This document shows positions 1-39,732 of a stretch of 39,732 nt of DNA, piece by piece. Position 1 is the stretch's first letter, and every line of letters begins with the position of its first letter. The position numbers and the translations under genes were made by a program. Origin of the DNA: an uncultured Lachnospiraceae bacterium (GTDB lineage: Bacteria; Bacillota; Clostridia; Lachnospirales; Lachnospiraceae); NCBI GenBank assembly GCA_947173945.1, contig CAMWGV010000024.1, positions 1 through 39,732 on the forward strand, given 5' to 3'. Under the pieces are notes generated by a model. The model saw nothing but the letters and a program-made list of their open reading frames with translations, was not told the origin of the DNA and searched no databases.

Positions 1-1
1 A

Positions 2-103
2 TATCAGAAATGCCGTTACATGGCGTTTCAGCCTACATTGAGTGAGGAAAACAATCCGTACATAAAGCAGTTTTTAGAGAAAGAATTGCGGGCAGGTACA
101 TAA
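2..103 (+). CDS. C-terminal end of an unidentified protein (partial)
   Basis: An open frame enters from the left edge and ends at TAA 101-103, directly before a strong bidirectional terminator. About 33 residues are visible, ending in FLEKELRAGT. The placement (real stop, then hairpin, then a convergent minus-strand gene) supports a genuine 3' end. There is too little sequence to name the family. Confidence 0.5.
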   Translation, partial: YQKCRYMAFQPTLSEENNPYIKQFLEKELRAGT

Positions 104-107
104 AAAA

Positions 108-141
108 AACACCTCATCTGTCCGCAAACAGATGAGGTGTT
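108..141. terminator. Bidirectional rho-independent terminator
   Basis: A perfect 14-bp inverted repeat, 108-121 paired with 128-141, has a 6-nt loop. A tracts on the left and T residues on the right let it serve both the plus-strand gene ending at 103 and the minus-strand kinase ending at 144. Confidence 0.9.
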
Positions 142-143
142 TT

Positions 144-2840
144 CTATTCCAGCTTACTCTCCCACTCTTTCAATATCTCCCCACATAAATCAACGTCAAC
201 TTCTTCTACTGCTTCCGCCAGCTTTCTAAATAATTCACGTTGCTCATCCTCATAGTGGTACTCATTCATCTTATCAATTACTTCTTCCATCTGGTCCATG
301 TCCAAATCATCCACGGCAGATGCCATCTTTGCAAAGAAGTCTTTCAACGTATCGTTTGAAATCTCCTTCTTATCCGCTTCATTCTCCTCTTCTTCACAGA
401 AAGGTGCCAGTACCGGAATATATCCAAGATACTGCTTCAGCATCTCATCCGTACATTTATGTATTGCGGCAGAATCCCCTGCGTGTCCTGCTTCCTCCAT
501 AGCAGCTGCTTTCTCTGATAAGGAGATTGCACCAATCTGCCTGGAAGCGCTCTTTAGTGCATGGACTTCAATAGTATATCCTGTCCAATCCTCCTGTTCT
601 TCCATATATTTGATGGTTTCTGCTTTCTTCTTAATACTGTGGTAATAGACTTTTAACGTCTTAAAGAACAGTTCCTCATTGGAAAAGAATTCCATAGCTG
701 CTTTTGTATCAAGATCCCCTACCACAACCGGCTCTGCGCTTTTTGTCATCTTGTTTGTTCCTGATACAAGTAAACCCATCTTTACTTTCTTAATCTTCTC
801 TGGCGGAAGCCATTTTTTAACTTTATTCACCAATACGCGGATTTCAATGGGTTTGGCAACAAAATCGTTCATTCCCTCCCGGCAGAACATCTCTTTTGTC
901 CCTTCCATTGCATTTGCTGTGAGGGCGATAATCGGCAGATCATCATATCCGTAATAGCGTTTTCGAATGATTTGCGTTGCCTCTACGCCATCCATCTCCG
1001 GCATCATATGATCCATAAACACAATGTCGTAGCGGAAATTCTGAATCTTGTCAATAGCAGCCTGACCGCTGGTTACGGTATCTATCTGCATTTTCAATGG
1101 TTCTAACAGTCCTTCTGCCACAGTCAGATTGACAGCATTGTCATCTACAATGAGCACATGGGCATCAGGGGCTATAAAATCAAATTCTTTTTCTTCTTCG
1201 TTGTTATAAATATGCAAATGTTCTCCATTTAATATTAAAGCAAGATTCAATACAAACAGAGGTTTTTTCACCACAAGGAGGTTGGGAATATGATATTCCA
1301 CCTGATCATAAAAGCCTACTAAAAGAATCGCCGTAATCTCCGGATGGTTCCTGACATATTCCTCCACCACTTCCGTGAACATAGAATACTCGATGAAAAA
1401 AAACGTTCTCTTATCACTCAAAAGAAGGTCAAATTCTTTTTCCGAATGCAGACGGATACACTCTAACCCCAAATTTCCGGCATCCGTGCAGAGCCCTTCC
1501 CATACATATGGATTGGATATTAACCCCGCCATCAGAATGGAATCTGGCTCCTTAATCACAACCGCCGGTGTCTCGTCTATGACTTTCTGGGGATAGACAA
1601 CGGAAAACCTGCTTCCCTTTCCATATTCGCTCTCCACCCGGACATCTCCATCCATCAATGTCATCAACCTCTTAGAGATTGCAAGTCCGAGACCCGTTCC
1701 TTCTATATTGCGGTTTCTCTTACTATCCACCTGCTGGAAAGACTGGAACAGCTTGCCGAGGTCTTCTTCCCTGATACCGATTCCGGTATCCTCAACACAA
1801 ATATGTACTTCTATCTGGTCTGATGATATCTTTCGATAATCCACTTTCAAAAGAATCCTGCCCTCCGTAGTAAATTTCACTGCATTATTGGCAAGATTCA
1901 GCAATACCTGCTTAATCCTGATGTTATCGCCCCAGAGCTTACAGGGCAGATCCGGCACAACATTAATAATCAGTTCTATATCTTTATCTTTCAATCGCGT
2001 CATGATAATATTCGCAATATCATACCCCATCGACATCCATTCATATTCCACTTCATTGATGTCCATTTTCCCAGATTCTATCTTGGAAAAATCAAGAATA
2101 TCATTGATGATGGTGAGCAATGATTTCCCTGCATCTTTAATCTGGTTAATATAATCCCTTGCAACCGGAGGAAGTTGCTCCCTGAGCGCCAGCTCCGCCA
2201 TACCGATTACCGCATTCATGGGCGTTCTGATTTCATGACTCATATTGGCAAGAAAATCAGACTTCATATGTGAGGAACGCTCAAGCTCCATATTTGCCTG
2301 GTAGACAAGATATCTTCCATAAGCCATATCAGACAAAACCTCTGCCACCATATGAAGGAATTTTGCTGCTCTGTCTATCCTCTCCCGTTCAATAATACGC
2401 ACCCGGTTCGCAGCTTCCACATATTCATCTTCATCAACTCCGATCTCCGACGCAATCTTCCTTATCTGCTCTGGGTCCGGAGCCTCTGTGAGCACTTGGC
2501 CTCCGATAAAACAGCCCACCATTTTCCCTTTTGCCATAATCGGCGCAGCAAAATCCATAAGACCTGCATGGCAGAAATAAACGACAGATTCCCCGTGCTC
2601 TAACGCAAGGCTTGCACCCTGGCTGTCGCACTGCTCACAGCGCGCACAGCCAAGCTCTGAGCACCTTGTATATTTCATGCAGAAATCCGAAAAGTTGCTG
2701 CCTATTGTCACAGCCGTGCCATCACTTTCCGTTGTGAGAGCCGCCATTCCTGTCATATCGGAAAAACCATCCTGTATCTTCTGCAAAACTTTGCTATTAA
2801 TTAGGTCTGTCAATTTCAGCTCATCATAATCTATATGCAT
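144..2840 (-). CDS. PocR-domain hybrid sensor histidine kinase (HisKA-HATPase-REC-HPt)
   Basis: A cytoplasmic tripartite hybrid kinase of about 898 residues. Domains in order: a PocR-type ligand/redox sensing domain (about 10-170) with clustered Cys 54, 60, 65, 68 and 71; HisKA with phospho-acceptor His202 in SHEIRTP; HATPase with N box near 318, G1 DTGIGI near 351 and G2 GTGLGLA near 381; a receiver-like segment (about 425-540) with no clear acceptor Asp; a true receiver with Asp610 in FMDHMMPEMDG; and an HPt domain with His760 in VHALKS. No membrane segment is visible. The frame could open at TTG 2846, but the ribosome site AAAGGA lies 8 nt before ATG 2840, so I prefer that start. It follows the response regulator at 2896-3756 by about 55 nt, so the two are probably co-transcribed. 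BarA/LuxQ-like phosphorelay architecture is seen; the signal is unknown. Confidence 0.9.
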   Translation of the reverse strand: MHIDYDELKLTDLINSKVLQKIQDGFSDMTGMAALTTESDGTAVTIGSNFSDFCMKYTRCSELGCARCEQCDSQGASLALEHGESVVYFCHAGLMDFAAPIMAKGKMVGCFIGGQVLTEAPDPEQIRKIASEIGVDEDEYVEAANRVRIIERERIDRAAKFLHMVAEVLSDMAYGRYLVYQANMELERSSHMKSDFLANMSHEIRTPMNAVIGMAELALREQLPPVARDYINQIKDAGKSLLTIINDILDFSKIESGKMDINEVEYEWMSMGYDIANIIMTRLKDKDIELIINVVPDLPCKLWGDNIRIKQVLLNLANNAVKFTTEGRILLKVDYRKISSDQIEVHICVEDTGIGIREEDLGKLFQSFQQVDSKRNRNIEGTGLGLAISKRLMTLMDGDVRVESEYGKGSRFSVVYPQKVIDETPAVVIKEPDSILMAGLISNPYVWEGLCTDAGNLGLECIRLHSEKEFDLLLSDKRTFFFIEYSMFTEVVEEYVRNHPEITAILLVGFYDQVEYHIPNLLVVKKPLFVLNLALILNGEHLHIYNNEEEKEFDFIAPDAHVLIVDDNAVNLTVAEGLLEPLKMQIDTVTSGQAAIDKIQNFRYDIVFMDHMMPEMDGVEATQIIRKRYYGYDDLPIIALTANAMEGTKEMFCREGMNDFVAKPIEIRVLVNKVKKWLPPEKIKKVKMGLLVSGTNKMTKSAEPVVVGDLDTKAAMEFFSNEELFFKTLKVYYHSIKKKAETIKYMEEQEDWTGYTIEVHALKSASRQIGAISLSEKAAAMEEAGHAGDSAAIHKCTDEMLKQYLGYIPVLAPFCEEEENEADKKEISNDTLKDFFAKMASAVDDLDMDQMEEVIDKMNEYHYEDEQRELFRKLAEAVEEVDVDLCGEILKEWESKLE

Positions 2841-2895
2841 AATCAATTTCCTTTCTTTACAGTGACTGTCGCCTGAATATTAGCTAGTCTTCATT

Positions 2896-3756
2896 TTATC
2901 CTATTAATTTTTCAATTTCTGCCAGCAATTTCTCACGTTTCACCGGTTTGAGTAAATAGCCCTGTGGTTTCAGAACAATGGCTTCTTTAATCTTTTTGGT
3001 CTCAGTAACTCCGGTAAGGAATATGACCGGTATATCCTTAGTCGCATCCGATGCACGCAGCTTTTCCAAGACTGCCAGTCCATTCTCCTGCGGCATCTCA
3101 TAATCAAGCAAAATTAAATCCGTAGTCTTACTCTCTAAAAACCTTAATGCAACCTTGCCGCTGACTGCAGTCGCCACATCATATTTATCATGCAGGTACT
3201 CTTTGATAACTTTCAACATCATGGCATTATCATCCACGACCAGAATATGCTTTTTATTCTGAATAGGATTGCCAAACCCAGACGGGAAGCTTGGCTCCTG
3301 GCTGAAATCAAATCCGGACAGCGCCAGTGATTCTAACCCCGACATTCCTGCAAAAGCATCATTTTCGCCGTCCTTTGCCGGTTTGGAACGTTTTTTCATG
3401 AATTCCTGGATTTCCGCCTTGATAACCTTAGCAGAGAGAGGTCTGTATAATACCAGGCTTGCAACATTTACTGCAATCTTCTCAAACATATCACAATCTT
3501 CTTTAGAGCCCAGAATAACAAATGGAATATCAGAACGCATCAGCTTGGAATTGACGCTGATCATCCGAACAATGTTATCCCGCGGTTCATCATACAGACA
3601 GTATACCAAAACATCCGGTACAAAATAATTTATGTGCCCTACAATGTCTTCATAACGTGTCGAACAGCTTAATACTGTAAAATCATCATCCATCTGGTTA
3701 AAGAAAACATCTATTGCAGAGTCATTCTTTCCCATTACCAGAACTTTGTATCCCAT
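2896..3756 (-). CDS. Two-receiver response regulator without output domain
   Basis: A 286-residue protein with two CheY-like halves. Residues 1-120 have a receiver-like alternating pattern but no acceptor Asp where one is expected (VLVYCLYD), so this half is probably a pseudo-receiver. A linker (about 121-168) leads to a canonical receiver at 169-286 with acid pocket Asp175/176, acceptor Asp218 in LLDYEMP, Thr248 and Lys270. There is no DNA-binding, GGDEF or HD-GYP output, so it should act by protein contact or phosphotransfer. It is the first gene of a probable pair with the hybrid kinase downstream. A ribosome site GAGGTG precedes the ATG. Confidence 0.88.
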   Translation of the reverse strand: MGYKVLVMGKNDSAIDVFFNQMDDDFTVLSCSTRYEDIVGHINYFVPDVLVYCLYDEPRDNIVRMISVNSKLMRSDIPFVILGSKEDCDMFEKIAVNVASLVLYRPLSAKVIKAEIQEFMKKRSKPAKDGENDAFAGMSGLESLALSGFDFSQEPSFPSGFGNPIQNKKHILVVDDNAMMLKVIKEYLHDKYDVATAVSGKVALRFLESKTTDLILLDYEMPQENGLAVLEKLRASDATKDIPVIFLTGVTETKKIKEAIVLKPQGYLLKPVKREKLLAEIEKLIG

Positions 3757-3821
3757 AACATTTCACCTCACTAATTAGCGTAAATTGTTTTCAAACATTG
3801 TAACATTGCCTTTAAGTTAAA

Positions 3822-4272
3822 TCAATATTCAATCATAGTCCCTACTGAAAAATAATCTAGCTGTTCACCCATGCAATCCTTTAGAATTTTATATGCCTTC
3901 TTCCCAGTACAGTGACAAGTATAGCATTTTACATTTAATCCACCCAAGTATTCTGCTATCTCAGATATCAATTCATTGCTTTCATAATTCCGTGTAATTG
4001 GATTAAACAAATGAAATCCTCCGATAACACATGCAAGTTTATCTATACTTCCGTTGCATATTTCTACGTATTTTTCAATAATATTTACAATACCATTGTG
4101 GGAACAACCTGTTATCATAACTTGTTTATTTTGATTTGTAACTATCAGATATTGTTCATGCTCAAATTCATCAAGCACGATTTTTCCGTTCTTCTTTGCA
4201 AACAGCTTATTGTTTGCTTTTTAGTTCAGGAGAAGATGATGTATTCTCCACTAGCGATATTATCTTAATCAT
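3822..4272 (-). pseudogene. Internally deleted metallo-beta-lactamase-fold hydrolase
   Basis: The last about 130 codons read as the C-terminal half of an MBL-fold hydrolase of the dihydropteroate/RFA-P-synthase-like type, with TGCSHNGIVNI, GGFHL and CHCTG motifs. Directly upstream, ATG 4270-4272 opens MIKIISLVENTSSSPELK, the typical N-terminus of the same family, after a GAGG ribosome site. The two parts join at an A-rich stretch near 4218 in different frames, and the catalytic HxHxDH region that should lie between them is missing. The simplest reading is an internal deletion of about 120-150 codons plus a frameshift. A GTG at 4178 could start a 118-residue remnant, but it would lack the metal site. 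Family assignment rests on motif memory, not a search. Confidence 0.75.
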
Positions 4273-4376
4273 TTTTCTTTATCCTCAATTTCCGATTGTG
4301 ATTTGATGATTTTTAGTGGAAATAAAATTTCGTGAAACATTATAACACAAAATATATGGGAATGTGAATTGATTGA

Positions 4377-4478
4377 AATGCTTTGGCAATAGACAAACCA
4401 TTAGAATGTGCTCGATTGTATCTTAAAGGTAATTTGCAGATATGTGTGGATGCGGAGAATTCTTTGGAACTGTGGTAA
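4377..4478 (+). pseudogene. Short orphan coding-like frame, possible gene tail
   Basis: A 34-codon open stretch after TGA 4374-4376 ends at TAA 4476-4478 and reads IDKPLECARLYLKG, then LQICVDAENSLELW. It has no start codon with a ribosome site. The composition is protein-like, so it may be the last piece of a deleted gene, but I cannot name it. The rest of 4273-4716 shows only AT-rich sequence and the hairpin at 4554-4583. Confidence 0.25.
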
Positions 4479-4553
4479 AACTATATGAGCATTAAGAAAA
4501 AATTGAACAGATTTATAGAAAGACAAATAAAACAAGTAGTTTCCACTTATAAA

Positions 4554-4583
4554 CAGGCTCTACAACATTCTCTGTAGAGCCTG
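4554..4583 (-). terminator. Probable terminator downstream of ilvC
   Basis: A perfect 11-bp inverted repeat (4554-4564 with 4573-4583) with an 8-nt loop is followed on the minus strand by a weak T-rich run (GTTTATAA). It sits about 130 nt after the ilvC stop. Confidence 0.55.
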
Positions 4584-4716
4584 ATACTTCATTCTATAAT
4601 TCTATCAATTATTTTTCAGAGCTTATGGTATATTTAACTGTTAAGCAAATCATTAATACCAGCAAAAACAGTTTCCATTTTACTCTTTATTAAATTTTTA
4701 CAATCACTATATCCGA

Positions 4717-5763
<1,047 letters not shown>

Positions 5764-5774
5764 TCATATCATAT

Positions 5775-5814
5775 GTTGTATGACAACCATACTACTCTTT
5801 GACAGTTTTGTCAA
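5775..5814 (-). promoter_or_regulatory. ilvC promoter with GntR/FadR-type operator
   Basis: On the minus strand TTGACA (5809-5814) lies 17 bp from TATGGT (5786-5791). A perfect palindrome GTTGT-ATG-ACAAC (5775-5787) overlaps the -10 box and the start region, an ideal position for repression. The -35 box is itself in a 16-bp palindrome TTGACAGTTTTGTCAA (5799-5814). The neighbouring regulator at 5909-6598 is the obvious candidate to bind; this is inference. Confidence 0.7.
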
Positions 5815-5856
5815 TACATTTCGCAGAGGTGGTTGGAAAATACATAGATTGCAACA

Positions 5857-5895
5857 AAAAAACTGCCACGCCAATATTATGGTGTGGCAGTTTTT
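5857..5895. terminator. Bidirectional terminator after the GntR regulator
   Basis: A long inverted repeat around AACTGCCAC/GTGGCAGTT with a short loop (5874-5879) and one G-U wobble, with A and T runs at its ends. It ends the regulator transcript and insulates ilvC. Confidence 0.9.
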
Positions 5896-5908
5896 GCTGC
5901 AGCTATTT

Positions 5909-6598
5909 CTACTCCAATTCTTCTGTATGGATAGCATTACTCAGGTGAATTTTAATCGCGCATTTAACGGCTTCCGAGTTTCGCTGCTCTAAAAACTTCA
6001 TAATCATAGCATGGTCTTCATACGCATCTTTTGCTATAATATAAAGCTTGTGATCCAAATCAAAAGTCTTTTCTATTGTTGCGGTTAATACCGGTAAAAA
6101 TTGACTGATAAACTCATTATGGGACGCTTTAATAAGCGCACCATGAAAAGCAACCTCTGATTCTATTCTCTGTTTACCTGTATAGCTTTTCTTTAAATGT
6201 TCCTGGCACTGTTCCCCCAATTCCAGTATATGTGCGATTTCTTCATCACTCGCTCTTTTGCAAGCCAAAGCAGCAGCTTCCGGTTCAAAAATCAATCTTG
6301 TTTCATATAAATCCCTTAAAGTCACTTTTTTGCTGTGTAATTCTTGCAAATCAATTCCACTATCTGCCTGACGTTCCATTTGATTCACAACAAAAGTACC
6401 TTTGCCCCTTTGAACATTCAACAATCCTTCCGATATCAGAATATGGACTGCTTCCCGAAGTGTCGTTCTGCTAACCTTAAATTTCTCAGAAAGCACATTT
6501 TCGTTTGGAAGCTTGTCACCAAACTTATATACATTTTCTATAAGTATCATATTTCTTATTTTATCAGCAGTGCGCTGTGCTAAACTTTCTTCTTCCAT
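5909..6598 (-). CDS. FadR-subfamily GntR transcriptional regulator
   Basis: 229 residues. The N-terminal winged helix-turn-helix (about 1-75) contains LPNENVLSEKFKVSRTTLRE and the wing QRGKGTFVV. The C-terminal all-helical FCD ligand domain (about 90-225) contains FHGALIKASHNEF and a late His-bearing helix, as expected for metal and acid binding. The start ATG has AAGGG about 10 nt upstream; a weak promoter-like pair, TTGTTT and TAGATT, lies at 6651-6656 and 6628-6633. It is encoded directly upstream of ilvC and may repress it through the palindrome at 5775-5787. The effector (an organic or keto acid in related proteins) is unknown. Confidence 0.88.
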   Translation of the reverse strand: MEEESLAQRTADKIRNMILIENVYKFGDKLPNENVLSEKFKVSRTTLREAVHILISEGLLNVQRGKGTFVVNQMERQADSGIDLQELHSKKVTLRDLYETRLIFEPEAAALACKRASDEEIAHILELGEQCQEHLKKSYTGKQRIESEVAFHGALIKASHNEFISQFLPVLTATIEKTFDLDHKLYIIAKDAYEDHAMIMKFLEQRNSEAVKCAIKIHLSNAIHTEELE

Positions 6599-6644
6599 AT
6601 ACTTATTTCCCTTCTGATAAGCAATACAATCTATATTCCTTAAT

Positions 6645-6833
6645 TTACTGAAACAAGTATACCATTAAACCGTCAATCATGTAAATGGCAAACTCTAAAG
6701 CATTGCGTTCCTGTGCTTGCTTGTCGATGTCGGCAAGGAAGGCATTTAGTCTGCCGCTTGTGCATTCTTTTTATTTTGAATGTCCGCAAAATCCGTCCTA
6801 CATCTGTTGGATAGGCGGAATAGTTTTGCTCAT
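6645..6833 (-). pseudogene. Multi-frameshift relic of a small (about 60 aa) gene
   Basis: ATG 6831-6833 sits 7 nt after AGGAG, giving MSK; one base shift in an A run continues NYSAYPTDVGRILR; another shift continues IQNKKNAQAAD; a third continues NAFLADIDKQAQERNALEF, ending LMVYLFQ and TAA 6645-6647. The pieces fit end to end in three changes of frame, which is hard to explain except as decay of one gene. The product resembles small accessory proteins of mobile elements in style only; I do not recognise the family. The gntR promoter lies in or next to its 3' end. Confidence 0.6.
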
Positions 6834-6855
6834 AAATCTGCTCCTTTACAAAAAA

Positions 6856-6883
6856 AGAGCGTATAGAAATTACTATACGCTCT
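6856..6883 (-). terminator. Rho-independent terminator
   Basis: A perfect 11-bp stem (6856-6866 with 6873-6883) with a 6-nt loop is followed on the minus strand by a T run. It ends the transcript of the gene at 6942-7379. Confidence 0.9.
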
Positions 6884-6941
6884 GACACTGTGTTACTTAT
6901 TCAGTTTTGATTGTGGCATTGGTTATTTAGACAATATGAAT

Positions 6942-7379
6942 TTATCTCTCTGACATATATTTCTGTATTTCATCAGATGTTAATTTTCTTACCTGCGTAT
7001 TTGCATATTCTTTGTATTCTTCAACAATGAAAATAGGTTTCATTTTATCACAAGCTTTTCCTTTGTTCTTTTTTAGATATAATTGCAATTCCTCACTGTC
7101 CGCAAAGATTTTGTATGAAAGTCTGCCATTTTCACTTTTCATCTCATAAATACCATATGGCTTTTTCATACTGTAATCAGCAGTGCGCAAATATAATTTT
7201 GCAATTTCTAACGACTTAAAAGGGAAATTCCACCGTTGCAATCCACGCTTGGGGTCATGTTCAATACAAATGCACCGCCCACAAGTTCCGCAAATGTATT
7301 GTGTGTGATTTGCTAAACAATCCAATGGATTTAATAGTGGTGTTATTCTATTTTCATCAATATAACATTCCATGCACAT
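6942..7379 (-). CDS. Uncharacterised protein with N-terminal Cys/His cluster
   Basis: 145 residues, family not recognised. The first 41 residues contain Cys2, Cys5, a CxxC pair in ICGTCGRCICIEHD and further Cys/His, a pattern that would fit a small zinc-binding knuckle. The middle is basic and rich in Tyr/Lys; the C-terminus VRKLTSDEIQKYMSER is charged. No signal peptide or membrane segment is seen. ATG 7379 is preceded by a modest purine-rich site (AGAGTGA). A strong terminator follows, so it is probably expressed alone. It is flanked on both sides by gene relics. Confidence 0.65.
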   Translation of the reverse strand: MCMECYIDENRITPLLNPLDCLANHTQYICGTCGRCICIEHDPKRGLQRWNFPFKSLEIAKLYLRTADYSMKKPYGIYEMKSENGRLSYKIFADSEELQLYLKKNKGKACDKMKPIFIVEEYKEYANTQVRKLTSDEIQKYMSER

Positions 7380-7429
7380 TTCAATTTCACTCTCTTTGCA
7401 ACTTCCGATTTGTTGAATAATTGAAAATA

Positions 7430-7528
7430 CTAAGTCAATTTTTCTAAGTATACAAATTTTAATTCATCAGTAATTTGCTTCTCACTAAAAATTTCTTTTG
7501 CAACTAATTGTTTTGCAATAATTTGACA
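7430..7528 (-). pseudogene. Short orphan frame between HD hydrolase and Cys-rich gene
   Basis: A stop-to-stop minus-strand frame of 32 codons reads IIAKQLVAKEIFSEKQITDE and ends YLEKLT. A better start, ATG giving MSNYCK, exists only in another frame just upstream, so a frameshifted small gene is possible. No function can be assigned. Confidence 0.25.
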
Positions 7529-7550
7529 TTATCATTATGGGCAGATGTAA

Positions 7551-8237
7551 TTATCCTTCGCTATCCAACAAATTATTCAACTCTCTCGTTCCACTCTGAT
7601 ACGATGAATTTACCTCTCGATACAGACTATTATAGAATTCAACTGCAATATATTGCCGCTCTTTGGCAATTGCTGTTGCTTTTTCTGTATAAAATTTAGA
7701 GTACAGGTTTTCTAATTTATACTTATATTCTTGAAAAAAAGATGGGATAGTATCATTCTCCCCAGTTGAAACGGATCCATCTGGCAGCATGGAATACAAC
7801 GGTTCAGCGACAATGCCCTTATAGAGTAATGTCCTTGCGATTCCTACTGCTCCTGCTGCATCTAATTTATCTGCGTCAAATAAAATTTTTGCCTCTAAAC
7901 TTTGAGGTGGATTATCTTTTCTATATCTATGCGCCTTAATACACTGTTTTACCTGTTCTGCATAAGAATCTTCAAAGCCATAAGCTAAAAGAAATTGATA
8001 AGCTTTTTCACTTCCTACAATGGCATGACATAGGGCAGGGTTTTCAAATTGTTCTTTTCTTCCAATATCATGTAACAAGCATGCGGCAATCAAGATATCA
8101 TAATTCACATTGTTTTCTGTTTTCGCAATTTCTAATGCGTTATACAGCACTCGATATACATGCTCTTTATCATGGGCTGTATCTTTCATACAACAAATCA
8201 TAAAATTTTCGAGTGCATAATATGTCTCTTTATTCAT
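7551..8237 (-). CDS. HD-domain phosphohydrolase
   Basis: 228 residues of the HD superfamily (YedJ-like). Metal ligands fit His26, His56-Asp57 in LLHDIGR and Asp121 in FDADKLD, giving the H...HD...D order. Proteins of this group cleave phosphate monoesters or diesters of nucleotides; the substrate is unknown. The ATG overlaps the stop of the upstream HAD gene by 4 nt (ATGA), so the two are translationally coupled and may act on related phosphorylated compounds. Confidence 0.85.
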   Translation of the reverse strand: MNKETYYALENFMICCMKDTAHDKEHVYRVLYNALEIAKTENNVNYDILIAACLLHDIGRKEQFENPALCHAIVGSEKAYQFLLAYGFEDSYAEQVKQCIKAHRYRKDNPPQSLEAKILFDADKLDAAGAVGIARTLLYKGIVAEPLYSMLPDGSVSTGENDTIPSFFQEYKYKLENLYSKFYTEKATAIAKERQYIAVEFYNSLYREVNSSYQSGTRELNNLLDSEG

Positions 8238-9028
8238 AATATTTCTCCCTGTATCAATTTTTCCAAATAAACGGCTACACCATCTTCTTCATTTGAAAGT
8301 GTTATGGCATCAGCAATATCTTTTACCTCTTGTATTGCGTTGCCCATCGCTACACCAATACCACATATCTTTAACATACCTATATCTGCATAGTCATCTC
8401 CAAAGGCAACGATTTCTGATACGTCCACATGGCACGCTTCACACACTGCCAATATCGCCTTTTCCTTTGTAATACCGCTTTTCGTAAACTTATACCAATC
8501 GCCATCCGAAAAATGCTGGCTGTCAAGTTCCGAAAAATGTCCACATAATTTCTGCGCTGTGTTGGGATTGGGTATTTCAACACATATCTTCAAAGCTTCG
8601 TGGTTAAAGTCTGTAAAATCCGTATATATGCTGTCGCCCCATGTTTTATCTTGCTCTTTCGGATTGATTTTATAATTCCAATAATGTGCCTCTAATGTAT
8701 CAACCGTAAATTCACATTCCATACCACATATATTTCGTGCTGTCTCAATAAAACTTTTTGTTTCTGCCGCTGAAAAAGAAGATGAACAGACAATTTTTTT
8801 GTCTGCCCGTACTAATGCCCCGCCGCTGGATATAAGAATATCCGGGTTCAGTTCCTTTAAAAATTTCAGACAGTTTTGCTCGCTTCTTGATGTAGAAATG
8901 CCAATTAAGCGCCCTCGCTCTTTGCATTTGGAAACGACTTCCAAAGTATATCGGGATAGTGTTTTATCTTCTCTCAGCAAAGTACCATCTAAGTCAAAAA
9001 GCAATATTCTTTTTGGACTTTCCATCAT
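8234..9028 (-). CDS. Cof-type HAD-family phosphatase
   Basis: About 264 residues, a Cof/YbiV-like haloacid dehalogenase-superfamily phosphatase with a C2 cap. Motif I is FDLDGTLL near residue 11, motif II IGISTSR, and motif III/IV K...GDDYADIGML near the C-terminus. The frame can be opened at TTG 9040, but that codon lies inside the ribosome site GGAGGA, so ATG 9028 (or the adjacent ATG 9025) is the start. It is first in an operon with the HD hydrolase. The substrate, probably a small phosphorylated metabolite, cannot be told from sequence. Confidence 0.9.
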   Translation of the reverse strand: MMESPKRILLFDLDGTLLREDKTLSRYTLEVVSKCKERGRLIGISTSRSEQNCLKFLKELNPDILISSGGALVRADKKIVCSSSFSAAETKSFIETARNICGMECEFTVDTLEAHYWNYKINPKEQDKTWGDSIYTDFTDFNHEALKICVEIPNPNTAQKLCGHFSELDSQHFSDGDWYKFTKSGITKEKAILAVCEACHVDVSEIVAFGDDYADIGMLKICGIGVAMGNAIQEVKDIADAITLSNEEDGVAVYLEKLIQGEIL

Positions 9029-9049
9029 ATATTCCTCCAAATTTTATAA

Positions 9050-9157
9050 ACAATCAGCCACAATTTGTTCAGCTCTACAACCTGGAAGTTATCAAATGGC
9101 TCAACGTCATTATCTTACCACAAGTACATACAAGATGGTAAGGTAGAATTTATTTAA
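9050..9157 (+). pseudogene. Short orphan plus-strand frame, possible gene tail
   Basis: A stop-to-stop frame of 35 codons reads TTWKLSNGSTSLSYHKYIQD and ends GKVEFI before TAA 9155-9157. There is no start with a ribosome site. It may be the end of a lost gene; a chance frame cannot be excluded. Apart from this and the terminator at 9171-9207, the 9029-9244 gap is featureless. Confidence 0.25.
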
Positions 9158-9170
9158 TTTTATACTATTT

Positions 9171-9207
9171 AAAGCCCCTTATTTCTTTTACCAAAATAAG
9201 GGGCTTT
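9171..9207. terminator. Terminator downstream of iscU
   Basis: A perfect 14-bp stem AAAGCCCCTTATTT (9171-9184) with 9194-9207 and a 9-nt loop. T tracts are short on both sides; it lies 38 nt after the iscU stop. Confidence 0.8.
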
Positions 9208-9244
9208 ATCGCATTCTTTATATTTTTTATTTCCCTGACTAATA

Positions 9245-9682
9245 TCAGTATTCCTCTTCTTCTACCTTTTCTGCAATGTCATCTACGGGCTTTTCCAGCC
9301 CCTCAATTACTATATTATTTTTTTGTGCATAATCCCACAATGCGGCATGAATAGCTTCCTCTGCCAAAAGAGAGCAATGCACCTTAACTGGTGGAAGACC
9401 GTCCAATGCCTCCATTACCGCCTTATTTGTAACCAAAAGAGCTTCCTGAACGGTTTTCCCTTTTACCAGTTCGGTTGCCATGCTACTGGTGGCTACTGCT
9501 GCACCGCATCCGAAGGTCTTAAATTTCACATTCTGTATGATTCCGTCCTCATCAATATCCAAATACATCCGCATAATATCGCCGCATTTTGCATTTCCAA
9601 CTGTCCCCACTCCGCTGGGATTTTCGATTTCTCCTACATTTCTCGGATTATTAAAATGATCCATTACCTTTTCACTATACAT
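9245..9682 (-). CDS. iscU: Fe-S cluster scaffold protein IscU
   Basis: 145 residues. It receives sulfur from IscS and assembles [2Fe-2S]/[4Fe-4S] clusters. The three cluster ligands are present: Cys33 (AKCGD), Cys59 (FGCGAA) and Cys103 (VHCS), with Asp35. The LPPVK motif before Cys103 is the HscA-binding element of IscU, although no hscA is seen here. The upstream frame extends to 9727, but AAAGGTGG lies 6 nt before ATG 9682. It overlaps the end of iscS by 8 nt, so translation is coupled. Confidence 0.95.
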   Translation of the reverse strand: MYSEKVMDHFNNPRNVGEIENPSGVGTVGNAKCGDIMRMYLDIDEDGIIQNVKFKTFGCGAAVATSSMATELVKGKTVQEALLVTNKAVMEALDGLPPVKVHCSLLAEEAIHAALWDYAQKNNIVIEGLEKPVDDIAEKVEEEEY

Positions 9683-10880
9683 AATTTTCCACCTTTCCTT
9701 CGCTGTTTTTCTTAATAAAATCCTCATACAGTGGCGACATGTTGCGAAGTCTTTCTATAATCTTTTTAAGTTCATCTACTACAAAATCAATTTCTTCTAT
9801 CGTAGTTTCCTCTGACAAGGTAATACGCAGAGAACCATGGGCTATCTCATGAGGCAATCCAATCGCAAGCAATACATGGGATGGGTCAAGAGAGCCTGAC
9901 GTACAGGCCGAACCACTGGACGCACATACACCAAGCTGGTCTAATAAAATTAACATAGATTCCCCTTCAATAAAACGGAAACAAAAATTTGCATTGTTAG
10001 GCAGTCTATCCGTTTTGTGCCCATTCAGTATGGAATATGGTATTTCCTCAAGAACCCGTTTTATCAAATAATCTCTTGTGGAAATCTCTTTCATATTTCT
10101 GTCATGCAGGCTTTCTTCCGCAAGCTGTGCCGCCTTACCAAAACCGACAATTCCCGGAACATTTAATGTTCCCGCTCTTCTGCTTCTTTCCTGAGCACCC
10201 CCATGAATAAAGGAGCGGATTTTTACTCCCTTTCTGATATAAAGAATACCTACCCCTTTCGGTCCGCCAAATTTATGACCACTTGCAGATAACATATCAA
10301 TATTCATCGTATCTACGTTTACTGGAATATGTCCATAAGCCTGTACTGCATCTGTATGAAACAATATCCCATGTTCATGTGCAAGCTTTCCTATTTCCGT
10401 AATCGGCTCTATCGTACCAATTTCATTATTGGCGGTCATAATTGAAATCAGAATTGTATCCGGACGTATCGCATGTTCCAGCTCTGTAAGAGAAACTTTA
10501 CCATCCTTGTCCACATCAAGATATGTCACCTCAACCCCATGCTTCTCTAAATATTCACAGGTATGAAGTATAGCGTGATGTTCAATCCTGCTGGTGATAA
10601 TATGTTTTCCCTTTTCCGCATAGGCTTCTACCGTTGCCTTTAATGCCCAGTTGTCCGCCTCGCTTCCTCCACCTGTAAAATAAATTTCTTCTGTCTTGGC
10701 ACCAATCAATTCAGCTGCTTGTTTTCGTGCATTATCTACAGCATTCTTTCCCATTGCGGCAAAATTGTAGATTGCAGACGGATTGCTATAATTCTCTCTG
10801 AAATACGGTAACATTTCCTGCAATACTTCTTCTTTGACCTTCGTTGTTGCTGCGTTATCTAAGTAAATAAAATGATTCAC
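9675..10880 (-). CDS. iscS: Cysteine desulfurase (IscS/NifS family)
   Basis: 401-residue PLP enzyme that takes sulfur from cysteine as a persulfide for Fe-S clusters and tRNA thiolation. His101 stacks on PLP, Lys203 in SASGHKFGGPKG forms the Schiff base, and Cys326 in SSGSACTSGS carries the persulfide. The long active-site loop fits class I (IscS/NifS-like). It sits between the Rrf2 regulator (52-nt gap) and iscU (8-nt overlap) in one operon, and could also serve the MnmA encoded at 16.5-17.6 kb. Confidence 0.95.
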   Translation of the reverse strand: MNHFIYLDNAATTKVKEEVLQEMLPYFRENYSNPSAIYNFAAMGKNAVDNARKQAAELIGAKTEEIYFTGGGSEADNWALKATVEAYAEKGKHIITSRIEHHAILHTCEYLEKHGVEVTYLDVDKDGKVSLTELEHAIRPDTILISIMTANNEIGTIEPITEIGKLAHEHGILFHTDAVQAYGHIPVNVDTMNIDMLSASGHKFGGPKGVGILYIRKGVKIRSFIHGGAQERSRRAGTLNVPGIVGFGKAAQLAEESLHDRNMKEISTRDYLIKRVLEEIPYSILNGHKTDRLPNNANFCFRFIEGESMLILLDQLGVCASSGSACTSGSLDPSHVLLAIGLPHEIAHGSLRITLSEETTIEEIDFVVDELKKIIERLRNMSPLYEDFIKKNSEGKVENYV

Positions 10881-10932
10881 TTTTGTCCCTTCTTTCTATC
10901 ATTTACAATCAACGATATAATAACCGCCGTTA

Positions 10933-11370
10933 TTAAATCACATACTGATCTGTATATAGCTCATTTTGCCATTCCAGCATATCTGCCAGTGTAATATTAT
11001 CCAGTACATTATTCATGGCATCATCCAATCTGCCCCACAATTTATAACTGACACACATGGATTTATTCTCACAGGGTATTCCATTTTCGCCATAGCAGTC
11101 TGTTGGTGCCATATCTCCCTCTACAGCCCTGAGTATCTGTCCAACCGTATATTGTTCCGGCGGATACTTCAAACTGTACCCTCCATGTTTCCCTCTACTA
11201 CTATTTAATAAAAAACATTTATTTATTCCCGAAACAATATGCTCTAAATATTTTTCTGAGATATTCTGCCTTCTGGCTATATCTCTTAATCTTATTGGCT
11301 TGCCGTTATTATAAGTTGCCAAATCTAACATCAACTTAATTGCATTTTTTCCCTTTGTTGATATTTTCAT
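10933..11370 (-). CDS. Rrf2-family regulator, IscR-like
   Basis: 145 residues. An N-terminal winged helix (about 1-70: ISTKGKNAIKLML, ISEKYLEHIV, RGKHGGY) is followed by three cysteines, Cys92, Cys100 and Cys106, spaced as in [2Fe-2S]-binding IscR. Operon position ahead of iscS-iscU supports Fe-S homeostasis as its target. Its own promoter carries CTATTA/TAATAG half sites, suggesting autoregulation. It could also act as a CymR-like cysteine regulator; a second three-Cys Rrf2 protein lies at 24136-24531. Confidence 0.88.
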   Translation of the reverse strand: MKISTKGKNAIKLMLDLATYNNGKPIRLRDIARRQNISEKYLEHIVSGINKCFLLNSSRGKHGGYSLKYPPEQYTVGQILRAVEGDMAPTDCYGENGIPCENKSMCVSYKLWGRLDDAMNNVLDNITLADMLEWQNELYTDQYVI

Positions 11371-11402
11371 ATATAAGCCTCCCTACCATTATTCTCCCTA
11401 TT

Positions 11403-11431
11403 ATCATACTATATTAATAGGTATATGTAAA
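11403..11431 (-). promoter_or_regulatory. Promoter of the iscR-like operon
   Basis: TTTACA (11426-11431) and TATGAT (11403-11408) are 17 bp apart on the minus strand. The spacer contains the operator-like ATACCTATTAATATAG, and further CCTATT half sites lie at 11390-11404 and 11442-11450. Confidence 0.7.
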
Positions 11432-11501
11432 TTAGTTTTTTCCTATTACCTATAGTTTTGTTTCACTATAAAAATACGACACAAAATACTCTGTAACAAC
11501 A

Positions 11502-11535
11502 AATCGGAGACAGAATTCAATTTCTGCCTCCGATT
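11502..11535 (-). terminator. Terminator of cysK
   Basis: A 14-bp stem (11502-11515 with 11522-11535). The single imperfect pair is G-U on the minus-strand RNA but A-C on the other strand, so the structure is built for the minus-strand cysK transcript. A T-rich run follows. Confidence 0.85.
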
Positions 11536-11554
11536 GATAAAAATATAATTGTGT

Positions 11555-12490
11555 TTAATTATTAAACAGTGGTGTAGATAAATATCTGTCTCCTGAATCA
11601 GGAAGCAATGTTACAATCGTCTTTCCTTTGTTTTCCGGTCTGTTTGCTAAAATCACTGCTGCCTTAAGTGCTGCACCTGAGGAAATGCCTACAAGAATTC
11701 CCTCGCTTACTGCAAATGCCCTTCCTTCTGAAAATGCATCCTCATTCTCAATTGTAATGATTTCATCATACACTTTTGTATTCAGCACATCTGGTACAAA
11801 GCCAGCTCCGATTCCCTGAATCTTATGTGCTCCAGGTGTTCCTGTTGATAATACCGGGCTTCCTGATGGCTCAACTGCTACTATTTTAATATTAGGATTT
11901 TTTTCTTTTAAATATTCTCCAACACCTGTAATCGTTCCACCTGTTCCTACACCCGCAACAAAAATGTCAACCTTTCCATCCGTCTGCTCCCAGATTTCAG
12001 GACCTGTTGTAGCCTTATGTACAGCAGGATTAGCAGGATTTACGAACTGACCTAATATAACAGCTCCCTCAATCTCGTTTTTCAGCTCCTCTGCCTTGGC
12101 AATAGCACCCTTCATTCCCTTTGCACCTTCGGTAAGAACCAGTTCTGCACCGTATGCTTTAAGCAAATTTCTTCTCTCAACACTCATGGTATCCGGCAAG
12201 GTCAGGATTGCCCTATAGCCCTTTGCCGCTGCAACTGCTGCAAGACCGATTCCTGTATTTCCACTGGTAGGCTCAATAATAGTTGCACCTTCCTTTAAGA
12301 TACCCTTCTTTTCTGCATCCTCAATCATTGCTAATGCAATACGATCCTTTACGGAACCTGCCGGATTTAAATATTCCAGCTTTGCAAGAATTGTAGCATC
12401 TCCTACTCCAGCCTTCTTCGTATATCCATTCAATTTCAGTATCGGAGTTCCTCCAATTAACTCCAGTGCACTTTCTTTAATCTGACTCAT
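11555..12490 (-). CDS. cysK: Cysteine synthase A (O-acetylserine sulfhydrylase)
   Basis: 311 residues. Makes cysteine from O-acetylserine and sulfide. PLP Lys48 is in [10 protein letters not shown], the phosphate/substrate loop is TSGNTG, and the glycine-rich GTGGTITG loop and the C-terminal SSGAA motif are present. The frame opens at ATG 12505, but that ATG lies in the ribosome site; GGAGGT is 7 nt before ATG 12490. Its own promoter (TTGACA-17-TATAAT) carries the 17-bp CCTAC...ATAGG box downstream of the start point. Substrate comes from CysE, encoded at 15647-16543. Confidence 0.96.
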
Positions 12491-12529
12491 AATAATTACC
12501 TCCATTATATAACCTGTTTTTTTATTCTT

Positions 12530-12602
12530 CCTACTTTTCTTATAGGTTTTATAGGTTTACTTCTATGTCTCACATTATACTTTTCCATATTTATCTTGTC
12601 AA
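12530..12602 (-). promoter_or_regulatory. cysK promoter and Rrf2-type operator box
   Basis: Perfect consensus TTGACA (12597-12602), 17-bp spacer, TATAAT (12574-12579). About 20 bp past the expected start lies the 17-bp box CCTACTTTTCTTATAGG (12530-12546, plus strand), preceded by a direct repeat of ACCTATAA. The box matches those at metNIQ, the transsulfuration operon and the LysR gene. Confidence 0.75.
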
Positions 12603-12690
12603 TAAATTTTTAAGTTTTATGTAATAGATTATTTCTTTTACACATAATAGGTATTTTCTATATTATAGATTTGCAAAATCTTCAAGTTTT

Positions 12691-13512
12691 TTACTTAAAT
12701 GGTATAACAGCACCATCATATGTTTCATTTATATATTTTGTAATCTCATCTGATGTCAATACTTCAACTAATGCCTTAATTTTTTCATCATTTTCGTTGC
12801 CTTCCTTCACTCCAACTATGTTCACATAAGTTTTTGCTGCTTCCGAATCTGACTGCTCATATGCAATTGCATCCTTTCCAACTGAATATCCTGCTTCTAA
12901 AGCATAGTTACCATTTAATACAACAAAAGCTGTTTCGTCTACTACTCTTGCTACCTGTGCTGCCTCAAGCTCTACAATTTTAACATTATGCGGATTTTCT
13001 GCAATGTCATTTACAGTAGCAGTAAGTCCCACGCCTTCTTTCAAGGTAATAATTCCGTTATCCTGTAACAAAAGCAGTGCTCTTGCTTCATTTGTTGTAT
13101 CATTTGGAACTGCTATGGAATCACCATCTGCAATGTCACTCAAGCTTTTCTTTGTTCCCGGATAAATACCAAACGGTTCATAATGAATTTTACCTACATT
13201 TACAATGTGTGTACCCTGTTCCTCGTTAAAGCTATCAAGGTATGGAATATGCTGCATGTAATTTGCATCAAACTCCCCACTTTCTACCACAAGATTCGGT
13301 TGAACATAATCATTAAAAACTGTAATCTCCAATGTATATCCCTTTTCCTCTAACAGTGGTTTTGCCTGCTCCAAAATTTCTGCATGTGGGGTTGCTGAAG
13401 CTGCAATCTTGATTGTCTTGTCATCTTTGGATTTCCCGCATCCGGTAAGTGTGCCTACCAAAAGCACACCTATAAATGTAACTGCTAAAATTTTCTTTAC
13501 TATCTTTTTCAT
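12691..13512 (-). CDS. metQ: MetQ-like substrate-binding lipoprotein
   Basis: 273 residues, NlpA/MetQ family, the solute receptor of a methionine-type ABC importer. Signal peptide with lipobox LTGC, lipidated Cys25. The NlpA fold is visible throughout (IKIAASATPHAEIL, YMQHIPYLDSF, IAVPNDTTNEARALLLLQ). It is the last gene of metN-metI-metQ, 49 nt after metI. The ligand could be methionine, cystine or another sulfur amino acid; the Cys-rich leader peptide of the operon leaves this open. Confidence 0.94.
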   Translation of the reverse strand: MKKIVKKILAVTFIGVLLVGTLTGCGKSKDDKTIKIAASATPHAEILEQAKPLLEEKGYTLEITVFNDYVQPNLVVESGEFDANYMQHIPYLDSFNEEQGTHIVNVGKIHYEPFGIYPGTKKSLSDIADGDSIAVPNDTTNEARALLLLQDNGIITLKEGVGLTATVNDIAENPHNVKIVELEAAQVARVVDETAFVVLNGNYALEAGYSVGKDAIAYEQSDSEAAKTYVNIVGVKEGNENDEKIKALVEVLTSDEITKYINETYDGAVIPFK

Positions 13513-13561
13513 GTGTTTTTCCTCTTCTTTCTTTTTATTTTTTAATTTATATCTTCTGTTC

Positions 13562-14221
13562 TTATCTGCGCTTATCCGTGCGATTAGCTATGAACATGCC
13601 AATGGTCTGAAATATTTGCACCAATAAGATCAGTAAAATAACTGTAGTAAACATGATATCCGTCTGATATCTGTAATATCCATAGCGGACTGCTATATCA
13701 CCAAGTCCGCCGCCTCCGACTGCACCTGCCATAGCCGAATATCCAAGAATGGTTCCAATTGCTATCGTCACTCCTGTAATCAGTGAAGTTTTTCCTTCTA
13801 CTAATAATACTTTTGTAATAATGGTAAAGGTTCCGGCTCCCATTGACTTTGCAGCCTCCACCACACCTGCATCTACCTCTTTCAGAGATGACTCTACCAT
13901 TCTGGCGATAAACGGAGTAGCTGCTGCCACAAGGGGAACAATTGTTGCCGTAGAGCCATAGCTTTGACCCAAAAGGAATCTGGTAAATGGTATCAGTAAA
14001 ATCAACAAAATCAGAAACGGAATACTACGTACCACATTTGCTATGATATCAAAAATTTTGTATATGACCTTATTCGGTTTTAAACCATCCTTATCTGTTA
14101 TACAGAGTAAAACTCCCATAGGAAGCCCCAGAACATAACCCAGTGCCGTTGATACCAAAGTCATATAAATGGTTTCCACAATTCCTTTTCCTATCATGGC
14201 TATTACCTCAGGTGTCCACAT
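13562..14221 (-). CDS. metI: MetI-like ABC importer permease
   Basis: 219 residues with about five hydrophobic helices and the EAA coupling loop EAAKSMGAGTFTIITKVLL. Pairs with MetN and MetQ at the membrane. Its ATG directly abuts the metN TAA, so the genes are translationally coupled. Confidence 0.94.
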   Translation of the reverse strand: MWTPEVIAMIGKGIVETIYMTLVSTALGYVLGLPMGVLLCITDKDGLKPNKVIYKIFDIIANVVRSIPFLILLILLIPFTRFLLGQSYGSTATIVPLVAAATPFIARMVESSLKEVDAGVVEAAKSMGAGTFTIITKVLLVEGKTSLITGVTIAIGTILGYSAMAGAVGGGGLGDIAVRYGYYRYQTDIMFTTVILLILLVQIFQTIGMFIANRTDKRR

Positions 14222-15259
14222 TTACACTTCCTCCCTTCCATCAAGCTCCTCTATTTCTATGTTTCTTTCCTTAAGATAAGCTTTCATTTCATCTTTCTTA
14301 TCAGATGTTCTTTGAAACTCTAATATCATTTCGCCCTTTGCCACACCGGCTACATTTTTTGTAGCTGCTTTCAGTATGTTTACCGGCTCGTTAAATTTGA
14401 GTATCATATTTGCAATCACAGGCTCAAATGCAGAATTCTCTGAATATATAATTCGTAATTTACTTCCACCTGTAATATCATTTACTTCCTGAATTACCTG
14501 TTTCTCCGCCTGTGCATCTACATCCGTACGAAGCAGTTCCCTTGCAACCTCAGACTTCGGATGGTTAAAAATATCAAGTGTACTGCCTGCTTCAACAATC
14601 TGTCCTTCCTTCATAATGGCAACCTTGTTACATATCTGCCGTACAACTGACATCTGATGTGTAATCACGACAATTGTAATTCCCAGTTCACGATTAATAT
14701 TTTTCAAAAGCTCTAATATAGATGAGGTTGTCTGCGGATCCAATGCACTTGTCGCTTCATCACAAAGTAAAATCTTTGGTTCGCTGGCAAGTGCCCTTGC
14801 TATGGCAACCCTCTGCTTCTGCCCACCGGAAAGTTGTGAGGGAAAGGCTTTTGCTTTATCTGGCATTCCCACCTTTTCCAGAAGCTTTACCGCTCTTTTT
14901 TCTGCATCCTTTTTGGATACTCCCTGAATCAATAACGGAAAACAGATGTTGTCAATGACATTTTTTTGCATCAGCAAATTAAAATGCTGAAATATCATTC
15001 CTACCTTTTCCCGTTTTTTTCTGAGTTCCCTGTCTGACAAACCGGAAAGCTCTTCTCCTTGCAGCTTTACCACTCCCTCTGAAGGAATTTCCAAGTAATT
15101 CATACATCGTACCAATGTACTTTTCCCTGCGCCAGACATACCGATAATTCCATAAATGTCTCCTGTTTCTATCGATAAACTCACATCATTCAATGCCTGT
15201 ACATGTCCTTCCTTTGTCTCAAAGGTTTTATTAATATGTAAAAGCTCTATCTCCGACAT
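14222..15259 (-). CDS. metN: MetN-like ABC importer ATPase
   Basis: 345 residues. Walker A GMSGAGKST, signature LSGGQKQR and Walker B ILLCDEATSALD are followed by a C-terminal NIL (ACT-like) domain over the last about 90 residues. In E. coli MetN this domain binds methionine and causes transinhibition. The frame extends to TTG 15292, but AGAGAGGTG just before ATG 15259 fixes the start. It is the first structural gene after a leader with a Cys/Met-rich peptide and a terminator at 15341-15374. Confidence 0.95.
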   Translation of the reverse strand: MSEIELLHINKTFETKEGHVQALNDVSLSIETGDIYGIIGMSGAGKSTLVRCMNYLEIPSEGVVKLQGEELSGLSDRELRKKREKVGMIFQHFNLLMQKNVIDNICFPLLIQGVSKKDAEKRAVKLLEKVGMPDKAKAFPSQLSGGQKQRVAIARALASEPKILLCDEATSALDPQTTSSILELLKNINRELGITIVVITHQMSVVRQICNKVAIMKEGQIVEAGSTLDIFNHPKSEVARELLRTDVDAQAEKQVIQEVNDITGGSKLRIIYSENSAFEPVIANMILKFNEPVNILKAATKNVAGVAKGEMILEFQRTSDKKDEMKAYLKERNIEIEELDGREEV

Positions 15260-15340
15260 TTGCTCACCTCTCTTTCTGTCTATACTTTTCAATCATAAGC
15301 CTTGGCACAAAGCCTACAAATAGAAACCAAAGTTTTCAAT

Positions 15341-15374
15341 AAAAAAGTGGCTGTCATATACACATGACAACCAC
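15341..15374 (-). terminator. Attenuator terminator in the metNIQ leader
   Basis: Minus-strand stem 15364-15374 with 15347-15357 (11 bp, one U-G pair), followed by six U residues (15341-15346). It lies between leader peptide and metN. An overlapping alternative stem, 15386-15395 with 15367-15375 (one bulge), would block it and includes the leader stop codon. Confidence 0.85.
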
Positions 15375-15391
15375 ACATTCAGCTCTGTCGG

Positions 15392-15487
15392 TTATGTACT
15401 TCGTGCATACGAAAAGAAAACTGTATTCATATTTTCAGTCTTGCAGCAACACATATACATTGTCATTAATAAATTCATTCTTCTCAT
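15392..15487 (-). CDS. Cys/Met-rich leader peptide of the metNIQ operon
   Basis: A 31-codon ORF with AAGGAG 7 nt before ATG 15487. It starts MRRMNLLMTMYMCCCK: three consecutive Cys codons at 13-15, preceded by Met codons at 4, 8, 10 and 12 (plus Met20). The TAA (15392-15394) falls inside the 5' arm of the antiterminator stem. Stalling at the Cys/Met codons would leave this arm free, so the antiterminator forms and metNIQ is transcribed. Completing translation would cover the arm and let the terminator form. The layout is seen; the mechanism is inferred from classical trp/his-type attenuators. Confidence 0.8.
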   Translation of the reverse strand: MRRMNLLMTMYMCCCKTENMNTVFFSYARST

Positions 15488-15507
15488 ACGCCGTCTCCTT
15501 CCTTTTT

Positions 15508-15579
15508 CCTATTTATTCTATGGGTTTTATATGTTTTAATTATATTGTGTATTGTATTATCACTTTCTTAAACTGTCAA
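15508..15579 (-). promoter_or_regulatory. metNIQ promoter and Rrf2-type operator box
   Basis: TTGACA (15574-15579), 17-bp spacer, TACAAT (15551-15556). The 17-bp box CCTATTTATTCTATGGG (15508-15524) lies about 20-36 nt after the expected start, the same placement as in cysK. Confidence 0.75.
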
Positions 15580-15646
15580 TCCCTTTTCTCATATTTTGTA
15601 TTTGTTAATTCCTATTACATATTATAGCTTATAACTATCAGTCCAC

Positions 15647-16543
15647 TTAATTTTTAAATTGAAGTTCCTGTGCCTTTATGCTTACCTTTGTATCTTTACC
15701 TATTGATTTTGTAATAAAAGCATTGCCACCCACTACGACATTTTCTTCAATGACTGTATCACCACCTAGGATTGATGCACCAGAGTAAATTGTAACATTA
15801 TTCCCTATAGTTGGGTGTCGTTTTACTCCCTTAAGCTTCTGCCCGCCCTTTGTCGATAATCCGCCTAATGTTACCCCTTGGTATACTTTGACATGTTCTC
15901 CGATTACAGTGGTTTCCCCAATAACAATTCCCGTACCATGATCCATAAAAAAATATTTTCCAATCGTTGCACCAGGATGAATGTCAATTCCTGTAACACT
16001 ATGTGCATGCTCCGTCATAATTCTTGGTATTACTGGCACACCAAGCAGTACCAACTCGTGGGCAACTCTGTAAACCGAAATGGCATACAGTCCCGGATAT
16101 GACAGAATAACCTCATCCTTGCTTTCTGCTGCTGGATCGCCTTCATATGCCGCCTGAATATCCGTATCCAGATAAGACCTGATTTGCGGTATTTTTTCCA
16201 TAAAATCAAACGTCATATTCTGTGCTTTTTCCTCTAGCTCATTGTCTGAACCTTCCGAATATGTCCCACAATATTTCAGAACAAGCATAATCTGCTTCTT
16301 CAAATGGAATATAATATCTTCAATAGTGGCTGCCATATTATTTCTCAGGCTGTAAATTTTATAAACCTTATCGCTGTAATATCCCGGATAAAGTATTTTC
16401 AGCAGCTTCTCGACAATATCAATAATTGCCTTTTTGTCCGGCTGGTTATATAAATCTGTTTTATTAATCACCCTGTCATCGTTATAGTCATCCAGCATTA
16501 ACCGGACAATGCTTTCCACCCTGTCTTCATTTAATTTTCTCAT
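15647..16543 (-). CDS. cysE: Serine O-acetyltransferase
   Basis: 298 residues. Acetylates serine with acetyl-CoA to give O-acetylserine for CysK. A helical N-terminal half of about 180 residues is followed by the left-handed beta-helix hexapeptide domain (HPGATIGKYFFMDHGTGIVIGE, with catalytic Asp/His in MDHG, and VYQGVTLGG). This is the longer form, unlike the about 230-residue Bacillus enzyme. The C-terminus ends LQFKN; it lacks the classic terminal Ile that CysE uses to dock CysK, so complex formation is uncertain. Start overlaps the mnmA stop by 4 nt (ATGA). Confidence 0.94.
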   Translation of the reverse strand: MRKLNEDRVESIVRLMLDDYNDDRVINKTDLYNQPDKKAIIDIVEKLLKILYPGYYSDKVYKIYSLRNNMAATIEDIIFHLKKQIMLVLKYCGTYSEGSDNELEEKAQNMTFDFMEKIPQIRSYLDTDIQAAYEGDPAAESKDEVILSYPGLYAISVYRVAHELVLLGVPVIPRIMTEHAHSVTGIDIHPGATIGKYFFMDHGTGIVIGETTVIGEHVKVYQGVTLGGLSTKGGQKLKGVKRHPTIGNNVTIYSGASILGGDTVIEENVVVGGNAFITKSIGKDTKVSIKAQELQFKN

Positions 16544-17619
16544 AAAATTGTCCCACCTCCTGCTACCAGATTACCATCATATAATACCAGTGCCTGTCCC
16601 GGTGTTACTGCCCTCTGTGGCTCTATAAAAATACACTCATACATATCCTCTTTAATACGTCGTACGGTACAGTGAGAACCTCCGTGATTATATCGTATCT
16701 TGCCAATATAAGTCTTATGTTCTGACAAATTCGGTTCTGACATATGGTTTACCTGAGATATATACACTTTTTCAGACAGATTATCTTCTAATCGTCCGAC
16801 AACAATTTCATTCGTTTCCGCTTTGATTTTAACCACAAATGCCGGATACCCTAAAGCCAAATGTAAACCTTTGCGTTGTCCTACCGTATAATGAATTATC
16901 CCCCGATGTCTGCCTAACACTTTCCCTTGCATATCCACAAAATTACCCGGCTCGGATTTCACTCCCTTAATCTCTTCTATATAGGATGCGTAATCGCTAT
17001 CCGGCACAAAACAAATTTCCATACTATCCGGCTTATGCGCCACCGGCAGTCCAACTTTATCCGCAATCTCACGTACTCTGTCCTTTTCATATGACCCTAT
17101 CGGCATCAAGGTTCTCGCCAGCTGTTCCTGCGTCAGATTGTATAGGGCATAACTCTGATCTTTTCTGTCTGTTACAGACTTTTCAATAGTATAGCGTCCA
17201 TTGTCCATCTGACATATTTGGGCATAATGTCCTGTTGCAATGTAATCTGCTCCGATTTCCATGCTACGTCTCAATAACGACTCCCATTTAACATAACGAT
17301 TACATGCAATACAGGGATTCGGGGTACGTCCTGCCTGATATTCATTTATAAAATAGTCAATGACATATGTTTTGAAGTCCTGTTTAAAATTCATCATATA
17401 ATGTGGAATATCTAACACTTGTGCTACTCTTCTGGCATCTTCCACGGCACTCAGTCCACAGCATCCACCCTCAGACTCCTGTTTCTGCCGCTCCTCGTCC
17501 TGCCAAATCTGCATTGTCACACCAATAACATGATATCCCTGTTTCTTTAATAAATAAGCCGCCACCGATGAATCAACTCCACCTGACATGCCCACAACCA
17601 CAGTTTTCTGCCCACTCAT
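16540..17619 (-). CDS. mnmA: tRNA-specific 2-thiouridylase
   Basis: 359 residues. Thiolates U34 of Lys/Glu/Gln tRNAs with sulfur relayed from a cysteine desulfurase. PP-loop SGGVDSS at 12-18; catalytic Cys103 (PNPCIACN) and Cys203 (MEICFVP) match the disulfide-forming pair of MnmA. A GCCG motif at 53-55 is retained. Coupled by ATGA overlap to cysE, so thiolation and cysteine synthesis are expressed together here. The genome may hold a second mnmA; this one could be the cysteine-regulated copy. Confidence 0.94.
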   Translation of the reverse strand: MSGQKTVVVGMSGGVDSSVAAYLLKKQGYHVIGVTMQIWQDEERQKQESEGGCCGLSAVEDARRVAQVLDIPHYMMNFKQDFKTYVIDYFINEYQAGRTPNPCIACNRYVKWESLLRRSMEIGADYIATGHYAQICQMDNGRYTIEKSVTDRKDQSYALYNLTQEQLARTLMPIGSYEKDRVREIADKVGLPVAHKPDSMEICFVPDSDYASYIEEIKGVKSEPGNFVDMQGKVLGRHRGIIHYTVGQRKGLHLALGYPAFVVKIKAETNEIVVGRLEDNLSEKVYISQVNHMSEPNLSEHKTYIGKIRYNHGGSHCTVRRIKEDMYECIFIEPQRAVTPGQALVLYDGNLVAGGGTIL

Positions 17620-17719
17620 ATTTTTACCTCTTACCTGTCTATTACATCCCTGATAAAATCAGCTTTGTTTTATGCCACATGATGCTATTGCCTATAGTTA
17701 GATTAATCTTCAAGTAAGA

Positions 17720-18490
17720 TTATAAATTTGCAAAATCCAAAAACAATAACCGCATTTTCTCCTCTGTTTCAAAAAATTCATTTTTATGGTCCGTCCCTGT
17801 GTACACCTGCTTTCCATCCCTATAGGCAATCAGTGTATTCATGGGCACATTTTCCCATACTTTATGATTGAGCGGTTTGGTAGATATTACAACGGTATCT
17901 CCATTTTTATATGTATATAAACTATTTTGATAATTTGTATGTACATACATCAATTCACCATCAAATAAAAGAAGATTCACCTTATTTTCCGGTGATATTT
18001 CACACATAATTGTATCTATTAATTCAAACCTCTCCTGCTCTGACAACTCTTTTTTCTTTTCCAGCTCTGAATTTATCCGACTTATAATGTATGACAAAAT
18101 TCTTTCACTATCCGTTTGCCCCTGCTGACTGTATGCAAAAGGATTGAGCAAATCACAGTCAAAAATTGTTCCATTATGTGCCAATGTCCATGTTCTGTTA
18201 CTGCAATCCCTCATTACAAAAGGATGCGTATTTTCATAATTAAGATTACCTCTCGTAGCAAGTCGTATATGTGCAATCATTTTATCCGCTTCCACTTTAA
18301 ATTGTAATCTTTGCTTCAGATAAGAACTTTTATGCGATGCTTCCGGTTGTTTTTCCAGAGATACTGCATTACCATAAAAAAACGCCATTCCCCATCCGTT
18401 TGGATGTTCTATGCCGTGTGAGAAAAATTCCCAAAGCAGTTCATTTAATTCAAGCTTACTGCTGGAGGTTACACCAAATAATTCACACAT
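17720..18490 (-). CDS. Class II glutamine amidotransferase-like hydrolase
   Basis: 256 residues, Ntn-hydrolase of the GATase_4/YafJ type. Cys2 after the initiator Met is the nucleophile (MCELFGV); further landmarks are NGWGMAF, IAHIRLATRG, THPF and LAHNGTI. No synthase domain is attached. Its ATG follows the gshA TAA without a gap and uses a ribosome site inside gshA. EgtC of ergothioneine synthesis belongs to this broad group and removes gamma-glutamyl from a gamma-Glu-Cys conjugate, so a gamma-glutamyl hydrolase role is plausible. That function is inference. Confidence 0.85.
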   Translation of the reverse strand: MCELFGVTSSSKLELNELLWEFFSHGIEHPNGWGMAFFYGNAVSLEKQPEASHKSSYLKQRLQFKVEADKMIAHIRLATRGNLNYENTHPFVMRDCSNRTWTLAHNGTIFDCDLLNPFAYSQQGQTDSERILSYIISRINSELEKKKELSEQERFELIDTIMCEISPENKVNLLLFDGELMYVHTNYQNSLYTYKNGDTVVISTKPLNHKVWENVPMNTLIAYRDGKQVYTGTDHKNEFFETEEKMRLLFLDFANL

Positions 18491-19759
18491 TTATCCTCCC
18501 TGCCTTTCCTTTACAAGCTCAAGCCCCTTTTTTACAAATCCGCTTCCGAATTGTTTTCTGATTTTCCACGCATACCGATTGTCTGCATCTATAAATTTTT
18601 CATATTCGAACTGGAGAATTTCATCAACATCGAATGAAAGTCCACTATAAAATTCTTTCATCATTTCAATTACTTTTAATGCTGCATGTGCTACAGAATA
18701 TGTTTCTCCATTCGGTGTCAATATGTTGACTGTCTTTAAATCATAGCGGGCTGCATTTTTAAAATTCTGCACTGCCTGAATCTGATCTTTCTCACTGAAT
18801 GGCTGCATTGGTGTCGATGCAAGCCAAGCCATTAAAAGCTGTGCAAAGACGACATCCCTTTCATCTACCCCGGCACTTACAAGAGGATTTAAATCGAACA
18901 TACGCAGCTCTATATGATTAATTCCTTTTCTGCATAGCGACTCTAAATTATTTTCTCCTTCCGGCTTCAACCGTATTGGATAATACAACTCTGATGCTGC
19001 CTTTAACAGCCCTATATCCACATACTTTCGTATACTGTCTGCATATGAAGAAATATTATTATAATCGAGAATAGGTGCAAACTCATTCCAATATCCCATT
19101 TCACCGCATCTGACAGATGCCATTCCCGTAAACACATCCTGATTGTAAATGCCTTTCTCTACAAATGAACTGTCTAGAATCGGGCTTGCTGCAGTCACCG
19201 CAACAAGCAGCCAGCCATATACAACCATTTTCTGTGCAATTTCCAGGTAAAACCGATTTTTGTACTCCTGATAATCTGTCTCCTCCTGTAGCTCGAAGTT
19301 GGTCCTTAGCAACTCCTCAGAAAACGAATAGTTGACATGAATGCCGGAAAAAGTCATTTTATACCGTCCATATTTGTCAGATAAATATTCCCTATATGCT
19401 GTTTTTGATACCTCTACTCCTTCAAAAACAGCAACCGGTATGTCACTTTCATTCTGAATATAAGGCGGATTGGAAAACAACCACAAATATTCTCTATCCG
19501 GCAGACTTTCTAACCTTTCATAGATACGCTTGTTGTGAAATTCCAATTCTTCAATTGCTTCTTTTGCGCTGGTATGTACTGATGTATTAATCTCCGTCTG
19601 GTTTTCACAAAAATCCTTTACAATATGCTCATCATCTGTAAACGGATGAGGCGAATGGGATAATGTGCCGTCTTGCAAAATCCTTAAGCTTTCCTTCTCC
19701 AACCCAAAATTTCCTTCTAAGATGCGTTTTTTTACAGCATCATTTTCAATGTTTAGCAT
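18491..19759 (-). CDS. gshA: Glutamate-cysteine ligase
   Basis: 422 residues. Joins glutamate and cysteine to gamma-glutamylcysteine with ATP. GLEKESLRI near 19-27 and CENQTEI at 51-57 are type I GshA signatures. It is shorter than E. coli GshA (about 518), and no gshB or GshF-type ATP-grasp domain is present in the window, so glutathione itself may not be the product. It lies 106 nt after the C-S lyase gene and is coupled to a class II amidotransferase. The gap ahead of it shows no terminator, so it is probably part of the transsulfuration operon. Confidence 0.92.
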   Translation of the reverse strand: MLNIENDAVKKRILEGNFGLEKESLRILQDGTLSHSPHPFTDDEHIVKDFCENQTEINTSVHTSAKEAIEELEFHNKRIYERLESLPDREYLWLFSNPPYIQNESDIPVAVFEGVEVSKTAYREYLSDKYGRYKMTFSGIHVNYSFSEELLRTNFELQEETDYQEYKNRFYLEIAQKMVVYGWLLVAVTAASPILDSSFVEKGIYNQDVFTGMASVRCGEMGYWNEFAPILDYNNISSYADSIRKYVDIGLLKAASELYYPIRLKPEGENNLESLCRKGINHIELRMFDLNPLVSAGVDERDVVFAQLLMAWLASTPMQPFSEKDQIQAVQNFKNAARYDLKTVNILTPNGETYSVAHAALKVIEMMKEFYSGLSFDVDEILQFEYEKFIDADNRYAWKIRKQFGSGFVKKGLELVKERQGG

Positions 19760-19865
19760 TGCATATATACCTCTATATTCTTCAAGCTTTTTTACTTAAA
19801 CCCAAAGCCATAACCAAAATTATCTAATCTTACCTACAATGTAACAAGTACAGTTGCCGCATCCG

Positions 19866-21053
19866 TTATATACTTTCCTCCAGTGCACACCGTATCCGGT
19901 TAAGAGCTTCCTCCAATATACTTCTCGGGCATGCAACATTGATTCTCTGAAAGCCCTTGCCACTGTCACCGAAAATCTTTCCGCTATCCAGCCACAGCTT
20001 TGCCTTATTGACAATGAGGTTTTCCAATTCGTCCACACTAAGTCCTGTCTGTCTGAAATCAAGCCATACCAGATAAGTTCCCTCATGGCCAATCATTGTT
20101 ACACCCTTAAGATTATTTTTTACATATTCTTTTGTAAATTCTATGTTTTCTTCAATATATTTGTGCACTGCACGATACCACTCATCACCCTTCGTGTAAG
20201 CAGCTTCACAGGCAACCAAGCCCATAACTCCCAACTGGCTTGTTCCTGCGGCATCTAATTCCCTACGGAACTTATGCTTTAATTCCTTATTAGGAATAAA
20301 TATATTGGACATCAACATGCCTGCAAGATTAAAGGTTTTGCTTGGTGATGTACAGGTAATGCTGATGTTTTCAAATTCTTTTTTCAGTCCTGCAAATACA
20401 ACATGCTTTCCCTTAAATACAAAATCCTGATGAATTTCATCACTTACCACAAGCACCTGATGCTTCACACAAATATCTCCAAGCTTTATCAGCTCCTCCT
20501 TCGTCCATACACGTCCAACCGGATTATGCGGATTACATAAGAAGAACAGCTTGATTTTCTCATTCACAATCTTTCTTTCAAAATCCTCAAAGTCAATGTG
20601 GTAACGGTTATCCTCACCGAGATATAGTGTATTGCTTACTACTCTCCTGTTATTATCTTCGATTACCTCCGAAAACGGATAGTACACAGGAAGTTGTAAC
20701 AACACTCCATCTCCCGGATTTGTATATGCCTTTACCGCCATTGCGAGAGCAAACACAATTCCCGGTGTTTTTACCAGCCATGTTTCCTTAGGCTCCCAGT
20801 CATGGTAACGAACCATCCAATCCCTTACAATCTCAAAGTAAGGCGATTGCACCTCACTATATCCGAAGATACCTTCCTTTACCCGTTCCACCAATGCATC
20901 CTCAATGTAAGATGATGTTTTAAAATCCATGTCTGCAACCCAAAGTGGCAATACATCCTCAGGCATTCCCCTACGCTTTGCAAAATCATATTTCAGGCAT
21001 CTAGTATTTTTTCTGTCTATTACTGTGTCAAAGTCAAGATTTCTTTCAGGCAT
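19866..21053 (-). CDS. MalY/PatB-type PLP C-S lyase
   Basis: 395 residues, class I/II aminotransferase fold. PLP Lys239 is in SPSKTFNLAG; PLP contacts include NPHNPVGR and SDEIHQDF; N-terminal LPLWVADMDF is typical of MalY/PatB cystathionine beta-lyases. These cleave cystathionine or S-substituted cysteines to pyruvate, ammonia and a thiol. It is encoded 49 nt after the transsulfuration enzyme. Exact substrate (cystathionine or a Cys S-conjugate) cannot be decided from sequence. Confidence 0.92.
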   Translation of the reverse strand: MPERNLDFDTVIDRKNTRCLKYDFAKRRGMPEDVLPLWVADMDFKTSSYIEDALVERVKEGIFGYSEVQSPYFEIVRDWMVRYHDWEPKETWLVKTPGIVFALAMAVKAYTNPGDGVLLQLPVYYPFSEVIEDNNRRVVSNTLYLGEDNRYHIDFEDFERKIVNEKIKLFFLCNPHNPVGRVWTKEELIKLGDICVKHQVLVVSDEIHQDFVFKGKHVVFAGLKKEFENISITCTSPSKTFNLAGMLMSNIFIPNKELKHKFRRELDAAGTSQLGVMGLVACEAAYTKGDEWYRAVHKYIEENIEFTKEYVKNNLKGVTMIGHEGTYLVWLDFRQTGLSVDELENLIVNKAKLWLDSGKIFGDSGKGFQRINVACPRSILEEALNRIRCALEESI

Positions 21054-21102
21054 TTCCTATCATCTCCTTTTGTTGTCACGATTATAATACTTATCATATT
21101 TC

Positions 21103-22263
21103 TTATTGACCCGTTTCTATCTCCCGAAATATAGTTTCCAGCTCTGTAATTAAGTCTTCCACATCCTCAATTCCTACGGAAAGCCTAAGCGTCTCATCTG
21201 TGATCCCATTGCTCTCTCGAATTTCTCTTGGAACATCAGCATGTGTTTGTGAAGTAGGATACGTTATGAGTGTTTCCACGCCTCCTAAGCTTTCTGCAAA
21301 TTTTATCAGCCTTACCTTTTCTAAAATGGCAAGTGCAAATTCCTTACTTTGAAGCTGAAAGGTAAGCATTGCACCAAAGCCTCTTGCCTGCCGTTTCATA
21401 ATTTCATGTCCCGGATGTTCCGGCAGTCCCGGATAAATCACTTTTGTTACCAGCCTTTGCTGTTTCAACCACTTAGCAATTTCCAGAGCATTTTTCTGTG
21501 CCCTCTCCATTCGGATTCCCAAGGTTTTGATTCCTCTGAGAACCAACCAGCTATCAAAAGGAGCAAGCCCTGCACCTGTGGTTTTGATTAAGAACCGAAG
21601 CTTCTCCCGAATATCTTCCCGATTCGTAACAAGAAATCCCGCCAATGTATCATTATGTCCACCCAGATACTTTGTTCCGCTATGTACTACAATATCCGCT
21701 CCCAAATCCAAAGGATTTTGATAGTATGGGGATAAAAATGTATTGTCAACAATTAGCAATAGATTATACTTTTGCGCAATTTTTGCAACAGCATCAATAT
21801 CCGTCACATTCATCATAGGGTTTGTAGGCGTCTCTATATAAATCGCTTTTGTATTTTCATTGATATAACGTTCTACATTCTCCCTATAACAGTCAATGCT
21901 TGAAAAAGTAATACCATTTTTCTCAGATATATTACGAAACAGTCTTATACTTCCACCATATAAATCTGCATCTGCAATTATGTGGTCTCCCGGTGCAAAC
22001 AGCTCCATCAAAAGAGTAATTGCCGCCATTCCGGAGGATAATGCAAACGCGTCAATTCCGTTTTCCAGCGATGCCAGCACCCGTTCCAAATGTGCTCTTG
22101 TGGGGTTTTGTAACCTGCTATAATCATAACCTGTACTCTGTCCTACTCCGGGATGGGCATAGGTTGCCGTCTGATAAATCGGATAACTGATTGCCCCAAA
22201 GTGTTCACCTGATGTCTCTTCGTTTTCAATATGTAAACATTTTGTATTAATTCCAATTTCCAT
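21103..22263 (-). CDS. Cys/Met-metabolism PLP enzyme (cystathionine gamma-lyase/synthase family)
   Basis: 386 residues. Y48 and R50 in YDYSRLQNPTR contact PLP phosphate of the partner subunit, ETPTNP is present, and PLP Lys198 is in SGTKYLGGHND. This family contains cystathionine gamma-synthase, gamma-lyase (MccB) and beta-lyase (MetC), which sequence motifs alone do not separate. The setting beside cysK, gshA and a PatB-type lyase favours a reverse-transsulfuration or thiol-recycling role. First gene of the operon, with a 17-bp palindrome just upstream. Confidence 0.92.
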   Translation of the reverse strand: MEIGINTKCLHIENEETSGEHFGAISYPIYQTATYAHPGVGQSTGYDYSRLQNPTRAHLERVLASLENGIDAFALSSGMAAITLLMELFAPGDHIIADADLYGGSIRLFRNISEKNGITFSSIDCYRENVERYINENTKAIYIETPTNPMMNVTDIDAVAKIAQKYNLLLIVDNTFLSPYYQNPLDLGADIVVHSGTKYLGGHNDTLAGFLVTNREDIREKLRFLIKTTGAGLAPFDSWLVLRGIKTLGIRMERAQKNALEIAKWLKQQRLVTKVIYPGLPEHPGHEIMKRQARGFGAMLTFQLQSKEFALAILEKVRLIKFAESLGGVETLITYPTSQTHADVPREIRESNGITDETLRLSVGIEDVEDLITELETIFREIETGQ

Positions 22264-22281
22264 TTTGCCACTTCCTATCTT

Positions 22282-22330
22282 CCTATTATTTTAATAGGTT
22301 TATAATGGAAATAATAACACTAATCTGCAA
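22282..22330 (-). promoter_or_regulatory. Control region of the transsulfuration operon with perfect 17-bp palindrome
   Basis: CCTATTA-TTT-TAATAGG (22282-22298) is a perfect palindrome 19 bp before the start codon. A tentative promoter, TTGCAG (22325-22330) and CATTAT (22302-22307) 17 bp apart, would place it at or just after the transcription start. The palindrome is certain; the promoter assignment is weak. Confidence 0.65.
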
Positions 22331-22395
22331 ACTTTACTAATTCCTATTTTCTTTATTCTGTAATAGCTTTTGTCTATAAGAATGTCAGCTTTCTT

Positions 22396-22971
22396 TTATT
22401 TCATTTGAAATGTAACCTGCACATCACCTCTGCCAAGCACTTCTGCAAGCCCATCCGTATTATCAACATATCCGATAGGAGTGTAGCTGTAACTCGTAGA
22501 AAAGCTATCATAAAACAATACCAGACAATTGTTACCGTACAGCATCAAATCACCTGTTTTAATCCCAGATGGTATGCTGGAATTGGTCGGCAGAGTTTCC
22601 GACAGATAATAATATTTTTCATTACCATTCAGTTCACTCATATTTAATGTCAATGGAAGCTGTTCTCTTAAAGCCGTTGCAGCTTCGTTATCATATAAGG
22701 TTGCCGAAAAAGTTTGATCTCCCACTACAATTTCAATATTCATACTATTATTTTCCTCCTCAATTGATGTTTGTTCCGTCGCAGATTCCGATATAGGTTG
22801 CGTTGCAGACGTTTCTTCTGTATTGTTATTTGATTCATCCGTATTTTGTGATGATGTTATTGATTCGGTTGAAGAACTGCCAGATACCTGCTTCTCCGAT
22901 TTTTGTCTGCCACAGGCAGAAACAGAACATGTCAGTACAAGTGCACCTATTACAAATAATAATTTTTTCAT
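22396..22971 (-). CDS. Lipoprotein with cyclophilin-like domain
   Basis: 191 residues. Signal peptide with lipobox VSAC and Cys20, then a Ser/Thr/Glu-rich linker (about 27-75), then a compact domain (77-191) containing IEIVVGDQTFSATLYDN, LPLTLNMSELNG and GDLMLYGNN. This matches the pattern of the cyclophilin-like fold family (TM1367 type) found in secreted lipoproteins. Partner is unknown. It starts 16 nt after the LysR gene with AAAGGAG ahead of ATG, so both share a transcript. Confidence 0.82.
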   Translation of the reverse strand: MKKLLFVIGALVLTCSVSACGRQKSEKQVSGSSSTESITSSQNTDESNNNTEETSATQPISESATEQTSIEEENNSMNIEIVVGDQTFSATLYDNEAATALREQLPLTLNMSELNGNEKYYYLSETLPTNSSIPSGIKTGDLMLYGNNCLVLFYDSFSTSYSYTPIGYVDNTDGLAEVLGRGDVQVTFQMK

Positions 22972-22987
22972 TGTGATTTTCTCCTTT

Positions 22988-23899
22988 TCACACCATCGCC
23001 TTATCCTTGAATTTAGTAAGCTCCGACAGATAGCACGCTCCTATTTCACTAATTTTACTATCTTGTCGTGTAATATATCCAATCGTCATTTTTTCATCGG
23101 AATGCAGTTTTATTGCTACATATTCTGAACCATTCAATTCTTCGCATAAAATTCCCGAACAAATCGTATACCCGTTAATTCCAACCATAAGATTCAGTAA
23201 CGTGGCACGGTCACTTGCTTTTATCAGCTTTTTATATGGAACTGTACTTAAAACTTCCTCCGCAAAGTAAAAAGAGTTATGTTCTCCCTGGGCAAATGAT
23301 AAGCACGGATATTCCATAAGGGCATCCAACTCAATTTCAGTATTTTGGGCTAACGGATGTTCCTTCCACATATATACATAAAGTCCACAATCAAACAACG
23401 GATGAAATTCCAAGGAATAATCTGACAGCAGCTTTTGTAAAACATTCCGATTAAATTCATTCATATATAAAATTCCCAACTCGGACCTGTGGTTCTTTAC
23501 ATTCTCAATTAATGCATATGTGGTATCCTCATACACTTCAAATTCAAACTCGTCCATTCCAAAGTGCTTTATTGTCTCAATAAATGCCTTTACGGCAAAT
23601 GTGTAATGCTGCATGGAAACACTGAATTTTTTCTTATTTTGCTTCCCACCCACATATTTGGTCTCCAGCAAATCGTACTGCTCTAACACCTGTCGGGCAT
23701 ATCCTATAAACTCCTCCCCTTCTGTCGTCAAGGAAATTCCTGTTTTCGATTTTGAAAATATTTGTAAATTTATTTCTTTCTCAAGACTATTAATAGCATT
23801 TGAAAGACTTGGCTGGGAAATGAACAGCTTTTTAGAAGCATCATTAAAGGAATTTTCGCCTGCCGCGCACACTGCATATTTTAACTGCATTAATGTCAT
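22988..23899 (-). CDS. LysR-type transcriptional regulator
   Basis: 303 residues. N-terminal helix-turn-helix (about 3-62: LMQLKYAVCAAGENSFNDAS, ISQPSLSNAINSLE) and a periplasmic-binding-like effector domain (about 90-295). The sulfur setting makes it a candidate regulator of cysteine or thiol genes (CysB/CysL/YtlI-like roles exist in this family), but no ligand can be read off. ATG is preceded by AAGGAG. Its promoter -35 box is inside a 17-bp CCTAT-N7-ATAGG palindrome. Confidence 0.88.
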   Translation of the reverse strand: MTLMQLKYAVCAAGENSFNDASKKLFISQPSLSNAINSLEKEINLQIFSKSKTGISLTTEGEEFIGYARQVLEQYDLLETKYVGGKQNKKKFSVSMQHYTFAVKAFIETIKHFGMDEFEFEVYEDTTYALIENVKNHRSELGILYMNEFNRNVLQKLLSDYSLEFHPLFDCGLYVYMWKEHPLAQNTEIELDALMEYPCLSFAQGEHNSFYFAEEVLSTVPYKKLIKASDRATLLNLMVGINGYTICSGILCEELNGSEYVAIKLHSDEKMTIGYITRQDSKISEIGACYLSELTKFKDKAMV

Positions 23900-23967
23900 T
23901 TTTACGTCTCCTTATTTTGATTTATTCATAGATGAATTGTTTCTGCCTTATTAAATACACAAACCGA

Positions 23968-24000
23968 ATTTTATCATTTATACCCTATATGGTCAATAGG
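23968..24000 (-). promoter_or_regulatory. LysR gene promoter overlapped by Rrf2-type box
   Basis: TTGACC (23991-23996), 17-bp spacer, TAAAAT (23968-23973) on the minus strand. The palindromic box CCTATATGGTCAATAGG (23984-24000) covers the -35 element, so a bound repressor should block it. The box also lies just upstream of the divergent rrf2 promoter. Confidence 0.75.
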
Positions 24001-24011
24001 TTTTATTGGTA

Positions 24012-24040
24012 TTGTCTTTTTCATATTTCTTTGATATACT
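24012..24040 (+). promoter_or_regulatory. Promoter of the second Rrf2 regulator
   Basis: TTGTCT (24012-24017), 17-bp spacer, TATACT (24035-24040). The 17-bp box at 23984-24000 ends 12 bp upstream, so one bound protein could control both divergent promoters. Confidence 0.6.
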
Positions 24041-24064
24041 GATTATAGTAAACAAATATATAAA

Positions 24065-24103
24065 AGTCATTTAAGCTTACTCTATTTATAAGCCCAAATG
24101 ACT
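24065..24103 (+). promoter_or_regulatory. Hairpin in the rrf2 5' leader
   Basis: AGTCATTT (24065-24072) pairs with AAATGACT (24096-24103), and inside it GCTTA (24075-24079) with TAAGC (24089-24093), leaving a 9-nt loop. No U run follows, so it is not a simple terminator; it may affect stability or translation of the mRNA. Confidence 0.5.
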
Positions 24104-24135
24104 CTAATAAAAGACAAATTTTTATGAGGTGACAC

Positions 24136-24531
24136 ATGATTTCAACAAAAGGCAGATATGCTCTACGTTTAATGATAGATTTGGCAGTGAACGAATCAGA
24201 AAACTATATTCCTTTAAAGGATATATCAAACAGACAGAAAATTTCCGAAAAATACATGGAAATCATTATAAAAGACTTAGTGAAAAACAAGCTGATAAAA
24301 GGACTTCGCGGAAAAGGAGGCGGCTATAAGCTGACACGCATCCCTTCTGATTACACCGTCGGTGAAATTTTAGAAGCCGCAGGTGAACAGCTTGCTCCGG
24401 TTGCATGTCTGCTTCCAGACGCAGAACCATGTAATCTTAAAAACAACTGTCCTACTGTAGCTATGTGGGAAAAATATAATACTATAACCCATGATTATTT
24501 TTATGGAATCACTCTGGCTGATTTAACCTAA
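24136..24531 (+). CDS. Rrf2-family regulator, CymR/IscR-like
   Basis: 131 residues. Winged helix at 1-68 (ISTKGRYALRLMIDLA, ISEKYMEIII, RGKGGGYKLTR) followed by Cys91, Cys99 and Cys105, which could hold an Fe-S cluster or sense thiols. Gene divergent from LysR across a shared 17-bp palindrome. Together with the boxes at cysK, metNIQ and the transsulfuration operon, it is my first candidate for the CymR-like cysteine regulator of this island. GAGGTG precedes the ATG. Confidence 0.88.
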   Translation: MISTKGRYALRLMIDLAVNESENYIPLKDISNRQKISEKYMEIIIKDLVKNKLIKGLRGKGGGYKLTRIPSDYTVGEILEAAGEQLAPVACLLPDAEPCNLKNNCPTVAMWEKYNTITHDYFYGITLADLT

Positions 24532-24538
24532 TCTTTTG

Positions 24539-24568
24539 TTTGCCTAAACTGGCAAAATCCATTATAAT
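24539..24568 (+). promoter_or_regulatory. Promoter of the HD-GYP gene with operator-like palindrome
   Basis: TTGCCT (24540-24545), 17-bp spacer, perfect TATAAT (24563-24568). The palindrome TTTGCC-TAAACT-GGCAAA (24539-24556) covers the -35 box; it could be an operator or a short hairpin ending the rrf2 message. Confidence 0.65.
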
Positions 24569-24611
24569 GAAAACCTGACACAAAATAACCAAAATGTGGG
24601 AGGAAAAGATA

Positions 24612-25715
24612 TTGATTAAACGCTATTTTGTCCGGTGCCGGGATTTAGAGGCAGGTATGCGTATTGACCAGGCAATCAAGGACCGCTTGGACCGCGTGCT
24701 TATTGCAAAATATACGATTTTAGATGATTACCAGATTAATGCCCTGAATAAAATGGGACTGGCAGGTGTATATATCTCGGAGGGTGAAGAAGACGAGCTT
24801 CCAAAAGAGCCTGAAAAACCATTGTCCAAAATGGCACGCTACAATGTTGAAAAATACCGTACCGATGATCCTACAAAGGTTGCACTAAAGGAAAGTGTAA
24901 AAAAACGCGTTTCTGAAGGAATACAATATCTTTACAATAATACTTCCTCCAATGATTTCTCACAAGCATCAAACCGTATTACTTCCGACCTGCTCAAAGC
25001 AATTACAGAGAACGACGCAATTGCCGTGGATATCAATTCTTTAAAAACAAGTGATGAATATACGTTTAAACACAGCGTTGATGTTGCAACAATGTCTATG
25101 ATTATTGCCAAAAGAGCCGGAATGAAGCGCGATGATATCTACAATGTGGGGATTGCGGGACTGCTTCATGATATGGGGAAATCCAAAATTCCATTAAATA
25201 TATTAAATAAACCAGCCAAGCTTGATGACGAGGAATTTGAGGTTATGAAATCCCATCCTATCCTGGGCTACAATATTCTCAAAGAGAAGGAAGATTTCAA
25301 TCCCGCCATATCTCTTGCTGTCCTGCAGCACCATGAAAAAATGAACGGAAAGGGATATCCACTTGGTGTATCATCTGACAAAATTATTAACTATGCAAAA
25401 ATATTGTCCGTTACAGATGTTTACGATGCCCTCGTTACAGAACGCCCTTACAAGAAGGCGTTTACACAACGCACTGCAGTTGAAATGATTATGTCCATGA
25501 CAGAGGAACTGGATTTATTTTCCATGCAAAGCTTTCTTCAAAGTGTTATCCTCTATCCTGTTGACTCCATTGTTTCCCTCAGTAACGGTGAGGAGGCAAA
25601 GGTTGTTGAAAACCATCCTGATTTCGTACTCAGACCAACTGTTGTGGGAATAGAAACAGGAAATGTCTATAATCTTTCTGAAGACATTTCCTGCGCAAGT
25701 ATTATCATATTATAA
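24612..25715 (+). CDS. HD-GYP domain phosphodiesterase
   Basis: 367 residues, probably a cyclic-di-GMP (or related) phosphodiesterase. An N-terminal region of about 130 residues without clear homology is followed by the HD-GYP domain (about 150-320): HD at His186-Asp187 in LLHDMGK, HHEKMNGKGYP at 240-250, and SVTDVYDALVTERPY after it. No membrane segment, so it is cytosolic. A frame from ATG 24594 exists, but it lacks a ribosome site. GGGAGGA (24598-24604) is 7 nt before TTG 24612, which I take as the start. Confidence 0.9.
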   Translation: MIKRYFVRCRDLEAGMRIDQAIKDRLDRVLIAKYTILDDYQINALNKMGLAGVYISEGEEDELPKEPEKPLSKMARYNVEKYRTDDPTKVALKESVKKRVSEGIQYLYNNTSSNDFSQASNRITSDLLKAITENDAIAVDINSLKTSDEYTFKHSVDVATMSMIIAKRAGMKRDDIYNVGIAGLLHDMGKSKIPLNILNKPAKLDDEEFEVMKSHPILGYNILKEKEDFNPAISLAVLQHHEKMNGKGYPLGVSSDKIINYAKILSVTDVYDALVTERPYKKAFTQRTAVEMIMSMTEELDLFSMQSFLQSVILYPVDSIVSLSNGEEAKVVENHPDFVLRPTVVGIETGNVYNLSEDISCASIIIL

Positions 25716-25750
25716 AGATACGTTTTTATTATTTTAAATATATTTGTGTT

Positions 25751-26845
25751 TTACACTCCAAAATATCCTGCAATCTCCTTCATTCGTTCAGATTGCTTCA
25801 CCTTGAACGGGCAACGATTGTCACAATGTCCACAGGAAACACAATCGGATGCATGTTTTTCCAGCTTGGAATAATGCTCCTCTGCCATCGAATCCCCGGC
25901 AACTGACAAGTCATAATATTTGTTTATAAGACCTATGTTCAACCCCGCAGGGCATGGCTGGCAATGGTTACAGTAGACGCAGCTTCCCACAGCATCCCTT
26001 GGGGTAAGTGAAGCGATAACACTATAATCTCTTTCATCCTGTGAAGCATCAAAAAAGCCCAAAAGCCTGTTGACATCCTCTGCATTTCGTATACCCGGAA
26101 GAACAGTAAGAACACCCGGCTTATCCAGAGCATACTGAATACACTGATAGTCAGTAAGTGCCCTGCCAAAAGGCGAGGTTCCGGCTTCCAATAGCTGTCC
26201 TCCCGAAAATGGTTTCATAACAGAAATTCCGACTCCCTCTGCCTCACACCTCCGATACAGGCGCATTCTCTCATTCACATTTCCATTTGCATATTCACCA
26301 TGATGATAATCATATCCCGGGTTTATGGAGAACATAAGCTGTTCCACAAAGCCTTCATCAAGCACCTTGTTTGCTGCCTCAGGTGTGTGCGTAGAAAGCC
26401 CGATATGTCTGACTACACCTTGGTTTTTCATGTCAAGCAAATATCTTAATACACCATTTTTCTGATAGGCCTCCCAGTCAGCGATTGCATCAATACAATG
26501 AATAAATCCATAGTCAATGTAATCTGTTTTCAAATTACGAAGCATATAGTCAACCTGTGCCTTGACCTTATCTAAATTTGTAGTCCAGCCATACTCACCG
26601 GTTTCGTAATTTGCACCAAAATGAACCTGATAATACATATCCTTCCGAAGTCCACTAAAAGCCTTTCCATAGTATTCAAAGGTTTTTGCTCCTGCGGTTG
26701 CCAAATCAGCACAATTAATACCTTTTTCGTGTGCAAGCAGTAATGCTTCCACAGCATCCCTTTCAGATGTGCCTGATATGTAGCTTGTTCCCATGCCGAT
26801 AACACTAAATTTGTCCCCGGTCTTCTTATTTATTCTATATTCCAT
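25751..26845 (-). CDS. Aldo/keto reductase with C-terminal ferredoxin domain
   Basis: About 364 residues: TIM-barrel aldo/keto reductase (about 1-275) fused to a two-cluster 4Fe-4S segment (CVYCNHCQPCP and CVSCGHCDNRCPF) of the COG1453 type. Substrate unknown. The catalytic His is in DYGFIHCID, but the Lys expected in the TKV-like strand reads YYQVHFG, so normal hydride-transfer chemistry is doubtful. The frame extends to TTG 26857; MEYRINKKTGDKFSVIG from ATG 26845 is the typical N-terminus, though the ribosome site is weak. Convergent with the HD-GYP gene, with no clear terminator in the 35-nt gap. Confidence 0.85.
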   Translation of the reverse strand: MEYRINKKTGDKFSVIGMGTSYISGTSERDAVEALLLAHEKGINCADLATAGAKTFEYYGKAFSGLRKDMYYQVHFGANYETGEYGWTTNLDKVKAQVDYMLRNLKTDYIDYGFIHCIDAIADWEAYQKNGVLRYLLDMKNQGVVRHIGLSTHTPEAANKVLDEGFVEQLMFSINPGYDYHHGEYANGNVNERMRLYRRCEAEGVGISVMKPFSGGQLLEAGTSPFGRALTDYQCIQYALDKPGVLTVLPGIRNAEDVNRLLGFFDASQDERDYSVIASLTPRDAVGSCVYCNHCQPCPAGLNIGLINKYYDLSVAGDSMAEEHYSKLEKHASDCVSCGHCDNRCPFKVKQSERMKEIAGYFGV

Positions 26846-26911
26846 TACAAGTTCCAACCGCCTTTCACCGATACTTTATTTGTTGATTGTAACATGAAAG
26901 GCTCTCTTTTG

Positions 26912-29245
26912 TCACTCCACATTCTTTAAGGCTTCATCCATCGGAATCTTCTTTATTCTCCTGAAATCAAATATCATAACAATTAAATAACCAAGTAGGA
27001 CAAAAGCAAACATTTTAGCATATCCCACAGGCTCAATAACAAACGCAAACCATCCACTGTAGTCAACCATAATTGCCTTCCATGCCTGTTCCATAATCAA
27101 TGCTCCTAAAACAACACTCAACACATCAGCAATCAGTAAAACCACTGTTGTTGAAAACATATACAGCCCTGATATTTCTCTGTTTTCGTAGCCGAGAATT
27201 TTTGTCATCGATATGGCATTTTCGTTCTTCTCTATAATAATCTTTGTAAGCAGGTAAATCAGCACTGCTGAAAGCAAAATACATAAAATCTGAAAATATT
27301 GCATATAAGCTCCCATGGAATGGTCAAGCTGGTCACACATTTTGGTTATATCCCTCTTCGTTATAACCGTTGCTATATTCTCCTCGTTAATATCCGTAAT
27401 TTCCGAGTCAGACATATATCCGCTAAATTCCTCGTCTTTCAGTTCAAAGAAAGTGCGGTAATTTTGTATTGGCATGAAAATAGCAAGACTAAGGCTTTTG
27501 TCGTAAATTCCTGCCACCTTAAATTCATACTGCTTACTCTCATATTTTTCATCAAGGTAAATCATATCTCCAATCTCAATGTCATATTTTTCACCATAGG
27601 ATTTCGAAATATAAACCTCGTTTTCATCAATGGCATTTAACCCTGCAATGTTTATATATTTGCTGTTTTCAGAAACTCCATATACGGAAATCTCTTCATC
27701 CAAATTGTTACTCTTTCTTTGAAGGGAACACATTCCAAATTTTTCTACATCCCTGTTTTGGGTATCAACGATACCTCCATCCGCCGTTTCGTATGCCTTG
27801 AGCACATACTGATATTTTGCAAACATCATGTCCTCGGCATTATCCTGATAGTATTTCAGCGTATCCGGCATTCCTACTGCCATTGCAAGCATCACCATAA
27901 TAAATAAAACTCCAATAAATAGAATGATATAATTCGGTATGTTCTGAAGCATAATTCTAAGACGGAATCTGTTAAAAAATTTCCATCTTGGCAGACGCAC
28001 TGCTTTGCTTCGTTTCGTTTTCTTTAAATCGCGTCTTAAAAACTGCAATGGTGTATGCTGCATCATTTTAGTAATAACAACAAGATTTACAACAAGCATA
28101 AGCACTACCGGAATAACAGTTGTCTTGAAAAATGCTTCCGGATTCCATATCGTTTTATAGGTGGGAAGACTATAACTGTTATAATACATGGATACCACTG
28201 TATTTTTAAATACAGTATACCCAAATATATTTCCTAGAACTGCGGATAGGAGCGTCACAATGACAGGCATTGAAAGATAATGTCTTATCAGCTCCCCTTT
28301 GCTATATCCTGATGCACGTAATGTTCCTATTGTCGTTGCTTCCTTTGCAATCTTATTACTTATTGTAACCGCAAATATAAATGCAATAATAATAATCAAT
28401 ATGTCAAGGAGGACTCCTCCCATTGCCTTATCAGAGCCCATATCATCCGTTGCAAAATTAACTGCTGCATTTGCGTAGCGGGGAATATAATCCTCTATGC
28501 TCACATTATTTATAACAGCAGCCAAAAAGAGTCTCTCAAGAAAATCATCCGACATGTTCTTTTCTTCCTGTTCATTCCCAGGTGCTTTTTCATACTTCCA
28601 TGCGTATGTATAATGGATAGCCTTACCCAGACGGTTAAAGCCCTCCTCCGTCACCATTGCCACATCAAACTTTAGTGCGTCAAATATTAAATCTGTATTC
28701 TTTTCATGTAAGGTAGAATAGTTTACAAAGGCAATCAGACCCACAACCTTGTATTCCTGTCCACCAACGGTAATGATATCTCCCAGCCTGATTCCAGCGT
28801 TATCTGCATGCATGCGGTCAATGCATATTTCATCCTCTGCTTCAGGAAAACTTCCCTCCATAAGACATGCAAGATTGACCTCATCTGTCCTTGCATATAC
28901 CCTTACTGTTCCGTCAACAACACCATCATTGTTTTTATCTTCTTCCTCGTTTCTATAAAAATTTTCATAGAGCTTTACAGCGTCTGCATTTTCTCCCGCT
29001 TCAATAGCCGTAAGCAAATCCTTATCCGCCCTGCTGCCAAGCTCAAAATGTCCATCCTCCAATTTATATTTTGATACCCCCTCATCGGCAGCCTTCATCA
29101 TACTTCCGTTGGCAACATACATTCCTGACACAAACCCTATTGTAAGAATAAGAAACAAACTTACCACAAGGTACTTTCTCCAGTCACCTGTCAGCTCTTT
29201 TGGAACTCTTTTTCTCAAAGGATTTTTTATTCCTGTTCTTTTCAT
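26912..29245 (-). CDS. FtsX/MacB-type ABC transporter permease
   Basis: 777 residues with a DUF214/FtsX layout: one N-terminal membrane helix (about 25-47), a large extracytoplasmic domain (about 48-270), three helices (about 275-405), one helix (about 440-465), a second extracytoplasmic domain, then three C-terminal helices (about 645-765). Such permeases with a LolD-like ATPase move or extract lipophilic substrates such as peptides or lipids, or act as mechanotransmitters. Start: AAGGGG is 8 nt before ATG 29245, better than GTG 29254. Last gene of its operon, 12 nt after the ATPase. Confidence 0.9.
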   Translation of the reverse strand: MKRTGIKNPLRKRVPKELTGDWRKYLVVSLFLILTIGFVSGMYVANGSMMKAADEGVSKYKLEDGHFELGSRADKDLLTAIEAGENADAVKLYENFYRNEEEDKNNDGVVDGTVRVYARTDEVNLACLMEGSFPEAEDEICIDRMHADNAGIRLGDIITVGGQEYKVVGLIAFVNYSTLHEKNTDLIFDALKFDVAMVTEEGFNRLGKAIHYTYAWKYEKAPGNEQEEKNMSDDFLERLFLAAVINNVSIEDYIPRYANAAVNFATDDMGSDKAMGGVLLDILIIIIAFIFAVTISNKIAKEATTIGTLRASGYSKGELIRHYLSMPVIVTLLSAVLGNIFGYTVFKNTVVSMYYNSYSLPTYKTIWNPEAFFKTTVIPVVLMLVVNLVVITKMMQHTPLQFLRRDLKKTKRSKAVRLPRWKFFNRFRLRIMLQNIPNYIILFIGVLFIMVMLAMAVGMPDTLKYYQDNAEDMMFAKYQYVLKAYETADGGIVDTQNRDVEKFGMCSLQRKSNNLDEEISVYGVSENSKYINIAGLNAIDENEVYISKSYGEKYDIEIGDMIYLDEKYESKQYEFKVAGIYDKSLSLAIFMPIQNYRTFFELKDEEFSGYMSDSEITDINEENIATVITKRDITKMCDQLDHSMGAYMQYFQILCILLSAVLIYLLTKIIIEKNENAISMTKILGYENREISGLYMFSTTVVLLIADVLSVVLGALIMEQAWKAIMVDYSGWFAFVIEPVGYAKMFAFVLLGYLIVMIFDFRRIKKIPMDEALKNVE

Positions 29246-29257
29246 ATATGTCACCCC

Positions 29258-29974
29258 TTACCATTCCAAATCTGCTGCTGATATTTTGCTTTCATTAATA
29301 TTGTTATGGCGTACCACTCCGTCACGAAGCTTAATTACATGATTTGCCATATTCTTAATTGCCTCATTGTGTGTAACCATAATTACGGTATTTCCGTATT
29401 TTTCATTCACATCCTCGATCAGCTTCAATATTTCCTTGGAAGTGTTATAGTCCAACGCACCTGTCGGCTCATCACAAAGCAAAATATCCGGATTTTTAAC
29501 AATTGCACGGCCAATGGAAACACGCTGCTGTTGGCCTCCCGATAATTGATTTGGCAGCTTATACCTATGGTCGTAAAGCCCAAGCGTGTTTAAAAGCTCA
29601 TCAATATCAAGCGGATTATCCGACAGATATGCACCTACTTCAATATTTTCTTTTACATTTAAATTGCCAATGAGATTATACATCTGAAAAACATAACCTA
29701 AATGTTTTCTTCGATATAGTGTAAGCTTTTTTTCGTCCATGTCTTTCAGCTTATCACCATTTATAGAAATATATCCTGAATCAGCGCTGTCTATCCCACC
29801 GATAATATTAAGTAATGTAGATTTTCCCGAACCGGAAGGTCCAAGAAGTACACAAAATTCACCCTTTGCAACTGAAAAGCACATTCCACGAAGAACCTCC
29901 TGACGAGCTTCCCCACTTCCAAAGCCTTTCTTTAAATCAACAATTTCCAAAAAATTTTTTTCTTTGTCTGACAT
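29258..29974 (-). CDS. LolD/MacB-type ABC ATPase
   Basis: 238 residues. Walker A GPSGSGKST at 45-53, signature LSGGQQQR, Walker B ILLCDEPTGALD, H loop VTHN. This is the class that pairs with FtsX-type permeases. It has its own strong promoter at 30038-30066 (TTGACA-17-TATAAT), so it can be expressed apart from the two-component genes upstream. Ribosome site TAGGAGGG. Confidence 0.93.
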   Translation of the reverse strand: MSDKEKNFLEIVDLKKGFGSGEARQEVLRGMCFSVAKGEFCVLLGPSGSGKSTLLNIIGGIDSADSGYISINGDKLKDMDEKKLTLYRRKHLGYVFQMYNLIGNLNVKENIEVGAYLSDNPLDIDELLNTLGLYDHRYKLPNQLSGGQQQRVSIGRAIVKNPDILLCDEPTGALDYNTSKEILKLIEDVNEKYGNTVIMVTHNEAIKNMANHVIKLRDGVVRHNNINESKISAADLEW

Positions 29975-30007
29975 ATTTACAGGTCCCTCCTAAATAGCTT
30001 CTAATAA

Positions 30008-30025
30008 TTAGTTTGCATTAACTAA
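30008..30025 (-). promoter_or_regulatory. Palindrome downstream of the ABC operon promoter
   Basis: TTAGTT-TGCATT-AACTAA is a perfect 6-bp inverted repeat about 13 nt past the -10 box, a position typical for a MarR or TetR repressor site. No such regulator is encoded in the window. Confidence 0.5.
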
Positions 30026-30037
30026 CTTATCACCTGT

Positions 30038-30118
30038 ATTATATGTCCTTACTTTTCTTATGTCAAGTAGGACAGACTAACTTTTTTTGTCCTGAATGAT
30101 TATTTTTCTGTCCTGAAT
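30038..30118 (-). promoter_or_regulatory. Consensus promoter of the ABC pair with upstream direct repeats
   Basis: Minus-strand TTGACA (30061-30066), 17-bp spacer, TATAAT (30038-30043). Upstream are two exact copies of the decamer TGTCCTGAAT (plus strand, 30088-30097 and 30109-30118), 21 bp apart, i.e. two helical turns; TGTCCT also recurs at 30044. The layout suits an OmpR-family activator such as the one at 32884-33546. Confidence 0.75.
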
Positions 30119-30126
30119 ATATATCA

Positions 30127-31026
30127 TTATGCTGAAATCATATCGGGGAATTCCAGATATATATATAATTGCTCTCCTTTATACTTCGCCCATATTCTGC
30201 CACCCATCTGCTCCACAAGTGCCTTTGCAATTGACAGTCCTAATCCGGTTGAATCACGTGCTGATTCAACTGTAAAGAATCGGTCAAATAGTTTTCCAAC
30301 CTGTATTTCATCCATTCCGGAAGCTGTGTTGCTAAATGAAACTCTGCCATCATCATCAAGACAAACCTTCAGGTCTCCGTCACTGTATTTCAGTGCATTA
30401 TTAAGAATATTATTGAAAATCCTTACAAGCGCAGAACGGTTTAACCGCCTTGTCACCTGCTTGTCCGTGATAACGATTTCGGGAGCAATTCCTCTGCCCT
30501 TCATCGCTCCGTAAAATCCAAGCAGACATTCCTCCAAAACTGCCTTTACATCCACATTTTCCTTTTCAAGCTTCTCTTGTGAAAGAATAACTGTGTAACG
30601 AAAAAGCTCCTCCGTAAGCTGCTTTAAACTTTCGATTCTGTTATCTATATGGGCAAGGTACAGTTCAATCTTTTCACTTTTCTCTTCTTGCTCAAGCAAT
30701 TCCAGATATCCGCATATTGCAGTAAGAGGTGTTCGTAAATCATGTGATATGTTAGTTATGGCAGTTCTTAGCTCCACATCCCCCTGATAAAACCGGTGCC
30801 GTTCACTGCGAAGCTTACGAAGCTCTGCATTTATGGAGGTTGCCAGACTCCTTATATATTTGTCGTTGCTGGAAACATCAATCAATATGTTTGTTTCAGT
30901 CATGAGCCTGTCGGCAAAGGCATGTTCAATTTCTTTGACTGACTTTTGCATTAATATTATTTTTATAATAAGAGCAGCTATAGTCAAAGCCATAATGCCG
31001 ACCAGCACCCACAACCATTTGTTCAT
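30127..31026 (-). CDS. Sensor histidine kinase with one membrane helix
   Basis: 299 residues. One N-terminal hydrophobic helix (about 4-26) with hardly any extracellular part, a coiled linker, HisKA with His95 in NISHDLRTPL, then HATPase with NNILNNALKYS, FDRFFT and STGLGLSIAK. The lack of a sensor loop suggests it reads a membrane event or a partner, such as the ABC transporter encoded with it. Partner regulator is at 32884-33546; the two ABC genes in between indicate one operon of four genes. Confidence 0.92.
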   Translation of the reverse strand: MNKWLWVLVGIMALTIAALIIKIILMQKSVKEIEHAFADRLMTETNILIDVSSNDKYIRSLATSINAELRKLRSERHRFYQGDVELRTAITNISHDLRTPLTAICGYLELLEQEEKSEKIELYLAHIDNRIESLKQLTEELFRYTVILSQEKLEKENVDVKAVLEECLLGFYGAMKGRGIAPEIVITDKQVTRRLNRSALVRIFNNILNNALKYSDGDLKVCLDDDGRVSFSNTASGMDEIQVGKLFDRFFTVESARDSTGLGLSIAKALVEQMGGRIWAKYKGEQLYIYLEFPDMISA

Positions 31027-31036
31027 TATAACATCC

Positions 31037-31888
31037 CTACTTTAAATTCTTTTTCTTAAAAACAATTACCCCTGCTGTTGTGGCTCCGATTAATATTATA
31101 ATATCGTAAACCATCATAATGTTTTTGGGCTTTCCGTAAGAAACTGTAAACATCTGTCCGCTAGGTAAAACATCATAAACAAATTCATATATGTCACGCT
31201 TTTTACCTGACAAATAAGAAGGATTTTTTTCCTGCTCCATTTCTATAAAATCACCGTTTTCATCAACAAGGGAATATCCGCCATAATATTCCGGTGCATC
31301 CAATCTGCTATTTATATAGCCGGCAATCAATAGTATAATAAGCATAAAACTAAGACAGGATACGCTCCCTATTGATTTACTTTGTATTAACATGGAAATC
31401 AACAACAAAAGAGCTGTCATGGTAATTACAATGACAAATAGCATAAATACTTTTGCCAATAAAACTCCAGCTCCCGTATCCACACCGAGCAAAAGGCTTC
31501 CTAGTCCCCATGGTACAAAAATGCATATGGCATGTATAATAATATTCGCAACAATACATACAACCAACTTAGAAATATATATGCTGCTTCTCTTATGTCC
31601 CACAATAAGCTTATTTCTTATTGTTCCATCCGAGTACTCTGTTCCTACAAACAAACCTGTAAAAATCGCCATAACAAATACAACAAACATTGGACCAAAA
31701 AAAATCATATCATCAGCTTTGCTGTATTCCCTCGGTAAATTTGCATATGCTGTAACATTTGCTCTTACATCCATCCACCGCACTATAATAAACAGGGCAC
31801 CCAAAGCACCTGAAAGAAACATACATACTTTAAATAATCTGCTTTTAAACAGCCTTGTAAATTCGGCAGAAAGCAATTTATTCATCAT
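31037..31888 (-). CDS. ABC-2 type transporter permease
   Basis: About 283 residues with around six hydrophobic helices and a charged extracytoplasmic stretch near 205-245. BcrB/LanE/LanG-like permeases with this layout export or resist bacitracin and lantibiotics. GGAGG precedes the adjacent ATGs 31888 and 31885; the upstream GTG 31894 lies in the ribosome site. Overlaps the ATPase gene by about 11 nt. Confidence 0.88.
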   Translation of the reverse strand: MMNKLLSAEFTRLFKSRLFKVCMFLSGALGALFIIVRWMDVRANVTAYANLPREYSKADDMIFFGPMFVVFVMAIFTGLFVGTEYSDGTIRNKLIVGHKRSSIYISKLVVCIVANIIIHAICIFVPWGLGSLLLGVDTGAGVLLAKVFMLFVIVITMTALLLLISMLIQSKSIGSVSCLSFMLIILLIAGYINSRLDAPEYYGGYSLVDENGDFIEMEQEKNPSYLSGKKRDIYEFVYDVLPSGQMFTVSYGKPKNIMMVYDIIILIGATTAGVIVFKKKNLK

Positions 31889-32792
31889 CTCCACCTCCTA
31901 CCAAATTAATATAATAATTTTCCAGACTGTCACCGCGTTCAGTAATAGATAAAATCTCACAGTTTTCCTTTGCAAGAGCCATTGTAAGCTCTGTCACACT
32001 GATTTGACTGTATATATCTGCCTCAGTATCTGAAACTATGCTGTACTCTATTTTCATTTCATCCATAACACGGCAAAGTGGCTTTGTATCATTTACCGTA
32101 AGTCTTTTACATTTACGGCATTCTGCCTCCATCTCAGAAGCACTCATCTCCCTGACAAGCCTTCCCTTGTCTATAAATCCATAGTGGGTAGCCAGCTTGG
32201 AAAGCTCATCCAGAATATGACTGGAAATAAGCACTGTAATCTGCTTTTCCCTGTTAAGCTTTAAAATAAGCTCACGCATTTCCACAATTCCCTGTGGGTC
32301 AAGGCCGTTAACAGGTTCGTCAAGGACAAGAAAATCAGGAGAACCGCAAAGTGCAATGGCAATCCCCAGACGCTGCCTCATACCAAGAGAAAAGTTCTTT
32401 GCTCTTTTTTTGCCTGTGTTTTCAAGCCCTACCAGTTTAAGCAGCTCCGATATCTCATCCGTGGATGGTACTCCCAAAATCCGGTACTGCTGCATAAGAT
32501 TTTCCTCGGCAGTCATATCCAGATAAATGGATGGTGTTTCAACTACGCCTCCCATTCTCCGCCTCATTGCATAAATGCCTGTGCCTGTATTTTTTTCTCC
32601 ATATAACGTGTAGCTTCCGCGTGTCGGCTCCTGCAAACCACAAATCAAGCGAATCAAGGTTGTTTTTCCTGCACCGTTTTTGCCGATAAACCCATAAATA
32701 GCGCCCTTAGGTACATGCATGCTGAGTCCGTCCAGTGCTTTAAACCCTTTGTAATATTTGCAAAGCCCATTTGTCTCTAAACAATATTCCAT
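31878..32792 (-). CDS. BcrA-like ABC transporter ATPase
   Basis: 304 residues. Walker A GKNGAGKTT at 37-45, signature FSLGMRQR, Walker B FLVLDEPVNGLDP, H loop ISSHILDEL; a C-terminal extension of about 80 residues is typical of the bacitracin/lantibiotic immunity and drug group. Works with the overlapping permease. The 91-nt gap ahead of it contains two AGTAAAG repeats, 24 bp apart, but no clear promoter. Confidence 0.92.
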   Translation of the reverse strand: MEYCLETNGLCKYYKGFKALDGLSMHVPKGAIYGFIGKNGAGKTTLIRLICGLQEPTRGSYTLYGEKNTGTGIYAMRRRMGGVVETPSIYLDMTAEENLMQQYRILGVPSTDEISELLKLVGLENTGKKRAKNFSLGMRQRLGIAIALCGSPDFLVLDEPVNGLDPQGIVEMRELILKLNREKQITVLISSHILDELSKLATHYGFIDKGRLVREMSASEMEAECRKCKRLTVNDTKPLCRVMDEMKIEYSIVSDTEADIYSQISVTELTMALAKENCEILSITERGDSLENYYINLVGGGDDE

Positions 32793-32883
32793 AAAAATAA
32801 CTCCTTTCTGAATAATAACCGTATTCTACATCCAAACAGTAAAGAAACCGGTCAAGAAAAGAGTAAAGATTTAGTCAATATTT

Positions 32884-33546
32884 TTACCCTACAAAACGAA
32901 ATCCAATTCCCCATACAGCTTCAATATATTCCTTTTGGCTCACCTCACGCAGCTTTTTACGCAAATTACTTATATGCTGCTTCAGTGAGGAATCCGTACA
33001 GTCAGGTGTATCCTCGCTTATACGTTCCAAAATCACAGACTTTGATATTGCATTTCCCTCATTTAACATAAGCAGCTTTAAAATAGCATGTTCTGTTTTC
33101 GTAAGTTTAACCATGTTCCCTGCAACACTTACCTCATGTGTTCCGGCATCCAGACTTATATCCCCCACAGTAAGTATATCATTTATGGTATTTCCCCTGC
33201 GGTTTCTAAGCTGAACCTTAATTCTTGCCATAAGCTCCCTGACTTCAAATGGCTTTGTAATATAATCCGCCGCACCGCCAAGAAGCAGGTCTACCTTATC
33301 ATCAATCCCAATCTTGGCACTTACTACTATTACAGGTATATTCTTTATTTTAGGAAGAAGCTCCTCACCCGACAACCCCGGAAGCATCAAATCCAGCAAA
33401 ATAACATCCGGCTCCTCCTTCTCAAGCAAAAGGAGTGCTTCTGTTCCAGAATATGCCTGTATCGAGTCATACCCTTCATTACTTAATGCTTCCTTGAGCA
33501 TATTTCCAATATATACATCATCATCTATAATCATTACCTTACTCAT
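32884..33546 (-). CDS. OmpR-family response regulator
   Basis: 220 residues. Receiver domain at 1-115 with Asp52 in LLDLMLPG and Lys in ITKPF; winged-helix DNA-binding domain at 125-220 ending AVWGIGFRFVG. First gene of the regulator-ABC-kinase operon. Likely binds direct repeats, and the 21-bp spaced decamers before the second ABC pair are candidates. A 24-bp palindrome lies upstream at 33624-33647. Confidence 0.94.
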   Translation of the reverse strand: MSKVMIIDDDVYIGNMLKEALSNEGYDSIQAYSGTEALLLLEKEEPDVILLDLMLPGLSGEELLPKIKNIPVIVVSAKIGIDDKVDLLLGGAADYITKPFEVRELMARIKVQLRNRRGNTINDILTVGDISLDAGTHEVSVAGNMVKLTKTEHAILKLLMLNEGNAISKSVILERISEDTPDCTDSSLKQHISNLRKKLREVSQKEYIEAVWGIGFRFVG

Positions 33547-33623
33547 TTGCCAAAGTCATCTCCTGTTACACTATAATAATTTTGTATTAGATTTATATAA
33601 GTTATTATCATATCATATATTCC

Positions 33624-33647
33624 AAAATAAAGATATGTCTTTATTTT
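33624..33647. promoter_or_regulatory. AT-rich perfect palindrome between the regulator and toxin genes
   Basis: AAAATAAAGA-TATG-TCTTTATTTT, a 10-bp perfect inverted repeat about 80 nt from the response regulator start and 40 bp before the toxin promoter. It is a possible operator; a terminator is less likely because no gene ends there. Confidence 0.4.
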
Positions 33648-33686
33648 AATAGGCAGTTTGCCAAGTGGAAATAAAATCGAAAATTG

Positions 33687-33715
33687 TTGAACGGCAGTTG
33701 TCAATATGTTATGCT
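33687..33715 (+). promoter_or_regulatory. Promoter of the small toxin gene
   Basis: TTGAAC (33687-33692), 17-bp spacer, TATGCT (33710-33715). The message would start at about 33722, right at the conserved GGGAACAATCG leader. Confidence 0.65.
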
Positions 33716-33748
33716 GTGGATGGGAACAATCGTGTTGCAGGGTGGCTG

Positions 33749-33774
33749 ACCTCTATTCTACATAGAATGGGGGT
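33749..33774 (+). promoter_or_regulatory. Hairpin hiding the toxin ribosome binding site
   Basis: ACCTCTATTCTA (33749-33760) can pair fully with TAGAATGGGGGT (33763-33774), including two G-U pairs. The right arm contains the G-rich ribosome site 8-13 nt before ATG 33782. SD sequestration is a usual safeguard in type I toxin mRNAs. Confidence 0.65.
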
Positions 33775-33781
33775 GGTGCTT

Positions 33782-33892
33782 ATGGACAAGAAAAAGAAGA
33801 AAGACAAGAAATTGTTTGACTTCAAAGACCTTATGTCTTTTGGAATGTTCATTTTAGCATTACTGACATTCATTTACTTGATTTGTCACTGA
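33782..33892 (+). CDS. Putative holin-like type I toxin
   Basis: 36 residues: a very basic start (MDKKKKKDKK), then LFDFKDLMSFGMFILALLTF, a single membrane helix with the SFGMFILALLTFI pattern of the holin-like toxin family (Hol_Tox, TxpA-like). Such peptides insert in the membrane and stop growth when their antisense RNA is lost. A longer frame from 33665 covers the promoter and is not needed. Convergent antisense RNA, hidden ribosome site and shared terminator support the type I reading. Confidence 0.75.
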   Translation: MDKKKKKDKKLFDFKDLMSFGMFILALLTFIYLICH

Positions 33893-33908
33893 TGTATTGA
33901 AGCATAGA

Positions 33909-33946
33909 AAAACCACCCTAAACTTTGGCGAGTAGTGGGTGGTTTT
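33909..33946. terminator. Bidirectional terminator shared by toxin mRNA and antisense RNA
   Basis: AAAACCACCC (33909-33918) with GGGTGGTTTT (33937-33946): a 10-bp stem with an 18-nt loop, and T runs in both directions. The two transcripts thus overlap tail to tail over about 35-40 nt. Confidence 0.85.
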
Positions 33947-33995
33947 CTAACTTAGCTACGAGGTCAACCCCTTGTGGGCGATTGTTCCTTTTTGT
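33909..33995 (-). ncRNA. Predicted antisense antitoxin RNA (RatA-like layout)
   Basis: A promoter at 34002-34030 would start an RNA of about 85 nt near 33995, ending at the terminator stem. It has no ORF. It is complementary to the toxin mRNA 3' end, and its ACCACCC and GACCUC stretches can also pair with the G-rich toxin ribosome site. Its 5' end nearly copies the toxin leader. Existence is inferred from promoter and terminator only. Confidence 0.6.
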
Positions 33996-34001
33996 AACTT
34001 A

Positions 34002-34030
34002 AATATAACATGCATAACATAATTATTCAA
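34002..34030 (-). promoter_or_regulatory. Promoter of the antisense RNA
   Basis: Minus-strand TTGAAT (34025-34030), 17-bp spacer, TATATT (34002-34007). No minus-strand ORF follows before the toxin, so an RNA product is expected. The remainder of 34031-34128 is plain AT-rich sequence. Confidence 0.7.
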
Positions 34031-34128
34031 GTTTTATTTCTGATGAAGAATATTTATTTGTATCTTAATTTTTTCAAAAAATAAATTGTAATATAACTGC
34101 AATTTATATATCATATAAGAAACTTGTC

Positions 34129-35913
34129 CTACTCTACATCCTGCAGTGCTGCAACTCCTTCTTCACCTGTACGAACCTTAACAACCTGCTCCACATTGTA
34201 TACGAAAATCTTTCCGTCACCAATATGACCGGTGTAAAGTGTCTTCTTTGCAGTCTCAATCACCTGCGCCACAGGTATTTTGCTTACCACTACCTCAATC
34301 TTAACCTTTGGCAGGAGTGTTGCATCTAATTCAACACCACGATACATCTCGCCTGCACCCTTCTGAATTCCACATCCCATTACCTGAGTCATGGTCATTC
34401 CGGTTACACCTAATTCATTCAGTGCACGTCTCAGCTTCTCGTATCTTGAAAGCTTAGCCACAATAACGATCTTATAAATTCCCGTTGCAGATGCTACCGG
34501 TGCCTGTGCCACCTTAACTGCCGCATCAACCTGAGCAGGAGATGCCTGATTGTAGTCCTCCACACCTAAATCTGTATTTTCATTTTCATCCATGATGTTT
34601 GAAATATCCATAAGAGAAAATCCGGCATAAGCGGATGGAAGTCCATGCTCTGTAGCATCAAGACCTACAATTTCCTCCTCCTCAGTAACACGAAGACCAA
34701 ATATAAGCTTTATTAAATAAAATGTAATTGTAATCGTTACCACTGTAAATGCAATAATAGCAAACATTCCCATCAGCTGTGTTCCAAGAAGTTTAAAGCC
34801 ACCACCGTAAAAAAGTCCCTTATCAATAATCTGGTTAGCACCAAAGAATTTACCATCACCGTATCCTCTTGCGAATGCAGGTGCTGTATCGGTAGCAAAC
34901 AGACCAACTGCAATTGTTCCCCATATACCATTCATCATATGTACTGCAACTGCACCTACCGGGTCATCAATATGAAGCTTGTAATCCAAAAGCCATACTC
35001 CAAATATTACAAGAACACCTGCCACCGCACCTATAATGATTGAGCCAAATGCATCCGTGACATCACAGGATGCAGTTACTGCCACAAGTCCTGCAAGTGA
35101 TGCATTCAGGCACATGGAAACATCAGGCTTGCCATATTTAACCCATGTAAATACCATACATACTACAGTTGCAATTGCAGGAGCAATTGTGGTTGTAACA
35201 AATATTGATCCAAGCTCTCCGATGGACGCTGCTGCCGCACCATTAAATCCATACCAGCCGAACCACAGGATAAATACACCTAATGCTCCCAACGGAAGAT
35301 TATGTCCCGGAAAAGCATTTACCTTTGTTATCTTTCCACTCTTGTCTCTTGTAAACTTTCCAATACGTGGTCCAAGAATTTTTGCACCGATGATGGCACA
35401 TATACCACCAACCATATGTATACAGGTTGAACCTGCGAAGTCGTGGAAGCCTCTTTGGGCAAGCCAACCACCGCCCCATACCCAGTGAGCTTCAATCGGG
35501 TATATAAATCCTGAAATGATTGCTGAGTATACACAATAGGATAAAAACTTTGTTCTCTCAGCCATAGCACCTGATACAATCGTTGCCGTAGTTGCGCAGA
35601 ATACTAAGTTGAACACAAAATTTGACCAGTCAAAGCTTTCATAAGCTGTAAATATATCAAATCCCGGCTTTCCTATAAGACCCATCATGTCCTCTCCAAG
35701 AAGAAGACTGAATCCAATCAGGATGAACATTACCGTACCGATACAAAAATCCATAAGATTTTTCATGATAATGTTACCTGCATTCTTTGCCCTGGTAAAG
35801 CCTGTCTCCACCATAGCAAAGCCTGCCTGCATCCAAAATACTAATGCGGCACCGATTAAAAACCAGACGCCAAAAATGTTGTCAGATACAAACTGCATTA
35901 ACTCTTCTGTCAT
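34129..35913 (-). CDS. Ammonium transporter fused to a PII signalling domain
   Basis: 594 residues. Amt channel (about 1-410, roughly 11 membrane helices; AMVETGFTRAKN, GSTCIHMVGG and WFGWYGFNGA are Amt signatures), a linker of about 65 residues, and a complete GlnB/GlnK domain at 479-594. In PII numbering the domain keeps the T-loop RGVE and Tyr46 (residue 524), but the uridylylation Tyr51 is Leu (529), so GlnD-type control is unlikely. Fusion ties the gating partner to the channel permanently, and ATP/ADP/2-oxoglutarate or electrostatic signals could act in cis. Encoded downstream of purF and glnN, in a nitrogen cluster. AAAAGGAGG precedes the ATG. Confidence 0.95.
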   Translation of the reverse strand: MTEELMQFVSDNIFGVWFLIGAALVFWMQAGFAMVETGFTRAKNAGNIIMKNLMDFCIGTVMFILIGFSLLLGEDMMGLIGKPGFDIFTAYESFDWSNFVFNLVFCATTATIVSGAMAERTKFLSYCVYSAIISGFIYPIEAHWVWGGGWLAQRGFHDFAGSTCIHMVGGICAIIGAKILGPRIGKFTRDKSGKITKVNAFPGHNLPLGALGVFILWFGWYGFNGAAAASIGELGSIFVTTTIAPAIATVVCMVFTWVKYGKPDVSMCLNASLAGLVAVTASCDVTDAFGSIIIGAVAGVLVIFGVWLLDYKLHIDDPVGAVAVHMMNGIWGTIAVGLFATDTAPAFARGYGDGKFFGANQIIDKGLFYGGGFKLLGTQLMGMFAIIAFTVVTITITFYLIKLIFGLRVTEEEEIVGLDATEHGLPSAYAGFSLMDISNIMDENENTDLGVEDYNQASPAQVDAAVKVAQAPVASATGIYKIVIVAKLSRYEKLRRALNELGVTGMTMTQVMGCGIQKGAGEMYRGVELDATLLPKVKIEVVVSKIPVAQVIETAKKTLYTGHIGDGKIFVYNVEQVVKVRTGEEGVAALQDVE

Positions 35914-35934
35914 AATTTTTTCCTCCTTTTATGC

Positions 35935-35957
35935 TACGATTTTTAATGTAAATCGTA
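35935..35957 (-). promoter_or_regulatory. Hairpin in the amt leader
   Basis: TACGATTT (35935-35942) with AAATCGTA (35950-35957), an 8-bp stem with a 7-nt loop about 10 nt ahead of the ribosome site. No U run. Its role is unknown; it could protect the 5' end or take part in regulation. Confidence 0.45.
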
Positions 35958-36004
35958 ATCCTTGATGTCATATAAATTCTTTCTTTAAGTATTAATATCT
36001 ATAT

Positions 36005-36060
36005 AAAAAAGCGATGCATGGTTTGCTTTACTTTTTTGTAAATGCCCCATTGCATCGCTT
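36005..36060 (-). terminator. Terminator after purF
   Basis: AAGCGATGCA (36009-36018) pairs with TGCATCGCTT (36051-36060), enclosing a smaller TTTAC/GTAAA hairpin, with a run of six T on the minus strand. It begins 10 nt after the purF stop. Confidence 0.85.
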
Positions 36061-36070
36061 AATTATTTTA

Positions 36071-37453
36071 TTATTGTGGAATACTCATCGGATAATTATT
36101 ATCAAAACAAGCCCGACATATCGGCAAGTCTCCTACCATCGTCTGCAAATCCTCGATTTTCATATATCCGAGTGTATCGGCTCCTATAAGCTGTCTTATT
36201 TCCTCCTCGGAATGTGAGGAAGCAATAAGCTGTTTGTTTGATGGGACATCCGTCCCAAAGTAGCAGGGATAAAGAAACGGCGGTGAACATATTCTCACAT
36301 GAACACTTTTTGCTCCTGCTTTTTTCAGCATGTGTATCAGATTGGCAATCGTTGTCCCTCTGACAATGGAATCATCCACAAGCACAATGCTTTTATCCTT
36401 AACAGACGACTCCAAAACGCTTAACTTAAGCCTTACGCTTGATTCCCTTTCCTTCTGTGTGGGCTTTATAAAGGTTCTTCCCACATAGCTGTTTTTGTAA
36501 AACACCTGACTATATGGTATTCCCGAGGCCTTTGAATATCCCATTGCAGCCGCAACACCCGATTCGGGAACTCCTGCAACAATATCCGCCTCTACAGGAT
36601 ATGCCTTTGCAAGAGCTTCACCTGCCTTAAGTCTTGCATCATATACTGATATACCGTCTATGGTGCTGTCAAGTCTTGCAAAATATATATATTCAAAAAT
36701 GCAGTGTGCGCATTTTCCATTACAGAGGTTTTTGTAGGAGTGCAAACCCTCCCTTGTTACAGTCACAACCTCACCCGGAAGCACATCCCTTATAAATGTT
36801 GCTCCAAGGGTGCTAAGCGCACAGCTCTCGGAAGCTATTATATACGAATCGTCCTTTTTTCCTATACAAAGAGGCTTAAGTCCTAAAGGATCCCTGACGC
36901 CGATAAGCTTCCTCGGACTTGCAATCACAAGACCATAAGCTCCCTTTATCTTTTCCGCCGCTTTTATGATAGCCTCCTCAACGGAGTTGGTATTTACCCT
37001 TTCCCTTGCTATAAAGTAGGCTATAAGCTCCGAATCGGTTGTGGTCTGAAATATTGCGCCTGTTCTTGCAAGCTCACACTTAAGCTCCTCCGTATTTACA
37101 AGATTACCATTATGTGCAAGTGCCAGTGTTCCCTTAATGTAATTAAGTACAAGAGGCTGAGCGTTATTTATGGAAGTGTCTCCCGTTGTTGAGTATCTCA
37201 CATGACCCACACCTATATTTCCTTTTAGTGGGGCTAAAACATTTTCCTTAAAGACCTCGCTTACAAGTCCCATGCCCCTCTCAACCTTCATGTTTCCCAT
37301 AGGTCCGCTTGTATCAGAAACGGCAATTCCACAGGATTCCTGCCCGCGATGCTGCAACGAGGACAGTCCGTAATATATCTGCTGTGCAACATCGCCGCCG
37401 GAAATATTATATATTCCAAAAACTCCACATGCCTCTTTTATTTCCTGTTCCAT
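36071..37453 (-). CDS. purF: Amidophosphoribosyltransferase
   Basis: 460 residues. First step of purine synthesis: PRPP plus glutamine to phosphoribosylamine. An eight-residue propeptide (MEQEIKEA) precedes nucleophile Cys9; the N-terminal Ntn amidotransferase domain (HRGQESCGIA, AHNGN) is followed by the PRTase domain with PRPP loop VLVDDSIVRGTT at 357-368. Cysteines near 248/251, 397, 446 and 449 match the [4Fe-4S] ligands of the Bacillus-type, oxygen-sensitive enzyme. The frame extends to 37504, but GGGAGGA precedes ATG 37453. It is alone, away from other pur genes, between glnN and amt-PII. Confidence 0.95.
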   Translation of the reverse strand: MEQEIKEACGVFGIYNISGGDVAQQIYYGLSSLQHRGQESCGIAVSDTSGPMGNMKVERGMGLVSEVFKENVLAPLKGNIGVGHVRYSTTGDTSINNAQPLVLNYIKGTLALAHNGNLVNTEELKCELARTGAIFQTTTDSELIAYFIARERVNTNSVEEAIIKAAEKIKGAYGLVIASPRKLIGVRDPLGLKPLCIGKKDDSYIIASESCALSTLGATFIRDVLPGEVVTVTREGLHSYKNLCNGKCAHCIFEYIYFARLDSTIDGISVYDARLKAGEALAKAYPVEADIVAGVPESGVAAAMGYSKASGIPYSQVFYKNSYVGRTFIKPTQKERESSVRLKLSVLESSVKDKSIVLVDDSIVRGTTIANLIHMLKKAGAKSVHVRICSPPFLYPCYFGTDVPSNKQLIASSHSEEEIRQLIGADTLGYMKIEDLQTMVGDLPICRACFDNNYPMSIPQ

Positions 37454-37529
37454 ATTTTCCTCCCGGAATTTGAACATCAGCCATTCCGTATTTGTCTTTG
37501 GCACATGTTCGAATCAGCAATTCTTAACC

Positions 37530-39629
37530 CTATACTGCAAACAAGAGTTTTTCATATGTCGGATATGGTAATATGTCATCAGGAATAAGCGCTTCTATCT
37601 CATTTGCACAGGCAGCAATCTCATCCATCTTAGGAAGTACCTTGTCACGGCATGCATTTGCAGCCTCCTGCATTTCAGCAATGGCAAGCGCTTCCTCCGT
37701 AATAGTCTTAAGCTCTGCCACGTTATCAGTGATAAATTTATATGCATCAGTAAGCTTTTTAACAAGTGCTTCCTCAGTTTCCATTGAAAGACTTGGCATA
37801 AATGCCTTTGCATTTGCTGCATCACCTGCTACTTTTCCTGCATATGCCGAAACGGAAGGCAGGAAATCTTTTGTAAGCATATCAGCCATTGTACGTGCCT
37901 CAATTCCTATTGTCTTTACATAGTTCTCAAGAAGAATTTCATATCTTGCAAATATTTCTTCCTTTGTAAAAATACCATGCTTTGTAAAGAGCTCAACATT
38001 TTTATCTTCAATAAATTTAGGAAGACAATCAGGTGTAGTCGGAAGATTATATAAGCCTCTGGCTTCTGCTTCCTGAACCCACTCGTCTGTATAGCCGTTT
38101 CCGTTAAATACAACCTTCTTATGCTTTCTTATGGCACGCTTTATAAGCTCATGTACTGCATGCTCCATATCCTCCGGCTTTGTTCCCTCAAGCTCATGGT
38201 AGAACTGCTCAAGTGCCTCTGCAACAGCAGTATTCAGAACAATATTAGGTGTTGAAACGGAAGCTGCTGAGCCAAGCATACGGAACTCAAATTTATTTCC
38301 TGTAAATGCAAAAGGTGACGTACGGTTTCTATCTGTATTATCCTTAAAGAAATGAGGAAGAACATGGGCTCCCGTCTCAAGCTGTACTTTTTCCTGCTTT
38401 CCAAAATATGTATCATTTTCTATAGACTGGAGAACTGCTGTAAGCTCATCTCCAAGGAATATTGAAATGATTGCAGGAGGAGCTTCATTTCCTCCAAGCC
38501 TGTGGTCATTACCCGCTGATGACGCTGCGATTCTCATCAAATCAGAATAATCGTCAACCGCCTTTATAACTGCCATGAGAAATACAAGGAACTGTATATT
38601 CTGTGCAGGTGTTCTTCCCGGATTAAGAAGATTTACACCATCATTTGTTGATACCGACCAGTTATTGTGCTTACCGCTTCCGTTGATTCCCTCAAACGGC
38701 TTTTCATGAAGAAGACACTTAAGTCCATGCTTTTCAGCCACTTTTTTCATAGTATCCATAGTAAGCTGGTTATGGTCAACGGCAACATTTGCACTTTCAA
38801 ATATAGGCGCCATCTCATGCTGTGCAGGTGCAACCTCATTGTGCTTTGTCTTAGCCGGTATACCGTACTTCCAAAGCTCCTTATCAAGGTCATGCATAAA
38901 TTCAGCAATTCTTGGCTTGATTGAGCCAAAGTAGTGGTCTTCCATCTCCTGTCCCTTTGGAGCAGGTGCTCCGAAAAGGGTTCTTCCACAGAACACAAGG
39001 TCTTTTCTCTTATTGTAAAGTTCCTTATCCACAAGGAAATATTCCTGCTCAGGTCCTATTGTTGTTGATACACCTGTTACTGTATCGTTTCCAAGAAGAT
39101 GAAGTATCTTAACTGCCTTTTCACTTAACACCTCCATGGAACGAAGCAAAGGAGTCTTTTTATCAAGTGCCTGACCGCCGTAAGCACAGAAAGCTGTAGG
39201 TATGTAAAGTGTACCATCCTTAATAAATGCAGGTGATGTAGGATCCCATGCAGTGTAACCTCTCGCTTCAAAGGTTGCTCTAAGACCACCTGACGGAAAG
39301 CTTGATGCATCAGGCTCACCCTTTACAAGCTCCTTACCTGAAAACTCCATAATAACCTCACCGTCACCAGCCGGCTGTATAAAGCTGTCATGCTTTTCTG
39401 CGGTAAAGCCTGTCATTGGCTGGAACCAATGTGTATAGTGTGTTGCACCATTTTCTACTGCCCACTCCTTCATTGCTACTGCAACGGAATTTGCAACATC
39501 AAGTTCAAGGTGTGTACCGTTTTCAATTGTCTTTTTAAGTGCCTTGTACATATCCTTAGGTAACTTTGTTCTCATTACCTTATCATTAAAAACAAGACTT
39601 CCATATAATTCCGGTATTTCATTTGCCAT
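37530..39629 (-). CDS. glnN: Type III glutamine synthetase
   Basis: 699 residues, the length of GSIII (about 700-730), not GSI or GSII. Makes glutamine from glutamate, ammonia and ATP. GSIII landmarks include THYTHWFQPMTG near 62, GPEQEYFL in the catalytic domain, NEVAPAQHE, HEKPFEGINGSGKHNNWS and RLGGNEAPP. AGGAG precedes ATG 39629. It forms an ammonium assimilation set with amt-PII. A terminator-like stem sits just before it in the presumed leader. Confidence 0.97.
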   Translation of the reverse strand: MANEIPELYGSLVFNDKVMRTKLPKDMYKALKKTIENGTHLELDVANSVAVAMKEWAVENGATHYTHWFQPMTGFTAEKHDSFIQPAGDGEVIMEFSGKELVKGEPDASSFPSGGLRATFEARGYTAWDPTSPAFIKDGTLYIPTAFCAYGGQALDKKTPLLRSMEVLSEKAVKILHLLGNDTVTGVSTTIGPEQEYFLVDKELYNKRKDLVFCGRTLFGAPAPKGQEMEDHYFGSIKPRIAEFMHDLDKELWKYGIPAKTKHNEVAPAQHEMAPIFESANVAVDHNQLTMDTMKKVAEKHGLKCLLHEKPFEGINGSGKHNNWSVSTNDGVNLLNPGRTPAQNIQFLVFLMAVIKAVDDYSDLMRIAASSAGNDHRLGGNEAPPAIISIFLGDELTAVLQSIENDTYFGKQEKVQLETGAHVLPHFFKDNTDRNRTSPFAFTGNKFEFRMLGSAASVSTPNIVLNTAVAEALEQFYHELEGTKPEDMEHAVHELIKRAIRKHKKVVFNGNGYTDEWVQEAEARGLYNLPTTPDCLPKFIEDKNVELFTKHGIFTKEEIFARYEILLENYVKTIGIEARTMADMLTKDFLPSVSAYAGKVAGDAANAKAFMPSLSMETEEALVKKLTDAYKFITDNVAELKTITEEALAIAEMQEAANACRDKVLPKMDEIAACANEIEALIPDDILPYPTYEKLLFAV

Positions 39630-39677
39630 ATCAATTCTCCTTCCTATTTTTCAAGAGCAAATTTCTTTTATTAAACG

Positions 39678-39716
39678 AAAAAAGGGCGCCTTAGAGATAT
39701 TCTCTAAAGCGCCTTT
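39678..39716 (-). terminator. Terminator-like hairpin in the glnN leader
   Basis: Stem 39685-39697 with 39701-39713 (13 bp; the one imperfect pair is G-U on the minus-strand RNA), followed by CTTTTTTCG. It lies about 50 nt before the glnN ATG, and I see no promoter in that gap, so it is more likely an attenuator read through when glnN is expressed than the end of another gene. The upstream side is outside the window. Confidence 0.65.
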
Positions 39717-39732
39717 GCTTTTTATACAACGA

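Follow-up and report, generated by a model that had tools for sequence, protein, structure and literature searches.

Gene organization of the window and the metNIQ leader

The window examined here is the whole stretch of DNA that was analyzed, 39,732 nucleotides from an uncultured Lachnospiraceae bacterium. It contains the gene order mnmA, a cysE-like gene, a leader, metN, metI, metQ, and cysK, and all features located below lie on its minus strand. The cysE-like serine acetyltransferase gene (15647..16543) is upstream of the leader, which is followed by metN (methionine ABC transporter ATPase, 14222..15259), metI (permease, 13562..14221), metQ (substrate-binding lipoprotein, 12691..13512), and cysK (cysteine synthase, 11555..12505). 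NCBIfam cut-offs were passed by MetI (NF008049, 217.8 bits; cut-off, 212), CysK (TIGR01139, 448.5 bits; cut-off, 350.95), and MnmA; MetN (TIGR02314, 362 bits; cut-off, 499.7), MetQ (NF008285, 196.9 bits; cut-off, 374), and CysE (TIGR01172, 164.1 bits; cut-off, 210.65) are named from best matches below cut-off. A promoter-like TTGACA-17-TATAAT sequence at 12602-12574 lies ahead of cysK, which may have its own promoter there. Farther upstream of mnmA and cysE, positions 17723-19759 hold a GshA-like gene (422 aa) and then a glutamine amidotransferase gene with a weak EgtC match. The match of the GshA-like protein to bifunctional GshAB models is confined to their first part and is below cut-off, and the two genes possibly represent an uncommon thiol pathway.

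The leader contains a 31-codon open reading frame (ORF), MRRMNLLMTMYMCCCKTENMNTVFFSYARST (15392..15487), identified from the sequence, its congeners, and a Met/Cys density test. A ribosome-binding site, AAGGAG (15495..15500), lies 7 nt 5' of its ATG at 15487. Met occupies codons 4, 8, 10, 12, and 20 and Cys codons 13 to 15, and the putative regulatory codons 8 to 15 (M T M Y M C C C; 15443..15466) comprise six Met/Cys in eight. An earlier, sequence-only reading of this DNA had described the ribosome site, the 31-codon ORF, and the Met codons 4, 8, 10, and 12 before Cys 13 to 15, and all were found where it had placed them. The outer antiterminator helix, the start-region helix, the promoter-like site, and the mnmA-cysE and cysK neighbors described here go beyond that reading.

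A sigma-70-like promoter for the metNIQ transcript, TTGACA-17-TACAAT (15551..15579; consensus scan, 11/12 matches), is predicted ahead of the leader, with its -10 element ending 64 nt before the leader ATG. The region holds 39 promoter-like sites compared with 35.6 expected from shuffles, making this one weak evidence alone, yet its position is good, and on the strength of it the metNIQ unit probably has its own transcript. Together with the ribosome-binding site, the spacing from the predicted -10 element speaks against a leaderless start, that is, a transcript beginning at the leader start codon.

Near the promoter there is also an ATAGGAA(A)- or TAGGAAA-like element (15520-15501). Similar stretches, noted by eye, lie upstream of metN at six relatives' loci (L113, L114, L119, L136, L142, and L187), and the element occurs before metN both with and without a leader. 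We take it to resemble a CymR-type operator, and it may provide an extra transcriptional layer.

Predicted competing RNA structures in the window leader

The leader ORF is followed, as the sequence-only reading had proposed, by a predicted intrinsic terminator. This is a 12-pair stem-loop (15347..15374; -16.1 kcal/mol) with the U-tract TTTTTT (15341..15346) ending about 80 nt before metN. An antiterminator could form from two 5' arms, the inner (15386..15395) including the leader stop codon and pairing with 15375-15367, and the outer (15403..15411) pairing with 15363-15355. The start-codon region (15483..15494) provides a candidate protector 5' arm that can pair with 15412-15401.

These structures differ in how far they stand out in the window. 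The antiterminator fold is less stable than the terminator fold (-19.8 versus -22.9) and was not above shuffles (z +0.31, p 0.57; pair number, p 0.28), nor was the fold of the whole stretch 15440-15355 (z -0.90). The inner stem had been proposed before as the alternative to the terminator; it is present and is kept in relatives, but it does not stand above shuffles in the window alone, and support for the antiterminator comes from relatives. The protector duplex was estimated at -11.9 kcal/mol (p 0.02 versus shuffles), and its helix is present in the MFE structure of the whole window leader.

Rfam models found no element in the window, in keeping with the earlier view that neither an S-box nor a T-box is present. 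S-box and T-box control of this operon were rejected on the same ground.

Conservation of the leader in four congeners

A search with the leader DNA over 99 genomes (its own included) gave matches in 29, of which the window and four congeners (G036, G028, G014, and G001, with loci L003 to L006, respectively) were counted; the matches not counted were short, with E 1.8e-5 or weaker. The four congeners owe their selection to similarity with the leader and so do not count as independent of it. All four keep the ribosome-binding site, the YMCCC run, and the hairpin with six U. Codons 8 to 15 read MTMYMCCC in L004 to L006 and MPIYMCCC in L003, and there is a synonymous difference at the second Cys codon, which is TGC in the window and L003 and TGT in L004 to L006. 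The CCC run and Met codons 8 and 12 are kept in 4/4 congeners; Met codons 10 and 20 are lost in L003 and codons 4 and 20 in L004 to L006. An alignment of relatives' metN leaders had been suggested as a check of the sequence-only reading, and in these congeners the CCC run, the ribosome site, and both stems are kept.

Four distinct sequences could be aligned (alignment A2), L005 being left out as identical to L004 there. The terminator was paired in 100% of cells, with two pairs changed on both sides, and the antiterminator in 94.4% of cells compared with at most 57.4% when its arms were slid, with one compensatory pair. This change, A45-U73 in the window and L003 to G45-C73 in L004 and L006, lies in the inner antiterminator stem, and column 73 covaries with its partners in both structures (A45-U73-A87 in the window, G45-C73-G87 in L004 and L006). 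However, it is probably one evolutionary event, and column shuffles reached the covariation score in 46/500 cases for the terminator and 90/500 for the antiterminator; the covariation at column 73 is thus suggestive only. The protector pairing had p <=0.007 in the four congeners. Other windows of the same leader paired as well as the start region did in 0% of cases for the window and L003 and in 16 to 34% for L004 to L006. Within the window's genus, an upstream ORF (uORF) lies directly upstream of metN at 5/20 loci (2/20 not assessable).

A family of Met/Cys-dense leaders across Lachnospiraceae

We searched 299 Lachnospiraceae genomes for MetN, obtained 126 with E <=1e-90, and read 130/138 of the resulting metN locus rows (L112 to L241), which together with the four congeners gave 134 loci. 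A uORF was selected if it lay within 450 nt upstream of metN, was led by a ribosome-binding site, had at most 62 codons, and in some stretch of 8 codons contained 4 or more for Met or Cys. This rule selected 41/134 loci, compared with 0/134 reverse complements and a mean of 2.0 in shuffles. At a threshold of at least 5, 39 loci qualified (reverse complements, 0; shuffles, 0.15), and at 6, the score of the window ORF, 24/134 did so (reverse complements, 0/134; none in 20 shuffles of each). A threshold of 3 selected 46 loci, with 3 among reverse complements and 15.3 among shuffles. Excluding the four congeners, 37/130 loci carried such a leader; they come from 35 genomes, no two of which belong to the same genus. 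The figure of 37/130 is a lower bound, as the scan covers the stretch directly before metN and misses leaders before an earlier operon gene (L319/L239). The other 93/134 metN loci have no Met/Cys-dense ORF directly upstream.

The selected leaders are 22 to 59 residues long and drift in sequence outside Met/Cys. One contains MNMMMCCC (MQMNMCMMNDMCMMMC); others include MNTLSHPGFTSMNMMMCCCETMCMCNMCFTAF (L134), MNQQTTMQMNMCMMNDMCMMMCRMLMCHKN... (L169), and MRSYMRAYNQMMCCCC... (L213). Met accounts for 20.6% and Cys for 9.5% of their 1435 codons, with every other residue at 7.4% or less. Met was found in frame at 295/1435 codons, versus 25/1394 and 13/1394 out of frame, and Cys at 136/1435, versus 17/1099 and 49/1394; as Met/Cys density was the selection criterion for these ORFs, the shuffles provide a cleaner control. 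Both Cys codons are used (64 UGU, 72 UGC). Two genomes carry two metN paralogs, each with a different Met/Cys leader (L216/L240 in G193, L202/L238 in G246). Elements of the same predicted design, mostly richer in Met, precede metN in many Lachnospiraceae, and the window leader with its CCC run is among the more cysteine-weighted forms, which would fit its neighbors cysE and cysK.

The leaders can be followed some way beyond this set. Among 80 named metN loci, 5 passed the uORF rule (L032, L059, L066, L081, and L102); by judgement, the leaders on the Gemmiger (L032) and Agathobaculum (L059) contigs are plausible and the other three doubted. A class-level search in other families, run without a shuffle control, yielded 2/25 new loci that qualify (L297 and L307). 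Outside Lachnospiraceae, L297 has an extremely Met-rich leader (MRVTMRMSVYMLMMSMMMSMLMCMYMCFRAQ...), 279 to 129 nt before metN, with a weak ribosome site. A subfamily profile (A1) run against the 299 genomes returned only its own 18 member leaders below E 1e-7, with further weak matches from E 0.008 up; the window's leader is not among its matches, and A1 therefore says little on other target genes.

RNA anatomy of the family

A terminator follows the ORF in 35/41 leaders by rule, with stabilities of at least -11 kcal/mol in 34 and a weak stem in one (L177, -3.6 kcal/mol), and by eye in 5 of the other 6. In the largest subfamily, MQMNM, a conserved segment located at the stop codon or immediately after it, CUGUAUGGAUUGUGAU, pairs with GUCGCAGGUCUGUGCA, which forms the terminator 5' arm and loop. 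Alignment A3 comprised 15/41 leaders picked by eye for a common arm and trimmed to start there, and its values lean towards structure: 6/12 terminator pairs were changed on both sides (1/500 shuffles as high), and the antiterminator was paired in 90.8% of cells versus at most 55.2% when slid. Antiterminator covariation in A3 was not above column shuffles (1 pair versus a mean of 1.2); conservation and G-U exchange, more than covariation, account for most of the pairing. Of the 38 members with a terminator (the 35/41 plus L032, L059, and L102), only 6 by energy and 10 by pair number passed p 0.05 for the antiterminator against their individual shuffles (mean z -0.84). The antiterminator was less stable than the terminator in 35/37, so the switch must be kinetic, with the antiterminator forming first.

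We also asked where a ribosome would sit, assuming coverage of 9 nt past the A-site codon. A stall at the clustered Met/Cys codons leaves the antiterminator arm free at 336/359 codons. When the ribosome is at the stop codon, it reaches the arm in 31/37 leaders; in the other 6/37, the arm starts just past the assumed ribosome edge. Pairing of the start region with the antiterminator arm had p <=0.05 in 14/37 (mean z -1.46), the window and its four congeners among them, and other windows of the same leader paired with the arm at least as well in a mean of 26% of cases over the 37 leaders.

Other elements before metN and leaders before two-domain binding proteins

The Rfam scan covered 121 loci, the window and 120 relatives, with L129 to L141 (13 loci) left out. 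No SAM riboswitch was found in these at the gathering threshold. A T-box lies directly before metN at two of the 120 relatives (L186, 445-711; L191, 282-540, minus strand), and in both the position that we take to be the specifier reads AUG. It therefore seems that the same gene has exchanged one Met-tRNA sensor for another among relatives. Elsewhere in the relatives' upstream stretches, we noted a T-box about 1 kb upstream of metN (L209, 1194-1443), a TPP riboswitch (L218, 167-267), and a RAGATH-18 RNA (L237, 253-314). The scanned leaders matched no Rfam model of the leader-attenuator kind and the window ORF matched no NCBIfam model; such elements are thus probably missed in annotation.

To look for a wider regulon, we used as query the binding protein of L062, which combines two domains, one of family 3 (PF00497) and one of MetQ type (PF03180). 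Leaders were found at the two-domain relatives L319, L076, and L062, and none at the two-domain relative L320 or at L335, which was matched in part. Of 18 relatives that carry the first domain alone, none showed a leader in the 800 nt examined when at least 3 Met/Cys in 8 were required, and a general amino-acid-transporter or sulfur regulon was rejected on this count (0/18 leaders at binding-protein operons without the MetQ half). The leaders before two-domain operons include MFEKNSYAAQYCCCRMC... (L076) and, in the window's own genus, MRTQICTMSCMCMCGCM... (L319). The two domains, assigned in L062 (555-2213) and L076 (778-2412), are naturally fused in one polypeptide there and in L319; metN adjoins the fusion gene in all three, and metI follows in L062. 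This last locus has two tandem leader ORFs (50-187 and 305-373), the first with Met/Cys and a hairpin plus U-tract, the second with Cys (MRTETIHLNYNTRMCCGRRCCR) and without an obvious terminator. A cystine (TcyA) type for the first domain of L062 was considered and dropped, as just a family-3 amino-acid-binding domain is seen.

Proposed mechanism and alternative explanations

The features observed in the sequence are the ORF, its codon bias, the terminator, their conservation, and a set of compatible pairings. Their combination very probably represents a ribosome-mediated, trp-type transcription attenuator through which metNIQ (perhaps with cysK) is controlled by the charging of both tRNA-Cys and tRNA-Met. 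From these features we infer that ribosomes stall, which way the operon responds, and which amino acids are sensed. When Cys and Met are plentiful, the ribosome would pass the Met/Cys codons and reach the stop codon (15394-15392), where it would cover the antiterminator 5' arm and allow the terminator to end transcription. When Cys-tRNA or Met-tRNA is short, it would stall at codons 8 to 15, leaving arms 15411-15403 and 15395-15386 free to pair with 15375-15355; the terminator would not form, and metNIQ would be made. If no ribosome started, the start-codon region could pair with the antiterminator arm and favor the terminator, a pairing that, by analogy, sits where the trp protector does.

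The trp-type logic put forward by the sequence-only reading, tuned to cysteine and perhaps methionine, is supported in outline, and for the family the reservation about methionine falls away in view of the Met and Cys frequencies (20.6% vs 9.5%). For the window itself, the same attenuator might sense cysteine only, with the Met codons incidental or serving to tune initiation or spacing; we regard this as possible and yet distinctly the less likely reading. It would account for the three consecutive Cys codons, for the adjoining cysE and cysK, and for the way CCC with Met 8 and 12 outlasts other Met codons in the congeners, but it sits poorly with the dominance of Met in the family leaders, with a Met transporter as the downstream gene product, and with the two relatives whose metN is preceded by a T-box with AUG at the presumed specifier.

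Alternatively, a repressor near the promoter, acting at a ATAGGAAA-like element, could be the main control of metNIQ, with the leader minor. The link of this element to CymR is our presumption. The stretches seen by eye before leaderless metN and at 15520-15501 in the window lend this idea some weight, but it would leave the codon bias, the terminator, and the arms unexplained, and both controls can coexist; we consider it improbable as the main control.

Slightly more improbable still is action of the leader through translation, Rho, or mRNA decay instead of an intrinsic terminator, as has been proposed for actinobacterial poly-Cys leaders. Conserved terminators are absent from actinobacterial Cys leaders as described in passages of PMC1262725, and the gap of about 80 nt between the U-tract and metN leaves room for translational coupling. 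Against this, a hairpin and U-tract follow the ORF in 35/41 leaders by rule and covary in the 15 aligned members. There is very little to recommend a functional Met/Cys-rich peptide with a terminator belonging to the upstream gene: Met/Cys-rich peptides can bind Cu(I), but the lengths of 22 to 59 residues, the drift outside Met/Cys, and a stop region that doubles as conserved RNA pairing all tell against it, and a metal-binding peptide was rejected for lack of conservation outside Met/Cys.

Returning to the two-input attenuator, methionine is a special case, as the same amino acid starts every protein, and initiation of a Met-coded leader becomes a testable question. Met shortage should also weaken initiation, blunting a Met sensor of such design. 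Under extreme Met starvation the response may therefore be weak, as initiation would slow and the operon would be closed by the start-region pairing. On the broadest view, one that we hold with about equal belief and doubt, the leaders are two-input attenuators of a class widespread in Clostridia: a single leader responds to both sulfur amino acids, and methionine uptake (perhaps also cystine uptake in two-domain operons) opens when either Met-tRNA or Cys-tRNA is short. Slow elongation (open) would be told apart from absent initiation (closed) by a start-codon protector, and in these bacteria the element would stand in for the T-box(Met) or SAM riboswitches found elsewhere. If true, the start-codon protector would let a Met sensor work even though Met starts the leader. 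Of the 126 Lachnospiraceae genomes with a close metN, at least 35 appear to use leader-peptide attenuation for this methionine-uptake operon.

Comparison with known systems

The T-boxes before metN in L186 and L191 share with the leader family the gene and the likely signal, tRNA-Met charging, but differ in binding tRNA directly and in having no leader peptide. Cys leader peptides of actinobacteria are reportedly the subject of work by Canestrari in 2020. In the sections of PMC1262725 that describe them, these carry Cys-codon runs and no conserved terminators. They resemble the window leader in placing a Cys-codon run in a uORF before sulfur genes and, on that description, differ in the lack of a conserved terminator, in the genes controlled, and in Cys runs without Met codons. 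The earlier view that Cys-run attenuation is mainly actinobacterial needs widening, as PMC8632094, in its account of the uORFC-8-2 motif before cysS in Rhodobacterales, proposes ribosome-mediated attenuation from tandem Cys codons and a terminator. The motif shares these two features with the window family, whereas, as presented there, it involves Cys only, a tRNA synthetase gene, and alphaproteobacteria. His leaders in bacilli are also in print: a 2010 survey gives, in its statement on the subject, its own bacilli hisS cases as the only leader-peptide attenuation outside Proteobacteria and Actinobacteria (PMC2965389).

The nearest precedent, judged from the account in PMC8079986, is metL of Streptomyces lividans TK24 (MSTTSDRTPATEATTTPGARCMCRRMCAF), a proposed Met leader before metNIQ, listed there as methionine dependent, leaderless, and without a typical Rho-independent terminator. 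Both are short ORFs before metNIQ, and the metL end, CMCRRMC, also mixes Cys and Met, although the passages on metL name methionines and threonines alone for the leader. As described there, metL is one actinobacterial case, leaderless and with no typical terminator, whereas the Lachnospiraceae leaders are led by a ribosome-binding site, have a terminator, and occur in many genera. A Met leader before metNIQ had thus already been proposed in Streptomyces (PMC8079986), but the open-licence PMC papers searched, and Rfam, gave no Clostridial family that has the complete attenuator anatomy and codes for Met and Cys together. The kind of attenuator is known, and the Lachnospiraceae family appears undescribed.

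That kind is represented by the trp/his/ilv-type ribosome-mediated attenuators of Proteobacteria, with a translated leader, pathway codons, a terminator, an antiterminator, and a protector. As far as the scheme of trp-type attenuation is laid out in PMC1183508, the window family follows it, with a translated leader carrying pathway codons, a terminator, a competing antiterminator, and a candidate protector that would act if the leader is untranslated. Unlike the trp/his/ilv type, the window family codes Met and Cys, controls uptake genes, and is found in Lachnospiraceae, and its predicted protector includes or abuts the start codon.
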